64,000 bases of DNA from the NCBI RefSeq assembly GCF_011927695.1, contig NZ_JAATJE010000001.1, positions 1,674,001 to 1,738,000 of the forward strand. Direction: 5' to 3'. Below are positions 1-64,000 of this stretch, one piece after another. How positions within the stretch are numbered: the first letter of the stretch is position 1; each line of letters starts with the position of its first letter. Source of the DNA: Sphingomonas jejuensis (GTDB taxonomy: Bacteria > Pseudomonadota > Alphaproteobacteria > Sphingomonadales > Sphingomonadaceae). The position numbers and the translations under genes were made by a program. Under the pieces are notes generated by a model. That model was not told the DNA's origin and ran no database searches. It saw only the letters and a program-made list of their open reading frames with translations.

Positions 1-558
1 GATCATTGGTAGAGCGAGAGTGTCACGAATCTGTTCCAAAACTGTCAAAATTCCGTCACGCCGTGCCGGATCGAGCGCGGCCAAAGGCTCATCCAGCAAC
101 AGCGCGCGCGGCGCGCTCAGCAATGCCCGGCCGATCGCCACCCGCTGCGCCTCGCCGCCCGACAGGTTGCGCGGCCAGCGATCGAGCAGATGGCCGATGC
201 CCAGCAGGTCCACCGTCTCGTCCCGCGTGATCCATCGCTCCTCCGCGATCCTCAACCGCGCGCCATAATCCAGGTTCCAGCCGACCCGGCGGTGCGGGAA
301 CAGCCGGTGCTCCTGAAAGACATAGCCGATGCGCCGCTGCTCGGGCGGCACATCCGCGCCGCCGGCGTCGAACAGCGTGTCGCCGTCCAGCCGGACATGC
401 CCCGCGTCCGGGCGCAGCAGCCCGGCCACCATGTTGAGCAGGCTCGTTTTGCCGGCACCCGACGAGCCCACCACCGCCACCACCCGCGCGTCGGTGACGA
501 TGCGCGCCGCGATCTCGCGCCGGCCCAGCTGCCGCCGGACGTCGATGTCAAAGGACAT
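1..558 (-). CDS. modC: Molybdate ABC transporter ATP-binding protein ModC (partial, C-terminus outside window)
   Basis: Cytoplasmic ATPase that powers molybdate import. The first 186 residues are visible: Walker A GSSGAGKT at about 31-38, Q-loop FQEHRLF near 81, signature LSGGE near 132 and Walker B LLLDEP near 153. The usual C-terminal molybdate-binding (TOBE/MOP) region would lie outside the window. The start ATG overlaps the end of modB by 11 bases, so it is translated as part of a modABC operon. Family and context make the call firm; only completeness cannot be judged. Confidence 0.93.
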   Translation of the reverse strand, partial: MSFDIDVRRQLGRREIAARIVTDARVVAVVGSSGAGKTSLLNMVAGLLRPDAGHVRLDGDTLFDAGGADVPPEQRRIGYVFQEHRLFPHRRVGWNLDYGARLRIAEERWITRDETVDLLGIGHLLDRWPRNLSGGEAQRVAIGRALLSAPRALLLDEPLAALDPARRDGILTVLEQIRDTLALPMI

Positions 559-1234
559 GCGCCTGCCCATGCCGCCGCGCCAGCCATTCGGATGCCACCA
601 GCGCCGCCAGCGACAGCGCGATCGAGATGAGCGACAGCCGCAGCACCGCCGCCTCGCCCCCCGGCAGCTGCAGCGCCGAATAGATGGCCAGCGGCAACGT
701 GCGGGTCTCGTTCGGGATGTTAGATGCAAAGGTGACAGTGGCGCCGAATTCACCGATCGACCGGGCGAACCCCAGTACCAGACCCGCCAGCATGCCCGGC
801 AGCGCCAGCGGCAGCGAGATGGTCCAGCGCACCCGCCACCATCCCGCGCCCAGCGTCCGCGCCGCCGCCTCCAGCCGCGGGTCGACCGCCTCGATCGACA
901 GCCGCATCGCCCGCACCATCAGCGGCAACGCCATCACCGCCGCCGCCAGCGCCGCGCCCGTCCAGCGGAACACCAGCACGACGCCGAAGCTTCGCTCCAG
1001 CCACGCCCCCACCGGCCCGGCCGGCCCGAACAGGATCAGCAGCAGCCAGCCGGTCACCACCGGCGGAATGACCAGCGGCAGGTGAACCAGCGCGTCCAGC
1101 AGGATCTTGCCCGGAAAGCGCCACCGCGCCAGCACCCACGCCAGCCCCAGCGCCACGGGGAAGCTTGCGCCGACCGCGACCAGGCTAATCCGCGCCGACA
1201 GGGCGACGATCGCCCATTCCTCCGCCGACAGCAT
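548..1234 (-). CDS. modB: Molybdate ABC transporter permease ModB
   Basis: Inner-membrane permease of the molybdate importer, 228 residues, about the normal ModB length. It has five or six hydrophobic segments and the EAA-type coupling loop around the EAARTLGAGWWR stretch, where the permease contacts ModC. The ATG shares one base with the modA stop (TGATG), which indicates translational coupling. A longer frame runs through modA upstream, but its product is not ModB-like, so the start at MLSAEEW was chosen. Confidence 0.93.
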   Translation of the reverse strand: MLSAEEWAIVALSARISLVAVGASFPVALGLAWVLARWRFPGKILLDALVHLPLVIPPVVTGWLLLILFGPAGPVGAWLERSFGVVLVFRWTGAALAAAVMALPLMVRAMRLSIEAVDPRLEAAARTLGAGWWRVRWTISLPLALPGMLAGLVLGFARSIGEFGATVTFASNIPNETRTLPLAIYSALQLPGGEAAVLRLSLISIALSLAALVASEWLARRHGQAHVL

Positions 1235-2031
1235 CAGGCCGGGTCGAGAAAGCCGTGCCGCCGGAAGATCGCCCGCGCCTCGCGCCCCAGCAGGAAGCGG
1301 CGGAACCGCTCGGCCGCCGGGTTGGCGGATCGTGCCACCCGCGCGATTGGATAGCGGATCGGCGGATGGCTGGCGGCCGGGAAGGTGCCGATCACCCGCA
1401 CGCCCGATGCTTCGCGCACGTCCGTCGCATAGACGATGCCGAGCGGCGCCGCCCCCCGCTCCACCAGCGCCAGCGCGGCCCGCACGCTCTCGGCCGGCGC
1501 TAGGCGATCGGCGAGCGATGCCCAGACACCCAGCCGCTGCAGCGCGGCGCGGGCATAGCGCCCGGCCGGCACGCCCGCGGGGTCGCCGATCGCCAGCCGC
1601 CCGCTGCCCAGCGCCTGCGCCAGCGGAAAGCGCGGCCGGATGACGAGCGGGCCACGAAAGCCCCGCCCGGCCACCAGCACCAGCCGGTTCGAGACCAGTG
1701 TCGCGCGGCTGCGGGGCGCGATCAGCCCGCGCGCCGCCAGCTGGTCCATCCATGGCTCGTCCGCCGACACGAACAGGTCGGCAGGCGCTCCCCCGATGAT
1801 CTGCCGCGCAAGTGCAGAGGACGCCGCAAAGCTCAGCACCGGCCGCGGCTGGCCGGTCCGGGCAAAGGCATCGGCTGCGGCGGTCAGCGCCTCCTGCATG
1901 GATGCGGCCGCCAGCACCACGGGCGCCCGCTGCGCGCGCACCGTGCCGGGTGACAGCGCCGTCAGGACGGTCGCCACCATGAAAGCGAAGGCCCGGAACA
2001 GGCTCCTTGTCGTCATCGCGCCATGTTGCAC
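1234..2031 (-). CDS. modA: Molybdate-binding periplasmic protein ModA
   Basis: Periplasmic substrate-binding protein that captures molybdate for ModBC. A signal peptide ends near an AxA-like RAQ at about residue 34, followed by the family stretches VVLAAASMQEAL and SSALARQI and by FVSADEPWMD. Either of two ATGs (2031 or 2016) could be the start; both give a complete signal peptide. It is first in the modABC order and lies 25 bases after cysQ on the same strand. No molybdate-regulator gene (modE) is seen in the window. Confidence 0.92.
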   Translation of the reverse strand: MQHGAMTTRSLFRAFAFMVATVLTALSPGTVRAQRAPVVLAAASMQEALTAAADAFARTGQPRPVLSFAASSALARQIIGGAPADLFVSADEPWMDQLAARGLIAPRSRATLVSNRLVLVAGRGFRGPLVIRPRFPLAQALGSGRLAIGDPAGVPAGRYARAALQRLGVWASLADRLAPAESVRAALALVERGAAPLGIVYATDVREASGVRVIGTFPAASHPPIRYPIARVARSANPAAERFRRFLLGREARAIFRRHGFLDPA

Positions 2032-2056
2032 GCGACCGCGGCGCGCGCCAGCATCC

Positions 2057-2836
2057 TCACGGCAGCGGAGGGTCGAACGCGCCCGCCGCGACGAACGGCG
2101 GGTTCGCGCAGCCGCGCTTGCCGTAGCGAAGGGGCGCGCCGCTCGCCGTGAGCACCCGGCCGCCCGCCGCCTCCAGCACCGCCTGCCCCGCCGCGATGTC
2201 CCATTCGGACGTCGGCCCGTGCCGCGGATAAAGGTCCGCCGCGCCTTCTGCGATCAGGCACAGTTTCAGCGACGATCCGATCCGGTCGATCTGCGTCACC
2301 CCCGCCCGCGCGAACCAGTCGCGCGTCTCCGCGCTGTCCACGCTGCGCGACGCCAGCCCGACCGGCGAAGCGTCCGGCACCCGCGCGCGCACCGGCCGGC
2401 GCGGTCCTCCGGGCAGGTCGCGCGTCCAGGCATCGCCCGCCACGACGTCCCCGCCCCACAGCCGCCCCAGCGCTGGCGCGGAGACGATCGCCAGCGTCGC
2501 GCGACCCGCCTCCACCAGCGCGATGTTGACCGTATGGTGGTCGCGCCCGTCCACAAACTCGCGCGTCCCGTCGAGCGGGTCGACCAGGAAGAATCGCTCC
2601 GGCGCCTCCGGAATCCCCCGGGCGGCGCACTGCTCCTCCGCGATCACCGGGATGGACGGCGCCGCCGCCGCCAGCGCGGCCAGGATGATGCGTTCGGCGG
2701 CCTCGTCGGCTTCGGTCACCGGCGATAGGTCGGACTTGGTCCGGGCCGAGATGCCCCCATCGCGCACGCGCAGGATCTCGGTCCCCGCCGCCACGGCGGC
2801 CGCATCCATCCGCAACAACAGCGCATCACGATCCAT
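2057..2836 (-). CDS. cysQ: 3'(2'),5'-bisphosphate nucleotidase CysQ (inositol monophosphatase family)
   Basis: Likely hydrolyses 3'-phosphoadenosine 5'-phosphate, a by-product of sulfate assimilation. The 259-residue protein has the metal-binding motifs of the family: the EE pair at 67-68, DPLDGTREF at about 86-94 and a WD motif in SEWDIAAG near the C-terminal half. The length is normal for CysQ. The family also contains inositol monophosphatases; the REF after DPLDGT favours CysQ. It is divergent from obg with an 86-base gap. Confidence 0.88.
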   Translation of the reverse strand: MDRDALLLRMDAAAVAAGTEILRVRDGGISARTKSDLSPVTEADEAAERIILAALAAAAPSIPVIAEEQCAARGIPEAPERFFLVDPLDGTREFVDGRDHHTVNIALVEAGRATLAIVSAPALGRLWGGDVVAGDAWTRDLPGGPRRPVRARVPDASPVGLASRSVDSAETRDWFARAGVTQIDRIGSSLKLCLIAEGAADLYPRHGPTSEWDIAAGQAVLEAAGGRVLTASGAPLRYGKRGCANPPFVAAGAFDPPLP

Positions 2837-2913
2837 CCACCCGCATGTAGGGGCATGGCGCCGCCGGGCACAGCCCCTCCCGCCGTGCTTGCCTTTTTGC
2901 GCGCCATCCTTAG

Positions 2914-4883
<1,970 letters not shown>

Positions 4884-4913
4884 GCGGGCACTCCCGGCTT
4901 TAAAGCGCGGGGC

Positions 4914-5159
4914 ATGACCGACCGCGCCCAGACCTTCGCCCGCGTTGCCGAACAGATCGAACCCTTCAACAAGAAGGGCGTCGACGTGACGGACGCCACC
5001 ACCTTCCAGGGCGATCTCGAATGGGACAGCCTCACCGTCATGGATTTCGTGGCGGCGGTGGAGGACACGTTCGACATCACCATCACCATGAACATGCAGG
5101 CGGAGATCGAGACGGTCGGCCAGCTCGTCGACGCGGTGGACAAGCTCCAGCAGGGCTGA
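4914..5159 (+). CDS. acp: Acyl carrier protein of the sphingolipid cluster
   Basis: Small acidic carrier protein of 81 residues. The phosphopantetheine attachment site is Ser39 in the DSL motif, followed by a helix TVMDFVAAVE. It is not the housekeeping AcpP: the sequence around the DSL motif differs and no fatty-acid synthase gene is nearby. Its place 30 bases after the CerR-like gene and before spt matches the dedicated ACP required for ceramide synthesis in Caulobacter, where it is thought to hold the acyl chain used by Spt or the ceramide synthase. A role in sphingolipid synthesis is inferred from context. Confidence 0.85.
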   Translation: MTDRAQTFARVAEQIEPFNKKGVDVTDATTFQGDLEWDSLTVMDFVAAVEDTFDITITMNMQAEIETVGQLVDAVDKLQQG

Positions 5160-5187
5160 AACGGCGCCGGAAGCGGAGGGACCTGCG

Positions 5188-5397
5188 ATGACCGACAAGG
5201 TGAAGGGTCCCGCCTCCTACTTCCCCGCGATCGAGCAGAAATACGGCCAGCCGATCGCCCATTGGCAGGCGATCATCCGCAGTCACCTGCCGGCAAAGCA
5301 CATGGATCTGGTCGCCAGGCTCAAGACCGACCACGGCATGGGCCACGGCCACGCCAACGCGCTCGTCGCGCATGTGCTGGCAGAGGACAAAGGCTGA
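5188..5397 (+). CDS. DUF4287 domain-containing small protein
   Basis: A 69-residue soluble protein matching the DUF4287 family (PASYFPAIEQKYG, then a GMGHGHAN motif). Its function is unknown. It follows acp by 28 bases and has a good Shine-Dalgarno (GGAGGG), so it is probably co-transcribed with the CerR-like and acp genes. The helix-rich, histidine-containing sequence shows no catalytic signature I recognise. Its link to sphingolipids is by position only. Confidence 0.75.
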   Translation: MTDKVKGPASYFPAIEQKYGQPIAHWQAIIRSHLPAKHMDLVARLKTDHGMGHGHANALVAHVLAEDKG

Positions 5398-5534
5398 CGC
5401 CTCTCTCGGCCACGCACGTGCGCGGCGATCGCGCTGTCCTACAGCCCCGCTTCTGTGCCAGACATTCCGCCATGTCGCCCGCATCTGCCCCGCTCTACCT
5501 CACAGTTGCTTCCTCGACCCTCCTTGGAGACCCG

Positions 5535-5570
5535 AAGTTGACGGGGACGTGTCGTCAACTTTGTCAACTT
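5535..5570. promoter_or_regulatory. Three copies of AAGTTGAC upstream of spt (candidate operator)
   Basis: Within the 238-base gap before spt the octamer AAGTTGAC occurs once forward (5535-5542) and twice as its reverse complement (5554-5561 and 5563-5570). The first and second form an inverted repeat, AGTTGACG/CGTCAACT, with a 9-base spacer; the second and third form a direct repeat nine bases apart. The arrangement suits binding of a dimeric regulator near the spt promoter. The regulator is unknown, and the call rests on the repeat pattern alone. Confidence 0.4.
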
Positions 5571-5635
5571 TCGCGCCCGGTCACTCACGTCCACGCGCCC
5601 TACCCACGCCGCAATCGGCGGGTTATGGCGCGGCC

Positions 5636-6907
5636 ATGACCGAAGCTGCCGTGACCCCGCACCAGACCGCGATCGATCCCGCGCCCGTGGCGCCCGAGCG
5701 CGACCTCCTGTCCAAGTTCGATGCCCTGATCGCGGAGCGGCAGGCGCTGATCGACACCGGCGTGCGCGATCCGTTCGCGATCGTCATGGAAAAGGTGCTC
5801 TCACCCACGCTGGCGATCATCAAGGGGCGCGAGACGATCCTGCTCGGCACCTACAATTACATGGGCATGACCTTCGATCCGGACGTGGTCGCCGCCGGCA
5901 AGGCCGCTCTCGATGCGTTCGGCTCGGGCACCACCGGCAGCCGCGTCCTCAACGGCACCTACTCCCCGCACAAGGATTGCGAGGAGGCGCTCAAGGAGTT
6001 CTACGGCACCGATCACGCCATGGTCTTCTCGACCGGCTACCAGGCAAACCTCGGCATCATCTCGACGCTTGCCGGCAAGGGCGAATACATCATCCTCGAC
6101 GCCGACAGCCACGCGTCGATCTACGACGGTTGCGGCCTCGGCAATGCGGAGGTGGTCCGCTTCCGCCACAATTCGGTCGAGGATCTCGACAAGCGGCTCG
6201 GCCGCCTGCCGAAGGAGCCGGGCAAGCTGGTCGTGCTGGAAGGCGTCTATTCCATGCTTGGCGACATCGCCCCGCTGCCGGAAATGGTCGCCGTCGCCAA
6301 GAAGCACGGCGCCATGGTGCTGGTGGACGAGGCGCACGGCATGGGCTTCTTCGGCCCCAACGGCCGCGGCGTGTATGAGGAACAGGGCGTCGCCGACGAT
6401 GTCGACTTCGTGGTCGGCACCTTCTCGAAGTCGGTCGGCACGGTGGGCGGCTTTTGCGTGTCCAACCATCCGAAGTTCGACGTTATGCGGCTCGTCTGCC
6501 GACCTTATGTCTTCACCGCCTCGCTTCCCCCGTCGGTCGTCGCCACAGCCGCGACCTCGATCCGCAAGCTTCGCCACGCCGCCGACAAGCGTGCTCACCT
6601 GTGGCAGAACAGCCGGCGGCTCCACGGCGGGCTGAAGGACCTGGGCTTCACGCTCGGCACCGACACGCCGCAGTCGGCGATCATCGCCGTGATCCTGCAC
6701 GATCAGACGCAGGCGGTGGCGATGTGGCAGGCGCTCCTGGAACAGGGCCTGTACGTCAACATGGCCCGCCCGCCCGCGACGCCGGCGGGCATGTTCCTGC
6801 TGCGCTGCTCGCTGTGCGCGGAACATACGGCCGAACAGGTCGAACAGATCATCGGCATGTTCGATGCGGCCGGCCGTGCCACAGGCGCGATCGGCTCGGG
6901 AACTTAA
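5636..6907 (+). CDS. spt: Serine palmitoyltransferase
   Basis: PLP-dependent alpha-oxoamine synthase that condenses L-serine with palmitoyl-CoA (or an acyl-ACP) to 3-oxo-sphinganine, the first step of sphingolipid synthesis; cytoplasmic homodimer. The 423-residue protein has His159 (ADSHAS), Asp231 and His234 (DEAHG) and the PLP lysine Lys265 (GTFSKSVG), the same numbers as in the characterised Sphingomonas paucimobilis enzyme. This match distinguishes it from KBL and ALAS relatives. The ATG at 5636 was chosen on this numbering; the frame is open further upstream but without homology. Confidence 0.96.
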   Translation: MTEAAVTPHQTAIDPAPVAPERDLLSKFDALIAERQALIDTGVRDPFAIVMEKVLSPTLAIIKGRETILLGTYNYMGMTFDPDVVAAGKAALDAFGSGTTGSRVLNGTYSPHKDCEEALKEFYGTDHAMVFSTGYQANLGIISTLAGKGEYIILDADSHASIYDGCGLGNAEVVRFRHNSVEDLDKRLGRLPKEPGKLVVLEGVYSMLGDIAPLPEMVAVAKKHGAMVLVDEAHGMGFFGPNGRGVYEEQGVADDVDFVVGTFSKSVGTVGGFCVSNHPKFDVMRLVCRPYVFTASLPPSVVATAATSIRKLRHAADKRAHLWQNSRRLHGGLKDLGFTLGTDTPQSAIIAVILHDQTQAVAMWQALLEQGLYVNMARPPATPAGMFLLRCSLCAEHTAEQVEQIIGMFDAAGRATGAIGSGT

Positions 6908-6945
6908 ACATCTCGTTAACCATCCGGCCCTAGCGTGGGCTGGCG

Positions 6946-8925
6946 ATGAGTTATGTGTCCCCGCTTCCGTCCGCGCCGCGCGTCGACTTCCGGCGCTATC
7001 TCGGCTGGCTGGCGGCGGCGCTTGGCATGCTGTCGGTCATCGCCATCATCCTGCTCGTCAGCAACGTCTCCGCCGCCAACCGGCAGCGCGATGCCGCGCT
7101 CGCCGAACAGCAACGCAGCTTCGGCGTCATGCTGCAGGCACGATCGCTGGAAAGCACGCTGACGAAGGCGGAGGCGGCGCTTGGCCGCTATGTGCTCTCC
7201 AGCGACATCGATGTCGGCCGCTTCTATTATCAGGAATGGCGCCGCGCCGGTGCGATCATCGACCGGCTGGAACGCGACACGCGCGAGGATCCCGCGCAGC
7301 AGGCGATGCTGCGCCGGCTCCGCCTGACCTATGACGAGCGTGGCCGCGAACTGTCGCAATCGGCGCTGCGCACCGCCTACGGCCAGGGCATGAACGGCAT
7401 CGGCCTCTACCATCAGGCCGCGCGGGCGGAGAGCCTGCAGCAGATGGCCGACCTGCTGAACGACCTGATCGCGAGCGAGCGGCGCAATCTCTCCTCGCGT
7501 TCCCGCGACGCGACGGAGCTCGTCAACAGCTCCAACCGCATCGCCTCGCGGCTCAGCATGTTCGGCATCCTGCTGATCCTCGGCGCCGGTCTGCTCGCCT
7601 GGCTCACCGCCCGCGCCGTCGGCCAGCGCCGCCTTGCCGACCGCGACATGGAAGCGTCGGCGCTTCGTGCGGAGGTGCTGGAGGAGGCGGTGGCGCTTCG
7701 CACCGCCGAACTCAGCGACGCGAACGAACGGCTGCGCGCCGAAGCAGCCGAGCGTGCCGCGGCCGAGGCGCAGTTGCGCCAGGCCCACAAGATGGAAGCC
7801 GTAGGCAAGCTCACCGGCGGCATCGCGCATGATTTCAACAACATGCTGGCGGTCGTCACCGGCGGCCTGGAACTCGCCCGGCGCCGCATCCACAATCGCC
7901 CGACCGAAGCGATGCAGCAGATCGACAAGGCGATGGAAGGCGCGGTCCGCGCCGCCGCGCTCACCCGTCGCCTGCTCGCCTTTTCACGCGCCGAGCCGCT
8001 GATGCCGGCCGCGCACGATCCCGCCGCCCTGATCGCCGGGATGACCGATCTCCTTGATCGCTCGCTTGGCGAACAGATCCGCGTCCACACCGATCTTGCG
8101 CCCGGTGCCTGGCCGATCTGGGTCGACCGTCTGCAGCTCGAAAACGCCATCCTGAACCTGGCGGTCAATGCCCGCGATGCGATGGAGCGCGGCGGCATCC
8201 TGACCATCCGCACCGCCAACCGCCTGCTCTCGCCCGGCCACCAGGCGGATCTCGATCCCGGCGATTACCTCGCGATCGAGGTATCGGACGATGGCTGCGG
8301 CATGTCCGCGGAGGTGCTGGACCGGGTGTTCGAACCCTTTTTCACCACCAAGCCGGTCGGTCTCGGGACGGGCTTGGGACTCAGCCAGGTGTTCGGCTTC
8401 GTCGGCCAGTCGTCGGGCAAGGTCCTGATCGCCTCGGCACCCGGGCGCGGCACCACCGTCACCTTGCTGCTGCCCCGCTACACAGGCCTGCTGGCGGTGC
8501 CGGCCGATGCCGCGCCGGCACGGCCGGTGGAGATCGACGCAACCGGCCGCACCATCCTGGTGATCGAGGACGACGCCCGCGTGCTCTCCGCCACGGTCGA
8601 CACGCTCATCGAGCTTGGTCACCGCCCGATCGCCTGCAACCGGCCCGAACGTGCGGCGGATCTGCTCGCCGCGTCGGGGCCGGTCGACCTCATCCTGTCG
8701 GACGTCGTCATGGCGGGGATGTCGGGGCCGGAACTGGTGTCGATGCTCGTGCGCCAGGCGCCCGACGCCGCCGTGCTGTTCGTGACCGGCTTCACCGGGG
8801 AGGCCGACGAGGCCGATTTCGGCGGCTATCCGGTGCTCCGAAAGCCCTTCTCGATGCGCGCGCTGGAGCTTGCGGTGGATAGCGCCTGCGACCAGCGCCC
8901 CGGCGTTACCCCGATCGCGGCCTAG
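6946..8925 (+). CDS. Hybrid sensor histidine kinase/response regulator
   Basis: Membrane-bound hybrid kinase of 659 residues. Two transmembrane helices (about 18-38 and 205-222) flank a 165-residue helical periplasmic sensor region resembling CHASE3. A coiled coil (235-280) leads to the HisKA domain with His295 in GGIAHDFNN. The ATPase domain has DDGCGMS and GTGLGLS, and a fused receiver (from about 536) has acidic residues 541-543, phospho-acceptor Asp586 and Lys633. It begins 38 bases after spt, so could share its transcript. The input and partners are unknown. Its TAG stop overlaps the convergent stop of the next gene. Confidence 0.9.
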   Translation: MSYVSPLPSAPRVDFRRYLGWLAAALGMLSVIAIILLVSNVSAANRQRDAALAEQQRSFGVMLQARSLESTLTKAEAALGRYVLSSDIDVGRFYYQEWRRAGAIIDRLERDTREDPAQQAMLRRLRLTYDERGRELSQSALRTAYGQGMNGIGLYHQAARAESLQQMADLLNDLIASERRNLSSRSRDATELVNSSNRIASRLSMFGILLILGAGLLAWLTARAVGQRRLADRDMEASALRAEVLEEAVALRTAELSDANERLRAEAAERAAAEAQLRQAHKMEAVGKLTGGIAHDFNNMLAVVTGGLELARRRIHNRPTEAMQQIDKAMEGAVRAAALTRRLLAFSRAEPLMPAAHDPAALIAGMTDLLDRSLGEQIRVHTDLAPGAWPIWVDRLQLENAILNLAVNARDAMERGGILTIRTANRLLSPGHQADLDPGDYLAIEVSDDGCGMSAEVLDRVFEPFFTTKPVGLGTGLGLSQVFGFVGQSSGKVLIASAPGRGTTVTLLLPRYTGLLAVPADAAPARPVEIDATGRTILVIEDDARVLSATVDTLIELGHRPIACNRPERAADLLAASGPVDLILSDVVMAGMSGPELVSMLVRQAPDAAVLFVTGFTGEADEADFGGYPVLRKPFSMRALELAVDSACDQRPGVTPIAA

Positions 8926-9719
8926 GCGGCCAGCTTCAGGAAGGTCACGGGCGCCGCCGGCTCGAGCCGCATCGTCGGTCCGGCGATGGCCGCGCCATCA
9001 AGCAGCAGCCGGTCCGCGCCGTCGATCGCCACATCGTCGCACCGGGTGCCATGACCGCCTGTTGCCCACGGCATTCCGAGCCGCCCCGTGATGGCAGCGG
9101 CCGCGGCACTCAAGGCCGCGCGCCAGCCTGCCTCCACCGCCAGCATCGTCAGCCGCGGCGTCTCCGCCCGGCCCTCCGCCTGGTTGCCGACCACCACCAG
9201 CCTTGAGAACCGCCCGCTGATCTTTGCACCTCTGTCGGCGGAAGCGCGCAGGCTGATCGACCTTCGGCCAGCCGTCCGCACCATCAGCCCCAGCCGCCTC
9301 AGCCCACCGGCCGTAACGGCGACCGGCACCCGATTGATCAATCGACCGCCAAGCCCGGCCCGCGCCAGGCGCGCCGCCTGCTCCAGCCCTTCGACCGAAC
9401 ATCCGGGGCTCCCCAACATGTGGGGCACCACGTCGGCCGCTCCTCCGCCCAGCGCCGCGATCGGCGGCGGCGTGGCACCGAACGGTTGCCGCGCTTCCAT
9501 CACGGTCAGCACCTCGCTCACCGTCGCGTCGTCGCCAACTATGGCGAGCACGCGGGGACGGACCAGTGCGATCGTCGCAAGCGCGGTCTCCACGTCCCCG
9601 CCCTCGTCCACTTCGTAGTGGAACACGTCGCCACGCCGGCCGCAGCGCTCGCGCAGCTTCGGCAGCAGGACCGCGACCGCAGCCGTGCGCGCGTCGGACA
9701 GGAGGGCGACGTCGGTCAC
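8922..9719 (-). CDS. Diacylglycerol-kinase-like lipid kinase fold protein with degenerate active site
   Basis: A 265-residue protein with the outline of the DAGK/sphingosine-kinase/YegS fold. The nucleotide loop reads VGDDATVSEV where active kinases have GGDGTxNEV; the second loop GGGAADVV lacks the usual asparagine of GTANDFA; and the C-terminal catalytic DGE reads DGA. Spt's neighbourhood makes a ceramide or diacylglycerol kinase an obvious guess (Caulobacter has such a kinase, CpgB), but the missing residues suggest an inactive or altered enzyme. It is convergent with the histidine kinase; the two TAG stops share CTAG. Confidence 0.6.
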   Translation of the reverse strand: MTDVALLSDARTAAVAVLLPKLRERCGRRGDVFHYEVDEGGDVETALATIALVRPRVLAIVGDDATVSEVLTVMEARQPFGATPPPIAALGGGAADVVPHMLGSPGCSVEGLEQAARLARAGLGGRLINRVPVAVTAGGLRRLGLMVRTAGRRSISLRASADRGAKISGRFSRLVVVGNQAEGRAETPRLTMLAVEAGWRAALSAAAAAITGRLGMPWATGGHGTRCDDVAIDGADRLLLDGAAIAGPTMRLEPAAPVTFLKLAA

Positions 9720-9723
9720 GTGA

Positions 9724-10224
9724 TCACGGGTTCCGGCGGATCGGTCCGATCGACAGCCCGCGAAGATAGTTGAGCGTGATCGGCACGGGCGTCACCCGGC
9801 CCGCGCCGGCATCCACCCGGACGCTGTCATAGGACGGATTGCGGCGGGAGATCGCCTGCCCCAGCGACAGCCGCGGATTGTTGGAAAAGCCGCCCCCATC
9901 GCCGCGGTCCGATCGACCGTCGCCATTGGCGTCGTGGCGGATCGACACGGCATAGTCGCCCGCGCCCGGCAACGGCACGCACACGTCGACCGGCCCCGAT
10001 CCGCGCGGCACCGGAACCTCGATCCGGCTCACCCGGCGGTGCCCGTCGGCATAGTTGGCGGCGCCTGCATAGGTCTGCACGCGAAGGGTCCCGGCGCGCT
10101 CCTTGAAGCCGCTGACGCTCACCAGCAGCGCGGTGCCGCGGCAGGCAGCTGGCTGTGCCAGCGCCGCTCCGCCCGGGATTATCATGGCCGCCATCGCGGC
10201 GGCAGCCAGCGGATATTTGCGCAT
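9724..10224 (-). CDS. DUF2141 domain-containing secreted protein
   Basis: A 166-residue exported protein. The signal peptide MRKYPLAAAAMAAMIIP ends near an ALA-QP site. The rest matches DUF2141: a VSVSGFKERAGTLRVQ opening, a HDANGDGRSDRG stretch that looks like an acidic metal-binding loop, and SNNPRLSLGQ. The function of the family is unknown. It lies four bases after the lipid-kinase-like gene, in the same direction, so the two probably form an operon. An upstream extension of 30 codons lacks signal-peptide character, so the ATG at 10224 was used. Confidence 0.8.
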   Translation of the reverse strand: MRKYPLAAAAMAAMIIPGGAALAQPAACRGTALLVSVSGFKERAGTLRVQTYAGAANYADGHRRVSRIEVPVPRGSGPVDVCVPLPGAGDYAVSIRHDANGDGRSDRGDGGGFSNNPRLSLGQAISRRNPSYDSVRVDAGAGRVTPVPITLNYLRGLSIGPIRRNP

Positions 10225-10346
10225 GACCTCTCCTTGTACCAACGCTATAGCCCGGACGGATCGGCACGGCCGTCCGGGCTCTTGGATCGGGAGATTGGCG
10301 TCGTTTACGGCCAAAACATGGTGTCCACACGTCTGAAATCTGAACG

Positions 10347-11543
10347 ATGCTGACCGCCACGGATCGCTATCTCGCCCGCTTGATCGCGCTGCCGCTGTTC
10401 GGCACGCTGATCGTGGCGGCGATGCTGCTCATCCTCGACAAGATGTTGCGCCTGTTCGATTTCGTCGCGGCTGAAGGTGGCCCCGTCGGCGTCGTGTGGC
10501 GCATGCTCGCCAACCAGATTCCGGAATATCTCGGGCTGGGCATCCCGATCGGCCTGATGCTCGGCATCCTGCTCGCCTTCCGCAAGCTCGCCACCTCGTC
10601 GGAGCTCGACGTGTTCCAGGCGGTGGGCGTCGGTTACACCCGCCTGCTGCGCGTGCCGTATCTTTACGCGCTGGGGCTGATGGCGGTGAACCTCCTCATC
10701 GTCGGCTTCATCCAGCCCAATGCCCGCTACGCCTATGAACAGCTCGAGTTCGAATTGCGCTCGGGCGCGCTCGGCGCGTCCATCAACGTGGGCGAATTCA
10801 CCAACCTCGGACAGGATCTCACGCTCCGGATCGAGACGAGCCGCGATGGCGGGCGGGAGCTGAGCGGCATCTTCGTGCGTGCGGAGGACGGTCGCAACGA
10901 ACTGTCAGTGTCGGCGGAACGCGGAACGTTCCTTGCCACCAGCGACCTCAACACCATCGTCCTGCGGCTGACGAACGGCACGCTCATCCACAATTCGCCA
11001 AGCTTCACCGTGCCCCGCGTGCTCAGCTTCTCGCAGCACGACCTGCCGATCGACCTGCCGCAGCTGGATGCGTTCCGTGCCCGCGGCGACAGCGACCGGG
11101 AGCTGACCATCCCGGAGCTGTTCCGCACCGGCCGCGCCGTCGACACGCCGGTGGTGACCCGCAACGAGGTGCGCGCCAACTTCCACTTCCGCATCGTGGA
11201 AGTCGCATCCATGCTGCTCCTGCCGCTGCTCGCGGTGGCATTGGCGGTGCCGCCCAAGCGGTCGACCTCGGGGCTCGGCCTTTTCCTCTCGATCGTGATC
11301 GTCGTGACCTATCACAAGGTCAACGAATATGGTGAGGCGATCGCCGCGCTGGGGCGGGTTCATCCGGTGGTGGCGCTCTGGGTGCCCTTTGCGCTGTTCG
11401 CGGCACTGATCTTCTGGATGTACCGCACCCTCGCCTTCAAGCCCGGCGGCCAGCCGATCGGCGCGCTGGAACGCGGCTTCGGCAAGATCGGGAAGCGCAT
11501 CCGGCGCGGCTTCACCCGCACGCGCCGTCCGGCGGAGGCGTGA
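10347..11543 (+). CDS. lptF: LptF/LptG family permease (LptF)
   Basis: Inner-membrane subunit of the LptB2FG exporter, which extracts lipid from the inner membrane for transport to the outer membrane. It has 398 residues with the YjgP/YjgQ pattern: hydrophobic helices at the N-terminus, a beta-jellyroll periplasmic domain (about 115-260), then three C-terminal helices. It is followed by lptG after four bases. Many sphingomonads carry glycosphingolipid in place of LPS, so its cargo here may not be LPS; this is inference from the surrounding ceramide genes. Confidence 0.92.
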   Translation: MLTATDRYLARLIALPLFGTLIVAAMLLILDKMLRLFDFVAAEGGPVGVVWRMLANQIPEYLGLGIPIGLMLGILLAFRKLATSSELDVFQAVGVGYTRLLRVPYLYALGLMAVNLLIVGFIQPNARYAYEQLEFELRSGALGASINVGEFTNLGQDLTLRIETSRDGGRELSGIFVRAEDGRNELSVSAERGTFLATSDLNTIVLRLTNGTLIHNSPSFTVPRVLSFSQHDLPIDLPQLDAFRARGDSDRELTIPELFRTGRAVDTPVVTRNEVRANFHFRIVEVASMLLLPLLAVALAVPPKRSTSGLGLFLSIVIVVTYHKVNEYGEAIAALGRVHPVVALWVPFALFAALIFWMYRTLAFKPGGQPIGALERGFGKIGKRIRRGFTRTRRPAEA

Positions 11544-11547
11544 TCCG

Positions 11548-12648
11548 GTGACATCCTTCTTCCCGTCCCGCACCGTCTCCATCTACATGGCCCGGCTGTT
11601 CCTGGTGCGCAGCCTGGCCGTCTTGGGTGGGCTCGTCCTCATCCTCATGGCGCTCGATCTGCTGGGTGAATCCGGCCGCATCCTCGCCCAGCCCGGAAAT
11701 GGCCAGGCGGAGGTCGTGCGCTACGTCTTCCTCCGCATCCCGCAGATCGTCGACCGCTTTCTGCCGTTCGCGATCCTCCTGGGCACGCTGATCACGCTGG
11801 CCACGCTCAACCAGAACAGCGAGGTCATCTCGCTCAAGGCCTCGGGCATGTCCGCGCACCAGATCCTGGCGCCGCTCGTCCTCGCTTCGCTCGGCGTCGC
11901 GCTGTTCGCCTTCGTGTTTCACGAACGCATCGTCACCCGCTCCAATGCGGCGCTGACCGCGTGGCAGGCCGCGCGCTATGGCCCCGTCCCGGACGGCAGC
12001 GGGTCGCTGTCGAACGTCTGGGCGCGTGACGGCAACGATCTTGTGTTCGCCACCGCCGTCGCCGGCCGCGGCGCCGACACCCGCCTGACGGGCGTCACGC
12101 TCTACCAACGCGGCACCAACGGCGGCATGGAACAGATCATCGAGGCCGAGGCGGCGCGCCCCGCGCCAAACGGCACCGGCTGGCTGCTGACCAACGCCTC
12201 GCTGTTCGAGGTGCAGAGCGGCACCGAACGCGCGATCGGGTCGGCGGTGGTCGCGACCGGCGTTCGCCCGGATCAGTTCACCCTCGCCCGCGTCGATGCG
12301 GACGCCCTGCCCTTCACGCAGCTGTCGACCGCGATCGAGGATCTGGAAGAGGCCGGCCGTCCGACCAACGAGGTCCGCACCGGCTGGTGGCACAAATTTT
12401 CCGGGCCGCTGTCGTCGGTGCTGATGCCCTTCCTTGGCGCGGTTGCCGGCTTCGGCCTCGCGCGCTCGGGCAAGCTCCTGGTGCGCAGCGTCATCGGCAT
12501 GGCGCTCGGCTTCACCTATTTCGTGGCCGACAATTTCGCGCTCGCCATGGGCAACCTCGGCGCCTACCCGCCCTTCCTCGCTGCCTGGGCGCCGTTCGTG
12601 CTGTTCTTCCTGATCGGTCAGACCGTGCTGTTCCGCACGGAGGAGTGA
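11548..12648 (+). CDS. lptG: LptF/LptG family permease (LptG)
   Basis: Partner permease of LptF, 366 residues. It has N-terminal helices with the RIPQIVDRFLPFAILLG coupling stretch, a periplasmic jellyroll domain and a C-terminal helix group (PLSSVLMPFLGA, FVADNFALAMG) typical of LptG. It starts with GTG four bases after lptF. The ATPase LptB and the bridge proteins LptC/LptA are not in this window. Together with lptF it sits between spt and the hydroxylase/acyltransferase genes, all on the plus strand. Confidence 0.92.
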   Translation: MTSFFPSRTVSIYMARLFLVRSLAVLGGLVLILMALDLLGESGRILAQPGNGQAEVVRYVFLRIPQIVDRFLPFAILLGTLITLATLNQNSEVISLKASGMSAHQILAPLVLASLGVALFAFVFHERIVTRSNAALTAWQAARYGPVPDGSGSLSNVWARDGNDLVFATAVAGRGADTRLTGVTLYQRGTNGGMEQIIEAEAARPAPNGTGWLLTNASLFEVQSGTERAIGSAVVATGVRPDQFTLARVDADALPFTQLSTAIEDLEEAGRPTNEVRTGWWHKFSGPLSSVLMPFLGAVAGFGLARSGKLLVRSVIGMALGFTYFVADNFALAMGNLGAYPPFLAAWAPFVLFFLIGQTVLFRTEE

Positions 12649-12703
12649 CCGGGAAGCAACAGATTGGGGCCTTCCGTCGCACCGACGTCTAAAAACTGCC
12701 TTA

Positions 12704-13528
12704 ATGCGTTACAACATGGGGCACGTGACGACAGCGAAGGGTGAAGGCGTGGAAGGGTCGACTACAGCGAAGACGGGCTTCTGGAACCGCTCGCACCATC
12801 TCGATCGCATGACGTTCCGGGAACTGGTGATCGCCTATTTCCAATATCCCGCGATCATGGGCTACCTGCTCTGCGCCGCGGCAGCCATCGCCGCGTTCGT
12901 GTGGCGCCCAGCCTCCCCGCTGCAGACGGTTGCCGCCGTTGCGGTCGCCGCTCTCGTCTACCCGCTCGCCTGGTATGTGCTCCACCGCTGGGTCCTGCAC
13001 AGCCGCTGGATGTTCAAGGTGTCGCCACTCGCCTCCACCTGGAAGCGGATCCACTATGATCACCATCAGGATCCGAACCATCTGGAGGTGCTGTTCGGCG
13101 CGCTCCACACGACCTTGCCGGCCATTGTGGTCGCGACGGCGCCGGTCGGCTGGCTGATCGGCGGCTTCGGCGGCGCGATGGCGGCGATCGCCACCGGCCT
13201 GCTCACCACCTGCTTTTATGAGTTCTGCCACTGCATCCAGCATCTGGCGTACAAGCCGCGCAACAAGATGCTGGCCGCCATGAAGGCGCGTCACATGGCG
13301 CACCACTTCCATGACGAAACCGGCAACTTCGGCATCACCAACTATTTCTGGGATCGCCTGTTCGGCACCTTCTACGAACGGCAGGAGCGCAAGGCAAAGT
13401 CGCCGACCGTGTTCAACCTCGGCTATGACGAGGAAGCGGCGAAGCGGTGGCCAAAGGTCGCCGAGCTGTCCGGCGGGGTGGTGAGCGGCCATCCGCGCCA
13501 GCGCCACCGCGCCGCCGACCATGCTTGA
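12704..13528 (+). CDS. Fatty acid hydroxylase / sterol desaturase family protein
   Basis: Di-iron membrane hydroxylase, 274 residues. Four hydrophobic segments surround the histidine clusters H94xxxxH99, H117xxHH, H176/H180 and H197xxHHxH. Such enzymes hydroxylate fatty acyl chains or sphingoid bases. Sphingomonad glycosphingolipids carry a 2-hydroxy fatty acid, so 2-hydroxylation of the ceramide acyl chain is a reasonable role, but a long-chain-base hydroxylase is equally possible. Starts at 12704, 12716 (ATG) or 12725 (GTG) cannot be separated. Its end overlaps the next gene by eight bases. Confidence 0.82.
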   Translation: MRYNMGHVTTAKGEGVEGSTTAKTGFWNRSHHLDRMTFRELVIAYFQYPAIMGYLLCAAAAIAAFVWRPASPLQTVAAVAVAALVYPLAWYVLHRWVLHSRWMFKVSPLASTWKRIHYDHHQDPNHLEVLFGALHTTLPAIVVATAPVGWLIGGFGGAMAAIATGLLTTCFYEFCHCIQHLAYKPRNKMLAAMKARHMAHHFHDETGNFGITNYFWDRLFGTFYERQERKAKSPTVFNLGYDEEAAKRWPKVAELSGGVVSGHPRQRHRAADHA

Positions 13529-13715
13529 TCGCGCGGGTCTCGCCATCATTCGGTACGACACGCCGGACATCCAGGTCATCCGGCGGGGCAGCCATGTGCT
13601 TTGCGCCGTCACCGGCCGGCCCATCGCCTTGGAGGACCTCCGCTATTGGAGCGTCGCCCGGCAGGAGGCCTATGTCGGCCCCGCGGAGCTGATCGAGGCG
13701 GCCAAGCGCGGCTGA
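13521..13715 (+). CDS. DUF2093 domain-containing protein
   Basis: A 64-residue protein of the alphaproteobacterial DUF2093 family: an ARYxTPDxxV-like opening (IIRYDTPDIQVI), a single cysteine in VLCAVTGRPI and LEDLRYWSVARQEAY. The function is unknown; the pattern resembles a small nucleic-acid- or metal-binding domain, but no full metal site is present. It overlaps the hydroxylase gene by eight bases, so it is translated from the same message. Confidence 0.8.
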   Translation: MLDRAGLAIIRYDTPDIQVIRRGSHVLCAVTGRPIALEDLRYWSVARQEAYVGPAELIEAAKRG

Positions 13716-13772
13716 GAGCTCCGCCCTCAATCAACTCGTTTGCCAAGCCGCGCCGCCGCGCTACGCAGGCAT

Positions 13773-14918
13773 ATGACCAGCATCCGCCCCGTCCGCACGA
13801 AGGCCGACACCCGCGCCTTCGTCGATCTGCCCTATCGCCTCTATGCCGCCGATCCCAACTGGATCCCGCCGCTGAAGAGCGAGGCGGCCGGCCTCATCGA
13901 CCGGAAGAAGAATCCCTTCTTCGGCCATGCCGACATGGCGCTGTTTCTGGCAGAACGGGACGGGCGGGTGGTTGGGCGCATCTCCGCCCATGTCGATCAT
14001 CTCGCGGTCACGCAGCCCGCCGAACAGGGCATGGGGCCCGGCACCGGCAACTGGGGCCTCATGGAGGCGGAGGACGAGGCGACGTTCCGCCTGCTCATCG
14101 CCGCGGCGGAAGCCTGGCTGAAGGATCAGGGCATGACCCGGTCGCTGGGCCCGATCAGCCTGTCGATCTGGGAGGAGCCCGGCCTTCTGGTGAAAGGCCA
14201 TGATCATGCGCCCACCGTGATGATGGGCCACCATGATGCGCGGTACGAGGCTTGGGTGACGGCCGCCGGCTACCAGCCTGCCAAGTCGCTCTACACCTAT
14301 GAGCTCAAGATCGATCAGCCCTTCCCCCCGCTGATCGAGCGCATCGTGCAGGCCGGCGAAAAGAATTCCAAGATCCGCATCCGCCCCGTCGACAAGTCGA
14401 GGTTCGACGAGGAGGCCGCGATCATCCTCCACATCCTCAACGACGCCTGGTCCAGCAACTGGGGCTTCGTGCCGTTCACGGACGAGGAAGTCGCCTATGC
14501 CGGCAAGCAGCTGAAGCCGATCGTCTTCAACGACCTCATCATGATCGGCGAGCTCGAAGGCGAACCGGTCGCCTTCATGATGACGCTCCCGGACATGAAC
14601 GAGGCGCTGCGCCCGCTGAAAGGCTCCCTCTTCCCCTTTGGCTGGGCGAAGCTGCTGTGGTGGCTGCGCGCGCCAAAGGTGCGCACGATGCGGGTGCCGC
14701 TGATGGGCGTGGTCAAACGCCTGCAGGCAAGCCGCATGGCATCGCAGCTCGCCTTCATGATGATCGAGTATATTCGCCGCAGCGCCACCACCAAATACGG
14801 TGCGACCCGCGGTGAGATCGGCTGGATCCTGGACGACAACAAAGGGATGCGCGGCATCGCCGAAGCCATCGAAAGTCGGGTCAACCGGGAATATGTGATC
14901 TATGACAAGCAATTGTGA
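13773..14918 (+). CDS. bcerS: GNAT-type N-acyltransferase, probable bacterial ceramide synthase (bCerS)
   Basis: A 381-residue protein related to the Caulobacter GNAT-like acyltransferase that N-acylates 3-oxo-sphinganine (bCerS). It opens IRPVRTKADTRAFVDLPYRLY, contains LGPISLSIWEEPGLLV and ends with GEIGWILDDNKGMRGIAE, features of long GNAT-fold lipid N-acyltransferases rather than small acetyltransferases. Its place in the same region as spt, acp and the CerR-like gene supports the ceramide role. The ATG at 13773 is preferred over one 33 bases upstream because the family begins there. The enzyme class is firm, the substrate inferred. Confidence 0.72.
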   Translation: MTSIRPVRTKADTRAFVDLPYRLYAADPNWIPPLKSEAAGLIDRKKNPFFGHADMALFLAERDGRVVGRISAHVDHLAVTQPAEQGMGPGTGNWGLMEAEDEATFRLLIAAAEAWLKDQGMTRSLGPISLSIWEEPGLLVKGHDHAPTVMMGHHDARYEAWVTAAGYQPAKSLYTYELKIDQPFPPLIERIVQAGEKNSKIRIRPVDKSRFDEEAAIILHILNDAWSSNWGFVPFTDEEVAYAGKQLKPIVFNDLIMIGELEGEPVAFMMTLPDMNEALRPLKGSLFPFGWAKLLWWLRAPKVRTMRVPLMGVVKRLQASRMASQLAFMMIEYIRRSATTKYGATRGEIGWILDDNKGMRGIAEAIESRVNREYVIYDKQL

Positions 14919-14931
14919 TCAGCGATCAACG

Positions 14932-15759
14932 ATGAGGTCCCGCTGGTCGGCGGCATTGATCGGCGCTGCCATGATCGCCACGGCAAGTGCAGCGACCGCA
15001 CATGTGCCCTGTCCGCCGTTTGCGCCTGGTCAAGGCTTCGCGCCGCAGGGCGGTTACGAGATGAACCAGCTTTACTATGCGTGGAAAAGCTTCATCGACG
15101 GCAAAAGGCTTGCCGCAGCATGGCGTGTTTGGGCCCGCGATCACGAACCCGGGTTCCACAATCCCGGCGCTTTGATCAGCATGACCAGTCCCCGGTACGC
15201 GGCGGTGATGGAGTCCTGCGCGGAGACGGCAGATCCGCTGACGGCTGCCGTGCCGCAGGACTGCCGACTGCGCTTTGTGGAGGCGATCTTCCCCTGGACG
15301 TGCACCGATCAAGCGCTTTCCACCTGGGCACGGAACGTCTTCGATCCAGAGGCTCTTGCGCGAAGGATGGCCGATCAGCGTATCGATCCTTCGCGCCTGG
15401 ATCGGGGTGACGCCGCCGAACGGCTGTTCTCCGTGCTTCCGGATCCTACCACCGCGTTGATCGAACACGGCCGCACGGTCGCGATATCGTCCAAGGATTG
15501 TCCAGCCTTGTTGGCGGAGGTCTTGAGGATCGATCAGGCCGGCAAGACGATGGAGATCGACTTCCCATCCGTTCGGACGGGCTCTCCCAGCCTGTCGCCC
15601 TATGCGCATGCTCCAACTTACAGCATTGAGATCGATACGGCGACGTCCGGTGGCACTGCCGTAATCAGATGGAGTGGCGCAAATATGTGGCCGCTCGTCG
15701 ATCCCGTCTTCACCGCAGCTGATCGCTGCGCTGCGGAGATGAACGCTCGCCGAGACTGA
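14932..15759 (+). CDS. Secreted protein of unknown function
   Basis: A 275-residue exported protein I do not recognise. A signal peptide (MRSRWSAALIGAAMIATASAATA) is followed by a mature part with about eight cysteines (CPPF, SCAET, DCRLRF, WTCTD, DCPAL, RCAAE), suggesting disulfide bonds in the periplasm. It starts 14 bases after the acyltransferase stop and may be the last gene of that operon. Codon use looks less GC-biased than its neighbours, which could mean a more recent arrival. Start at 14932; an ATG at 14902 would overlap the previous gene. Confidence 0.6.
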   Translation: MRSRWSAALIGAAMIATASAATAHVPCPPFAPGQGFAPQGGYEMNQLYYAWKSFIDGKRLAAAWRVWARDHEPGFHNPGALISMTSPRYAAVMESCAETADPLTAAVPQDCRLRFVEAIFPWTCTDQALSTWARNVFDPEALARRMADQRIDPSRLDRGDAAERLFSVLPDPTTALIEHGRTVAISSKDCPALLAEVLRIDQAGKTMEIDFPSVRTGSPSLSPYAHAPTYSIEIDTATSGGTAVIRWSGANMWPLVDPVFTAADRCAAEMNARRD

Positions 15760-15762
15760 GCC

Positions 15763-16458
15763 TCAACCTCCCTCCAGCCACCAGTCCTGCCGCCACCCGG
15801 CGATGTCTGCCACCCGACGCCCCTCGCGGTCGCGCGCGGGTTCGAAGCGAAACCGCTCCTCGATCAGCCGGCAGGTCGTCTCGTCCAGCGCTTCGTTCCC
15901 GCTCGATTGGCGGATCTCGCATCCCGCAGCCCGGCCATCCGGCGTCACCGTGAATGCGGCGACAACGGTGCCTTCCGCCCGCAGCCGGCGCGCTGCACGC
16001 GGGAAGTCGCGGTCGACGATCCGGCCGCTTAGATATTCCGCGCGCGTCGCTATTCCTCCGCCACCGGTCCCGTCGCCTGCGCCGCCGCTGCCGCGCCCGA
16101 TTCCGTCACCACCCGCTCCGCTTCCCGGCCCCGCCCGGTCGCTGGCGCCGGCGGTCACGTCCGGTCCCGCAGCGGCGACCGGCGGCGCCGGCGGTGCGGG
16201 CGTGGGCAGGATCGGCGGCGGCGCCGGGATCGGGCGCGGCTCGGCACGCGGTGCTGGCGGCGCCGCCGACCCGGCGGGTTCGGGTGCGACCGGCGGCGGC
16301 GGCTCGGGTACCCTCAGCTCGAAGATGGCAAGTCCGCCTGCTGGCGGCATGATCGTCCGCGGTCGCGGGCCGAACAGCAGCATCAGGATGGCCGCTGCAT
16401 GTGCAGCGATGATCAACAGCGCCGTGACCGGCCTGTGCAGATCGCGGCCGGCTGTCAC
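15763..16458 (-). CDS. TonB family protein (energy transducer-like)
   Basis: A 231-residue inner-membrane protein. An N-terminal anchor helix (about 11-30) is followed by a proline-rich stretch and then an unusual glycine-rich linker (about 105-140). The C-terminal TonB domain has RAARRLRAEGTVVAAFTV and ends in CRLIEERFRFEPARD. It probably transmits proton-motive energy to outer-membrane receptors, but no exbB/exbD lies nearby. A paralog with the same architecture sits at 50288-51040. The start is GTG. Confidence 0.82.
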   Translation of the reverse strand: MTAGRDLHRPVTALLIIAAHAAAILMLLFGPRPRTIMPPAGGLAIFELRVPEPPPPVAPEPAGSAAPPAPRAEPRPIPAPPPILPTPAPPAPPVAAAGPDVTAGASDRAGPGSGAGGDGIGRGSGGAGDGTGGGGIATRAEYLSGRIVDRDFPRAARRLRAEGTVVAAFTVTPDGRAAGCEIRQSSGNEALDETTCRLIEERFRFEPARDREGRRVADIAGWRQDWWLEGG

Positions 16459-16473
16459 CGGCGCGCCGGAGGG

Positions 16474-17253
16474 TCAGCGAAGCTCCACCCACACCGGCAC
16501 ATGGTCGCTCGCCTTCTCGCGCCCGCGATAGGCGCGGTCGATGCCCGCCCGAACCAGCCGGTCGGCTGCGACCGGGCTTGCCAGCAGATGGTCGATGCGG
16601 AACCCCGCATCCCGCGCCCATGCGCCCGCCTGGTAGTCCCAGAAGGTGTAGGCCGGTCCGCTCGGCTGGAAGGTGCGGATCGCATCGATCCAGCCCTGCG
16701 CCAGGATGCGCCGGAACGCCGCCTGCGACTCGGGCTGCATCAGCGCGTCGTCCGCCATCGCGCGGACTGAAAACGTGTCGTCGTGGGTCGTGGTCGGGAT
16801 GACGTTCCAGTCGCCGGCCAGGATCACCGGGGCCTCGCACGCCAGCAGCGCCTCTCCCCGCGCCGCGAGCCGCTCCATCCAGGCAAGCTTGTAATCGAAC
16901 TTGGGGCCCGGCTGCGGATTGCCGTTCGGCAGGTACAGGCAGCCGACGATCACGCCGTTCACCGCGGCCTCGAGGTAGCGGCTTTGTGCGTCCTCGGGGT
17001 CGCCGGGCAGCCCGCGCTGCGTCTCGTGCAGGTCCAGCCCCGCGCGCGACAGGATCGCGACTCCGTTGAAGCTCTTCTGCCCGTGCCAGATCGCCTGATA
17101 TCCGGCCGCCTCGATGTCGGCCGCCGGAAAGCCTTCGTCCTGGCTCTTCAGCTCCTGCAGGCAGACCACGTCGGGCGTCGTCTCGCCAAGCCACTCCAGC
17201 AGCCGAAGGAGACGCGCCTTGATGCCGTTGATGTTGTAGGTCGCGATCCGCAC
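16474..17253 (-). CDS. xthA: Exodeoxyribonuclease III
   Basis: AP endonuclease and 3'-5' exonuclease of base-excision repair, 259 residues. It has the motifs IATYNINGIKARL, the metal-binding glutamate Glu34 in CLQELKS, GDWNVIPT and the C-terminal catalytic SDHVPVWVEL. The GTG at 17253 comes one base after the erpA stop and gives the standard N-terminus; a start 45 bases upstream would run into erpA. It is translationally coupled to erpA. Confidence 0.92.
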   Translation of the reverse strand: MRIATYNINGIKARLLRLLEWLGETTPDVVCLQELKSQDEGFPAADIEAAGYQAIWHGQKSFNGVAILSRAGLDLHETQRGLPGDPEDAQSRYLEAAVNGVIVGCLYLPNGNPQPGPKFDYKLAWMERLAARGEALLACEAPVILAGDWNVIPTTTHDDTFSVRAMADDALMQPESQAAFRRILAQGWIDAIRTFQPSGPAYTFWDYQAGAWARDAGFRIDHLLASPVAADRLVRAGIDRAYRGREKASDHVPVWVELR

Positions 17254-17254
17254 G

Positions 17255-17581
17255 TCAGATAGAGAAACTGGTGCCGCAGCCGCATCCGGACGCCGCATTG
17301 GGGTTCGTCACCCGGAACGCGGCCCCACCCAGGCTTTCGACGAAATCGATGGTCCCGCCGCGCACCAGGTCGATGCTTACCGGATCCACCACAAGCGTCA
17401 CGCCGTCGCGCTCCGCCCGCTCGTCGTCGGCCTCGACTTCATCGGCCAGCCCGAACTTGTACTGGAAGCCGGAGCACCCGCCGCCTTCCACCGCCAGCCG
17501 AAGGATGGCGGGCTTGGACTGGCGCGCCGCGATCGCAGCGACACGGGCGGCCGCGGCCGGGGAAAGGTCAATCGCACTCAT
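17255..17581 (-). CDS. erpA: Iron-sulfur cluster insertion protein ErpA
   Basis: A-type carrier that passes Fe-S clusters to apoproteins, 108 residues. The three conserved cysteines are Cys36 (GGGCSGFQY), Cys100 and Cys102 (GCGCG near the C-terminus). The sequence is of the IscA/ErpA/HesB family; ErpA is favoured because no isc or suf genes are nearby and the NPNAASGCGCG ending is typical. xthA follows after one base. Confidence 0.9.
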   Translation of the reverse strand: MSAIDLSPAAAARVAAIAARQSKPAILRLAVEGGGCSGFQYKFGLADEVEADDERAERDGVTLVVDPVSIDLVRGGTIDFVESLGGAAFRVTNPNAASGCGCGTSFSI

Positions 17582-17626
17582 GATGTCCGAGATAGGCAGT
17601 CGCGCCCGCCCCGGCAAGCAAGGGGG

Positions 17627-18244
17627 TCAGTCGGCCCAGGCCCAGTAAAGCTGCGCCGGCGGCACGTTCCACACCTCGAACCCATGGTCGATCCGCTCGA
17701 AATGCGGTGCGATGAAGTCGCGGACCTTGGGGCTGAACTGATAGACCAGGAAGGCGCCGCCCGGGCGGAGCGCCGCGCGCGTTTCCGATGCGATGGCCGG
17801 GCCCACGCCCGGGGGCAGCGTCGAAAAGGGCAGCCCCGACAGAATATAGTCGGCATGGTCGTGGCCAAGGTCGGCGATGATCCGCCGCACGTCCGCCGCT
17901 GATCCCTTCACCGCGTGGAAGCGGGGATCGCGGAACTCGGCCCGCAGATAGTCGATGAAGTCGGGGTTGGTGTCGATCGCCACATAGGTGCCGTCCGCCG
18001 GCAGCTTGTCCAGGATCGCGCGGCTGAAGGTGCCGACGCCCGGCCCATATTCGACGAACAGCTTGGTCGCCGCCCAATCGACAGGGCCCAGCATCTTGTC
18101 GATCAGCTTGTCCGATGACGGGATTATCGACCCGACCATGACCGGGTTCTTGACGAATCCCTTGAAGAACATCGTCATGGGACGGCTCTTGTGGGCAAGC
18201 GCCTGCAGGGGAGAGCGGCGTTCCGCCTTAACCGTGGCCGTCAT
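17627..18244 (-). CDS. SAM-dependent methyltransferase, PmtA-like (phospholipid N-methyltransferase family)
   Basis: A 205-residue class I methyltransferase. Motif I is VEYGPGVGTF (64-73). The N-terminal FFKGFVKNPVMVGSIIPSS stretch is typical of Rhodobacter-type phosphatidylethanolamine N-methyltransferases and rRNA-adenine-methyltransferase-like relatives. If it is PmtA it would convert PE to methylated PE or phosphatidylcholine; this cannot be proved from sequence. The ATG at 18244 was chosen because the upstream 19 codons show no conservation. It is divergent from the MFS gene. Confidence 0.75.
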   Translation of the reverse strand: MTATVKAERRSPLQALAHKSRPMTMFFKGFVKNPVMVGSIIPSSDKLIDKMLGPVDWAATKLFVEYGPGVGTFSRAILDKLPADGTYVAIDTNPDFIDYLRAEFRDPRFHAVKGSAADVRRIIADLGHDHADYILSGLPFSTLPPGVGPAIASETRAALRPGGAFLVYQFSPKVRDFIAPHFERIDHGFEVWNVPPAQLYWAWAD

Positions 18245-18318
18245 CGAAGCTCCGTCACGAACGTGAAACCGCTCCGTCGCAAATCCGTCACGACCACGCA
18301 AGTTCCGGAGCGGTGCCG

Positions 18319-19650
18319 ATGTCGCCTTCCGACGTTCGATCGGTCAAAGACACCGGCATGACCGCGCCTGCCCCCCGCGTCGATCGCGACTTCGCCCTCC
18401 TGTTCCTGTCGATGATGACGATCGCCGCCGGCAACACCGCGCTGCAGTCGGTGATGCCGGGCATCGGCCGGCGGCTCGGCCTGCCCGACACCGCGATCGC
18501 CGTCGCCTTTTCCGTGTCCGCCCTCTTGTGGGTGGTCGCCGCACCGTTCTGGGCGAAACGGTCGGATCGCCACGGCCGGCGCCGCATGGTGCTCCTTGGC
18601 CTGATCGGCTTTGCACTGTCGTCGATCTTCTGCGCGCTCGCGCTCAGCGCAGGCCTGGCGGGCTGGATCGGGGGAACGGCCACGCTGGCCGCGTTCGTCG
18701 GCGCCCGTCTCATCTACGGCGGCTTCGGCGCGGCAACTCCGCCGGCCGCGCAGGCGATGGTGGCCGAACGCACCGGGCCGGAAGCCCGCACCCGCGCGCT
18801 CAGCCTGCTCGCCTCCGCCTTCGGGCTCGGCACCATCATCGGCCCCGCGCTGGCGCCGCTGTTCGTGCTGCCGCTGGTCGGCCTCGCCGGCCCGGCCTAT
18901 GCCTTTTCGCTGGTTGCGGTGGTCGTCGTTCTCACCGTCGGCTTCGGCCTGTCGCGGGAGGCGTCGTCCGGCTCCGCCCGCGGGTCGGGTGCCGTCACCT
19001 CCTACCCCACCATCGGCGGCCAGCAGACGGGCGCCAGCGTGGTCGCGGCCACCGCGCCCGGCCGCGCCGCCGTCGCCTGGACGGACCGGCGCATCCTTCC
19101 ATGGATGATCGTGGGGCTCACCATGGGGCATGCGCAGGCGATGATCGGCCAGTCGATCGGCTTCCTCATCATCGATCGGCTGGCCCTGCCGGCGGAGGCG
19201 GCGCAGGGATCGATCGGCATCGTGCTCATGGTCGGCGCGGGCGCCGCGCTGCTGGCACAATGGGGCCTCATCCCCCTGCTCGACCTCAGACCGCGCGGTC
19301 TGGTGCTGTGGGGCGCGGTGCTCGCCGCCGCCGGTGCGCTGGCGATCGCGCTGGTCGACGGGCTCCACGCACTCGCGCTGTCCTATGCGCTCGCCTCGAT
19401 CGGCTTCGGCTTTCTTCGTCCCGGCTTCACCGCCGGCGCCTCGCTGGCGGTGGGGGCGGAGGCGCAGGGCTCGGTCGCCGGCCGCACCACCGCGATCAAC
19501 GGCGCCGCCTTCGTGCTTGGCCCGGCGATCGGCGTCGGGCTCTACGAACTGTGGCGGCCGCTCCCTTATCTGGTCGCGACCGCCGCGCTCGTCCTCGTCA
19601 TCGGCTATGCGCTTGCGCAGATTAAGGTGCCTTCGTCCCCCGCGGCGTGA
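18319..19650 (+). CDS. MFS transporter
   Basis: A 443-residue inner-membrane transporter with 12 predicted helices. The loop motif after helix 2, AKRSDRHGRRRMVLLG, is the MFS motif A of drug-proton antiporters, and an ATPPAAQAMVAERT loop follows helix 4. A drug or metabolite exporter is likely; the substrate is unknown. A GGAG eight bases before the ATG at 18319 supports this start over an ATG at 18358. Its 3' end overlaps the convergent AAA ATPase gene by 29 bases. Confidence 0.85.
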   Translation: MSPSDVRSVKDTGMTAPAPRVDRDFALLFLSMMTIAAGNTALQSVMPGIGRRLGLPDTAIAVAFSVSALLWVVAAPFWAKRSDRHGRRRMVLLGLIGFALSSIFCALALSAGLAGWIGGTATLAAFVGARLIYGGFGAATPPAAQAMVAERTGPEARTRALSLLASAFGLGTIIGPALAPLFVLPLVGLAGPAYAFSLVAVVVVLTVGFGLSREASSGSARGSGAVTSYPTIGGQQTGASVVAATAPGRAAVAWTDRRILPWMIVGLTMGHAQAMIGQSIGFLIIDRLALPAEAAQGSIGIVLMVGAGAALLAQWGLIPLLDLRPRGLVLWGAVLAAAGALAIALVDGLHALALSYALASIGFGFLRPGFTAGASLAVGAEAQGSVAGRTTAINGAAFVLGPAIGVGLYELWRPLPYLVATAALVLVIGYALAQIKVPSSPAA

Positions 19651-21919
19651 GCATGCCCGGCGCGATGAACCCGATCGGGTCCAGCCCGCGCGCATCCTGC
19701 TTCAGCTTGGCGGCGATCTGCTCGTAATCGCGCTCGATCTCCGGCGTCACCGACGGCCGCGTCTCCTCCAGCGCATGTTCGAAATGCGCCATCGTCACCG
19801 CCTGGGTGGAAAGGGACTGACGCAGCGCGAACAGTCCCGCCCGCCGCACCAGATCCTCCAGGTCGGCACCCGTGAAGCGGTCGGTGCGTGCCGCCAGGCT
19901 GTCCAGGTCGACATCGTCGGCCAGCGGCATGCGCCCGGTGTGGATGCCCAGGATCCGGCGACGCCCGCCCTGGTCGGGAACGGAGACATAGACCAGCTCG
20001 TCGAACCGCCCGGGCCGGAGCAGCGCCGGATCGATCAGGTTGGGCCGGTTGGTCGCCCCGATCACCACCACGGACTGCAATTCCTCCAGCCCGTCCATCT
20101 CCGCCAGGATCGTGTTCACGACCCGCTCGGTCACCTGCGGCTCGCCCATGCCACCGCCACGCGCGGGCACCAGCGAATCGAGCTCGTCGATGAAGATCAC
20201 CGTCGGCGCCACCTGCCGCGCGCGGGCGAACAGGCGGGCGATCTGCTGCTCGCTCTCGCCATACCATTTGGACAGGAGATCGCTTGATTTGGTGGCGATG
20301 AAGTTCGCTTCCGCCTCGCGCGCCACTGCCTTCGCCAGCAACGTCTTGCCGGTGCCGGGCGGGCCATAGAGCAGGAAGCCCTTGGCCGGCCGGATGCCGA
20401 GCCGGCGAAACGCGTCCGGATCCTTCAGCGGCAGCTCGACGCCCTCGCGCAGACGATCGCGCGCCGCATCCAGGCCGCCGACATCCTCCCAGCGGACGGT
20501 CGGCGCCTGCACCATCACCTCGCGCATGGCCGACGGCTGCACCCGCTTCAGCGCTTCCACGAAGTCGCTCCGCGTGACGCTCAAGGTCTCCAGCACCTCG
20601 GGCGGGATCGTGCGCTCGTCCAGGTTCAGCTTTGGCATGATCCGCCGCACCGCCTCGATCGCCGCCTCGCGGGTCAATGCGGCCATGTCGGCTCCCACAA
20701 AGCCGAAGGTCGTGCGCGACAGCTCCTTCAGGTCGACATCGGGCGCCAGCGGCATGCCGCGCGTGTGGATGCCCAGGATCTCGCGTCGCCCCCGCTCGTC
20801 CGGCACGCCGATCACGATCTCGCGGTCGAACCGGCCGGGCCGGCGCAACGCCTCGTCGATCGCTTCCGGCCGGTTGGTCGCCGCAATCACCACCAGGTTG
20901 GCGCGCGCCTCCAGGCCGTCCATCAGCGTCAGCAGCTGGGCGACCAGCCGCTTTTCGGCTTCGCCCGACACCTGCCCGCGCTTGGGTGCGATCGAATCGA
21001 TCTCGTCGATGAACACGATGGACGGCGCGTTCGCCGTCGCCTGCTCGAACACTTCGCGCAAAGCGCGCTCGGACTCGCCATAGGCGGACCCCATGATCTC
21101 GGGGCCGTTGATCAGAAAGAATTCGGCATCAGACTCGTTCGCCACCGCGCGCGCCAGCCGCGTCTTGCCGGTGCCGGGCGGCCCGTGCAGCAGCACGCCC
21201 TTGGGCGGGTCGACGCCCAGGCGCTGGAACAGCTCGGGATAGCGCAGCGGCAGCTCCACCATCTCGCGCAGCTGGTCGATGGTGCTGCCCAGACCGCCGA
21301 TATCGTCATAGGTCACGTCCGCGCGCCGAGCGGTGGTTGGCTCCTCATATTCGGCGCGCAGCTCGACCTCGGTGGTCTCGTCGATGTGGACGATGCCCTT
21401 GGGCGTCGTCGACACGACCGCCAGCCTGATCTCCTGCAGGGCATAGGCCGGCGCGTTCAGCATTCGCTGCAGCTGCGGGGGCAGGTTGCCCTGTTCCACC
21501 TGCCGCTGGCCGGCGGTCGCCACCACGTCGCCGGCCGTCAGCGGCCGTCCCGAAAAACTCCGCTTCAGTGCAGCGCTCGATCCTTGCAGGCGCAGGTTCT
21601 GCTGCGCCGGCGCGAAGATCACCCGCGTCGCCGCCTTGGATTCGGCACGCCGCAGCTCCACGAAGTCGCCGGATCCCACGCCGGCATTGGCGCGCTGCAG
21701 GCCATCCAGCCGGATAACCTCAATGCCCTCGTCCTCGGGATATGGCAGCACAGCGCGCGCGGGGGTGGACCGCTTGCCGACGATCTCGACGACATCGCCT
21801 TCCTGCAGGCCCAGCGCGGACATCCGCTCGCGGGGCAGCCGGGCCAGACCACGTCCGCTGTCCTCCGCGCGGGCATTCGCCACCTGGATCCGCTCGATCT
21901 TGCTTTCCGCGTCGGCCAT
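19622..21919 (-). CDS. CDC48/p97-type AAA+ ATPase
   Basis: Hexameric unfoldase with the full VCP/Cdc48 layout in 765 residues. The N domain (1-190) is followed by D1 with Walker A GPPGTGKT (246-253) and Walker B FIDEID (303-308), then D2 with Walker A (518-525) and Walker B FIDELD (575-580). Both AAA domains keep their catalytic glutamates, so both should hydrolyse ATP. In archaea and eukaryotes it extracts and unfolds proteins, often ubiquitin-tagged; the bacterial substrates are not defined. The ATG at 21919 is the family start; a terminator hairpin lies 66 bases upstream. Confidence 0.9.
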
Positions 21920-21984
21920 CAACCTCGTCCCGTTGTTCGCAAGGAAGAATGGGAAGCGGGGGCCGCGGTTGCCAAGAGGGCAAG

Positions 21985-22016
21985 AAAAAAGGGCCGGCCC
22001 CGAAGGACCGACCCTT
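21985..22016 (-). terminator. Strong intrinsic terminator on the minus strand, upstream of the AAA ATPase gene
   Basis: Read on the minus strand, a 12-base stem (22016-22005 with 22000-21989) closes on a UUCG tetraloop and ends in a run of six U (21990-21985). The stem is fully paired with two G-U wobbles; on the plus strand the same positions would be A-C mismatches, so the minus strand is the functional one. No protein gene on that strand ends here. Confidence 0.8.
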
Positions 22017-22100
22017 GAAAGTTTAGGAGAGGATGCCTGAAAGGCCCGTTCCTTTTGCAGTGCAGCGTTAACGTTCGCAAGTGCGAAAGCGATAAGCCGC
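21985..22100 (-). ncRNA. Candidate small RNA (or attenuated leader of the AAA ATPase gene)
   Basis: The terminator at 21985-22016 needs a transcript. About 90-110 bases upstream on the minus strand a TTGCAC box (about 22120-22115), 16 bases and a TATCGC box could form a promoter. The RNA between would carry a short hairpin, a single-stranded pyrimidine stretch with TCCTCTCC that resembles an anti-Shine-Dalgarno, and the terminator. This is the usual layout of a trans-acting sRNA; a 5' leader that ends transcription before the ATPase gene is the alternative. The 5' end is a guess. Confidence 0.5.
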
Positions 22101-22173
22101 ATTGCGATTCGTGCAACGATCGGGTCATAGTGACGCAACACGCCCGCACGACAGCAAGGAGACCTGTTCCGGC

Positions 22174-23049
22174 ATGCGCAGGCTGCCTCCATTGACCGCG
22201 ATCGAGGCCTTTGTGCAGGTCGCCCGCACCGGCTCGATCAAGGCCGCCGCGGACGAGCTCGCGCTCTCGTCACCCGCGCTTAGCCGCCGTGTTCAGGCGC
22301 TGGAACGCTTCGCCGGGCGCCAGCTTCTCAATCGCACGCACAGCGGTGTGCGGCCCAATGCCGATGGTGAACGCTTCCTCGCCAGCATCGTCCCGGCGCT
22401 GGACGCCATGTCTGATGCGATCACCGATCTGACCGGAAACAGCGATGAAATGCGGCTGCGTTTGGGCGTGCTGCCCTTGTTCGCATCGCAGCAATTGTTG
22501 CCCCGGCTGCCGAGTCTTCGGCATCGCCACCCGACCCTCCACCTCGATGTGGACACGGGCGGCCACGGGCTCGTCCGTCTCGGCGACACGCTTGATGTCG
22601 CGATCACGCTCGACCGCTCGATCGATCCCGCGCTCTACGCGCGGCGAATCAACACCGACATCATCTACCCGATTGCCTCGCGCCGGCTGACCGAAGGACG
22701 CGATGCGCTCCGGCAGCCGACCGATCTCGCGCGCGCAACCGTGCTGCTGCACCGGGACATGGGCGACACGCTTCCGACCTTCCTTCACCATCTCGGCCTA
22801 GATGATCTGGAGCCGCTCGCCATCGACCATTTCGACTCAGGTCAGTTGATGCTGGAGGCTGCGGCAGAAGGTCTTGGCGTCGCGTTCATGCACGAAAGCC
22901 ATTTCCTCGCGGCGCGCGACGATCGGCTCGTGCGGCTCTTCGACGTGCGGGTGGAAAGCCCTTACAGCTATTGGTTCGCGTGCCGGCCGCGCGCGCTCGA
23001 CGCGCGCCCCGTGCGGCTCTTCCACGACTGGCTGTTCGAAGACAGGTGA
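22174..23049 (+). CDS. LysR family transcriptional regulator
   Basis: A 291-residue regulator. The N-terminal winged helix-turn-helix (about 4-62) reads LTAIEAFVQVARTGSIKAAA and LSRRVQALE; a LysR-type effector domain follows. The sequence style (RxLPPLTAIEAF, later SGQLMLEAAAEGLGVAF) is close to GcvA/TrpI-like regulators. The target is not clear: no obvious catabolic gene is divergent from it, since the region upstream carries the minus-strand terminator and ATPase gene. Start chosen at MRRLPPLT with AAGGAG 12 bases ahead. Confidence 0.9.
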   Translation: MRRLPPLTAIEAFVQVARTGSIKAAADELALSSPALSRRVQALERFAGRQLLNRTHSGVRPNADGERFLASIVPALDAMSDAITDLTGNSDEMRLRLGVLPLFASQQLLPRLPSLRHRHPTLHLDVDTGGHGLVRLGDTLDVAITLDRSIDPALYARRINTDIIYPIASRRLTEGRDALRQPTDLARATVLLHRDMGDTLPTFLHHLGLDDLEPLAIDHFDSGQLMLEAAAEGLGVAFMHESHFLAARDDRLVRLFDVRVESPYSYWFACRPRALDARPVRLFHDWLFEDR

Positions 23050-23095
23050 ACCCGCCGCCCCGGCGGCAACGGCCGGCCGGGGCGGCGGCCCGAAA

Positions 23096-23545
23096 TCAGG
23101 CGACCGTGGCCTTCACGATCTTGCCGGGGCTGCGCGGCGGCTCGCCCTTCGGCAGCGCGTCGACATGCTCCATGCCGGACTCAACCTGGCCCCAGACGGT
23201 ATACTGGTTGTCCAGGAAGCGGGCATCGTCGAAGCAGATGAAGAACTGGCTGTTCGCGCTGTTCGGCGCCGACGTGCGCGCCATGGAACAGGTGCCGCGC
23301 ACATGCGGCTCCTTCGAGAACTCGGCCTTCAGGTCCGGCTTCTTGCTGCCGCCGGTGCCGGTGCCCGTCGGGTCGCCGCCCTGCGCCATGAAGCCGTCGA
23401 TCACGCGGTGGAACACCACGCCGTCGTAGAAACCCTCGTTCGCCAGCTCGGTGATGCGCTCGACATGGCCGGGGGCGAGGTCGGGGCGCAGGCGGATCAC
23501 GACGTCGCCGCCATTGTCCAGGGTGAAGGTGAGCGTGTCGGCCAC
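23096..23545 (-). CDS. Cyclophilin-type peptidyl-prolyl cis-trans isomerase
   Basis: A 149-residue single-domain cyclophilin that speeds proline isomerisation during folding. Family motifs are FHRVIDGFMAQGGDP, SMARTSAPNSANSQFFI and the C-terminal Trp in TVWGQVESGM. There is no signal peptide in the preferred frame, so it is cytosolic (PpiB-like). A GTG at 23545 with GGAG eight bases ahead was chosen; upstream ATGs would add a tail unlike the family. Confidence 0.9.
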   Translation of the reverse strand: MADTLTFTLDNGGDVVIRLRPDLAPGHVERITELANEGFYDGVVFHRVIDGFMAQGGDPTGTGTGGSKKPDLKAEFSKEPHVRGTCSMARTSAPNSANSQFFICFDDARFLDNQYTVWGQVESGMEHVDALPKGEPPRSPGKIVKATVA

Positions 23546-23669
23546 GATGGCAACTCCATGCGTTGGGTGTGGGAAGCGCCGCATATAGGCCCTTCGCCGG
23601 TCTTTCCCACTTTTCATCGATCCCCAGGCTCACTAGCCCCGGCGGGAGACCTGCGCGGGAGCCCATGCC

Positions 23670-25067
23670 ATGACCGACACCGACAGCCCGGTCGACGCCC
23701 GCCCCGACACCAACCTCGACGAGGACGACCGGCTGAAGCCCGCCTTTGTCCGCGCCGTCATCGACGCGGTGGAGCGCGAGGATAGCGAGGCTGTCCGCCT
23801 GCTCGTCGCCGCCCTCCACACCGCCGACATCGCCGACCTGATCGAACAGGTCCCGGGCGAGATCCGCCATGATCTCGCCGGCGCGCTCGGCGACCGCCTC
23901 GACGGCGACGTCATCGCGGAGCTGAACGACTGGGTCCGCGACGAGCTGATGGAGGTGCTCGGCCCCGTCCAGGTCGCCGACATCGCCGGCACCATGGACA
24001 CCGACGACGCGGTCGCGATGATCGAGGAGCTCGACGACAGCGACCAGCAGGCGGTGCTCGACGCGCTCGATCCCGACGACCGCGCCGCCATCGAGACCGC
24101 GCTTTCCTATCCGGAGGAATCTGCCGGCCGCCTCATGCAGCGCGAGCTGATCGCGGTGCCGCAGCACTGGACGGTCGGCGACGTCATCGACTGGCTCCGC
24201 CGCGACGAGGAGCTGACGACCGATTTCTGGGAAATCTTCGTCGTCGATCACCGCCACCATCCGATCGGCACCTGCCAGCTCAGCTGGATCCTGCGCACCC
24301 CGCGCGACATCGCGATCGAGGACGTGATGCAGCGCGAACAGACGCTCATCCCCGTCGACATGGACCAGGAGGAGGTCGCGCTCCGCTTCCAGAAATACGG
24401 CCTCATCTCCGCCGCGGTCGTGGACAGCAGCGGCCGGCTGGCCGGCATGATCACCGTCGACGACGTCCTGCACATCGTCCAGGAGGAAGCGGGCGAGGAC
24501 GCGCTGCTGCTGTCGGGCGCGGGCGACGGCGACATCAACGAGCCGCTTCGCGAAAGCTACAAGGCGCGCGTCCGCTGGCTGATCGCCAATCTCGGCACAG
24601 CGCTGGTCGCGTCCTTCATCATCTCGCGCTTCGAGGACGCGATCGCCACCATGGCGACGCTTGCCGTGCTGATGCCGATCGTCGCCTCGCTCGGCGGCAA
24701 TGCCGGCACGCAGACGATGGCGGTGGCCGTGCGCGCGCTCGCCACCAACCAGCTCACCCGCTCCAACAGCCTGCGCACCATCCGGCGTGAAATCGCGCTG
24801 GCGCTGCTCAACGGCGGCACCGTCGCCGTGCTCATCGGCATCGGCACCGGCGTCGTGTTCGGCAATCCCCGGCTCGGCGGGGTGATCGCCACCGCCATGA
24901 TCGTGAACATCCTGATCGCGGGGCTGGCCGGCGTGCTCGTCCCGCTCACCCTCGAACGGCTCGATCAGGATCCCGCGGTCGCGTCGTCGGTGTTCGTGAC
25001 GATGATCACCGACTCCATCGGCTTTCTCGCTTTTCTCGGGCTCGCGGTCGCATCCGGCCTCGTCTGA
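23670..25067 (+). CDS. mgtE: Magnesium transporter MgtE
   Basis: Mg2+ channel/transporter, 465 residues. An N-terminal superhelical domain (about 20-140) is followed by paired CBS domains (145-275), which in this family sense cytosolic Mg2+, and five transmembrane helices (about 305-465). Signature stretches are LMPIVASLGGNAGTQT and the plug-helix region LRESYKARVRWL. Divergent from the cyclophilin gene with a 124-base gap; no riboswitch was recognised there. Confidence 0.93.
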   Translation: MTDTDSPVDARPDTNLDEDDRLKPAFVRAVIDAVEREDSEAVRLLVAALHTADIADLIEQVPGEIRHDLAGALGDRLDGDVIAELNDWVRDELMEVLGPVQVADIAGTMDTDDAVAMIEELDDSDQQAVLDALDPDDRAAIETALSYPEESAGRLMQRELIAVPQHWTVGDVIDWLRRDEELTTDFWEIFVVDHRHHPIGTCQLSWILRTPRDIAIEDVMQREQTLIPVDMDQEEVALRFQKYGLISAAVVDSSGRLAGMITVDDVLHIVQEEAGEDALLLSGAGDGDINEPLRESYKARVRWLIANLGTALVASFIISRFEDAIATMATLAVLMPIVASLGGNAGTQTMAVAVRALATNQLTRSNSLRTIRREIALALLNGGTVAVLIGIGTGVVFGNPRLGGVIATAMIVNILIAGLAGVLVPLTLERLDQDPAVASSVFVTMITDSIGFLAFLGLAVASGLV

Positions 25068-25108
25068 GGCTTGCTTGATCGCACGGGCCCAAGCGCCACA
25101 TGGGGGTC

Positions 25109-25513
25109 ATGCCCCTTCATCTCAGCAAGGTCGCCGTCGGCTGCGCCAGCCTCGACCTGCTTGTCGAGCGCATGGCCGCCCGCAGCGACGGCACCGCGGC
25201 CGAAATCACCACCCGCTTCCGCCCGACCCGCCATCAGGAGATCGACGCGGACAGCTCGCTCTACTGGATCATCAAGCATCGCTTGGTCGCGCGCCAGCCG
25301 ATCCTGGGTTTTCGCGAGCTGGAGGGGGAGCGCCGCTGGGCGATCCGCCTGGACCCGCTGGTCATCCCCGTCCGCCAGCGCGCCAAGCGCGTGCACCAGG
25401 GCTGGCGCTACCTCGATCCCGCCGACGCACCGGAGGATCTCGTCTCGGGTGAGGGCGCAGTCGCGCTCCCACCCGCGCTTGCGGCAGAACTCCTCGATCT
25501 CGCCCTGATCTGA
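25109..25513 (+). CDS. DUF1489 family protein
   Basis: A 134-residue alphaproteobacterial protein of unknown function. It has the family pattern MPLHLSKVAVGCASL at the start, the central SLYWIIKHRLVARQPILGF and RVHQGWRYL. No catalytic residues or membrane segments are evident. It follows mgtE by about 40 bases and may share its transcript. An ATG nine bases upstream is an alternative start. Confidence 0.85.
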   Translation: MPLHLSKVAVGCASLDLLVERMAARSDGTAAEITTRFRPTRHQEIDADSSLYWIIKHRLVARQPILGFRELEGERRWAIRLDPLVIPVRQRAKRVHQGWRYLDPADAPEDLVSGEGAVALPPALAAELLDLALI

Positions 25514-25520
25514 CCGGCCG

Positions 25521-26192
25521 TCAGCGGCCGCAGCGCACCGCGCCCGCACCGCGCTGCGTCACCGAACAGCGCGGATTGCCCGTCACCGTCACCGCACCGG
25601 ATCCTTCCGCGCTGATCCGGGCGTCCTGCCGGGCCGCCGCGCGGATCTCGCCGTCGCCCTGCGCGGCGATCGTCAGCCGCTCGGTCTGCAGGCGCACCGC
25701 ATCGACGGCGGCGCTCCCCTGCGCGGCGATGATCGCGGTGGTGGCCGTGCCCGCCGCCGACACCCGCGCGCTTCCCGTCGCCGACAGGTCGAGCCGGTCG
25801 ACGCGCATCTGGCCGACCTCCAGCCGCGACGCGCCTTCCGCCGACAGCCGCACCCTGTCCCCGCGGACGCGGTCGACCCGCAGCGTCGCAGGGCCGGCGA
25901 GCTGCACGCCCGCCACGTCGCCGGTGGTGATCGCCAGCGTCACCGGCGCATCGCCGGTCGCCGTCACCACCAACAGCCGGCCGTCCACCCGCGCAACCAT
26001 GTCCTGCAACGCCCGCCCGTCCCCGGTCGCGCGGATGGAGGTGCCGCGCCCGGACGCCACCGTCGCGGTCACCGGTCCCGACAGGCGGATACGGTCGAAC
26101 CCGGGCAGCGCCAGCCGCCGCTCCTCCGCCTGCGCCGGTGCCGCTGCGGCGACCAGCATCAGCGCGGCCGCCGCGGCGGCGTTCAGCCGCAT
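25521..26192 (-). CDS. GIN domain-containing (DUF2807) secreted protein
   Basis: A 223-residue protein with a signal peptide (MRLNAAAAAALMLVAAAAPAQA) and one DUF2807 GIN domain, a right-handed beta-helix-like repeat. Repeating alternation of GSA/AEGAS-type turns is clear in the C-terminal half. A cysteine pair (RCSV and VRCGR) near the C-terminus may form a disulfide. The function is unknown, probably an adhesive or envelope protein. It overlaps the end of its paralog at 26183 by ten bases, so the two are co-translated. Confidence 0.8.
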   Translation of the reverse strand: MRLNAAAAAALMLVAAAAPAQAEERRLALPGFDRIRLSGPVTATVASGRGTSIRATGDGRALQDMVARVDGRLLVVTATGDAPVTLAITTGDVAGVQLAGPATLRVDRVRGDRVRLSAEGASRLEVGQMRVDRLDLSATGSARVSAAGTATTAIIAAQGSAAVDAVRLQTERLTIAAQGDGEIRAAARQDARISAEGSGAVTVTGNPRCSVTQRGAGAVRCGR

Positions 26193-26926
26193 GTCACGTC
26201 ACCCACGCCTGCGCGCGAAATGGTGCACTCCGTCTGCCCCGTCACCGTGATGTCGCCCACCCCCATCGATGACAGGTTGGCCGGTCCGTTGACGGTCAGC
26301 GACACGTCGCCCGCGCCCATGGTGGACACCTCCGCGCGCGACGCCACCAGCGCGGCCGCATCCACGTCGCCCGCGCCGGCAATGGTGATGTTGGCGGCCT
26401 CGGCCGTCCCGCTCAGCGTCATGCTGCCCGCGCCCGCGATGCTGGCCGTCAGCCGGCCGACCTCGAGCGTCCCTGTCCGGATGTCGCCCGCGCCGGCGAT
26501 GCCGAGCGTCAGGTCGTTGCCGCGCACGGCATCGATGCTGATGTCGCCCGCGCCCGCGATGTTCGCCGCCAGCAGCCGCGGCAGGGTTACGGTGATGGTG
26601 GCCTCGCCCTGGCTGGTCCCCTGGCGCCGGCCGACCACCAGCGTGTTGCCGTCGCGGCGGATGCGCAGCGCCTCCAGCGCGCTGGCATCGCCCGTCGCGC
26701 GCACCGAATAGGCGGGCCCGACGCGCAGCACGATGTTGTCCGGCCCGCGCAGCGAAACCGTGTCGAACGCGGCGACGTCGAACCGTCGCCCGTCGCCGTC
26801 GGCAACACCGGTCACGGCCGCGCCCGCCTCGTTGCCGGCGGGCTGCGCAACGTTGGCGTTCTCGCTGGATGCCGCTTCACCGCAGGCCACCAGCAGGAAG
26901 GCCGCTCCGATCAGGAAATGTCGCAT
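26183..26926 (-). CDS. GIN domain-containing (DUF2807) lipoprotein
   Basis: A 247-residue putative lipoprotein: the lipobox LVAC places the lipidated cysteine at about residue 15. The mature part has a low-complexity linker, then a DUF2807 domain with regular AGAGD/IAGAG turns spaced about 19 residues, typical of a parallel beta-helix. AAGGAG six bases before the ATG at 26926 fixes the start. With its shorter paralog downstream it forms a two-gene operon; the role in the envelope is unknown. Confidence 0.82.
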   Translation of the reverse strand: MRHFLIGAAFLLVACGEAASSENANVAQPAGNEAGAAVTGVADGDGRRFDVAAFDTVSLRGPDNIVLRVGPAYSVRATGDASALEALRIRRDGNTLVVGRRQGTSQGEATITVTLPRLLAANIAGAGDISIDAVRGNDLTLGIAGAGDIRTGTLEVGRLTASIAGAGSMTLSGTAEAANITIAGAGDVDAAALVASRAEVSTMGAGDVSLTVNGPANLSSMGVGDITVTGQTECTISRAGVGDVTCG

Positions 26927-27030
26927 GCCACTCTCCTTCATTGGGCGAAGGGGTAGCCGGATCGCGCCACCACGGGCAAGCGACGCTGGTCGATGGGGGC
27001 CGCGTCCGGTCGAACGCGGCCCGATCGCGG

Positions 27031-27564
27031 TCAGTCGGCGACCTTTTCCTTGTTGTAGATGGCCGCCGCCTTGTTCAGGATCTCGAGCAGCTTGGCGTGA
27101 GCGCTCTTCTCGTCGATCTGCTCCATCGCGGCGAGCTCGCGGGCAAGCCGGCTGGCCGCACCCTCGAAGATCTGCCGCTCGGAATAGCTCTGCTCGGGCT
27201 GGTCGTCGGCACGGAACAGGTCGCGCACGACTTCGGCGATCGACACCAGGTCGCCCGAATTGATCTTCGCCTCATATTCCTGCGCACGGCGCGACCACAT
27301 GGTGCGCTTCACCCGCGGCTTGCCTTCCAGCGTCTGCAGCGCCTCGCGCAGCGTCTTGTCCGACGACAGCTTGCGCATGCCCACGCTCTCCGCCTTGTTG
27401 GTCGGCACGCGCAGCGTCATGCGCTCCTTTTCGAAACGCAGGACGTAGAGTTCCAGGTTGATGCCCGCGATCTGCTGTTGCTGCAGTTCCACGACGCGAC
27501 CCACACCATGCTTCGGATAGACGACGTAATCACCCACGTCGAAGCTTAGCGCCTTCGCAGCCAT
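27031..27564 (-). CDS. carD: CarD family transcriptional regulator
   Basis: RNA-polymerase-binding regulator, 177 residues. The N-terminal Tudor-like RNAP-interaction domain (about 8-65) contains GDYVVYPKHGVGRVV; the C-terminal helical domain has MWSRRAQEYEAKINSGD with the tryptophan that contacts promoter DNA in CarD proteins. It stabilises open complexes, notably at rRNA promoters. It is downstream of fdxA on the same strand but with a 176-base gap, so it probably has its own promoter. Confidence 0.92.
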   Translation of the reverse strand: MAAKALSFDVGDYVVYPKHGVGRVVELQQQQIAGINLELYVLRFEKERMTLRVPTNKAESVGMRKLSSDKTLREALQTLEGKPRVKRTMWSRRAQEYEAKINSGDLVSIAEVVRDLFRADDQPEQSYSERQIFEGAASRLARELAAMEQIDEKSAHAKLLEILNKAAAIYNKEKVAD

Positions 27565-27740
27565 TCAATCAGCCTTTCAGTTTGTGACGCGTACCCGGCC
27601 TTCCCGCATTGGGGGGAGTTGGGAAGCGGACGCTCTCACAGGACGACCCGATTTGGGCGCAGCCGGGGCGGCCACGCCAAATGTGACAGCTCCTTAACAT
27701 ATTTGGGACGAAAACGCCAAACGTTCCTGCGCCTCGTCGA

Positions 27741-28079
27741 TCAGTCGCCCTGGCCCGGGTCTGCCGAAAAATACTTGTCGTACTTGCCTTCGACGCCCTT
27801 GAACGAGTCTGCGTCGGCCGGCGCCGGTCGCGCCCGTGTGATGTTCGGCCACTGCGCGGAAAAGGTCGCGTTCAGCTCCAGCCACTGCTCCTGACCGGCT
27901 TCCGTGTCGGGCAGGATCGCTTCGGCCGGGCACTCCGGCTCGCACACGCCGCAATCGATGCACTCGCTCGGATTGATCACGAGCATGTTATCGCCTTCGT
28001 AGAAGCAATCCACCGGGCACACCTCGACGCAATCCATATATTTGCACCGGATGCACGCGTCGGTGACGACGTAGGTCAT
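27741..28079 (-). CDS. fdxA: 7Fe ferredoxin FdxA
   Basis: A 112-residue ferredoxin with a [3Fe-4S] and a [4Fe-4S] cluster. Cysteines at 9, 12, 17, 21 and at 40, 43, 46, 50 give the two cluster motifs, and the C-terminal extension [12 protein letters not shown] is typical of FdxA. It is a low-potential electron carrier. Start ATG at 28079. It follows the S4-protein gene by about 60 bases on the same strand. Confidence 0.93.
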
Positions 28080-28138
28080 AGCCCGAAAAACTCCCAAATC
28101 CGCTTTGCCGGCCGGTTAGGACCGATCCAGCCGAAGCG

Positions 28139-28447
28139 TCAACGGTGCGGCGGCTCCTGCGATCCACTCGCGACCGCGTGCGACAGCAGATCCTGGTAGC
28201 ATGTCGCCGCTTCCGCCGCCGATCCGCGGCGTGGCGGCAGGGCGGTGATGCGGATCGCGCGCACCTGCCCGGCATGGCTGGCAAAGGACAGCACCTGTCC
28301 CACCCGCACCGGCGCGGATGCCCGGTCCACGGCGCGGCCGTCGACCCTCAGGTGGCCGGATGCCGCCATGGCCTGCGCCCATTCCCGCTTCTTCACGATG
28401 CGCGTGAACCACAGCCACTTGTCGATGCGCAGCGTATCAGCCGCCAT
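28139..28447 (-). CDS. RNA-binding S4 domain protein (Hsp15-like)
   Basis: A 102-residue protein with an N-terminal S4 RNA-binding domain (IRIDKWLWFTRIVKKRE-like opening, then GHLRVDGRAVDRASAPVRVGQ). Family members such as Hsp15 bind stalled 50S subunits. Its start overlaps the helicase stop by 11 bases, so the two are translated together, a pairing that suggests a shared RNA-related task. Confidence 0.88.
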   Translation of the reverse strand: MAADTLRIDKWLWFTRIVKKREWAQAMAASGHLRVDGRAVDRASAPVRVGQVLSFASHAGQVRAIRITALPPRRGSAAEAATCYQDLLSHAVASGSQEPPHR

Positions 28448-30941
28448 GTCGCGCTAGGTCCGCCAGGCGGGCAAAGGGACCGGTCGCGGCCCGCTGATCG
28501 GGCTTGGCGGGCCGACGCCCCTGCCAGGCCCAGCTCCCCGCCTCCCCGCCCGCCCGAAAGCCGATCGCGCGCATCAGCCGGCCGATCGCGTCCGCCCTGA
28601 GGCCGATCGAGGTGGTCAGCGCCGGGTCGGGCACGAAGGCCTTGCGGCCGTCACGTGCGTCGTGCGCCGCCCGCGCGATCCGCTCTGCCATGTCGACCCG
28701 CAATGCCTGGTCGCCCAGCAGGCGGAAGCCGGCGGCGATCAGCGTCGGCGCGGTGGCGTCGCCATCGCCTTCCGCCACCACCGACGCGGCGGGCGGCAGC
28801 ACCGGCATGACGGTGCCGGCGCGCGCGGCCATCAATGCCGTCCGCCATCTGACGGCCTCCGGCTTCAGGAGCGCGGGCATGAACAGGTCCAGCGCGCCGA
28901 TGGTGATGCCGAGCCGCCGGGTCTCGCGCCGCGCGTCGCCGTCGAGCTGCGGGAGCACCGTCGCCATGTGACGGCGATCGACGATCCCGCCGGCCTCCGC
29001 CAGCGCCGCCAGCATCGCCCGGGCAGCCACGGGGGCCGCCGGCAGCGCCGCCGCCAGCGCCTGCAACGGGCGCAGTCGCTGCGTGATTTCCGCCGCCAGC
29101 CAATGGCGCAGCCGCTCCATGACACGCGCGCGGGACAGCTCGTCCAGCGCGGCTAGCCCGCGGTCGGCGCGCAGCTTCGGCTCGATCAGCGATCGGCCTC
29201 GCTCCAGCACCGCGACGCGCCGTCCGTCCCAGCAGATCGCGACCGGCTGGCCGGGCTCGGTCAGCAGGGCGAAGGCGGCATCCGGCGCCGCCACCAGCGC
29301 CGCTGCCCGCCGCGCCCGCTCGCCCACCAGCCGGCGTTCGGCCGCCGCCAGCAGCCGCCGGGCATCGCCACCCCGCGCGTCGGCGACTGCGGTGAAGTGA
29401 AAGCCGTCGAGCCGGCCGATCGGCTCACCGTCGACCGCCACTGCGCCGTCGGCGGCCACCTCCACCGGCAGCAGAGCGCTGTCCGCGCCGATCTGCCGCA
29501 TCAGCACGGTGGTGCGCCGGTCCACGAAGCGCTGCGTCAGCCCGGCGTGGAGCGCGTCCGACAGCCGTTCCTCCACCGCGCGGGTCCGCTCCGCCCAATG
29601 CGCCGGATCATGCAGCCAGTCGGGCCGCTGCGCGACATAGGCGAAGCTCCTCACCGCCGCGATCCGGCCGGCGATCGTGTCGACATCGCCGCCGACATTG
29701 TCCAGCCGCTGCAGCCCGTCCGCGAACCAGGCGTGCGGCACGCGCCCGTCGCCTTCGCTCAGATGGCGGTACAGCCTGGCGACGAAGCGGGAATGATGCT
29801 CCGGGCCGCTCTTCTGGAAATCGGGAACGCCCGCCGCCGCCCACAGTCGCGCCACCGCGCGGGGACCGCGCGCGCGCGCTGCCACCCAGTCCTCGCCCGC
29901 CAGCCGCTTCAGCACCTGCACGTCGGTCGCTTCCGGCCCCGCGCGCAGCACCACGTCGTCGGACGGAGCGGCCAGCGACGCGATCAGCGCTCCCACGCTC
30001 GACATATCCAGGTCGCTCGACCGCCAGTTGAGATAATCCAGCGTCGGGAAGCGGTGCTCCTCGATCGCCTCGATCTCCTCGGGCAGGAACGCCCCCGGCC
30101 CGTCCTCCGCGCCGACCGACCCGAACGTCCCGTCGCGCTGGTGCCGCCCGGCCCGCCCGGCGATCTGCGCCATCTCGCCGACCGTCAGCCGGCGGGTCCG
30201 GCGCCCGTCGAACTTGGTGAGCGACGCAAAGGCGACATGCGCTACGTCCAGGTTCAGCCCCATGCCGACCGCATCGGTCGCCACCAGGTAATCGACCTCG
30301 CCCGCCTGGAACATCGCCACCTGGGCGTTGCGGGTGCGCGGGGACAGCGCGCCCATCACAACCGCCGCGCCGCCGCGCTGCCGCCTGAGCATCTCGGCCA
30401 CGGCATAGACCTCCTCGGCCGAAAAGGCGACGATCGCCGACCGCTTGGGCAGCCGCGACAGTTTCTTGGCGCCGGCATAGCTCAGCGTGGAGAAGCGCGG
30501 CCGCGTGACGATCTCGGCGTCAGGCAGCAGGTGGCGCACCACCGGCTTCAGCGCCTCCGATCCCAGGATCAGCGTTTCCTCCCGCCCGCGGGCATGGAGC
30601 AGCCGGTCGGTGAACACATGCCCCCGCTCCCGGTCGGCGCCAAGCTGCGCTTCGTCCACCGCGACGAAGGCGACATCGCGCGACAGCGGCATCGCCTCGG
30701 CCGTGCACAGGAAGTAACGCGCCTTGGGCGGCTCGATCCGCTCCTCCCCGGTCACCAGCGCGACCGAGTCCGCGCCCTTCAGCGCCACCACCCGGTCATA
30801 GACTTCCCGCGCCAGGAGCCTGAGGGGAAAGCCGATCATGCCGCTTGAATGACCGCACATCCGCTCCACCGCGAGGTGCGTCTTGCCCGTGTTGGTCGGA
30901 CCCAGCACCGCCGCAACCGGCGAACGCGCGAACATGCCCAT
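28437..30941 (-). CDS. SUV3-like superfamily 2 RNA/DNA helicase
   Basis: An 834-residue helicase of the mitochondrial SUV3 type. Motif I GPTNTGKTH lies at 14-22, motif II reads VDEAQ, and motif VI QIAGRAGRHQRDG is intact. The long C-terminal half is alpha-helical and variable. It probably unwinds structured RNA during degradation. The ATG at 30941 places motif I near the N-terminus as in relatives; an ATG at 31058 is an alternative. First gene of a helicase-S4-fdxA string. Confidence 0.88.
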   Translation of the reverse strand: MGMFARSPVAAVLGPTNTGKTHLAVERMCGHSSGMIGFPLRLLAREVYDRVVALKGADSVALVTGEERIEPPKARYFLCTAEAMPLSRDVAFVAVDEAQLGADRERGHVFTDRLLHARGREETLILGSEALKPVVRHLLPDAEIVTRPRFSTLSYAGAKKLSRLPKRSAIVAFSAEEVYAVAEMLRRQRGGAAVVMGALSPRTRNAQVAMFQAGEVDYLVATDAVGMGLNLDVAHVAFASLTKFDGRRTRRLTVGEMAQIAGRAGRHQRDGTFGSVGAEDGPGAFLPEEIEAIEEHRFPTLDYLNWRSSDLDMSSVGALIASLAAPSDDVVLRAGPEATDVQVLKRLAGEDWVAARARGPRAVARLWAAAGVPDFQKSGPEHHSRFVARLYRHLSEGDGRVPHAWFADGLQRLDNVGGDVDTIAGRIAAVRSFAYVAQRPDWLHDPAHWAERTRAVEERLSDALHAGLTQRFVDRRTTVLMRQIGADSALLPVEVAADGAVAVDGEPIGRLDGFHFTAVADARGGDARRLLAAAERRLVGERARRAAALVAAPDAAFALLTEPGQPVAICWDGRRVAVLERGRSLIEPKLRADRGLAALDELSRARVMERLRHWLAAEITQRLRPLQALAAALPAAPVAARAMLAALAEAGGIVDRRHMATVLPQLDGDARRETRRLGITIGALDLFMPALLKPEAVRWRTALMAARAGTVMPVLPPAASVVAEGDGDATAPTLIAAGFRLLGDQALRVDMAERIARAAHDARDGRKAFVPDPALTTSIGLRADAIGRLMRAIGFRAGGEAGSWAWQGRRPAKPDQRAATGPFARLADLARHGG

Positions 30942-31179
30942 GGGCCGAACATCGGGGATGATCCCGCCCGGCGCAAGCCCGCATGCGGGTCGGGCGAACA
31001 CTCTTTGTTCTTCAGGCGCTTGGCCGATGGTCCTCCGTTCGTCGCCGGCCTCGTTCATCTCGCCGCAAGCCTTCCGGCCCCGGCCACCCGTTAGCTTGCC
31101 TTTAACCGCCTTTTTGCACAGTCCTTCCCGCCTCGGCATCGCCGGGCAACGACGTGGGTCGGCAGGGGGATCAGAGGGG

Positions 31180-32721
31180 TTGTTCCAGCGAAGCGATCAG
31201 GGGTTCGGCGCCGGCGGCGGTGTCGCTGCCCTCAGCCTCGACCAGGCGATCGGACCGATCCGCGTCCGCCGGCAGAAGAGCGGCGCGTTTGACCGCTTCG
31301 GCGGCCGTTTCTCCGACATCGATCTGGCGCCCGATCTCGGCCACCGCGTCTTTTCGGCAGACTGGTTCCGCGGCGTCGCCACGCTGGGCGGGCTGCTGAC
31401 CGCGACCTGGTTCCTGGCGCCCGCCGCCATCACCCCCATTCCCGGCGCCGCCGCCGCCACGATCCCGCAGGCGCAGTGGGAGCAGGCACGCTCCGGCGCC
31501 ATCTCGCCGCTCGCGCTCGGCGCCGACACCGGCCGCCGCATGGCCGCGACCGATGTCGTCCGCCCGCTCACCGAAACGCCGGAGCGCCCGCAGCTCGAAC
31601 TGTCCGCCACCGTCGGCCAGGGCGACGGCTTCGCCCGCGTCCTGGAACGCGCCGGCGTCAGCAAGGGTGAGGCTTCGCAGGTCGGCGACCTCGTGTCGCA
31701 GGCGCTCCCGCTCAGCGACATCAAGTCCGGCACCCGCATGGACATCCTGCTCGGCCGCCGCCCCAACAAGCGCGTCGCCCGCCCGCTCGATCGGCTCGCC
31801 TTTCGCGCCCGTTTCGACCTGAAGCTGTCGGTGGAGCGCATGGACGGCGTCCTCCGCCTCGTCCGCACGCCGATCGCGGTGGACGACACGCCGCTGCGCA
31901 TCCAGGGCAACGTCGGTTCCTCGCTTTACCGGGCCGCCCGCGCCGCCGGCGCGCCGCCCAAGGCGATCGAGGCCTATCTCCGCGCCATCGGCAGCCGCCG
32001 GTCGGTGTCGTCGATCCCGTCCAGCGCGCGCTTCGACCTGATCGTCGCCCACCGCCGCGCGGAAACCGGCGAGGTAGAGGTCGGCGAGCTCCTCTACGCC
32101 GGCGTCACCGACGGCGCGAAATCCACCCGCCTCATGCGCTGGACGATGGACGGCAAGTCGCAGTGGTTCGACGCCGATGGCGCGGGGGAGCGGCACGGCA
32201 GCTTCGCCATGCCCGTCAGCGGCCGCATGAGCAGCGGCTTCGGCATGCGGCGCCATCCGATCCTGGGTTACAGCCGGATGCACAAGGGGCAGGATTTCGC
32301 CGCCCGCCACGGCCAGCCCATCTATGCCGTCGCCGACGGCACGGTCGCGGTTGCCGGTCGCAACGCCGGCTATGGCAATTTCGTGCGGATCAGCCATGCG
32401 GGCGGCCTCGGCACCGGCTATGCGCATATGAGCCGCATCGCCGTTCGCGGCGGCGCGCGCGTCCGGCAGGGCCAGGTGATCGGCTATGTCGGCTCCACCG
32501 GCCTGTCGACCGGCCCGCACCTCCACTGGGAGGTCTACCGGAACGGCGTGGCGGTCAATCCGCGCTCGATCAGCTTCGTCACTCAGGCGCGGCTGTCGGG
32601 CGGTGAGCTCAGCCAATTCCGCAGCCGCCTCAACAGCCTGATGGCGGTGCGTGGGGCCGTCCCCGCCGCACCCGCGCAGCAGCAGCAGGCGGCGTCGGGC
32701 AGAGACACGCGGGCGCGTTGA
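31180..32721 (+). CDS. M23 family peptidoglycan peptidase
   Basis: A 513-residue envelope endopeptidase. One membrane-spanning segment (about 65-85) is followed by a periplasmic helical region and a C-terminal LytM domain: GFGMRRHPILGYSRMHKGQDF supplies the first His and Asp ligands and GPHLHWEVY the HxH motif, so it should be catalytically active. No ATG suits the family N-terminus; a TTG at 31180 preceded by AGAGGGG gives the expected MFQRSDQGFG start. Divergent from the helicase gene. Confidence 0.85.
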   Translation: MFQRSDQGFGAGGGVAALSLDQAIGPIRVRRQKSGAFDRFGGRFSDIDLAPDLGHRVFSADWFRGVATLGGLLTATWFLAPAAITPIPGAAAATIPQAQWEQARSGAISPLALGADTGRRMAATDVVRPLTETPERPQLELSATVGQGDGFARVLERAGVSKGEASQVGDLVSQALPLSDIKSGTRMDILLGRRPNKRVARPLDRLAFRARFDLKLSVERMDGVLRLVRTPIAVDDTPLRIQGNVGSSLYRAARAAGAPPKAIEAYLRAIGSRRSVSSIPSSARFDLIVAHRRAETGEVEVGELLYAGVTDGAKSTRLMRWTMDGKSQWFDADGAGERHGSFAMPVSGRMSSGFGMRRHPILGYSRMHKGQDFAARHGQPIYAVADGTVAVAGRNAGYGNFVRISHAGGLGTGYAHMSRIAVRGGARVRQGQVIGYVGSTGLSTGPHLHWEVYRNGVAVNPRSISFVTQARLSGGELSQFRSRLNSLMAVRGAVPAAPAQQQQAASGRDTRAR

Positions 32722-32772
32722 CGTCGTCTCCGGTGCGGCGGGCTCCGCTTCGCGGCAACGAGCGCACGGCCG

Positions 32773-33192
32773 TCACCCGCCGCCCGCGGCGATCCGTTCG
32801 ATCTCGTCCAGCAGCAAGCGACGGTCCTCCGCCGCCGCCAGTGCGAGATGACGCTCGGCCTCGGTGGCAACCGCAGCGTCGATCCTCGCGGCTCCCGATC
32901 CGCACCACCCCGGCCGGCTGCCCTGCGCGATCGCGCTGCGGGTAAAGGTCCGGCCAGCCGTCGCTCCGTCTGTGGCGGAGGCCCGGCGATCGACGATCAG
33001 GTGCGCCACCCACCGGCAACGCAGCGTCGACGCCCGACCCGGCGGGGCGATCGTTCCCACCTGCTGTCGATCGATGGAAATCCGGCCTGAATAGACCGCC
33101 GTGACCGGGCCACTGGCATGATTGATTGTCGTCGTGATCGCGGCCGGCGCAGTGGCGACCGCGAGCGACAAGAGAGATGCAAGGATCATCAT
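32773..33192 (-). CDS. Small secreted protein of unknown function
   Basis: A 139-residue exported protein. A signal peptide (MMILASLLSLAVATAPA) is followed by a beta-rich region, two cysteines (LRCRW and GWCGS) that could pair, and a C-terminal helix rich in Ala, Glu and Arg. I recognise no family. It is convergent with the M23 peptidase gene and upstream of no obvious partner. Confidence 0.55.
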   Translation of the reverse strand: MMILASLLSLAVATAPAAITTTINHASGPVTAVYSGRISIDRQQVGTIAPPGRASTLRCRWVAHLIVDRRASATDGATAGRTFTRSAIAQGSRPGWCGSGAARIDAAVATEAERHLALAAAEDRRLLLDEIERIAAGGG

Positions 33193-33335
33193 CGTCCTCT
33201 CGCTGTTCGGTTCTGTCGAACCAACGGCAGCGACCGGTCGATGGTTTCCGCGATGTTGGTGTCCCCGCAGCCGCTATGCTCGCGCCGATGGCAGCCGTTC
33301 GGCCCGCTCGGTCATGCTGCGCCCCGCTGCTGCAC

Positions 33336-35102
33336 TCACCGCGCCCGCACATACCTTCCCGGCGCGTCCTCGATCGCCTCCAGCTTGCCTCCGCCCGGCA
33401 CCCGCGCGCCCTCCACCGGCACCCGCCGCTCGTCCTGGCGCTCGATCCAGCGGATCCAGTCGGGCCACCAGCTGCCCTTCGTTTCCGTCGCACCCGCCAC
33501 GAAGCTGGCGAAGTCGGGGGCATCGCCCTCGTTCACCCAATACTGGTATTTGCCGGCCGCCGGCGGGTTCACCACGCCGGCGATGTGCCCCGATCCCGCC
33601 AGCACGAACCGCACCGGCCCCTTGAAGTGGTCGGTGATCCGCCACACGCTTTCGGCCGGCGCGATGTGGTCCTCGCGCCCCGCCTGGACGTAGGACGGCG
33701 TCGCCACGGCACCCAGGTCGATCGCCACCCCGTCGACGCTGATCGCGCCCGGCGTCACAAGCTTGTTGTCGCGGTACAGGTCCGCCAGATAGCTCTGGTG
33801 CCATTTGGCCGGCAGGTTGGTGGTGTCGCCGTTCCAGTGCAGCAGGTCGAACGGCGCATAGTCCTTCCCCAACAGATAATTGTTGGTGACATAGTTCCAG
33901 ATGAGGTCGCGTCCGCGCAGCGAATTGAACGTCGCCGCCATGTACCGCCCGTCCAGGAAGCCATCCCCCGACAGCTGTTCCACCAGCTTCAACTGGTCGG
34001 CGATGAACAGGCTGAGGTCGCCGGCCGCCGCGAAATCGACCTGCGCGGTGAAGAAGGTCGCGCTCTTGACCTTCTCGGCCTCGCCCCGCGCCGTCAGCAG
34101 CGCCAGCGTCGCCGCCAGCGTCGTCCCGGCCACGCAATACCCGATCGCGTGCACGCTTTCGACGTCCAGCAGGTCGCGGACCGTGTCGATCGCATCGATC
34201 TGCCCGCGCACGACATAATCGTCCCAGGTCACGTCGGCCATGGTCGCGTCCGCGGACTTCCACGATACCACGAACACGGTCAGCCCCTGGTCCACCGCCC
34301 AGCGGATGAAGCTCTTCTCCGCGCTCAGGTCCAGGATGTAGTATCGGTTGATCCACGGCGGGAAGATCAGCAGCGGCACCGACAGCACCGTCTCAGTCGT
34401 CGGCGCATATTGGATCAGCTGATAAAGCGGCGTTTCCTTCACCACCTTGCCCGGCGTCGCCGCGATGTTGCGGCCCAGCTCGAATGCGTCGCCCGGCGTG
34501 TGGGTCAGCTGCCCCTGCCCCATGTCGCGCAGCATGTGCTCCAGCCCCTTCAGCAGGTTCTCGCCACGCGTCTCCAGCGTGCGCTCGATCACCTCCGGGT
34601 TGGTCCAAGCGAAGTTGGACGGGCTCATCGCATCCACGATGCCGCGCGTGGTGAAGCGCAGGCGCTCGCGGTCCGCATCGCTCAGGCCTTCCACCGCGTC
34701 GACGGACTTCAGCATGTGATCGGACAGCAGAAGATAGCTTTGCCGGATCATGTCGAAGACCGGGTTCTCCCGCCATGCCGCGGCCGCGAACCGCTTGTCC
34801 TTGGCACCCTTCTCCTCGGTCGGCATCGTGCCCTCGGGCGACAGCATGCGCGACCACATCTTCATGCTGTCGGCCCAGAAGTCTGCACCCGCCTGCATCA
34901 GCTTCAGGCCTGCGGCCGGGGCTGGCATCAGCGCGAACGGTCCGGCCGCCTCGCCGCGTGCGGCCTGGTCTAGCCCATGCTCCATCATCATCTGCTGGGC
35001 GCGGCCGATCACATAGGTCCAGCGCTGCAGGTCCTCCAGCGTCGGCACGCCGGGCACCGTGCCGGCCTTGCCCTGGTCGCCGCTCGGGTTGCCGTCCGCC
35101 AT
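33336..35102 (-). CDS. phaC: Class I poly(3-hydroxyalkanoate) synthase PhaC
   Basis: Polymerises 3-hydroxyacyl-CoA into storage polyester, 588 residues. The alpha/beta-hydrolase core has the lipase-like box GYCVAG with nucleophile Cys323, the aspartate in GREDHIAP and the histidine in GSGHIAGV, so the triad is complete. The N-terminal domain and length fit class I. No phaA, phaB, phasin or depolymerase gene is adjacent. ATG at 35102 follows a GGGAGAG sequence. Divergent from the aminotransferase gene. Confidence 0.94.
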   Translation of the reverse strand: MADGNPSGDQGKAGTVPGVPTLEDLQRWTYVIGRAQQMMMEHGLDQAARGEAAGPFALMPAPAAGLKLMQAGADFWADSMKMWSRMLSPEGTMPTEEKGAKDKRFAAAAWRENPVFDMIRQSYLLLSDHMLKSVDAVEGLSDADRERLRFTTRGIVDAMSPSNFAWTNPEVIERTLETRGENLLKGLEHMLRDMGQGQLTHTPGDAFELGRNIAATPGKVVKETPLYQLIQYAPTTETVLSVPLLIFPPWINRYYILDLSAEKSFIRWAVDQGLTVFVVSWKSADATMADVTWDDYVVRGQIDAIDTVRDLLDVESVHAIGYCVAGTTLAATLALLTARGEAEKVKSATFFTAQVDFAAAGDLSLFIADQLKLVEQLSGDGFLDGRYMAATFNSLRGRDLIWNYVTNNYLLGKDYAPFDLLHWNGDTTNLPAKWHQSYLADLYRDNKLVTPGAISVDGVAIDLGAVATPSYVQAGREDHIAPAESVWRITDHFKGPVRFVLAGSGHIAGVVNPPAAGKYQYWVNEGDAPDFASFVAGATETKGSWWPDWIRWIERQDERRVPVEGARVPGGGKLEAIEDAPGRYVRAR

Positions 35103-35224
35103 CACTCTCTCCCGCACGCCGGCCCTTTGCCGGTCGCCCCTGTCTTACGGATGCGTCAACGCGCTGGCCAGCACTGGCGCTCCGCCGCTGCATCGCGCAA
35201 GGATCGCCGCTCGCGGAGGTTTCG

Positions 35225-36430
35225 ATGAGCGACGACGACTTCTACCGGATCAAGCGGCTGCCCCCCTATGTCATCGCGGAGGTCAACGCGATGCGCGCCG
35301 CCGCACGCGCGGGCGGCGAGGACATCATCGATCTCGGCATGGGCAATCCCGACCTGCCACCGCCGCCGCATGTCATCGACAAGCTGTGCGAAGTCGCGCG
35401 CAAGCCCGACGCGCATGGCTATTCGCAGTCGAAGGGCATCCCCGGTCTTCGCCGCGCGCAGGCCAATTATTACGCGCGCCGCTTCGGCGTCCACGTCGAT
35501 CCGGAAACCGAGGTCGTCGTGACTATGGGGTCGAAGGAAGGGCTGGCGAGCCTCGCCACCGCGATCACCGCGCCCGGCGATGTCGTGCTCGCACCCAATC
35601 CCAGCTACCCGATCCACACCTTCGGCTTCATCATCGCGGGCGCCACCATCCGCGCCGTGCCGACCACTCCGGACGAGGCCTATTTCCGCAGCCTCGACCG
35701 GGCGATGGTGTTCACCGTGCCGCGCCCCAGCGTGCTCGTCGTCAACTATCCGTCCAACCCGACGGCCGAGACGGTGGACCTCGCCTTCTACGAACGGCTG
35801 GTGGACTGGGCGCGCCACAACGATGTGCTGATCATCTCCGACCTCGCCTATTCGGAGCTCTATTATGACGGCCGGCCGACCCGTTCGATCCTGGAGGTGC
35901 CGGGCGCCAAGGACCTCGCCATCGAATTCACCAGCCTGTCCAAGACCTTCTCCATGGCCGGATGGCGCATCGGCTTTGCCGTCGGCAATGCGCGGCTGAT
36001 CGCGGCGATGACGCGGGTGAAATCCTATCTGGATTATGGCGCGTTCACCCCGATCCAGGCTGCCGCCTGCGCGGCGCTCAACGGCCCGCAGGACATCGTG
36101 GAGGCGAACCGCCAGCTTTATCACAAGCGCCGCGACGTGCTGGTGGAAAGCTTCAGCCGGGCCGGCTGGGACATCCCGGCGCCACCCGCCTCGATGTTCG
36201 CTTGGGCGCCCCTGCCCCCGGCGCTGGCGGATCTCGGCAGCCTGGAATTTTCAAAGCAGCTGCTGGCCGACGCCGGCGTCGCGGTCGCCCCTGGCGTCGG
36301 CTATGGTGAGGAAGGCGAAGGCTTTGTCCGCATCGCGCTCGTTGAGAACGAACAGCGCATTCGGCAGGCGGCGCGCCAGGTCCGTCGATTCCTCGCATCG
36401 CGCGGCGTCAACGCGGCCGGCGCCGGCTGA
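35225..36430 (+). CDS. Class I/II PLP aminotransferase (AlaC / LL-diaminopimelate aminotransferase-like)
   Basis: A 401-residue fold-type I aminotransferase; PLP binds Lys240 in SLSKTFSMAGWR, with VNYPSNPTA and the arginine near the C-terminus (FVRIALV) for the substrate carboxylate. Relatives include AlaC, which makes alanine from pyruvate and glutamate, and LL-DAP aminotransferase; alphaproteobacteria make lysine by other routes, so an AlaC-like role is more likely. The ATG at 35225 has GGAGG 10 bases ahead. Confidence 0.85.
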   Translation: MSDDDFYRIKRLPPYVIAEVNAMRAAARAGGEDIIDLGMGNPDLPPPPHVIDKLCEVARKPDAHGYSQSKGIPGLRRAQANYYARRFGVHVDPETEVVVTMGSKEGLASLATAITAPGDVVLAPNPSYPIHTFGFIIAGATIRAVPTTPDEAYFRSLDRAMVFTVPRPSVLVVNYPSNPTAETVDLAFYERLVDWARHNDVLIISDLAYSELYYDGRPTRSILEVPGAKDLAIEFTSLSKTFSMAGWRIGFAVGNARLIAAMTRVKSYLDYGAFTPIQAAACAALNGPQDIVEANRQLYHKRRDVLVESFSRAGWDIPAPPASMFAWAPLPPALADLGSLEFSKQLLADAGVAVAPGVGYGEEGEGFVRIALVENEQRIRQAARQVRRFLASRGVNAAGAG

Positions 36431-36499
36431 TCCCCTGACCGGCTCGGAACCGTCGCGCGCTTCGCACGCTTGACCTGCATCAATGTCAGGAGGGTCGAC

Positions 36500-36895
36500 A
36501 TGCGTGTGATCGGAACCAGTGCGGCGGCAGCGATGATGCTGTCGCTCGGTGCCTGCGCCACCGGCGGTGGCCTGTTCGGCGGCAATGAATATGGCCGTTA
36601 CGACTATAACCGCCCGGATCCGCGCTACGGCGGCTACGACGCCGGGCGCTACTACCGGGCCGGCCCGGAACGCCGCCTCGGCCGCAACGACCGCGTCTAT
36701 CGCGGCGCGGACGGCCGCTACTATTGCCGCCGCAACGACGGCACGACGGGCCTTCTGGTCGGCGCGGTCGGCGGCGGCGCGCTTGGCAACGTGATCGCGC
36801 CGGGCGGGTCGGAACTGCTTGGCACCATCATCGGCGCCGGTGCCGGCGCGCTCATCGGGCGCGAGGTGGAACGCGGCAACGCGTCCTGCCGCTGA
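36500..36895 (+). CDS. Glycine-zipper 2TM domain lipoprotein
   Basis: A 131-residue putative outer-membrane lipoprotein. The lipobox LGAC is at about residues 16-19. Tyr/Arg/Asp-rich repeats (YDYNRPDPRYGGYDAGRYYR) fill the middle, and a GAVGGGALGNVI / GTIIGAGAGALIG glycine zipper closes it, like the OmpA-like SlyB/Rcc01698 families. Likely an envelope-stability protein. AGGAGGGTC precedes the ATG at 36500. Confidence 0.82.
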   Translation: MRVIGTSAAAAMMLSLGACATGGGLFGGNEYGRYDYNRPDPRYGGYDAGRYYRAGPERRLGRNDRVYRGADGRYYCRRNDGTTGLLVGAVGGGALGNVIAPGGSELLGTIIGAGAGALIGREVERGNASCR

Positions 36896-36951
36896 CCGGT
36901 TGGATAGGAAAAAACGTCGCGGGAGTGTCAACTCGGCACTAAACTAGGCTG

Positions 36952-37446
36952 GTGACCCACCTCCAGCTTCCCGCGATTTCCTCGATCGCTCAGACGATCC
37001 AGTTGGCGATCGCGCCGGTGTTCCTGCTCGCAGGCATCGGCGCGATCCTCAACGTCGTCGCCAGCCGCCTCGCCCGCGTCGTCGATCGCTCCCGCACCCT
37101 GTCGGACCTCTACGCCTCCACCGAAGGTGCGGAGCACACCCGCATCGTCTGGGAACTCCGCCTGCTCGATCGCCGCATGGGCTACGCCAATGCCGCAATC
37201 GCCCTGTGCGTCGGCAGCGCTGTCATGGTCTGCCTCCTCGTCGCCCTGCTGTTCGTCACCCAGATCGTCGGGTTGCCGTATAGGGCCGCGGTCGCGGTCT
37301 GCTTCATCCTGGCGATGCTCCTGCTGATCGCCGGCCTCCTCACCTTCCTCTACGAGACGCGCTTGGCCCGCCGCGCCATCCGCGTGCGTGAAGAGCTGCT
37401 CGAACGGGAGGAGGCCGAACGCCGCTGGCTTCTCCGATGGCGCTGA
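36952..37446 (+). CDS. DUF2721 family membrane protein
   Basis: A 164-residue integral membrane protein of unknown function. It has one N-terminal helix (about 12-38) with PVFLLAGIGAILNVVASRL, a cytoplasmic stretch with RRMGYANAA, and two further helices, then a charged C-terminal coiled coil. It starts with GTG and overlaps the following gene by ten bases, so it is co-translated with it. Confidence 0.82.
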   Translation: MTHLQLPAISSIAQTIQLAIAPVFLLAGIGAILNVVASRLARVVDRSRTLSDLYASTEGAEHTRIVWELRLLDRRMGYANAAIALCVGSAVMVCLLVALLFVTQIVGLPYRAAVAVCFILAMLLLIAGLLTFLYETRLARRAIRVREELLEREEAERRWLLRWR

Positions 37447-37865
37447 CCACGGCCACCGAACGCCGGTTGCTACAGGTCGCTGTCGGCCTAGCTTGTCTGG
37501 TGCCGCTCCTCGCAGGCGGCATCGGCGTCCTTCGCGGGGCGGCCTTCCTCCGTGCCGCGCCGCTCGTCGATCTCGACAGCCATGTCCGCTACCTGTCAGG
37601 GCTGCTTCTCGCGATCGGGGTCGGCTTCGCCGCCAGCATCCCGGCCATCGAGCAGCACGGCGCCCGCATGCGCACGCTCGGCCTGCTTGTCGTCACGGGC
37701 GGCCTCGCTCGACTGCTCTCCCTCTACCATGACGGCCTGCCCTCCGCCGGGCATCGGTTCGGCCTCGTCATGGAGCTGATCATCGTGCCAGCTCTCCTGC
37801 TCTGGCAGGCACGGGTTGCTCAGCGGGTCGGCGCCGCCCCTTCCACCACGATCGTCGGCAGATAG
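37437..37865 (+). CDS. DUF4345 family membrane protein
   Basis: A 142-residue membrane protein with four predicted helices. The pattern of ACLVPLLAGGIGVLRG, LDSHVRYLSGLLLAIGVGF and VTGGLARLLSLYHDGLPS fits DUF4345, a family of unknown function. It overlaps the DUF2721 gene at its start and the convergent amidase gene by 46 bases at its end. Conserved His, Arg and Asp in the HVRYLSG and YHDG parts may line a pocket; this is only a visual impression. Confidence 0.78.
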   Translation: MALTTATERRLLQVAVGLACLVPLLAGGIGVLRGAAFLRAAPLVDLDSHVRYLSGLLLAIGVGFAASIPAIEQHGARMRTLGLLVVTGGLARLLSLYHDGLPSAGHRFGLVMELIIVPALLLWQARVAQRVGAAPSTTIVGR

Positions 37866-39403
37866 CGCGGGACCGGACGGATCTGCGCTGCCTGCTCATA
37901 GGCATGGCCCGCGGCGAGCAGGCTCGCCTCGCTCCAGGCAGGTCCCATGAAGGACAGCCCGATCGGCAGCCCCTGCACCGTGCCCATCGGTACGGTCAGG
38001 TGCGGCGTTCCAGCGACGGCGGGCAGCTGGCTTGCGCTCGGCCCCGAGAAATTATCCCCTTGAACAGGGTCGGAGAGCCACGCCGGGCCCGTCGTCGGCT
38101 GGACGAGGATGGTCACCCGGTGGTCCGCAAACAGACGCTCCAGCGTCTCCCGCGCAACGCGTCGCGCCGTCTCCCTGGCGCGCACCGCGTCCGGCGCAGA
38201 AGCGACGGGCCCGGCAAGCGCCTGCTCGAAGATCTCCTGACCGAACCAGACTGTCTCCCGCGGTTCACGAGCGTTGAAGGCTCTCACGGCATCCAAGTTC
38301 CGCGTTGTCACGGTGGCCGGCGTTTGAGCGAGATAGGCATCGAGGTCACGGCGCAACTCCGCCTTCAACGCGGTGAACTCGGCCTCTCCGATCGGCTCAC
38401 GCGGCTGACTCGCGTCAATGTCGACCAGCACGGCCCCACGGCTGCGCAGAACTGACAAAGCCGCGTCGAAACGAGCTTGGATGTTCGGATTGTCTCCAAC
38501 CCTGTCCCGCAGCACACCGATGCGGATCCCGCGGATGCCCGCATTAAGCCCGGCCACGTAATCGACCTTCCGGCTGTCCGCTTCCCTGGTCGCAGGATCC
38601 GCCGGATCGCTGCCCGCGATCACGTTCAAGACCGCTGCAGCGTCGGCCACCGTCCGCGCAATAGGTCCGGCAGTGTCTTGATCGGCACTGATCGGCACGA
38701 TCCCGGTTCGCGACACGAGCCCAAGGGTCGGTTTCAGCCCCACGACGCCGTTCACCGATGCCGGGCATACGATCGATCCGTCTGTCTCCGTGCCGATCGT
38801 CGCAGCCGCCAGCGATGCCGCTGCCGCGGCGGCGCTCCCGCTAGACGATCCGCAGGCATTGCGATCCAGCGCGTGGGGGTTGCGCACCAATCCGCCGACC
38901 GCGCTCCACCCGGAGACCGAACGGTTCGACCTGATATTGGCCCATTCGGAAAGATTGGCTTTGCCCAGAATGACGGCTCCGGCTGCGCGCAATCGCGCTG
39001 CAAGGGAGGCGTCCCGCCCAGAAAGATTTCCTGCAAGCGCGAGTGATCCTGCGGTTGTCGGCACCGGATCGAGTGTTTCGATATTGTCCTTCAGCAGGAT
39101 CGGGATGCCGTGGAGCATGCCTCTCGATCGTCCGTCCTGCTGCTCGCCGTCCAACGTGCGTGCTGCGGAAAGTGCATCCGGGTTCACTGCCAGAACACTT
39201 CGGAGCGTCGGGCCTGACGCATCGACGGCGGCAATGCGATCAAGATAGGCTTTTATGAGTGCATGGCTGGACACCTGGCCGGATGACAATTGCTGAGCGA
39301 GATCGGTCAGGCTGACTTGATCCACTGCCGATCCGCCGGTCCTCTCGGTTGTCGCGCAGCCGCCAAGAGCAAAGGCGAGGACGAGAGCCATGCAGCGTGT
39401 CAT
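37820..39403 (-). CDS. Lipoprotein amidase (amidase signature family)
   Basis: A 527-residue amidase anchored as a lipoprotein (lipobox LGGC with Cys at about 16). The Ser-cisSer-Lys triad is present: Lys105 in LLKDNIET, the GSSSGSA stretch at 185-191 and Ser210 in TETDGSIVCP. It hydrolyses amides at the cell surface or periplasm; the substrate is unknown. ATGs at 39427, 39403 or 39391 all allow the signal. The gene overlaps the convergent DUF4345 gene by 46 bases, and its sequence looks less GC-biased than its neighbours. Confidence 0.87.
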   Translation of the reverse strand: MTRCMALVLAFALGGCATTERTGGSAVDQVSLTDLAQQLSSGQVSSHALIKAYLDRIAAVDASGPTLRSVLAVNPDALSAARTLDGEQQDGRSRGMLHGIPILLKDNIETLDPVPTTAGSLALAGNLSGRDASLAARLRAAGAVILGKANLSEWANIRSNRSVSGWSAVGGLVRNPHALDRNACGSSSGSAAAAAASLAAATIGTETDGSIVCPASVNGVVGLKPTLGLVSRTGIVPISADQDTAGPIARTVADAAAVLNVIAGSDPADPATREADSRKVDYVAGLNAGIRGIRIGVLRDRVGDNPNIQARFDAALSVLRSRGAVLVDIDASQPREPIGEAEFTALKAELRRDLDAYLAQTPATVTTRNLDAVRAFNAREPRETVWFGQEIFEQALAGPVASAPDAVRARETARRVARETLERLFADHRVTILVQPTTGPAWLSDPVQGDNFSGPSASQLPAVAGTPHLTVPMGTVQGLPIGLSFMGPAWSEASLLAAGHAYEQAAQIRPVPRYLPTIVVEGAAPTR

Positions 39404-39577
39404 TCGACAGATCTCCGACAGGGTCATCTATTTCGGCCCGGGGGGACCATCGCACATCAGCGCTGCGGCGCAAGCGACTGCGGCCCGACAGGAACCGACT
39501 GGCGCAGCCGGACCATCTCGGTGCAAGGGGATGCGTCGGCCGAAGGTTGCCGGCGTGTTGGTACGGGGGCTCTGCGC

Positions 39578-40966
39578 ATGATCGACGATAGAGCAGTCTG
39601 GCGGATTGCCGAGGCGGAGCGGATGAGTGTGATCGTCGATGCGGAGGATTATTTCCGGCGCGCACGTTCAGCGATGCTCGATGCCAAGAAGCGCATCATG
39701 CTGATCGGCTGGGACTTCGACGCACGCATAAGGCTGGTGCAGGGCCGGCCAGCCGATGGCGGCCCGGCCAAGGTGGGTGATTTCATCTACTGGCTTGTCC
39801 AGCGCAATCCGGAGCTCGAGATCTACCTGCTGCGGTGGGATATGGGTGCCGTGAAGACGCTGTTCCGTGGGACAACGATCTTCACGCTGTTCAAGTGGAT
39901 GAAGCACCCACGCATTCACACGCGTCTGGACGCCTTTCACCCGACGGCTGCGTCCCACCATCAGAAGGTGGTCGTGATCGACGATTGCATCGCTTTCTGC
40001 GGCGGGATCGACATGACGACGGAGCGGTGGGACCGACGCGACCATGCCGATGACGATCCGCTGCGCCGGCTTCCGAGCGGTGGCAAGTACAAGCCATGGC
40101 ACGACGCGACCAGCGCGCTTCAGGGCCCGATCGCCGCTGCACTGGGCGAACTTGCCCGGGATCGGTGGACGGTTTCGGGCGGCAGTCGGCTTGAGGCGGT
40201 GGGCGGCGTCACCGGATGCTGGCCAGACGGGTTGCCGGCAGACTTCGAGCAGGTCCCCGTCGGGATCGCTCGCACGCTGCCCGAGATGCCGAACCGGCCG
40301 GAGGTTCGCGAGGTCGAGGCGCTGTTCCTAGCGCAGATCGCCGCCGCTCGTCACAGCATTTATGCCGAAAGCCAGTATTTCGCGTCGCGGAAGATCGCCG
40401 AGGCGATCGCGCGGCGGCTTGCCGAACCCGATGGGCCCGAGATCGTCATTGTCCATCCTGAGCATGCCCAGGGTTGGCTGGAGCCGATCGCGATGGACAC
40501 AGCGCGGGCGCGACTGGTGTCGGCGCTGCGCCAGCGGGACAAATATAACCGCCTGAAGCTTTATCACCCCTTCACCGCGGGTGGGGACGCGATCTACGTC
40601 CACGCGAAAGTGATGATCGTGGACGGACGCACGTTGCGGATCGGGTCGGCGAACATGAACAACCGGTCGCTTGGGCTCGACACCGAATGCGACGTCATCA
40701 TTGATGCGGGCGAGGACGAGGCGCCGGCGGTTCGGCGGATCAGGGACGATCTGATCGCCGAGCACCTGGGAGTGTCGCGCGAGGTGGTTGCGGGCCAAAT
40801 TGACGCCCAGAAGTCGATTATCGGGGCGATCGAGAGCTTGCGGGGGCCGGGGCGGTCGCTGCGGCCCTATGAAGTGCCGGATCTGTCGGGCGTCGAGACG
40901 TGGCTGGCCGACAACGAGGTGTTGGATCCGGAGAGCCCGTCCGACATGTTCGAAAGCTTCGCATAG
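39578..40966 (+). CDS. Phospholipase D / cardiolipin synthase family protein
   Basis: A 462-residue phosphatidyltransferase-type enzyme with two HKD motifs: His128-x-Lys130-x4-Asp135 and His342-x-Lys344-x4-Asp349, followed by the GSANMN motif. Both sites are intact, so it should be active. There is no signal peptide or membrane segment, which separates it from typical ClsA. It may remodel phospholipids or act on DNA-like or lipid phosphodiesters. ATG at 39578, with GGGGG nine bases ahead. Confidence 0.85.
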   Translation: MIDDRAVWRIAEAERMSVIVDAEDYFRRARSAMLDAKKRIMLIGWDFDARIRLVQGRPADGGPAKVGDFIYWLVQRNPELEIYLLRWDMGAVKTLFRGTTIFTLFKWMKHPRIHTRLDAFHPTAASHHQKVVVIDDCIAFCGGIDMTTERWDRRDHADDDPLRRLPSGGKYKPWHDATSALQGPIAAALGELARDRWTVSGGSRLEAVGGVTGCWPDGLPADFEQVPVGIARTLPEMPNRPEVREVEALFLAQIAAARHSIYAESQYFASRKIAEAIARRLAEPDGPEIVIVHPEHAQGWLEPIAMDTARARLVSALRQRDKYNRLKLYHPFTAGGDAIYVHAKVMIVDGRTLRIGSANMNNRSLGLDTECDVIIDAGEDEAPAVRRIRDDLIAEHLGVSREVVAGQIDAQKSIIGAIESLRGPGRSLRPYEVPDLSGVETWLADNEVLDPESPSDMFESFA

Positions 40967-41070
40967 CGCGGATTGCTGCGGCGGCTGAGGCTGCGCAAGC
41001 GGCGCTGATTAACCCAGGTTGCACTGTCTCATCCGGGCGCTATGAACGCGGCGAACAAGGATGAGGCAGC

Positions 41071-42750
41071 GTGACGACGGGGCAGTTGGGGTTCCGCGAA
41101 GCAGCCACATGGCTTCGCGAGATCGTCGGACCGGACGGTCGATATGTCGGCATCGGCATCGTGTACACGGTGGCCATCAGCCTGTTGTCGCTGGCGACGC
41201 CGATTTCGGTCCAGTTGCTGATCAACAGCGTCGCGCGCACCGCCCTGCCCGCGCCGCTGTGGACGCTGTCGGGCATTCTGCTGTTGCTGCTGCTGCTCGT
41301 CGCCGGGCTGAGCGCGATGCGGGTCTGGATCATGGTCCAGTTCGAGCGGCGCGTGTTCGCGCGGGTGGTCGCCGAGATCACGGTCAGAGCGGTGCACGCG
41401 CAAAACCCGTTCTTCGACGACGAAAGCCGCGGGCACCTCTTCAACCGCTATTTCGACCTGACGGTGATCCAGAAGGCGGTGCCCAGCCTGGTCATCGGCG
41501 CCTTCACGATCGTGCTGCAGACGGCGGTAGGCCTGGGCGTCACCAGCTTCTACCATCCGTTCTTCCTGGCCTTCAACGTGATCCTGTGCGTCGCCGCCGT
41601 CAGCATCTGGCTGATCTGGCGGCGCGGCGGCATCACGGCGGCCGTGGCGCTGTCCCATGCCAAGCACGACGCCGCCAAGTGGCTGGAAAGCGTCGGCGCG
41701 TCCAACGGCTTCTACAAGTCCAGCCGCCACCTCAATTTCGCCATGGACCGGTCGGAGGCGATCACCGCCAACTATGTCCAGGCGCATCGCCGCTTCTTCC
41801 GGTACAGCTTCGCCCAGACGCTGGGCTTCTTCCTGCTTTACGCGGTCGCAAGCTCGGCCCTGCTCGCGCTTGGCGGCAACCTGATCCTGGCCGGCGAGCT
41901 GTCGATCGGCCAGCTGGTCGCGGCCGAGCTGATCCTGTCCGGCGTCTTCTATGGCCTGTACCAGTTCGGCTGGTACCTCGACACATTCTACGACATGGTC
42001 GCGAGCGCCGAGGAGCTGTCACTGCTGTTCTCCGTGCCGCAGGAAAAGGTCGACTCCTCGGGCGTCGGACCGCGGAACGGAGCCGTCCGGCTTCGCGGGG
42101 TGGAGATCGCCGACAGCCGCCTGGACTTCGAGGTGGCGAGCGGCGAGCAGATCGTCGCCGTCGTCGAGCCGGGCGTGGAGCGGATCCTGGCCCTGGTGCT
42201 GAAGCGGCACGCGACGCCGTCGCGCGGGCTGGTGTCGGTCGGCGGCAGCGAATTGGGTGCGTTCGACATGTACCTGCTGCGGTCCGCGGTGGTCGTGCTC
42301 AATCGCCCAACGATCATCGAAGTCACCATTCGCGAATATCTCTCGCTGGCGGCTGCCGGGGGCGAGCATGACCCGATGGAGGTGCTGGAGGTCGTCGGGC
42401 TGGCCGATCGCATCGCCACGCTGCCGCAGGGGATGGACACGCCGCTGGCCTCATCGGGTGCGCCGCTGTCGATCGCCGAGGAGATGCAGCTGAAGCTGGC
42501 CAACGCGATCATCAGCCGACCCAAGGTGCTGGTCCTGTCGCAGCTTTACGATCTGATGCCGGTGCGGCGGCTGAAGGCCGCGCTGGTCCGGCTGCGGGAG
42601 GCAGGAACAACCGTGATCCTGTCGACCGGCCGCCCCGAGGCGCTGGAGGCGGACGGCTGGATGTGGCTGGGCCACCACGAGCAGCGACGCTTTGCGTCGA
42701 AACAGGAGCTGAGCGCCTTTCTGCAAGCCCGCGAGCAGACCGATGCCTGA
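41071..42750 (+). CDS. ABC exporter with degenerate nucleotide-binding domain
   Basis: A 559-residue protein with the layout of a half-size type I exporter: six membrane helices (about 27-300), then an ABC-type ATPase domain. Every catalytic motif of that domain is altered. The Walker A position reads EPGVERI with no lysine, the Q-loop has Asn for Gln, the signature reads LSIAEEM instead of LSGGQ, the Walker B ends SQ instead of DE, and the switch His is missing. The fold outline (LPQGMDTPL, ANAIISRPKVLVL) is kept. It starts with GTG, and hlyD- and tolC-like genes follow with overlaps, so this is a tripartite exporter that probably cannot hydrolyse ATP itself. Confidence 0.85.
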   Translation: MTTGQLGFREAATWLREIVGPDGRYVGIGIVYTVAISLLSLATPISVQLLINSVARTALPAPLWTLSGILLLLLLLVAGLSAMRVWIMVQFERRVFARVVAEITVRAVHAQNPFFDDESRGHLFNRYFDLTVIQKAVPSLVIGAFTIVLQTAVGLGVTSFYHPFFLAFNVILCVAAVSIWLIWRRGGITAAVALSHAKHDAAKWLESVGASNGFYKSSRHLNFAMDRSEAITANYVQAHRRFFRYSFAQTLGFFLLYAVASSALLALGGNLILAGELSIGQLVAAELILSGVFYGLYQFGWYLDTFYDMVASAEELSLLFSVPQEKVDSSGVGPRNGAVRLRGVEIADSRLDFEVASGEQIVAVVEPGVERILALVLKRHATPSRGLVSVGGSELGAFDMYLLRSAVVVLNRPTIIEVTIREYLSLAAAGGEHDPMEVLEVVGLADRIATLPQGMDTPLASSGAPLSIAEEMQLKLANAIISRPKVLVLSQLYDLMPVRRLKAALVRLREAGTTVILSTGRPEALEADGWMWLGHHEQRRFASKQELSAFLQAREQTDA

Positions 42751-43834
42751 CCGCCCCCAGCACCTCGCCCATTTCACGACCCTGGCGTCGATGAAGCCGC
42801 CGGCGGTGACGCGCGTGCTGGCATGGCTGGTGATGCTGGGCATCGCGATCGCCGTCGGCATCCTGGTGTTCGTGCCGTGGGTGCAGACCGCGCAGGGTCA
42901 GGGCCAGGTCATCGCGCTGGACCCGGACGATCGCGCGCGATCGGTGTCGTCGCTGATTTCCGGCCGTGTTGAGCAATTCTACGTCCGCGACGGGCAGCAT
43001 GTGGATGCGGGCGACCCGATCGTCCGGATCGTCGACGTGGACCCGGGCCTGCTCGATCGGCTGCGGGCCGAGCGGCGCCAGATCGAGGCGCAGATCGCCG
43101 CGATCCAGCAGGCCCGGTCGGTCGCGCAGATCGACGTCGACCGCAGCCGCCAGCTGATGGTCGAGGGGCTGGGATCCCGGCGCGACTTCGAACAGGCGCA
43201 GATCCGCGTGGCGAGCGAAGGCGCCCGGCTGGCCGAGGCGCGCGCGGGCATCAACCGCATCGACACCGAGCTGAACCGCCAGTCCGCGCAGATCGTGCGC
43301 GCGCCGCGCGACGGACGGGTGCAGCAGATCAACGCGGCGATCGGCGGTGCGCTGATTTCCGCCGGTGACGTGGTCGCGGTGATCGCGCCCGAGCGCGTCG
43401 ACCGGGCCGTCGAGATCTATGTCGACGGGCGCGACGTGCCGCTGATCCGCGCCGGGCGGCCGGTTCGCCTCGAGTTCGAAGGCTTTCCCGCCATTCAGTT
43501 CAGTGGATGGCCGGCGATCGCGCAGGGCGTGTTCGACGGGCGCGTTCGCAACGTCGATCCGACGGCGCAGCCAAGCGGCCTGTTCCGCGTGCTGGTTGAG
43601 GAGCGGCCGGGCGGCCGCCCGTGGCCGGACCAGCGCTTCGTCCGGCAGGGCGGCAAGGTGCTGGGCTGGGTGCAGGGCGAGACGGTGAGCGTCGGGTACG
43701 AGCTGTGGCGCCAGTTGAACGATTTCCCGCTGAACTTCGGGCAGCCGCCGGCTGCTGCGGCGACCGGCAACAGTTCCGGCAGCGCCGCAGGCGGATCGGG
43801 CGGCGCGTCCGGCAGCGCCGACCCCTCCTATTGA
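42743..43834 (+). CDS. HlyD-family membrane fusion protein
   Basis: A 363-residue periplasmic adaptor of a type I secretion-like exporter. One N-terminal membrane helix (about 25-47) is followed by a lipoyl-type beta domain (SGRVEQFYVRDGQHVDAGD), a helical hairpin (about 105-180), the second lipoyl half (IVRAPRDGRVQQIN) and a beta-barrel domain. A Gly/Ser-rich tail ends the protein. It overlaps the ABC gene by eight bases and shares one base with the TolC-like gene. Confidence 0.88.
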   Translation: MPDRPQHLAHFTTLASMKPPAVTRVLAWLVMLGIAIAVGILVFVPWVQTAQGQGQVIALDPDDRARSVSSLISGRVEQFYVRDGQHVDAGDPIVRIVDVDPGLLDRLRAERRQIEAQIAAIQQARSVAQIDVDRSRQLMVEGLGSRRDFEQAQIRVASEGARLAEARAGINRIDTELNRQSAQIVRAPRDGRVQQINAAIGGALISAGDVVAVIAPERVDRAVEIYVDGRDVPLIRAGRPVRLEFEGFPAIQFSGWPAIAQGVFDGRVRNVDPTAQPSGLFRVLVEERPGGRPWPDQRFVRQGGKVLGWVQGETVSVGYELWRQLNDFPLNFGQPPAAAATGNSSGSAAGGSGGASGSADPSY

Positions 43835-45273
43835 TGCGACGGCTGCGGTCAGTCCTTGCCGTGCTGGCGGCATGCTGCTGCGCCCCGGTGCTGGCGCAGG
43901 AGGTGCCGGCCGAGCCGGCGGAAAGCCCGCGGACATCTCCGTTGACGCTGGAGGAGGTGCTGCGCGCCTCCGCCCGGTCCGCCCCGCAGATCATCGAGGC
44001 GCTGGCGCGCGTGCGCCAGGCGGAAGGCCGTGCGCTCGCCGCCGAAGGCGCCTTCGACACGGTGTTCGACGTGGACGGGCGCAGCCGGCTGCTGGGCAAT
44101 TACGACGGCAGCGTCGTGGAGGCGCGCGCGACGCGGCCGTTCACCGGCAACGGTGGCTATGCCTATGGCAACTACCGTGTGTCGCGCGGCGACTTCCCGA
44201 TCTACGAGGACCAGGCCTTCACCAACCGGCTGGGCGAGGTGAAGATCGGCACGCTCTTCTCCCTCTTGCGGGATCGCTTCATCGACGACCGTCGTGCCGG
44301 CCTGACGCTTGCGGCGGGCGCCAACGCGATCGCGCGGTTCGAGGCGGAGGCGAGCGCCATCGGCGTCCAGAGCCGAGCGCTGCAGGCCTATCAGAACTGG
44401 GCGGCCGCCGGGCTTCGCCTCCGCGCCTATCGCGACCTGCTGGAGCTTGCGGAAAGCCGGCGGGCCGGGATCGCCCGCCAGGTGGAGCTTGGCGCGCGGC
44501 CGGAAATCCTGCTCGTCGAGAACGACCAGAACCTGACCCGCCGCCGCGCGCTGGTGGCGCAAGCCGAACAGCTGTTCGCCGCCGCCGCCAACCAGCTCTC
44601 GCTTTACTATCGCGACGCGGCCGGGCGACCCATCCTGGTGCCGGCCGATCGCCTGCCCGACGAGGCGACGGCATTGGCCGCGACACGCGGAGGCGCGGCG
44701 TTCCTGCCCGACGACCGCCCCGACCTGCAGACCGTGCTGGCGCAGATCGACCAGTCGCTGGTCCGGCTCGCCCAGGCCGAGAACGATCTTCAGCCGCGGC
44801 TGGACCTGCGCGGCGAGGTCGGCAAGGACATCGGTCCGGAGGGTCTGGGCGGATCCAGCCGGACGCCGCTGGAGACGGTGGTCGGCGTCCGGTTCTCGAT
44901 GCCGCTGCAGAACCGCGCGGCGCGCGGCCGGGTTGCCGAGGTCCGGGCCGAGATCGAGGCGCTGTCGGCGCGGCAGCAATATCTGCGCGACCAGATCGCG
45001 ACCGAGGTCGAAGGGATCAACATCGCGGTCGACGGGGCGGAACGGCTGGCCGAGATCGCAATCCGCGAGCGCGACCTGTCGAGGCGGCTGGCGGAGGCGG
45101 AACGGCGACGCTTCGAGCTTGGATCAAGCGACTTCTTTCTTGTGAACCAGCGGGAGGAAACGGCCGCCGACGCCGAGATCCGCTTGATCGATGCGCGCGC
45201 GCGGATCGCCAATGCGCGTGGCGAACTGTCCGCCGCGACGGTCGACCGGCGCGCGCTCGGCCTGGACCAATGA
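43834..45273 (+). CDS. TolC-family outer membrane protein
   Basis: A 479-residue outer-membrane channel. A signal peptide (MRRLRSVLAVLAACCCAPVLA) is followed by the two helical repeats of the TolC fold, with LTLEEVLRASARSAPQI at the start of the first and TPLETVVGVRFSMPLQNRAARG opening the second. The ATG is in the TGATG overlap with the hlyD-like gene. Together with the two genes upstream it makes a complete envelope-spanning exporter; no substrate gene is adjacent. Confidence 0.87.
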   Translation: MRRLRSVLAVLAACCCAPVLAQEVPAEPAESPRTSPLTLEEVLRASARSAPQIIEALARVRQAEGRALAAEGAFDTVFDVDGRSRLLGNYDGSVVEARATRPFTGNGGYAYGNYRVSRGDFPIYEDQAFTNRLGEVKIGTLFSLLRDRFIDDRRAGLTLAAGANAIARFEAEASAIGVQSRALQAYQNWAAAGLRLRAYRDLLELAESRRAGIARQVELGARPEILLVENDQNLTRRRALVAQAEQLFAAAANQLSLYYRDAAGRPILVPADRLPDEATALAATRGGAAFLPDDRPDLQTVLAQIDQSLVRLAQAENDLQPRLDLRGEVGKDIGPEGLGGSSRTPLETVVGVRFSMPLQNRAARGRVAEVRAEIEALSARQQYLRDQIATEVEGINIAVDGAERLAEIAIRERDLSRRLAEAERRRFELGSSDFFLVNQREETAADAEIRLIDARARIANARGELSAATVDRRALGLDQ

Positions 45274-45500
45274 TAAGCAAGGTGCATGAACTCCGGCGCC
45301 TCGGCGCAGCGTCGACTATCCCAGATCAGTAATCATCCGGAACGGTCTCAGGATTGCTTCGAGCTGAACCGATACCTGCGGTAAAGCATCTGCCATCGCG
45401 AACGGTTAGGGTCGCAGATGTCCGAAGAGGCGACGAGGAGAGCGGCGCCTTCCCTTGACTGCCAGTTGCGCGGACTTCGCGCTTGTGGGAACGATTGGCG

Positions 45501-48310
45501 ATGATCCTGCACGGCGTTCATGACCACTATCTCGTTGTTTTGTCGATCGTCGTTGCGACCATCGCCTCCTTCACCGCGCTCAGCCTAGCCGAGCGGGTCC
45601 GGGACTCGCGGGAACGGGCGCGTCGCCTGTGGCTGGCGGCGGCGGCCATGGCGCTGGGTGGCGGGATCTGGTCCATGCATTTCGTGGCGATGCTGGCCTT
45701 CAGCATGCCCGGCATGCCGATCCGCTATGACCTGGCCCCGACGCTCGGCTCGCTGGCGATTGCCATCGGGTTCACCGGCGGAGGCCTTTCCCTCATCAAC
45801 TGGTCCCGGCCGAGCCTCAAACGGACATTGGCTGCCGGGCTGCTGATCGGTGCCGGTATCACCGGGATGCATTATCTCGGCATGGCGGCGATGCAGATGG
45901 GCGCCGCGCTCAGCTACGACCCCGCCTGGGTGGCGCTGTCCATCATCATCGCGCTTGGTGCCGCGACCGCCGCCGTGTGGCTGGCGACGCGCGAACAGCA
46001 GGTGGGCCGCCGCGCCGCCGCCGCCGCGGTGATGGGCGTCGCGATCGCGGGAATGCACTATACCGGCATGGCGGCCGCGACCTTCACGCAGACGGCCATG
46101 CGTGTCGATGCGGCCGATGGCGTGGCGAGCCTGGGGCAGACGTTTCTCGCCACCGCCATCAGCCTGGTCACGCTGGTTGTGCTGCTGCTCGCGCTCGGCG
46201 CCGCGCAGCTGGAACGGCTGCTGACGGCCGGTGCGCGGCGCGAAGCGGGGCTGCGGTTCTTCGCCACCCTCAACGACCGGCTGTTCGCGTCCGGCGACGC
46301 GACCGATGCCATGACGGCGGCGACCGCTCTTCTCGGCACCGAGCTGCGCGCGTCCCGCTGCGCCTATGCCGATGTGGACAGCGACGGCGACCGGTTCTGG
46401 ATCCGCAGCGACTACACAGCGCCGGGCAGCAAAGCTCGGCCGGGGAATATAAGCTGAGCCTGTTCGGGCCGCGGGCGGTGACCGAGCTGAAGGCCGGACG
46501 GTCGCTGGTCCTGCGCGACGTGGCGGCCGAGCTGTCGTCCGACGAGGGGCGCGACATGTTCCATGCGATCGGCATCGACGCGATCGTCTGCTGCCCGCTC
46601 ATCAAGGACGGGCGGCTGGCAGCGATGATGGCCGTTCATCAGGACCAGGCCCGCGACTGGGCACCGCACGAGGTCGACCTGATCAAGGAGGTGGTCGATC
46701 GCTGCTGGGCGCATGTCGAGCGGATCGGCGCCGAGGCGCGGCTGCGCGCCAGCGAGGAGCGGCTGCGCCTGGCGGTGGACAATGCGGAAGTCGGCTTCTG
46801 GGATGTCGACCTGACCGGGGACAAGCTGATCTGGGCGGCGCGGACCCGGGCGCTGTTCGGGATCGCGCCGGACACGCCGGTGACGCTGAAGGATTTTTAC
46901 GACGGGCTCCACCCGGACGACCTCCAGATGACGGCCGCGGCGTTCGATGCCGCCAGGGACCCCGCGCGGCGCGCGCTCTATGACGTGGAATACCGAACGG
47001 TCGGGCGCGAGGACGGCGTGGTGCGCTGGGTCGCGGCCAAGGGTCGCGGGATCTTCGACGAGGACGGGCGCTGCGTCCGTGTGGCCGGCACCGTCCTCGA
47101 GATCACGGCGCGGCGGGAAGCGCAGGATGCGCTGAGCGAGCTGAACGCCACGCTGGAGGCGCGGGTCGAATCCGCCGTCCGCGAGCGGGAGGAAGCGCAG
47201 GAAGCACTTCGCCACAGCCAGAAGATGGAGGCGATGGGCCAGCTGACCGGCGGCGTGGCGCATGACTTCAACAACCTCTTGACGCCGATCGTCGGCAGCC
47301 TGGACATGCTGCAGCGCAAGGGCATCGGAAACGAGCGCGAGCAGCGGCTGATCGCGGGTGCCGCGCAGTCGGCCGAGCGGGCCAAGACGCTGGTGCAGCG
47401 GCTGCTGGCCTTTGCCAGGCGCCAGCCGCTGCAGCCAGTGCCCGTGAACATCGCGACGCTGGTCGAGGGCATGGGAAGCCTGGTGGCGAGCACCACGGGA
47501 CCGCAGATCCGCGTGGTGCTCGACGCGCCGACGGACCTGCCGCCGGCCAAGGCGGATCCGAACCAGCTGGAAATGGCGATCCTGAACCTGGCGGTGAACG
47601 CGCGCGACGCGATGCCCGACGGCGGCACGTTGCGGGTGACGGCCAGCGCGGAGACGATCGGGGAGGCGCATCGCTCCGGCCTGCCGAACGGGCCCTATGT
47701 GCGCCTGTCGGTCGCCGACACGGGGGCCGGCATGGATGCCGAGACGCTGACGCGGGCGGTGGAGCCGTTCTTTTCCACCAAGGGGATCGGCAAGGGCACC
47801 GGGCTGGGCCTGTCGATGGTCCACGGCCTCGCGTCGCAGCTGGGCGGCGCGCTTGTCATCCAAAGCCGCCCGGGCGTCGGCACCAATGTCGAGCTGTGGC
47901 TGCCACAGAGCGCAGGCACGGCGGATACCGGCCCGACGCCGGAGCCCGCCGCGACCATGAAGACGTCCGGAACGGCGCTGCTGGTGGATGACGAACCGCT
48001 GGTGCGGATGAGCACGGCCGAGATGCTGTCCGACCTCGGCTATGAGGTGATCGAGGCGGATTCGGGCGAGGAGGCGATGCGGATCATGGCGCATGGCCGC
48101 CAGTTCGACCTGCTGGTGACCGATCACCTGATGCCGGGCATGGTCGGAACCGACCTGATCAAGCAGGTCAGGGCGCTGCAGCCGGGCACCCCGGCGCTGC
48201 TGGTGTCCGGTTATGCGGAAAATGCAGGGCTGGACCCGACGCTGCCGCGCCTGACCAAGCCGTTCCGCATCGGGGAACTGGCGGCCTGCCTGCGGCAGAT
48301 CACTGCCTGA
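45501..48310 (+). pseudogene. MHYT-GAF-PAS hybrid histidine kinase, interrupted by a frameshift
   Basis: Two open frames together encode one sensor kinase. The first part (45501-46457) has the seven-helix MHYT domain with MHFVAM, MHYLGM and MHYTGM, then the start of a GAF domain, and stops at TGA 46455-46457. The rest continues one base earlier in phase from about 46430: the remainder of GAF (SLFGPRAVTEL), a PAS domain, HisKA with GGVAHDFNN, an ATPase domain (GTGLGLS) and a receiver (VDDEP, TDHLMPG, K in TKPF). A single missing base near 46425-46445 explains it. It may be a real lesion, a base-calling error or, less likely, -1 frameshifting. Confidence 0.8.
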
Positions 48311-48332
48311 ACGCCGCTGCCGAACCGGAAGA

Positions 48333-48407
48333 TGGTGACCCCTACGGGATTCGAACCCGTATTTCAGCCGTGAAAGGGCCGCGTCCTAACCCTTAGACGA
48401 AGGGGCC
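48333..48407 (-). tRNA. tRNA-Glu (UUC)
   Basis: A 75-base tRNA on the minus strand with the CCA end encoded. The acceptor stem GGCCCCT pairs with AGGGGTC, the anticodon loop reads CTTTCAC with anticodon TTC, and the T arm is GGGTTCGAATCCC. It lies alone between the sensor kinase and recJ. Confidence 0.96.
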
Positions 48408-48444
48408 ATTGCCGGGTCGCGATAAGCGCAAGCGCCGACCGTGG

Positions 48445-50208
48445 TCAAGCCGCCTCAGCGGCATCGTCGAGATGAAGCTCCGCGCGGCGCTCTCCGTTCC
48501 ACTCGTCGAGCTTCAGTCGACCGGCGATCCACAGCCGCCGATCGGGCCCTGTGGCGAGCAGCTGCTGTCCGAGCAGCGTGTCGGCCGCGCGGAACGCCAC
48601 CGCCTTCACACGGGCGCCATCGTCGCCGCAGGTGACCAGCCGGACATGACCGCCGCTGCCAACAATGTCGGCCTTGACGATGCGCACCGGCCCGGCCGCC
48701 ACGCGCGGCGCGGGCCAGCCGCTGCCATAGGGTCCGCCGGCTTCCAAGGCCTCGGCAAGCGCAGGCGCCACGCCGCGGGGAGAGACCAGCGTGTCCAGCA
48801 TGAGCGTGCGCCCTGCGGCCGCCGCCGCCACCTTGTCGGCGAGCAGCCGGTCGAGAAACGCCGCCAGCGCATCGATACCGCCCTCGTCCACCGTCAGCCC
48901 GGCCGCCATCGCATGGCCACCGCCGGCCGAGAGCAGCCCGGCCTCCTTGGCGGCGAGAACCGCCGATCCGAGGTCGACGCCGGAGATCGACCGGCCGGAG
49001 CCCTTGCCGACGCCGTGCTCGTCGACGGCGATGACGATCGCCGGTCGCCCCGTCGATTCCTTGAGCCGGCCCGCGACGATCCCGATCACGCCAGGATGCC
49101 AGCCGCGGCCCGCGACCACCAGCACGGCGCGATTCCCCTGGATCGCGGCGGCCACGGCGGCAGCCTCCTGCACGGTCGCCTCGATGGTGCGGCGTTCCTC
49201 GTTCAACCGGTCGAGCTCCGCGGCGATCGCCGCGGCTTCCTCCGGGTCGTCGGTGGTGAGCAGCCGCACGCCGAGATCCGCGCGCCCGACCCGGCCGCCC
49301 GCGTTGATGCGTGGTCCCAGGGCGAAGCCGAGATCCTGGCACAACGGTGCGCGCGTCAAGCGCGCGGCATCCGCCAGCGCGGCAAGACCGATGTTCCGCC
49401 TCGTCGACATGACCTTCAGGCCCTGTGCCACGAAGGCGCGGTTGAGGCCGGTCAGCGCCGCCACGTCGGCCACGGTGCCGAGAGCGACCAGATCGAGCAG
49501 ATCGAGCAGCCGCGGCTCCGGCCGATCCGCAAAGAAGCCGCGCCCGCGCAGCACGCGTAACAGGGCGGCACCCAGCAGGAACGCGACGCCGACGGCCGCC
49601 AGATGCCCATGCGCGCGCCCCGTGTCGCCCTCATCCAGACGGTTGGGGTTGATGACGGCGATCGCATTGGGAAGCGTGCTGGCGCATTGATGATGGTCGA
49701 CGACGATGACCTCGGCACCGAGTGATGCCGCGTGCGCCAGCGGATCGAACGCCTGCGCGCCGCAATCCACGGTGATGATCAGGCGGGTGCCGCCTTCGAC
49801 GATCCCGGCAAGCGCCCGGCTGTTCGGGCCATAGCCTTCGGCCAGCCGGTCGGGAATATAGACCGCCGGCGCCAGCCCCAGGCTGCGAAGGAGCCGCATG
49901 AGCAATGCCGACGAGGTGGCACCATCCACATCATAATCGCCGAAGATGGTGATCGGCTCTTGCGCGGCGACGGCGTCGGCCAGTCGGACGGCGGCCTTTT
50001 CCATGTCCTGGAAGCCTGCGGGATCGGGCATGAAGCCGCGGATGGTGGGGCTGCGATGCGCGTCCAGCGCGTCGTCCGGACAGCCGCGCGAAAGAAGAAG
50101 GCGGGTCACCAGATCGTCGGGGCGCGCGCCGGCGTCGGGCTCACCGATGCCGCGCCAGCGCCAGCTCTGGCCCGCAAAGGAGCGATGAACGTTGAGAGCG
50201 ACGGACAT
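48445..50208 (-). CDS. recJ: Single-stranded-DNA-specific exonuclease RecJ
   Basis: 5'-3' exonuclease for recombination and mismatch repair, 587 residues. The DHH domain has GDYDVDG (Asp91, Asp93, Asp95), VDCG and VDHHQ (171-174); the DHHA1 domain has SAGGGHAMAAG; the C-terminal OB-like domain is present. All metal ligands are intact. ATG at 50208 gives the typical SVxxSFxGxxWxWR start. Divergent from the TonB-like gene with an 80-base gap. Confidence 0.95.
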   Translation of the reverse strand: MSVALNVHRSFAGQSWRWRGIGEPDAGARPDDLVTRLLLSRGCPDDALDAHRSPTIRGFMPDPAGFQDMEKAAVRLADAVAAQEPITIFGDYDVDGATSSALLMRLLRSLGLAPAVYIPDRLAEGYGPNSRALAGIVEGGTRLIITVDCGAQAFDPLAHAASLGAEVIVVDHHQCASTLPNAIAVINPNRLDEGDTGRAHGHLAAVGVAFLLGAALLRVLRGRGFFADRPEPRLLDLLDLVALGTVADVAALTGLNRAFVAQGLKVMSTRRNIGLAALADAARLTRAPLCQDLGFALGPRINAGGRVGRADLGVRLLTTDDPEEAAAIAAELDRLNEERRTIEATVQEAAAVAAAIQGNRAVLVVAGRGWHPGVIGIVAGRLKESTGRPAIVIAVDEHGVGKGSGRSISGVDLGSAVLAAKEAGLLSAGGGHAMAAGLTVDEGGIDALAAFLDRLLADKVAAAAAGRTLMLDTLVSPRGVAPALAEALEAGGPYGSGWPAPRVAAGPVRIVKADIVGSGGHVRLVTCGDDGARVKAVAFRAADTLLGQQLLATGPDRRLWIAGRLKLDEWNGERRAELHLDDAAEAA

Positions 50209-50287
50209 ACGACTCTCTAGCAAGTCCGGGGCAAGCCGCGCAATCATCGGCAAGGCGCCATTCAGTGCGGGAGCCTTACGAAGGATC

Positions 50288-51040
50288 ATGGTCGCGTCGC
50301 AGCCGAGAGAGCGCATCGCCGCCGCGATCGGGGTCGCCGGCGTTCACCTGATCGTCGGGTGGGCGCTGCTCGTCGGGCTCAAGGTGTCGACGGCATCGAT
50401 CATCGGGCCGGCGCTGTCCCTGTTCGACCTGCCGGCGACCGCACCACCCGACCCGCCGCCGCCCGTCCGGCCGGACCCGGTCCCCAGCCGGGCCGCCGAG
50501 GGCGCCGCGGCACCCCCGAACATCCGATCGTCCGCGACGCCGATCGTGGCGCCGCCGACCCCGCTGCCCCAGCCCAGCCCGGTGATCGCGGCACCCGTGG
50601 CCGGGGCGCTGTTCGATCCGACCCAGGGCGCTGCCGAGCGGCCGGGCCCCGGCACCGGTGCGGGGGGTGAAGGCGACGGCAGCGGGAGCGGGCGATATGG
50701 CGACGGCGGCGGCGCGGGAGGCGACGAGACCCCGCCCCGCTGGCGGCGCGGCCGCATCCGCGTCCGCGATTATCCGGAGGGGCTGGGCGAGGCCGGTATC
50801 CAGGGATCCGTCGAAGTGCGCTTCACCGTGGCCGTCACCGGTCGCGTCACCGATTGCGCGGTCACCCGATCGAGCGGCAGTGCCGTCCTGGACAACACCA
50901 CCTGCCGCCTGATCGTCGAGCGGTTCCGCTTCGATCCGTCGCGGGACGGTCGCGGGCGACCGGTCGAATCCACGATCGTGCAGAACCATGAGTGGATCGT
51001 GGAGGCGGACCCGGATCCGCCCCCGCCCGCGCGCCGCTGA
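50288..51040 (+). CDS. TonB family protein (energy transducer-like), paralog of 15763-16458
   Basis: A 250-residue inner-membrane protein: N-terminal helix (about 13-35), proline-rich region (PPDPPPPVRPDPVP), a Gly/Ser linker and a TonB C-terminal domain with GIQGSVEVRFTV and CRLIVERFRFDPSRD. The terminal domain and linker composition match the TonB-like protein near 16 kb, so they are paralogs. AAGGAT precedes the ATG at 50288. Three bases separate its end from the convergent glpX gene; no exbB or exbD nearby. Confidence 0.82.
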   Translation: MVASQPRERIAAAIGVAGVHLIVGWALLVGLKVSTASIIGPALSLFDLPATAPPDPPPPVRPDPVPSRAAEGAAAPPNIRSSATPIVAPPTPLPQPSPVIAAPVAGALFDPTQGAAERPGPGTGAGGEGDGSGSGRYGDGGGAGGDETPPRWRRGRIRVRDYPEGLGEAGIQGSVEVRFTVAVTGRVTDCAVTRSSGSAVLDNTTCRLIVERFRFDPSRDGRGRPVESTIVQNHEWIVEADPDPPPPARR

Positions 51041-51046
51041 CCCGGA

Positions 51047-52030
51047 TCAGGATCGGGCGCGGTGCTCTCCCTTCACCCAGCGCACGGTGCCGCTGCTGGC
51101 GCGCATCACGACGCTGTCGGTGGTCATCAACCCGCCCTTCAGCCGCTTGACGCCGTCAAGGAGCGAGCCGTCCGTCACGCCGGTCGCAGCGAAGATGCAG
51201 TCGCCCGACGCCAGCTCGTCCAGGTCATAGACCCGGTCCAGATCCTCGATGCCCCACTTGCGGGCGCGGGCGCGCTCATCATCGTTGCGGAAGATCAGAC
51301 GCCCCTTCAGCTGGCCGCCGACGCAGCGCAGCGCCGCCGCGGCGAGCACGCCTTCGGGGGCCCCGCCGGAGCCCAGATAGATGTCGATGGTGGTGTCGGG
51401 ATCGGTCGTCGCGATCACGCCGGCAACGTCGCCGTCCGGGATCAGCATGATGCCGCAGCCAACCTCGCGCAGCTCCGCGATCAGCTTTTCGTGGCGCGGG
51501 CGATCGAGCACGCAGGCGATGATCTCGTGCGGGTCGACACCCTTGGCGGCCGCGACCGCCCGGACATTGTCGGCCGGGCTCTTCGCCATGTCGATGACGC
51601 CCGGCGGATAGCCGGGGCCGACGGCCAGCTTGTCCATGTAGACGTCAGGCGCGTTCAGCAGGCAGCCCTTTTCCGCAATCGCCAGCACGGCAAGCGCGTT
51701 CGGGCCGGCCTTTGCCGTGATGGTCGTGCCTTCCAGCGGATCGAGCGCGATGTCGATGGCAGGCGCGTCGCCGGGCGCGGTGCCGACCTTTTCGCCGATA
51801 TAGAGCATCGGCGCCTCGTCGCGCTCGCCCTCCCCGATCACGACCGTGCCGTCGATGGCGAGGTTGTTGAGCGCTTCGCGCATCGCCTCAACGGCGGCGG
51901 CATCCGCCGCCTTCTCGTCGCCGCGTCCGACCAGGCGGGATGCGGCGATCGCCGCCGCCTCCGTGACGCGGACCATCTCGAGCACGAGCACCCGGTCGAG
52001 TATCTTGCTGGCATTGACCATTTGGATCAT
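51047..52030 (-). CDS. glpX: Class II fructose-1,6-bisphosphatase GlpX
   Basis: Gluconeogenic phosphatase, 327 residues. Its family motifs are VIGEGERDEAPMLYIGE, the metal-binding DPLEGTT and GSGGAPEGVLAAAA, all intact. ATG at 52030 with AGGGGAGC ahead; an ATG three codons later is possible. It lies between recJ and hom on the same strand in this region, but a plus-strand gene separates it from each. Confidence 0.93.
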   Translation of the reverse strand: MIQMVNASKILDRVLVLEMVRVTEAAAIAASRLVGRGDEKAADAAAVEAMREALNNLAIDGTVVIGEGERDEAPMLYIGEKVGTAPGDAPAIDIALDPLEGTTITAKAGPNALAVLAIAEKGCLLNAPDVYMDKLAVGPGYPPGVIDMAKSPADNVRAVAAAKGVDPHEIIACVLDRPRHEKLIAELREVGCGIMLIPDGDVAGVIATTDPDTTIDIYLGSGGAPEGVLAAAALRCVGGQLKGRLIFRNDDERARARKWGIEDLDRVYDLDELASGDCIFAATGVTDGSLLDGVKRLKGGLMTTDSVVMRASSGTVRWVKGEHRARS

Positions 52031-52072
52031 GCTCCCCTTCTCCTGCCGGCCGGATAGTGGAGCCTGCCGCCC

Positions 52073-52462
52073 ATGTCGATGCTTGCGCTTCTGCTCTACG
52101 CCCAGCCGGCAACACTTACCGCCGAAGACGCGATGCGCGCGCACCGTCAGATGACGGCGGCGACATCCTCGCTCTGCCCGGAGGCCCGCGGCGCGGAGGA
52201 GGTGGTGGTCTGCGCGCGCAACAGGGACAGCCAGTATCGCCTCCCCTACCCCGCGCTTCGCGGACCGCCCGATCGCAGGATCCCCGGCGAGATCCTGCCG
52301 GTCGCGCTCGACGCGGAAGCCGGCAGCTGCGGCACGGTGGGCCAGGGTTATGGCTGCAACGGCGGGCTCGACGTGCTCGGCATCGCCGCCATGGTGGTGA
52401 CGCGGGTGGTCGGACTGATCGAGGGGACCGACCCGCCGCCGATTCCGCCGCCGCCGGAATGA
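52073..52462 (+). CDS. Hypothetical protein, possibly exported
   Basis: A 129-residue protein I do not recognise. A short hydrophobic start (MSMLALLLYAQPA) could be a weak signal peptide. It has four cysteines (SLCPE, VVCAR, GSCGT, YGCNG), a helix LDVLGIAAMVVTRVVGLI near the end and a proline tail. Alphaproteobacterial relatives are of this short secreted kind. Divergent from glpX by 42 bases; may precede the chemoreceptor-like gene in an operon. Confidence 0.55.
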   Translation: MSMLALLLYAQPATLTAEDAMRAHRQMTAATSSLCPEARGAEEVVVCARNRDSQYRLPYPALRGPPDRRIPGEILPVALDAEAGSCGTVGQGYGCNGGLDVLGIAAMVVTRVVGLIEGTDPPPIPPPPE

Positions 52463-52521
52463 ACCTGGATTAATCCTTCCTTGGGCCTTGGTTGGTAGAT
52501 GATCAGGCCGGAGGGTTCGAG

Positions 52522-53133
52522 ATGCGGGACGGCACGCGCGCCAACGAGGCGGCATGGACGGCGATCTGCCGATCGCAGGCGGTGATCGAGTTCGATCCCG
52601 CCGGCATGATCCTGTGGGCCAACGACATGTTCCTGAAGCTGTCGGGCTATGCCCTGCCCGACATCGTGGGGCGGCACCACCGCATCTTCTGCGACCCCGC
52701 CTATGCCGCCAGCCACGACTATGCCGCCTTCTGGGCCAAGCTGGGGCGCGGCGAGTTCGACCGGGGCGAGTATCGCCGGGTCGGCAAGGACGGGCGCGAG
52801 ATGTGGCTGCAGGCAACCTACAATCCGATCATCGGCGCGGGCGGCCGGCTTGAGCGCGTACTGAAGGTGGCCGCCGATATCGGCGAGGCCAAGCAGGTGA
52901 AGGCCGCGCTGGAGGCGACGCTGTCGCAGCTGTCGGTGATCGTGGCGTCGATCGGCGACATCGCGCGGCAGACCAACCTGCTGGCGCTGAACGCCGCCAT
53001 CGAGGCCGCGCGCGCCGGCGATGCCGGGCGCGGCTTCGCCGTGGTGGCGAGCGAGGTGAAGAAGCTGGCCGAAAGCACGCGGGTGGCGACCGACCAGGCC
53101 GCCGGGATCGCCGCGCTGACCGCACGCGCGTAA
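52522..53133 (+). CDS. PAS domain-containing mini methyl-accepting chemotaxis protein
   Basis: A 203-residue soluble protein. Residues 14-115 form a PAS domain ([23 protein letters not shown], then the [20 protein letters not shown] stretch of Aer-like and heme-PAS relatives). A shortened chemoreceptor signalling domain follows with the tip [37 protein letters not shown]. It has no membrane segment and far too little sequence after the tip for the usual long hairpin. GGAGG seven bases before the ATG at 52522 fixes the start. No che genes nearby. Confidence 0.82.
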
Positions 53134-53160
53134 GCGCGCGGCGGCGATCGGGACCGCCGT

Positions 53161-54453
53161 TCAGTCCTCCAGGATCGGCATCCACATCGGCTGGCCGGTG
53201 AGGCTGGCAGAGCCGCGCAGCCGGCCGAGCGCATCCGTCACGCAAGCTTCCCGCCCGCGGTGCGTCACCATCGCCACCACCACGCTGCCGTCGGGCATGG
53301 TGCCGCGCTGGATGAGGCTTTCGATCGACACGCCGGCATCGCGCATGGCGGCGGCGATCTCCGCCAGCACGCCCGGACGGTCGGCGACGGCGAAGCGCAG
53401 GTAGGCGCGTCCTTCGCGCGCGCCGGCATCGGCCACCGCCGCCCGCTCCAGCGTCTCGGCCGGCATCGACAGCACCGGGCCGGACGCACCGCGCGCCAGG
53501 TCGATCAGGTCGGCGACCACGGCGCTGGCCGTCGGCCCGGCCCCCGCGCCGCGCCCCTCGAAGAACAGCCGGCCGACCGCGTCGCCCTGCGCCACCACCG
53601 CGTTCAGCGACCCCGACACATGGGCAAGCGGGTGATCGTGGGGAACGAGGTGCGGATGGACCCGCTGGAACAGCCCGCCGGCATCCATGCCGGCGACGCC
53701 GACCAGCCGGATCCGGAACCCCAGCGCCGCCGCCTCCGCGATGTCGGCCTCCACCACATGGCGGACGCCGACCGTCTCGATCGCATCGAAGTCGATGGCG
53801 GTGCCGAACGCGAGGCTCGCCAGGATCGCCAGCTTGTGCGCGGCATCGACGCCGTCGATGTCGAAGGCGGGGTCGGCCTCGGCATAGCCCAGCGCCTGCG
53901 CCTCGGCGAGCACGTCGGCGAAGCTGCGGCCTTCCTTCTCCATCACCGACAGGATGTGATTGCAGGTGCCGTTGAGGATCCCGTAGACATGGGCGAAGCG
54001 GTTGGCGGCCGCGCCCTCGCGCAGCCCCTTGATGACGGGAATGCCGCCCGCCACCGCCGCCTCGTACTTCAGCGCGACGCCCCCCGCCTCCGCCGCCGCA
54101 GCCAGGTCCATGCCATGGTGCGCGATCATCGCCTTGTTGGCGGTGACGAGGCTGCGACCGGCTGCGATCGTGCGGCGGGCGAGCGCCAGGGCCGGCCCGT
54201 CCGATCCGCCGACCACCTCGACAACCGCGTCGACACCCGAATGCTCGGCAAGCGCGGCGGTGTCGTCGACCCAATCGATGCCGGACAGGTCGATCCCCCG
54301 GTCGCGCGTCCGGTCCCGCGCCGACACCGCCACCACGCGGATCGCCCGCCCGGCCCGCCGCGCGATCAGGTCGCCATTGTCCGCAAGCAGGCGGACGACA
54401 CCAGCACCGACCGTCCCCAGGCCCGCGAGGGCAATGTTCAACGGATCAGCCAC
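53161..54453 (-). CDS. hom: Homoserine dehydrogenase
   Basis: Reduces aspartate semialdehyde to homoserine for Thr/Met synthesis, 430 residues. The Rossmann motif GLGTVGAGVV is at 11-20, the catalytic stretch KYEAAVAGGIPVIKGLREG follows, and a C-terminal ACT domain (about 350-425) suggests threonine feedback. Start ATG at 54453, 15 bases after the 2OG-oxygenase stop, so the two may be co-transcribed. Confidence 0.94.
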   Translation of the reverse strand: MADPLNIALAGLGTVGAGVVRLLADNGDLIARRAGRAIRVVAVSARDRTRDRGIDLSGIDWVDDTAALAEHSGVDAVVEVVGGSDGPALALARRTIAAGRSLVTANKAMIAHHGMDLAAAAEAGGVALKYEAAVAGGIPVIKGLREGAAANRFAHVYGILNGTCNHILSVMEKEGRSFADVLAEAQALGYAEADPAFDIDGVDAAHKLAILASLAFGTAIDFDAIETVGVRHVVEADIAEAAALGFRIRLVGVAGMDAGGLFQRVHPHLVPHDHPLAHVSGSLNAVVAQGDAVGRLFFEGRGAGAGPTASAVVADLIDLARGASGPVLSMPAETLERAAVADAGAREGRAYLRFAVADRPGVLAEIAAAMRDAGVSIESLIQRGTMPDGSVVVAMVTHRGREACVTDALGRLRGSASLTGQPMWMPILED

Positions 54454-54468
54454 GGAGCAAGCGCCCGG

Positions 54469-55416
54469 TCACGCCTTCGCCAACCCGATCTGCCTCAGCC
54501 GCTCCAGCAGGTAATCGTTGGAGCTGATCGGCTCCGGATACCGGTTGGGGCGGTCGGCCGAGACGCAGCCGGGCAGCGTCTCAATGACGAAGTCGGGCGC
54601 GGGGTGGAGGAAGAAGGGCATGGAATAGCGCGACGTGCCGCGCCGCTCGGGCGGCGGGTTCACGACGCGGTGCGTGGTCGATGGCAGGACATGGTTGGTC
54701 AGCCGCTGCAGCATGTCGCCGACATTGACGACCATCGCGCCTTCGGGCGGGGCGACGGGGAGCCAGCGCCCGTCGCGGTCGAGCAGTTCCAGCCCCGCTT
54801 CTTCGGCGCCCAGGAGCAGCGTGATGAGGTTGATGTCCTCATGCGCGCCCGCCCGCACGCCCGGCGCGTCGGGGCCGATCGGCGGATAGTGGAGAAGGCG
54901 AAGGACGCTGTTGCCATCCTTGACCGCCGGATCGAACCAATCGGGCGCAAGGCCAAGGTGCCGGGCGATGCCGGACAGGAGCCGATCGCCCGCGCGGTCG
55001 AAGGCGGCGAACAGCTCCACAAAGGTGTCACGGAACCCTTCCGGCCGATCAGGCCAGATGTTGGGCGCCATTGTCTCGGAAAAGCGGTGTCCCTCCGGCA
55101 GTTCGCGCCCGACATGGAAGAATTCCTTCAGGTCGTGCTGCTTGGCGTCCTTGGCGATCTCGATCCCGAAAGGCGTGTAGCCGCGCGCACCGCCGGCGCC
55201 GGGCTTGTGCAACGCGCGCTTTTCCTCCTCCGGAAGCGCAAAGAACGCCGCCGTGTCGGCCCAGGCCCGGTCGATCAGGCCCTGGTCGATCCCGTGATCC
55301 TGGATGACGGCAAAGCCGAACCGCTCGAACGATGCGCCAAGCGCCGCGGCAAAGCCGTCCGGTTCGTCATCCTGCTGATGGAGCGAGAGCGGGGAAACCA
55401 ACGGCGTGTCGAGCAT
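54469..55416 (-). CDS. Isopenicillin N synthase-like 2OG-Fe(II) oxygenase
   Basis: A 315-residue non-heme iron oxygenase. The facial triad is in GAHEDINLITLL (HxD) and the downstream His of THRVVNPP; the 2-oxoglutarate-binding Arg and Ser are in RYSMPFF, so it is probably a 2OG enzyme rather than a true isopenicillin N synthase. The substrate is unknown. Upstream codons before MLDTPLVSPL lack conservation. Same strand as hom, 15 bases ahead of it. Confidence 0.87.
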   Translation of the reverse strand: MLDTPLVSPLSLHQQDDEPDGFAAALGASFERFGFAVIQDHGIDQGLIDRAWADTAAFFALPEEEKRALHKPGAGGARGYTPFGIEIAKDAKQHDLKEFFHVGRELPEGHRFSETMAPNIWPDRPEGFRDTFVELFAAFDRAGDRLLSGIARHLGLAPDWFDPAVKDGNSVLRLLHYPPIGPDAPGVRAGAHEDINLITLLLGAEEAGLELLDRDGRWLPVAPPEGAMVVNVGDMLQRLTNHVLPSTTHRVVNPPPERRGTSRYSMPFFLHPAPDFVIETLPGCVSADRPNRYPEPISSNDYLLERLRQIGLAKA

Positions 55417-55545
55417 GGCAGCCTCAGCAAAGAACCGGGAAAGGTTGGGGTCGGGCGGAGCATAGCCCGCGCCCGCCCGTTCCGCCAACTGCTTGCACCG
55501 CAGGCTTGCCCCCGTCATGCTCCCCCGCGATCCCACGGAGTTCCG

Positions 55546-56082
55546 ATGCGTTCAAAGATCCTGCCCGCGCTTGTCACCCTGTTCCTGGTCGCCGGCTGCG
55601 TTCGCCCCGACGAGCCCGCCCCCGCACCCACGCCGACGCCGGCGCCCGCACCGGAGCCGGTTCCGGCCCTGCCCCCCTCGCCGCAGGCGGACTGGCGTGA
55701 CCGCCCCTATTCCCCGGGCGACTGGAGCTATGGCCAGGACGGGCGCGGATCGCTCGCGCGGTTCGGCCCGGCCGGTATCGCGCCCGAGTTTGCCGTGCGG
55801 TGCGAGCGTGCCACACGCGCCGTTCGCCTGATGCGCAGCGGCACGGCCGCGCCCGGCGCCGCCATGCGGGTGCAGACGAGCACCGGTGTCCACGCCTACG
55901 CCACGGCCGCAAGCGGCGGCGCCACCCCCGCCTCCGTCGCCGAAGTGCCGGCGCGCGACGCGGGGCTGGATGCGATGACGTTCAGCCGCGGCCGCTTCAT
56001 CGTCACGCTGCCCGGAACGCCGGACCTGATCCTGCCGGCACGGCCGGAAATGGCGCGCGTCGTCGAAGATTGCCGCGCCTGA
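55546..56082 (+). CDS. Hypothetical lipoprotein
   Basis: A 178-residue protein with a signal peptide and lipobox LVAGC at about residue 18, a Pro/Ala spacer, and a mature domain with SPGDWSYGQDGRGSLARFGP, one further cysteine pair (VRCERA and DCRA) and a helical tail. No recognised family; it resembles short sphingomonad envelope lipoproteins. GGAG six bases before the ATG. Overlaps the next gene by 13 bases. Confidence 0.65.
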   Translation: MRSKILPALVTLFLVAGCVRPDEPAPAPTPTPAPAPEPVPALPPSPQADWRDRPYSPGDWSYGQDGRGSLARFGPAGIAPEFAVRCERATRAVRLMRSGTAAPGAAMRVQTSTGVHAYATAASGGATPASVAEVPARDAGLDAMTFSRGRFIVTLPGTPDLILPARPEMARVVEDCRA

Positions 56083-56639
56083 TCCGCCTCGCTCCGCTGG
56101 CCCTGCTGGCGGTCGCCGCGTGCGAGCGTCAGCCGGAGCCGCAGGCGAACTTCTCGCTGGAACCCGCCGCGCCGCCGGCGCCCACCGCGCCGCCCGAGGC
56201 GATCGGCAACACGGACGTCGGGCGTGACGACGTTGCGCTGGAGCGCACGATGATCCCGGAGCTGGACGGGGTCGCGACGAGCCGGGGAACATGGACAAGG
56301 ACGGGATCGCAGACGCGGTTCGTCGGCACCGATGGCGTTGCCCTGACGCTTGCCTGCGACGAGGGCGACATGCTGATCCTGTTCCGGCCCGCCCGCCCGC
56401 CTGCCGAGGCGGAGCAGACATTGACGCTGCTGACCGAGCGGGGCGCGAACCTTTTCACCGCAACACGGCCGGCGTCCGACCCGTCCGTGGTCACCGCACG
56501 GTTCACGGCGCAGCTGCCCTTCTTCCGGGACGCGCTTGGCAGCGGCGGTGACGTAATCGGGGTGGTGCTCGGCACCAGGCGGGCAGTGGCCATCCCGTCC
56601 GACGCCTCGATCGGCGACATCATCCGCGCCTGCCGATAG
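56070..56639 (+). CDS. Hypothetical lipoprotein (TTG start)
   Basis: A 189-residue putative lipoprotein: MPRLIRLAPLALLAVAAC places the lipidated Cys at about 18, followed by a Pro-rich spacer and a mature domain with GTWTRTGSQTRFVGTD, ACDEGDMLILFR and a C-terminal IGDIIRACR. No family recognised. No ATG fits; the TTG at 56070 overlaps the previous lipoprotein by 13 bases, so the pair is co-translated. The C-terminal part resembles the end of its neighbour, hinting at a shared origin. Confidence 0.6.
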   Translation: MPRLIRLAPLALLAVAACERQPEPQANFSLEPAAPPAPTAPPEAIGNTDVGRDDVALERTMIPELDGVATSRGTWTRTGSQTRFVGTDGVALTLACDEGDMLILFRPARPPAEAEQTLTLLTERGANLFTATRPASDPSVVTARFTAQLPFFRDALGSGGDVIGVVLGTRRAVAIPSDASIGDIIRACR

Positions 56640-56671
56640 CGAGCGGGTGAGTATCGTGAAAATCCAATGCA

Positions 56672-56686
56672 GTTCAAGACTTGAAC
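56672..56686. promoter_or_regulatory. Perfect 15-base palindrome (candidate operator)
   Basis: GTTCAAG and CTTGAAC flank a single central base. It lies about 80 bases before the short leader ORF, in the otherwise gene-free stretch 56640-57020. The right arm contains TTGAAC, which could double as a -35 box. A dimeric regulator is a natural candidate but none is identified. Confidence 0.45.
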
Positions 56687-56749
56687 ATGGCTTTGGAATG
56701 AATCACATCTGCGTCGTGCCCGGTGCCGGGCATGCCCTTGCAACAAGCG

Positions 56750-56763
56750 AAAGGAGGTGATCC
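56750..56763 (+). promoter_or_regulatory. Full-length Shine-Dalgarno, complementary to 14 bases of the 16S rRNA 3' end
   Basis: AAAGGAGGTGATCC pairs without a mismatch to the conserved 3' end of 16S rRNA (GGATCACCTCCTTT). The core GGAGG ends seven bases before the ATG of the short ORF at 56765, an ideal spacing. Ordinary genes use four to six of these bases. Confidence 0.8.
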
Positions 56764-56764
56764 G

Positions 56765-56821
56765 ATGTCTCATGGTTCAGCAGAGAGGTCGGTGAAGTCC
56801 GTTCGGGAGCCGCGCGCCTGA
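56765..56821 (+). CDS. 18-codon ORF with an extreme ribosome binding site (leader peptide or small protein)
   Basis: An 18-residue, Arg/Ser/Glu-rich peptide (MSHGSAERSVKSVREPRA) that follows the complete anti-16S sequence. It is too short for a normal gene call. A strong terminator lies about 50 bases downstream, so the unit is a 200-base transcript on its own or an attenuator leader of the siderophore receptor at 57021. The peptide has no codon run that would mark a classic amino-acid attenuator. Confidence 0.5.
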   Translation: MSHGSAERSVKSVREPRA

Positions 56822-56872
56822 CTGGCGCTGCCTGAGGTTTCCGGAGGCGGCACTTCCGGCCGCTGACCATGC

Positions 56873-56920
56873 AAAGGGGCTGTCGAACCCGCACCGCGCG
56901 GTTCGGCAGCCCTTTTCCTT
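56873..56920 (+). terminator. Intrinsic terminator between the leader ORF and the siderophore receptor
   Basis: A 17-base stem (56873-56889 with 56900-56916, two G-U wobbles) around a 10-base loop, followed by TTTT-CC-TTTT. It ends a plus-strand transcript carrying the short ORF. Confidence 0.85.
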
Positions 56921-56963
56921 TTCCGCAGCACGGCGCAAGCGGGCGATCCGTCCCGCCGCGCTA

Positions 56964-56979
56964 TTGCAAATCGTTATCA
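56964..56979. promoter_or_regulatory. Candidate Fur/iron box upstream of the siderophore receptor
   Basis: TTGCAAATCGTTATCA is an AT-rich 16-mer in GC-rich DNA, 41 bases before the receptor ATG. It is a partial inverted repeat with a TTATCA half like Fur boxes. Iron control is expected for this receptor; the site itself is a weak match. Confidence 0.35.
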
Positions 56980-57020
56980 GCTCTGCCATCGGGCACCCGG
57001 GACGACGGACCGGAGTGACC

Positions 57021-59144
57021 ATGAAGACGATGCTGTTCGGAACTGCTGCTCTGGCCATGGCGGTGCCGCTGCACGCCCAGACGGCACAACCGGATGCCGC
57101 GTCATCGCTCCGCACGGTCGAGCGCGAAGGCGAGATCATCGTCACGGCGCGCAATTACGTTCCCGAAGGTGCGGTGTCGGCGAACAAGGCGGACATCCCG
57201 CTGATCCAGACCCCCCAGTCGGTGTCGGTGATCACGCGCGACCAGATCGATCTGTTGAACTTCGTCGATGCCCAGCAGGCCGTGCGCTACACCGCGGGCG
57301 TGTTCGGCGAGAACTACGGCCCGGACGCGCGGTACGACTTCTTCACGGTGCGCGGCTTCACGCCGAAGCAATATATCGACGGCCTCGCGGCGCCGATCTC
57401 CACGTCGATCTACTCGGTCGGTGTCGACCTTTACGGCTTCCAGTCGCTCGACCTGCTGAAAGGGCCGGCATCCACCCTGTACGGCAACACGCCGCCCGGC
57501 GGCATCTTCAACCAGGTCAGCCGGCGCGCCGAAGCCGAGACATCCGGCGAGCTGCGCGTGCAGGGCGGCACCGACAACTTCGCCGAGGTGGCAGGCACCG
57601 TCACGGGCACGGTTGCCAACGGCCTGACCGCACGCTTCACCGGGCTGGTGCGCGACCGCGACCTGGTTGCCGATGCGACCAGCTTCAAGCGGGTCTATGC
57701 CGCGCCGACGGCGACCTGGGCGATCGGCCCCGACACGCAGCTGACCGGACTTGCCTATTACCAATACGACAAGGGCGAGGGCGGAAACGGCGGGTTCCTG
57801 CCTGTTCAGGGCACGCTGCTCCCCAACCCCAATGGCCGCATCGACCATCGTACCAACCTTGGCGACCCGCGCGACGTGTTCGAGCGGCGGCAGTTCTCGG
57901 CTGGTTACGAGTTCAGCCATGCGTTCACCACCGGTGTTACCTTCCGGTCGAACGGCCGGTGGAACCAGTATCGGGAGCGGGTGCCGATCGGCATCTACGC
58001 GACCGGGATCGGTGCCGACCTGCGGACTGTGACGCAGTCGAACTTCTCCTACGCCGAAGACGTCCACAGCTTTGCGGCGGACAACCGGGTGGAGGCGAAC
58101 TTCGCGACCGGGTTCATCGGCCACACGCTGATCGCCGGCGTCGATTATCGCAACGTCGACAATCAGGCGGCGTTCGGCTTCGTCGGCGCGGGAACGGTGG
58201 ACGCCTTCGATCCCGTCTACACGACGCCGCAGGCGGGGATCGTCCCCGGCTATCCGACCGCCTTCAACGACCAGCGGCTGAAGCAGACCGGCATCTATGT
58301 GCAGGAGCAGCTGCGCCTGGGCGACCTGTTCATCACACTCGGCGGCCGGCAGGACTGGATCGAAAGCCGCCGGCCGGAGGTGGATTTCGATCAGGACCGC
58401 TTCACCTGGCGCGCCGGTGTCAACTATGTGACGACAAGCGGCATCGCGCCCTATGTCAGCTACTCGACCTCGTTCGAGCCGGTGCTGGGGACCGACGCGG
58501 CGACCGGCGAGGCCTTCAAGCCGTCCAGCGGCGACCAGTGGGAGACGGGCGTGAAGTTCGACGGCCGGGCGCTGTCACCCGACATCCGCATCTTCGCCAC
58601 CGCCGCGCTCTTTCGCATCGACCAGCGGGACGTTGTGACGACGCAGGCCAGCACCATCCCGGTGTTCGGCACCCAGGTGGGCCGGGTGCGAGTGCAGGGC
58701 GGCGAGCTGGAGGTGGTGGCGCGCATCCGCGACCAGCTGACCGTCAACGGCTCCTACAGCTACAACGACAGCGAGGTGCTGGAGAGCGCGGTGGCCGCCG
58801 AGGTGGGATCGCCACTGCCGACGACGCCGGAGCACAAGGCATCGGCGTTCGTGAACTATGACTTCCAGCGCGGGCCGCTTGCCGGCTTCGGCATCGGGCT
58901 TGGCGGCCGGTACACCAGCAGCAGCGCCGGCAGCCTGCCCGGCCCGTTCAATCCGGTCGTCTATCGGGGCGAGGCCGCCACGCTGATGGACGCGATCCTC
59001 AGCTACGACATTCCCGGCTGGCGCTTTGCGATCAACGGGTCGAACATCCTCGACAACCGTTATGTCGCGCGGTGTTCCCAGCCGGTCGGCTGCTTCTACG
59101 GCGCGCCGCGGCAGGTGCTCGGCACGGTCACGCGGCGCTTCTGA
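57021..59144 (+). CDS. TonB-dependent siderophore receptor
   Basis: A 707-residue outer-membrane receptor of the FhuA/FpvA type. The signal peptide ends at HAQ (about 20), a TonB box lies in EGEIIVTARN, and the plug domain has TPQSVSVITRDQIDLL and YFDFFTVRGFTP-like stretches with GPASTLYGNTPPGG. The 22-strand barrel ends in a terminal Phe (TVTRRF) as required for outer-membrane insertion. It imports ferric siderophores. GGAG six bases before the ATG. The PepSY gene follows after six bases. Confidence 0.9.
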   Translation: MKTMLFGTAALAMAVPLHAQTAQPDAASSLRTVEREGEIIVTARNYVPEGAVSANKADIPLIQTPQSVSVITRDQIDLLNFVDAQQAVRYTAGVFGENYGPDARYDFFTVRGFTPKQYIDGLAAPISTSIYSVGVDLYGFQSLDLLKGPASTLYGNTPPGGIFNQVSRRAEAETSGELRVQGGTDNFAEVAGTVTGTVANGLTARFTGLVRDRDLVADATSFKRVYAAPTATWAIGPDTQLTGLAYYQYDKGEGGNGGFLPVQGTLLPNPNGRIDHRTNLGDPRDVFERRQFSAGYEFSHAFTTGVTFRSNGRWNQYRERVPIGIYATGIGADLRTVTQSNFSYAEDVHSFAADNRVEANFATGFIGHTLIAGVDYRNVDNQAAFGFVGAGTVDAFDPVYTTPQAGIVPGYPTAFNDQRLKQTGIYVQEQLRLGDLFITLGGRQDWIESRRPEVDFDQDRFTWRAGVNYVTTSGIAPYVSYSTSFEPVLGTDAATGEAFKPSSGDQWETGVKFDGRALSPDIRIFATAALFRIDQRDVVTTQASTIPVFGTQVGRVRVQGGELEVVARIRDQLTVNGSYSYNDSEVLESAVAAEVGSPLPTTPEHKASAFVNYDFQRGPLAGFGIGLGGRYTSSSAGSLPGPFNPVVYRGEAATLMDAILSYDIPGWRFAINGSNILDNRYVARCSQPVGCFYGAPRQVLGTVTRRF

Positions 59145-59150
59145 CCCGGC

Positions 59151-60272
59151 ATGCGGCGCGGGACGATCTCGGCATGGGCGGCGGTGCACAGGTGGTCGAG
59201 CCTGCTGTGCACGGCCTTCCTCCTCATGCTGTGCGTCACCGGCCTGCCGCTCATCTTCCATGACGAGATCGACGGCTGGCTGAACCCGCCCGCCCCCCTC
59301 AACCCGGCGGCCGAGGGGCGCCCGCGGCTTGATCTCGACACGCTGCTGGCCCGGGCACTCGCCGACCGGCCGGGCGAGGTGCCGCTCTATATGAGCTTCG
59401 ATACCGACCGGCCGGTGGTGAACGTGACGAGCGGGCCCACGCCCGATGCCGTCGCCACGGACATGCACTTCCAGTCGCTCGACGCGCGCACGGGCGAGGT
59501 GCTGCCGATGGCCGAAGGCGGCGTGATGGACGTGGTGCTGCAGCTTCACACCGACATGATGCTGGGCCTGTCGGGCGAACTGTTCCTGGGCGCGATGGGC
59601 CTGCTCTTCGCGGTGGCCATCATCTCCGGCCTCGTGCTCTACGTGCCCTTCATGCAGCGGTTGGCGTTCGGCACCGTCCGCCATGAGCGTACCGCGCGCG
59701 TGCGCCGCATCGATCGCCACAACCTGCTGGGCGTCGTCACGCTCGCCTGGGCGCTGGTGGTGGGGGTGACCGGCACCATCAACACGCTGGTGCTGCCGAT
59801 CACCACCATGTGGAAGGCCGACCAGCTGGCGGCGATCGCGGCGGGGCCGGCGGGCGGCGCGGTGCCGGTCCGCCAGGGGCTGGTCCAGCCGGCGATGGAC
59901 CGCGCCTTGGCGGCCGCACCCGGCATGACGCCGCAGTTCATCGGCTTTCCGGGCGTGTCCTATTCAAGCGACCGGCACCTGGCGATCTTCCTGCAGGGCG
60001 ACACGCCGATGACGGCGCGGCTCCTTACCCCCGCCTTCGTCGACGCGCGGACCGGGCGGCTGGACGCGGTGCAGCCGATGCCGTGGTACATGCAGGCGCT
60101 GCTGCTCGCCCAGCCGCTCCATTTCGGGGACTATGCCGGGCTGCCCATGAAGATCCTGTGGGCGATCCTCGACCTGATGACGATCGCCGTCTTGTGGACC
60201 GGCCTGCGGCTGTGGATCGGGCGGCGTCGGGCCCCGGCTGGGCATCGCCGGCTGAAGGCGGTGCAGGCATGA
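59151..60272 (+). CDS. PepSY-associated transmembrane protein (siderophore operon)
   Basis: A 373-residue inner-membrane protein with four helices and PepSY-type periplasmic domains (HRWSSLLCTAFLLMLCVTGLP; later HTDMMLGLSGELFLGAMG; HRIDRHNLLG). Such proteins accompany TonB-dependent siderophore receptors and are thought to reduce or release iron in the periplasm. It starts six bases after the receptor stop and overlaps the following small membrane-protein gene by four bases. Confidence 0.87.
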   Translation: MRRGTISAWAAVHRWSSLLCTAFLLMLCVTGLPLIFHDEIDGWLNPPAPLNPAAEGRPRLDLDTLLARALADRPGEVPLYMSFDTDRPVVNVTSGPTPDAVATDMHFQSLDARTGEVLPMAEGGVMDVVLQLHTDMMLGLSGELFLGAMGLLFAVAIISGLVLYVPFMQRLAFGTVRHERTARVRRIDRHNLLGVVTLAWALVVGVTGTINTLVLPITTMWKADQLAAIAAGPAGGAVPVRQGLVQPAMDRALAAAPGMTPQFIGFPGVSYSSDRHLAIFLQGDTPMTARLLTPAFVDARTGRLDAVQPMPWYMQALLLAQPLHFGDYAGLPMKILWAILDLMTIAVLWTGLRLWIGRRRAPAGHRRLKAVQA

Positions 60273-60592
60273 AGCGGCGGGTGCAGCCGCTGCGCCGCAT
60301 CCTGGCGGCGCCCGCGATCATCTGCGCCATCACCATCGGCGGGCTGATGGCCGGCCTGATGGGCGACGGCGGCGCGTGGGACGCACTGGCCGCCGCCAGC
60401 CTGGTGGTGCCGGTGCTGCCGGGGTGCCTCCTGTGGCGGCGCGGTCAGGCGGCGGCGCGGATCGCATCCCCTTCATCGACATCGGGCTCGCTGTCGGCAT
60501 CCACCCCGGTCTCGAGAGCGGCCTCGTCCGCCGCGAGCGCCGCTGCGTCCTCCGCGCCGATACCGAAGCGGGCGGCAACGTCCGGCGCATAG
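60269..60592 (+). CDS. Small membrane protein of the siderophore operon
   Basis: A 107-residue product. Residues 10-55 hold two hydrophobic helices (LRRILAAPAIICAITIGGLM and WDALAAASLVVPVLPGCLL) like the small membrane proteins that end PepSY/receptor operons. The Ser/Ala-rich C-terminal half is antisense to the tail of uvsE over 148 bases and may be an over-extended frame. The ATG overlaps the PepSY stop. No function known. Confidence 0.55.
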   Translation: MKRRVQPLRRILAAPAIICAITIGGLMAGLMGDGGAWDALAAASLVVPVLPGCLLWRRGQAAARIASPSSTSGSLSASTPVSRAASSAASAAASSAPIPKRAATSGA

Positions 60593-61617
60593 CGCAGCAG
60601 GTCCGGGCGCAGCTTCAACAGACTGACGTCCTTCGACTTGCCCTCCATCATCACGTCGAACTCCAGCCCGTGCGCCATCCGCATGAAGGTGGCGAACTCG
60701 AACGGGTTGGTGAAGTCGGCATGGCCCGTCCAGATCGGCGGCCGCAGCACCGTCTTGATGCGGGCGGTGGCCTTCACCGCGGCCTTCAGCGTCTCGCCCG
60801 CCTTCACCTTGCCGCCGGTACCGGCCTTCCGCTGCTTGGCCGTGATCTTCTGCTTCACCTCCCGCATCTCCGTGCGCGGCGAGGAAAAATGGATCTTCGG
60901 TCGCACGCCGGCGGGCCAGGTCGCCAGGAAGCGCTCAAGCGTGTCGCGCATGTCCAGCCCTTCGGGATTGAGGCACCAGAAATGCTGGTAGTCGAAGATC
61001 AGCCGGACGCCCGTGCGCTCATGGATCCACAAGGCGTCCGCGGCGGAGAAGCGGATGTCGTCATTTTCCAGGACGAGCCGCCGCTGGACGTGCGGCGGGC
61101 ACTTCTCCCATCCCTCGATCCAGCGGGCGCGGCTGGCGTCATGGTCGTCGTAGACGCCGCCGACATGCGTCACCATCACAGCCTCGTCGTCGAGCTCCAT
61201 CCGGTCGAGCATTTCCGCCTGGCTCGACAGATCCCAGATGCTCTTGTCGGTGAGCGCCGGGTCGGGTGAGTTCAGCAGCACATATTGCGACGGGTGGAAG
61301 GACAGGCGGATGTCGTTGTCACGCGCCTTCCGGCCGAAAGCCTTCAGCTCGGCATCGCTGTCCGCCACCTGATCATGGAATTGCGGCAGGTCCGGATGGG
61401 TGGCGTAGGGCGCGAGGTCCGACGACAGGCGATACATGTCGAGATCCTCGGCGATGAGGTAGTCGAGGATCTTGTCCACTTCCTCGAGCGAGCATTTGAG
61501 ATGCGGCCCCTTCTGCCAGCGTCGCGTGTCGTTGCTCTTGAACCCCGGACGCCCCATCACCTTGACGGGGAAACCAAGGCGAAGCGGCCGGGCGGTGCTG
61601 ATGCTGGGGTCTGTCAT
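60445..61617 (-). CDS. uvsE: UV damage endonuclease UvsE
   Basis: TIM-barrel endonuclease that nicks 5' to UV photoproducts, an alternative to UvrABC excision. The 390-residue protein carries the family stretches RLGFPVKVMG, LSFHPSQYVLLNSP, HVGGVYDDH, LVLENDD and DYQHFWCLNP, including the metal-binding Glu and His residues. An acidic C-terminal tail of about 50 residues overlaps the convergent small gene. ATG at 61617 preferred over one nine codons upstream. Confidence 0.9.
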   Translation of the reverse strand: MTDPSISTARPLRLGFPVKVMGRPGFKSNDTRRWQKGPHLKCSLEEVDKILDYLIAEDLDMYRLSSDLAPYATHPDLPQFHDQVADSDAELKAFGRKARDNDIRLSFHPSQYVLLNSPDPALTDKSIWDLSSQAEMLDRMELDDEAVMVTHVGGVYDDHDASRARWIEGWEKCPPHVQRRLVLENDDIRFSAADALWIHERTGVRLIFDYQHFWCLNPEGLDMRDTLERFLATWPAGVRPKIHFSSPRTEMREVKQKITAKQRKAGTGGKVKAGETLKAAVKATARIKTVLRPPIWTGHADFTNPFEFATFMRMAHGLEFDVMMEGKSKDVSLLKLRPDLLRYAPDVAARFGIGAEDAAALAADEAALETGVDADSEPDVDEGDAIRAAA

Positions 61618-61848
61618 TTCAGGGGAACGACCGGCGCCGTCCAACGCTCCCCAAGCTTCTGATTCGCAGCGCCGGCGACGGACGCGGCGAGGGAGACGAT
61701 CAACGTCGAAAAAAATTTCGCAACGACGGAACTTTTTCGCGTGACGTGGAACGTGCGTTTGGATTGGAGGCCGAAACGATGGCTGATTTCCGCGGTTAAC
61801 AGCTCAAATGAAGCCGTTTCGGACTGATCCAAGTCGCAGGAACCCGTA

Positions 61849-61877
61849 AGTTATCCTTTACTGCGAGCGAGTTATCC
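61849..61877. repeat. Direct repeat AGTTATCC, 21 bases apart, upstream of the pilus operon
   Basis: Two copies of AGTTATCC begin at 61849 and 61870, so they are two helical turns apart on the same DNA face, 33 bases before the first pilus gene. This is the spacing expected for a tandem regulator site. No regulator is known. Confidence 0.35.
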
Positions 61878-61909
61878 GGAGGTACCGCAACCAAGCAAGG
61901 CCGCTCGAT

Positions 61910-62431
61910 ATGCGTGCTTCCGTCGTCGTCTCCACTCTTCTCTCGACCGTGCTGCTGGCCGCAACCCCGGCGAATGCGAACACGCAGGGAACCATCAATC
62001 TTAGCCTGAACGTCACCAATGCCTGCGTGATCAACGGCGCGAATACCGTGCAGACCAACGCCGGCGTGCTGGGCTCCATCGCCTTTCCGGACCAGGCGGG
62101 CATCTTCGGCGATGTCGACGGCGAGCTGGTCGGTCCGCAGGGCGCGCTGTCGGTGCTCTGCTCGCCCGGCCTGTCGCCCGTCCTCACGATCGGCGCGGGA
62201 CAGCAGGACGGCTCCACCCGCCGCAACCTGCGCGCCAACGGCCGCGACGTCGCCTACCGCCTGTTCTCCGACGCGCAGCGCACCTCCGAGATCGCCATCG
62301 GCGGCGTGATCAACCTGGCGCCGTCGGCCAGTGCGACGAGTGTGCCGATCTTCGCGCGGGTGAACAGCGGCGGTCAGGTGCTCCCGGCGGGCACCTATAC
62401 CGACACCGTCACCGTTACGCTCAGCTGGTAG
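61910..62431 (+). CDS. Spore coat U domain (Csu-type) pilin subunit
   Basis: A 173-residue secreted subunit of a CsuA/B-like chaperone-usher pilus. The signal peptide ends at NAN (about 24); the mature SCPU domain has LSLNVTNACVING, a second Cys (VLCSPGL) for the disulfide, and ends GTYTDTVTVTLSW, the C-terminal beta-strand that donor-strand exchange needs. A 292-base gap before it carries an AT-rich stretch and the AGTTATCC repeat. First gene of the operon. Confidence 0.85.
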   Translation: MRASVVVSTLLSTVLLAATPANANTQGTINLSLNVTNACVINGANTVQTNAGVLGSIAFPDQAGIFGDVDGELVGPQGALSVLCSPGLSPVLTIGAGQQDGSTRRNLRANGRDVAYRLFSDAQRTSEIAIGGVINLAPSASATSVPIFARVNSGGQVLPAGTYTDTVTVTLSW

Positions 62432-62438
62432 CACCGCG

Positions 62439-62960
62439 GTGGTCGCACGGCGCCTGCCTGCCGGCCTTGCGCTTCTGGGCGCAACGCTTGTGCCCGGTAC
62501 GGCGGACGCCGGCGAACGGCGCGCGGCCTTCATCGTCGGCGCGAGCATCGTCAACGGCTGCACCGTTGCCAGCGATGTATCGGGATCATGGGGAGACATC
62601 GCCATGGGCACCGTGCCGGGCATCCCCGGAGCCAGTGCCAGCGGATCGTTGAGCGCCGGCGGCGTCGCGGGACTGAGCATCGAGTGCACGCCCGGCGCGG
62701 ATGTGTCGCTGGCCATTGATCAAGGGCTGAACAGCCAGTCGGGAACGCGTCGCCTTGCTCCGGCGAGCGGAGCGTCCCGCCTTGACTATCGCCTGTTCGT
62801 CGATGGGAGCGCGACGCCGTGGACCACGCAATCGCTCCGCCTCGCCTTTCCGGCGGGCGGGCAGCGCCGCGTGCTGCCGATCCGCGCCGAGACCAGCCTG
62901 CCGACCACCCTGCCGGCGGGCCGATACACCGACACCATCAGGCTGACGCTGAGCTTCTAG
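62439..62960 (+). CDS. Spore coat U domain (Csu-type) pilin subunit 2
   Basis: A second 173-residue SCPU subunit (signal peptide to about residue 24, disulfide cysteines in NGCTV and IECTPG, C-terminal GRYTDTIRLTLSF). It is clearly homologous to the first subunit but diverged. GTG start seven bases after it. Presumably a minor or adaptor pilin. Confidence 0.84.
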   Translation: MVARRLPAGLALLGATLVPGTADAGERRAAFIVGASIVNGCTVASDVSGSWGDIAMGTVPGIPGASASGSLSAGGVAGLSIECTPGADVSLAIDQGLNSQSGTRRLAPASGASRLDYRLFVDGSATPWTTQSLRLAFPAGGQRRVLPIRAETSLPTTLPAGRYTDTIRLTLSF

Positions 62961-62961
62961 G

Positions 62962-63690
62962 ATGATCCGCATGATCTGCTTTCGCCTGATGGTCGCGTTG
63001 GCTGCCCTCGCCTTGCCGGTGCCCGCCCTGGCGGCGTCCGTCGTGATCTGGCCGATCGATCCCCGGATCGAGGCGGGTGAGCGTGCGACGGCCTTGTGGC
63101 TGGAAAACAGCGGCACCGATCCGATCACGCTGCAGGTGCGATCCTTCCTATGGTCCCAGGATGGGGGGGAGGACCGGCTGACCGATCAGGACGAGATCGT
63201 CGCCAGCCCGCCGATGGTGGAGATCGCCCCCGGCGCACGGCAGCTGGTGCGCGTGATCCGGCGAACCGTCGACGGATCGGCGGGCGAGCGCAGCTTCCGC
63301 CTGTTCGTCGACGAAGTGCCCACGGCCTCCCCCGACCTCGCGGCCGGCGCCACGGGCGCGCGGCTGACCGTGCAGATGCGCTATTCCATTCCGCTGTTCA
63401 CCTACTCGCCCGCAAGCCCCGTTGCGGCGCCGGCCGATCCGCTTGTCACGCGGGTGCGGAGCGTCAACGGCGTGCGCACAATCGAGATCACCAACGTGGG
63501 CGCAACCCATGTCCGCCTGACCGACCTGCGCGCGGGTGGATCAGCGGACGGCGCGATGCTGCGCCAGGGGCTGATGGGCTATGTCCTGGCCGGTGCCACC
63601 ATGCGCTGGCCGCTTCCGGCCGATGTCACCGCGCCGGTGTTCACCGTGTCCGTCGACGGTGTGTCTCGCCTGCTCACGCCGTCGGCCTGA
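62962..63690 (+). CDS. Periplasmic pilus chaperone (CsuC-like, PapD superfamily)
   Basis: A 242-residue periplasmic chaperone. After the signal peptide (to about 24) come the PapD-type first domain with VVIWPIDPRIEAGERATALWLEN, the invariant Arg-containing FRLFVDEVP and a second immunoglobulin-like domain. It caps and folds the SCPU subunits. Starts one base after the previous stop. Confidence 0.88.
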   Translation: MIRMICFRLMVALAALALPVPALAASVVIWPIDPRIEAGERATALWLENSGTDPITLQVRSFLWSQDGGEDRLTDQDEIVASPPMVEIAPGARQLVRVIRRTVDGSAGERSFRLFVDEVPTASPDLAAGATGARLTVQMRYSIPLFTYSPASPVAAPADPLVTRVRSVNGVRTIEITNVGATHVRLTDLRAGGSADGAMLRQGLMGYVLAGATMRWPLPADVTAPVFTVSVDGVSRLLTPSA

Positions 63691-63711
63691 GGGCCGGGTG
63701 CTGTCGCCGCC

Positions 63712-64000
63712 ATGCTGCGCCGCCTTTTCTGCTTCATGGCGCTGTTGGCGGCGTTCGGCGCTGCGCCGGCCCAGGCCGAGGCGACCGATCCCGCCGTTCG
63801 CTACTATGTGGAGCTTGTCCTGAACGGCGTCGCGACGGGGACCATCCTGCCGCTGGTGCGGGACGGCGACCGCCTGATCGTCGATGCGGCCGATCTTCGC
63901 TCCGCCCGGGTCTCGGTCGACGGCGATGGGCCGATCGACCTGCACAGCATCGTCGGCACGACCGCCACCTATGACGGGCCGCGACAGCGATTGATGCTGG
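63712..64000 (+). CDS. Fimbrial outer-membrane usher (CsuD-like), N-terminal fragment
   Basis: The first 96 residues only, cut by the window edge. A signal peptide (MLRRLFCFMALLAAFGAAPAQA) is followed by the usher N-terminal domain (YYVELVLNGVATGTILPLV). The order subunits-chaperone-usher supports the call. Ushers are normally about 800 residues. Confidence 0.82.
   Translation, partial: MLRRLFCFMALLAAFGAAPAQAEATDPAVRYYVELVLNGVATGTILPLVRDGDRLIVDAADLRSARVSVDGDGPIDLHSIVGTTATYDGPRQRLML

Follow-up and report, generated by a model that had tools for sequence, protein, structure and literature searches.

The window, the whole 64,000-nucleotide stretch of Sphingomonas jejuensis DNA analysed here, carries a trio of genes at positions 41071-45273; these and all features given below lie on the forward strand. 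Gene 1 (41071..42750, GTG start, 559 aa) encodes an ABC-exporter-like inner-membrane protein with an inactive ATPase domain. It is followed by the gene for a HlyD-type periplasmic adaptor (gene 2, 42743..43834, 363 aa, 8-nt overlap with gene 1) and the gene for a TolC-type outer-membrane channel (gene 3, 43834..45273, 479 aa, 1-nt overlap with gene 2). ORF calls and Pfam agree with the preliminary description of this DNA, which reported three intact, overlapping frames ending in HlyD and TolC. The adaptor scored 57.1 bits against PF13437, above the cut-off, and 37 bits against PF16576, and was below the NCBIfam cut-off for TIGR01843 (79.3 vs 208.65 bits). The channel matched PF02321 in two stretches (87.1 bits), with the OEP domains of a TolC factor present. 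Near its C terminus, the adaptor has the motif YELWRQLNDFP (43697..43729). Its general form, [YF]E-x-WR-x-x-N-x-FP, was found in 27/27 clade adaptors listed and in 0/3 active HlyDs; the ORF filter behind this count retrieved no adaptor from loci L190, L195 and L213. No Rfam family reached its gathering score in 40000-46500.

Gene 1 scored 28.7 bits against PF00664, barely above the cut-off of 28, and the ATPase family PF00005 was not reported for it by Pfam at E<=1. Its AlphaFold model (m100a09479ed3) consists of a membrane domain (TMD) with six long helices (residues 8-320, 41092..42030) and a nucleotide-binding domain (NBD) with an ABC ATPase-domain fold (residues 333-559, 42067..42747). Confidence was middling in the TMD (block pLDDT 43-83) and reached block values of 81-95 from residue 331 onward. 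The NBD matched that of ComA at 2.5 A over 220 residues (Z 22.7) and that of TAP1 at 2.8 A over 228 residues (Z 22.7). Structure prediction and comparison with exporters, the check proposed in the preliminary description, thus recovered the six helices and the ATPase-domain outline that had been read there from the letters. The matches listed in searches of PDB folds were ordinary exporters, without any dead relative, which is uninformative either way.

Every ATPase motif is missing from this domain. By translation and alignment, the place of Walker A (GxxGxGK[ST]) reads EPGVERILA (42166..42192; EPGVERI, residues 366-372), the Q-loop Gln is replaced by N411 (42301..42303), LSGGQ by LSIAEEM (residues 466-472, 42466..42486) and the Walker B DE by S490-Q491 (42538..42543). 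At the switch position (42628..42633), the His is lost to G520 and the next residue, R521, is kept. The altered residues quoted earlier were all verified in the translation.

Gene 1 has relatives in Bacteroidota and in further families of Pseudomonadota, and they formed one clade with support 100/100 in two trees. The 156 aligned members comprised 119 from the window's subclade, 34 from family f235 and three from Bacteroidota; the 119 rows are not independent, as some of the genomes duplicate named loci (e.g. G111 and L119). Three loci were left out: L044, whose NBD is frameshifted, from alignment A1 onward; L147, whose start is unclear, from alignment A2, the codon-pair counts and later analyses; and L250 (short ORF) from the 156-row motif counts. 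Recovery of the motifs, named previously (as a P-loop lysine or Walker B DE) as grounds for doubt, was not seen in the subclade: GxxxxGK[ST] stood at the Walker A position in 0/119 rows, and a hydrophobic-DE Walker B was found in 0/119, and in 0/156 across the clade. The sole subclade match to the Walker A pattern, in locus L139, lay outside the motif at residue 529. LSGG was absent from all aligned rows (0/119 subclade, 0/34 f235, 0/3 Bacteroidota). In the subclade, the P-loop sixth-position glycine and the lysine were substituted in nearly all rows. The lysine column of Walker A contained Lys in 1/119 rows and the glutamate column of Walker B contained Glu in 4/119; D or N filled the Q-loop column in 117/119 (Q in none). 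The motif loss was common to the 80 named loci. Other NBD columns (V409, R412, G463, P465, D494 and R521) were invariant in 81/81 rows.

In family f235, GxxxxGK[ST] was retained in 32/34 rows, all 34/34 kept the Walker B Asp, and the single relative scanned still scored as PF00005. Because Walker A is mostly kept and PF00005 still scored, ATP binding may matter in this family. With an f235 protein as query against 349 genomes of the phylum, eight genomes matched, all of them previously in the set. The dead exporter of the preliminary description is therefore real, but it is no local oddity: it is one tip of a two-phylum clade with graded loss, in which Walker A is largely retained in one branch and every motif is gone in another. 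Excerpts of open-licence PMC papers, including PMC8277102, showed no description of such a family, and a search of open-licence PMC by accession and locus tag found no paper. Gene labels vary between "ABC transporter ATP-binding protein" (several) and "ABC transporter transmembrane domain-containing protein". Annotation is thus affected, as several of these motif-less genes are labelled as ATP-binding.

A search for the trio across sphingomonads, suggested at the outset, was positive in 35/298 sampled genomes. Gene 1 was open in 34/35 loci, with one copy frameshifted (G036). Adaptor and channel lay downstream in 34/35 loci, the 35th ending at a contig edge, and both were present at every locus not ended in this way. 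Third-position changes dominated the NBD differences (18/9/72% by codon position, 146 close pairs). Median dN/dS was 0.41 for the NBD and 0.25 for the TMD (2617 pairs, NG86, biased by high GC), and mean pairwise identity was 60% vs 75% (81 rows), the TMD being better conserved. The claim that the gene is conserved is borne out by its spread, open frames and purifying selection, and the decay in relatives that might have spoken against it came down to the one frameshifted copy in 35. Adaptor homologues were found in 20 plasmid records, with the ABC-like gene present in each. Fifteen plasmid records carried the ABC-like gene, and two of these (Sphingobium TKS and Sphingopyxis 113P3) gave no adaptor match at E<=1e-15. 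In Novosphingobium aromaticivorans DSM 12444, the copy of gene 1 is on plasmid pNL2. A plasmid DNA search with window positions 39000-47000 matched the trio or a neighbour gene among the records listed, never both. The ATPase motifs have vanished while the fold, membrane domain, adaptor and channel were conserved jointly over long evolution. As the gene is conserved and not decaying, another energy source, a partner or a different job is needed.

The TMD carries a glutamate in TM6, Glu286 (codon 41926..41928), which was fixed in 156/156 clade rows, as were K198 and Q249. An intracellular-loop motif, S-x-x-K...W, was conserved as well. E286 occurred in 0/29 motif-intact ABC proteins, namely five with L, T or S at its position and 24 aligned exporters, which were selected for having the motifs (their 24/24 motif score is by construction) and of which many are near-identical. 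The four exporters of LSSGQ type that the pattern had initially missed were without it. A conserved Glu may also be structural or substrate-binding, and the location of E286 in a dimer is unproven because of the middling TMD model confidence. According to excerpts of PMC6155054, PMC2704374 and PMC4979069, LmrA and MsbA reduced to their TMDs transport on ion gradients. TM6 residue E314 of LmrA is needed there for proton-coupled transport; its replacement by Ala abolished the pH-gradient dependence, and the membrane-potential dependence remained. In the same excerpts, deleting Walker A from either full-length pump impaired transport, so a TMD fragment is no equivalent of an entire protein whose NBD is dead. 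The TM6 carboxylate expected of an ion-coupled, LmrA-MD-like TMD is present here as E286. Judged from the alignment, this invariant glutamate would point to ion coupling, which is more specific than the options listed earlier.

A LysR gene adjoins gene 1 in 46/80 loci, that of L146 possibly belonging to DabB instead. In NCBIfam, the LysR of L089 was closest to OxyR and those of L193 and L216 to NhaR, all under curated cut-offs. By BLAST, L092, L131, L139, L055 and L194 grouped with L089, L191 and L192 with L193, and L219 with L216; L220 grouped with none of them. One orthologous regulator throughout was rejected, since the proteins fall into separate groups.

Genes for inorganic-carbon uptake accompany the degenerate gene in some lineages, but not in the window genome, where a genome search found neither DabA nor Sbt_1. 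Of the f235 genomes, 14/39 carrying the degenerate gene had SbtA (PF05982) vs 0/32 lacking it (Fisher 1.2e-4), the genomes without it being hand-picked, as in all such comparisons here, and 27 of the 32 coming from one genus. By coordinates, 7/14 of these SbtA genes lay ~5 kb or less from the degenerate gene. For genus g555, the counts were 5/7 vs 0/27 (7.5e-5). DabA adjoins the trio in 3/80 named loci (L139, L142 and L146; rough chance estimate 1.5e-4, or 0.005 with L139 and L142 counted once) and also lies beside it on plasmid pHAL16. Among sphingomonads, DabA was found in 17/35 genomes with the trio vs 6/45 without (p 0.001), or 8/16 vs 6/45 by genus with any member counted (p 0.005); with one genome per genus, the signal faded (5/16 vs 6/45, p 0.14). 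Sbt_1 occurred in 4/18 DabA-less sphingomonads with the trio and 4/15 without. Excerpts of open-licence PMC papers held nothing pertinent on a link between such an exporter and inorganic carbon. The evidence for this link is mixed, and we treat it as a lead only.

Gene 1 could supply the degenerate subunit of a heteromeric exporter with its ATPase-competent partner encoded elsewhere, which we regard as improbable. Heterodimeric exporters do combine one degenerate site with a competent second one (excerpt of PMC7756269), and the earlier statement that two competent nucleotide sites are needed was too strong, since these exporters run on one. Candidates exist: the window genome has three other PF00664 exporters, an intact ABCB-type exporter lies ~3 kb upstream in 15/80 named loci, all Xanthomonas, and a peptidase-domain exporter starts 5.7 kb downstream of Caulobacter locus L101, cut by the flank end. 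Beyond those 16 loci, however, a pattern scan of the flanks of the 80 loci, which requires both motifs in one ORF and overlooks genes cut by flank ends, saw no exporter-type ATPase (none in 65, bar that of L101, which it missed). This neighbourhood scan gives no support for the partner subunit proposed in the preliminary description travelling with the trio, though one encoded elsewhere would be compatible with it. In the 35-locus set, six scan matches were one 977-999 aa gene, which recurs in a single genus and lies upstream of gene 1, and the 17 distant loci gave two matches, in L190 and L195. The recurrent 977-aa ORF was rejected as partner ATPase, as its copy in L050 starts like the excinuclease UvrA. 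The carriage of the ABC-like gene on plasmids also argues against a heteromer, and neither composite site could be complete because signature and Walker A are both lost.

The joint retention of TMD, adaptor and channel without ATPase motifs would suit a gated passive channel or facilitator, in which a solute or ion exits down its own gradient through TMD dimer, HlyD and TolC. LmrA-MD does conduct ions in bilayers (excerpt of PMC2704374), but the invariant TM6 carboxylate and the S-x-x-K...W loop suit a conformational cycle better, though they leave room for a pore, and we think this reading unlikely. A sensor or regulator derived from an exporter, no longer a transporter, would account for the frequent LysR neighbour; adaptor and outer-membrane channel, always kept at loci not cut by contig edges, would be superfluous for it, and this seems quite improbable. 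We give still less credence to non-canonical nucleotide use, with binding or hydrolysis through the replaced residues: the intact fold and the motifs retained in f235 speak for it, but the subclade has exchanged the P-loop glycine and lysine in nearly all rows and no conserved stand-in for the catalytic pair can be recognised. The single frameshift could be cited in favour of a decaying pseudogene cassette, but this reading is already contradicted by the open frames, the dominance of third-position changes and the relatives in two phyla, and is scarcely credible.

The silenced design recurs, conserved, in widely differing bacteria, and an energy source other than ATP is therefore probable for this exporter. 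On our analysis, the membrane domain would most likely work without ATP hydrolysis, through ion-gradient coupling via E286. The six-helix domain would act as a homodimer that feeds an ion or small solute into the HlyD-TolC conduit; a proton or sodium gradient would drive it by way of the TM6 carboxylate, as reported for NBD-less LmrA and MsbA, and the dead NBDs would be retained as a scaffold for the dimer and the coupling helices. That the trio is such a dedicated tripartite transporter, of type I secretion-like ABC-exporter descent, without ATP hydrolysis, ion-driven via E286 and with the NBD as scaffold, has in our judgement nearly even chances. More tentatively, the clade may be a natural lineage in Pseudomonadota and Bacteroidota in which primary pumps became secondary transporters, with E286 coupling, a fossil NBD scaffold and a HlyD-TolC conduit, perhaps in inorganic-carbon or pH/sodium balance. 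By textbook definition, an ABC exporter depends on ATP. With the architecture long kept and the chemistry shed stepwise, this clade is a natural experiment on the non-hydrolytic roles of the ATPase domain, and a natural test of whether exporter membrane domains can use ion gradients.

Compared with known systems, the trio resembles the type I secretion and peptide exporters (HlyB-HlyD-TolC, PCAT1, ComA) in its six-helix TMD, NBD fold and adaptor gene after the ABC gene. HlyB, NHLM and LssB were the nearest NCBIfam profiles to gene 1, which stayed far under the cut-offs (TIGR01846, 86.7 vs 725.55 bits; TIGR03375, 70.9 vs 693.1; TIGR01842, 50.3 vs 510.15), and PCAT1, HlyB and the ComA NBD were high-ranking folds. 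Unlike in these exporters, the catalytic NBD motifs are lacking and a C-terminal motif of its own marks the adaptor. The heterodimeric exporters TM287/288 and TmrAB likewise have an NBD that is intact apart from lost catalytic residues, but they have a competent second site (excerpt of PMC7756269), whereas the trio has lost all motifs and the flank scan showed no dedicated partner gene. Engineered NBD-less LmrA and MsbA share an exporter TMD without ATPase, and LmrA, in the excerpts cited above, a coupling Glu in TM6; E286 and E314 are likened here by their helix. Those proteins are laboratory truncations of active pumps, whereas the trio belongs to a natural lineage with NBD fold, adaptor and channel. 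In EmrAB-TolC and other MFS or RND tripartite pumps, an ion gradient powers the inner-membrane protein that feeds adaptor and TolC. The trio would be like them only if our preferred explanation holds, and its inner-membrane protein is of ABC-exporter descent.

Translation of the window gave three overlapping open reading frames on the forward strand, at the positions of the preliminary description. These encode an ABC-exporter-like protein (gene 1, 41071-42750), an HlyD-type adaptor (gene 2, 42743-43834, overlapping gene 1 by 8 nt) and a TolC-type channel (gene 3, 43834-45273, overlapping gene 2 by 1 nt). The altered ATPase motif residues previously read in gene 1 were all correct. The membrane domain (TMD) of protein 1 just passed the Pfam cut-off (PF00664, 28.7 bits versus 28). 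In its C-terminal half, Pfam recognized no ABC ATPase at E ≤ 1, but this half did align with exporters in profile and sequence comparisons. An AlphaFold model built from 80 sequences had a mean pLDDT of 76.4; the ATPase-like domain (NBD) was predicted confidently, the membrane part with less confidence. The modeled NBD overlaid real NBDs, e.g., ComA (2.5 Å over 220 residues). The fold has thus been kept despite the loss of the catalytic motifs.

Within the source organism's family, 298 genomes were sampled, and 35 of them, window genome included, carried gene 1 (E ≤ 1e-40). The proposed search for the trio across sphingomonads found the adaptor and channel behind gene 1 in 34 of these 35 loci, the contig of the last one stopping too early. 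The entire trio was open in 33 loci, because one locus was cut by the contig end and an NBD-region frameshift broke gene 1 of genome G036 (locus L044), the sole such copy; adaptor and channel were still detected beside it. A scan of named genomes listed at least 80 loci, including Sphingomonas, Novosphingobium, Sphingobium, Croceicoccus, Stakelama, two Caulobacter and many Xanthomonas. Each of the 81 rows in the alignment, the window's among them, spanned >190 of the 211 NBD positions. Among 146 close pairs, 72% of the NBD differences and 73% of the TMD differences fell at third codon positions. Median dN/dS (2617 pairs) came to 0.25 in the TMD and 0.41 in the NBD; the high GC makes these estimates rough. 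The TMD was better conserved than the NBD (75% vs 60%). In 15 Xanthomonas genomes, the dead exporter had 93.1% TMD and 91.7% NBD conservation, and an intact exporter 95.0% and 95.1%. Gene 1 is not decaying: frameshifts and absent purifying selection, named earlier as signs of decay, came down to one frameshift in 35 loci, with third-position changes dominating. It is uncommon beyond its own family, being found in 3 of 385 genomes of the class sample, all three of the same family, and in 11 of 398 genomes of the phylum sample.

Relatives in the phylum search came from an order neighbor (genome G942) and the families f190 (4 genomes) and f235. In f235, 39 full-length relatives were found among 187 genomes, and any match in 51 of 187 (E ≤ 1e-25). 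Among the 34 aligned f235 proteins, GxxxxGK[ST] was kept in 32 and the Walker B aspartate in all, the catalytic Glu was replaced by Gly in 31, and LSGG occurred in none. Arg occupied the switch-His column in 32, and three had a His one residue beyond it. The one f235 protein that was profile-scanned still scored as PF00005 (63.8 bits). Bacteroidota members, from plasmid records of Persicobacter, Riemerella and Aureibacter, were also followed by adaptor and TolC genes; their motif loss was partial or total, and the Persicobacter and Riemerella proteins still scored as PF00005. In two trees, against 9 and then 25 motif-intact exporters, the 29 degenerate members included formed one group with 100/100 support, but the larger tree placed Bacteroidota relative to the rest with less certainty (87/43). 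The catalytic residues were thus lost long ago, and the loss reached completion along the long stem branch of the window's subclade.

Some members stood out individually. One f235 relative at 30% identity (L212, genome G1031) lacks the Walker A motif that the majority of its relatives retain, a loss that seems to have happened independently. The 102-kb Riemerella anatipestifer record labeled plasmid (L196, NZ_CP081938.1) may be chromosomal, since it carries rplU, rpmA, murB, rsmI and miaA. The Persicobacter protein (L197, 7494-9668) has ~146 additional N-terminal residues ahead of the membrane domain; they had no Pfam match and are reminiscent of an inactive C39 domain.

The adaptor carried a C-terminal motif, [YF]E-x-WR-x-x-N-x-FP, in 27/27 clade members listed and in 0/3 active HlyDs. 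An adaptor search of 72,556 plasmid records matched 20, all of which also had the ABC-like gene; conversely, 2 of 15 plasmid records with the ABC-like gene gave no adaptor match. Judged by this co-occurrence, the two proteins look dedicated to each other.

A LysR-type gene lay 0.8-2.1 kb upstream of the trio in 46 of the 80 named loci listed (33 in the same direction, 13 divergent), as clustered by BLAST linkage, which may merge related regulators. In place of LysR, the trio of the window is flanked by a phospholipase D-like gene on its upstream side and an MHYT gene on its downstream side. The MHYT-domain sensor frame (45483-46457, forward) ends at 46457, and a second forward frame (45977-48310) runs on into PAS/histidine kinase/receiver-like sequence, domains assigned by eye, as if a frameshift just ahead of 46457, or a sequencing error, had broken up one sensor kinase gene. 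The S. pituitosa genes are arranged dabB-dabA-small gene-lysR-trio, all facing the same way and separated by short gaps. A DabA-like gene adjoined the trio in four loci (L139, L142, L146 and L225), with DabA-like, DabB-like, LysR and trio in one apparent operon in L139. In L225, the Sphingobium plasmid pHAL16, a gene of DUF2309, which we take to be the DabA family, stops 43 nt before the trio. DabA of the named loci was identified by BLAST to the pHAL16 protein, and DabB by the look of the sequence. SbtA and a P-II-like gene adjoined the trio in some f235 genomes. L216, L217, L219 and L220 had an SbtA-like bicarbonate transporter and a LysR gene beside it, in varying order, and three of them also the P-II-like gene. 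Genome-level tests of an inorganic-carbon link were mixed, and DabA and Sbt_1 were both absent from the window genome; carbon supply is therefore only a lead. Other neighbors included, in Caulobacter endophyticus (L101, 11717-13678), an ABC exporter that has a peptidase domain and an intact Walker A motif; it starts 5.7 kb downstream of the trio and is truncated where the flank ends. On a Sphingobium baderi plasmid (L223, 1455-4084), the His-Xaa-Ser radical SAM maturases hxsB/hxsC lay a few kilobases upstream of the trio.

Three residues atypical of competent exporters were fixed in all 156 aligned clade members: K198 in the second intracellular loop (K in 4/24 competent rows), Q249 in TM5 (Q in 0/24) and E286 in TM6 (E in 0/24). 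The segment around E286 is otherwise hydrophobic (LSIGQLVAAELILSGVF), and its position held Asn, Gln, Ser, Thr, Val or Leu in 29/29 motif-intact ABC proteins examined.

The catalytic-residue loss, conservation, operon integrity and these clade-wide invariants are observed steps of the mechanism that we consider most likely, if tentatively. The membrane domain would act as a homodimer and cycle without ATP, ion-coupled through E286; a presumed substrate would be handed on, in the presumed direction, to the HlyD-TolC conduit, and the NBDs would serve as a scaffold. Of the main rivals, a passive gated conduit appears unlikely, and an ATPase partner encoded in trans somewhat more so.

LmrA offers a comparison for ion coupling through E286. 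According to passages in PMC6155054, PMC2704374 and PMC4979069, proton-coupled drug transport by LmrA requires Glu314 in TM6, LmrA-MD, which lacks the NBD, is a secondary transporter, and a pH gradient drives NBD-less MsbA. The same passages report that Walker A deletion in full-length LmrA or MsbA impaired transport, and that LmrA E314A spared potential-driven transport. We liken E286 to Glu314 as a glutamate of the same helix, without claiming the same position. No description of such a family was found in the open-licence literature, to which that search was confined. ABC exporters in which a single site is degenerate are well known, as passages in PMC7756269 describe; new here is a conserved lineage of tripartite exporters in which all sites are dead and TM6 carries an invariant carboxylate private to the lineage.
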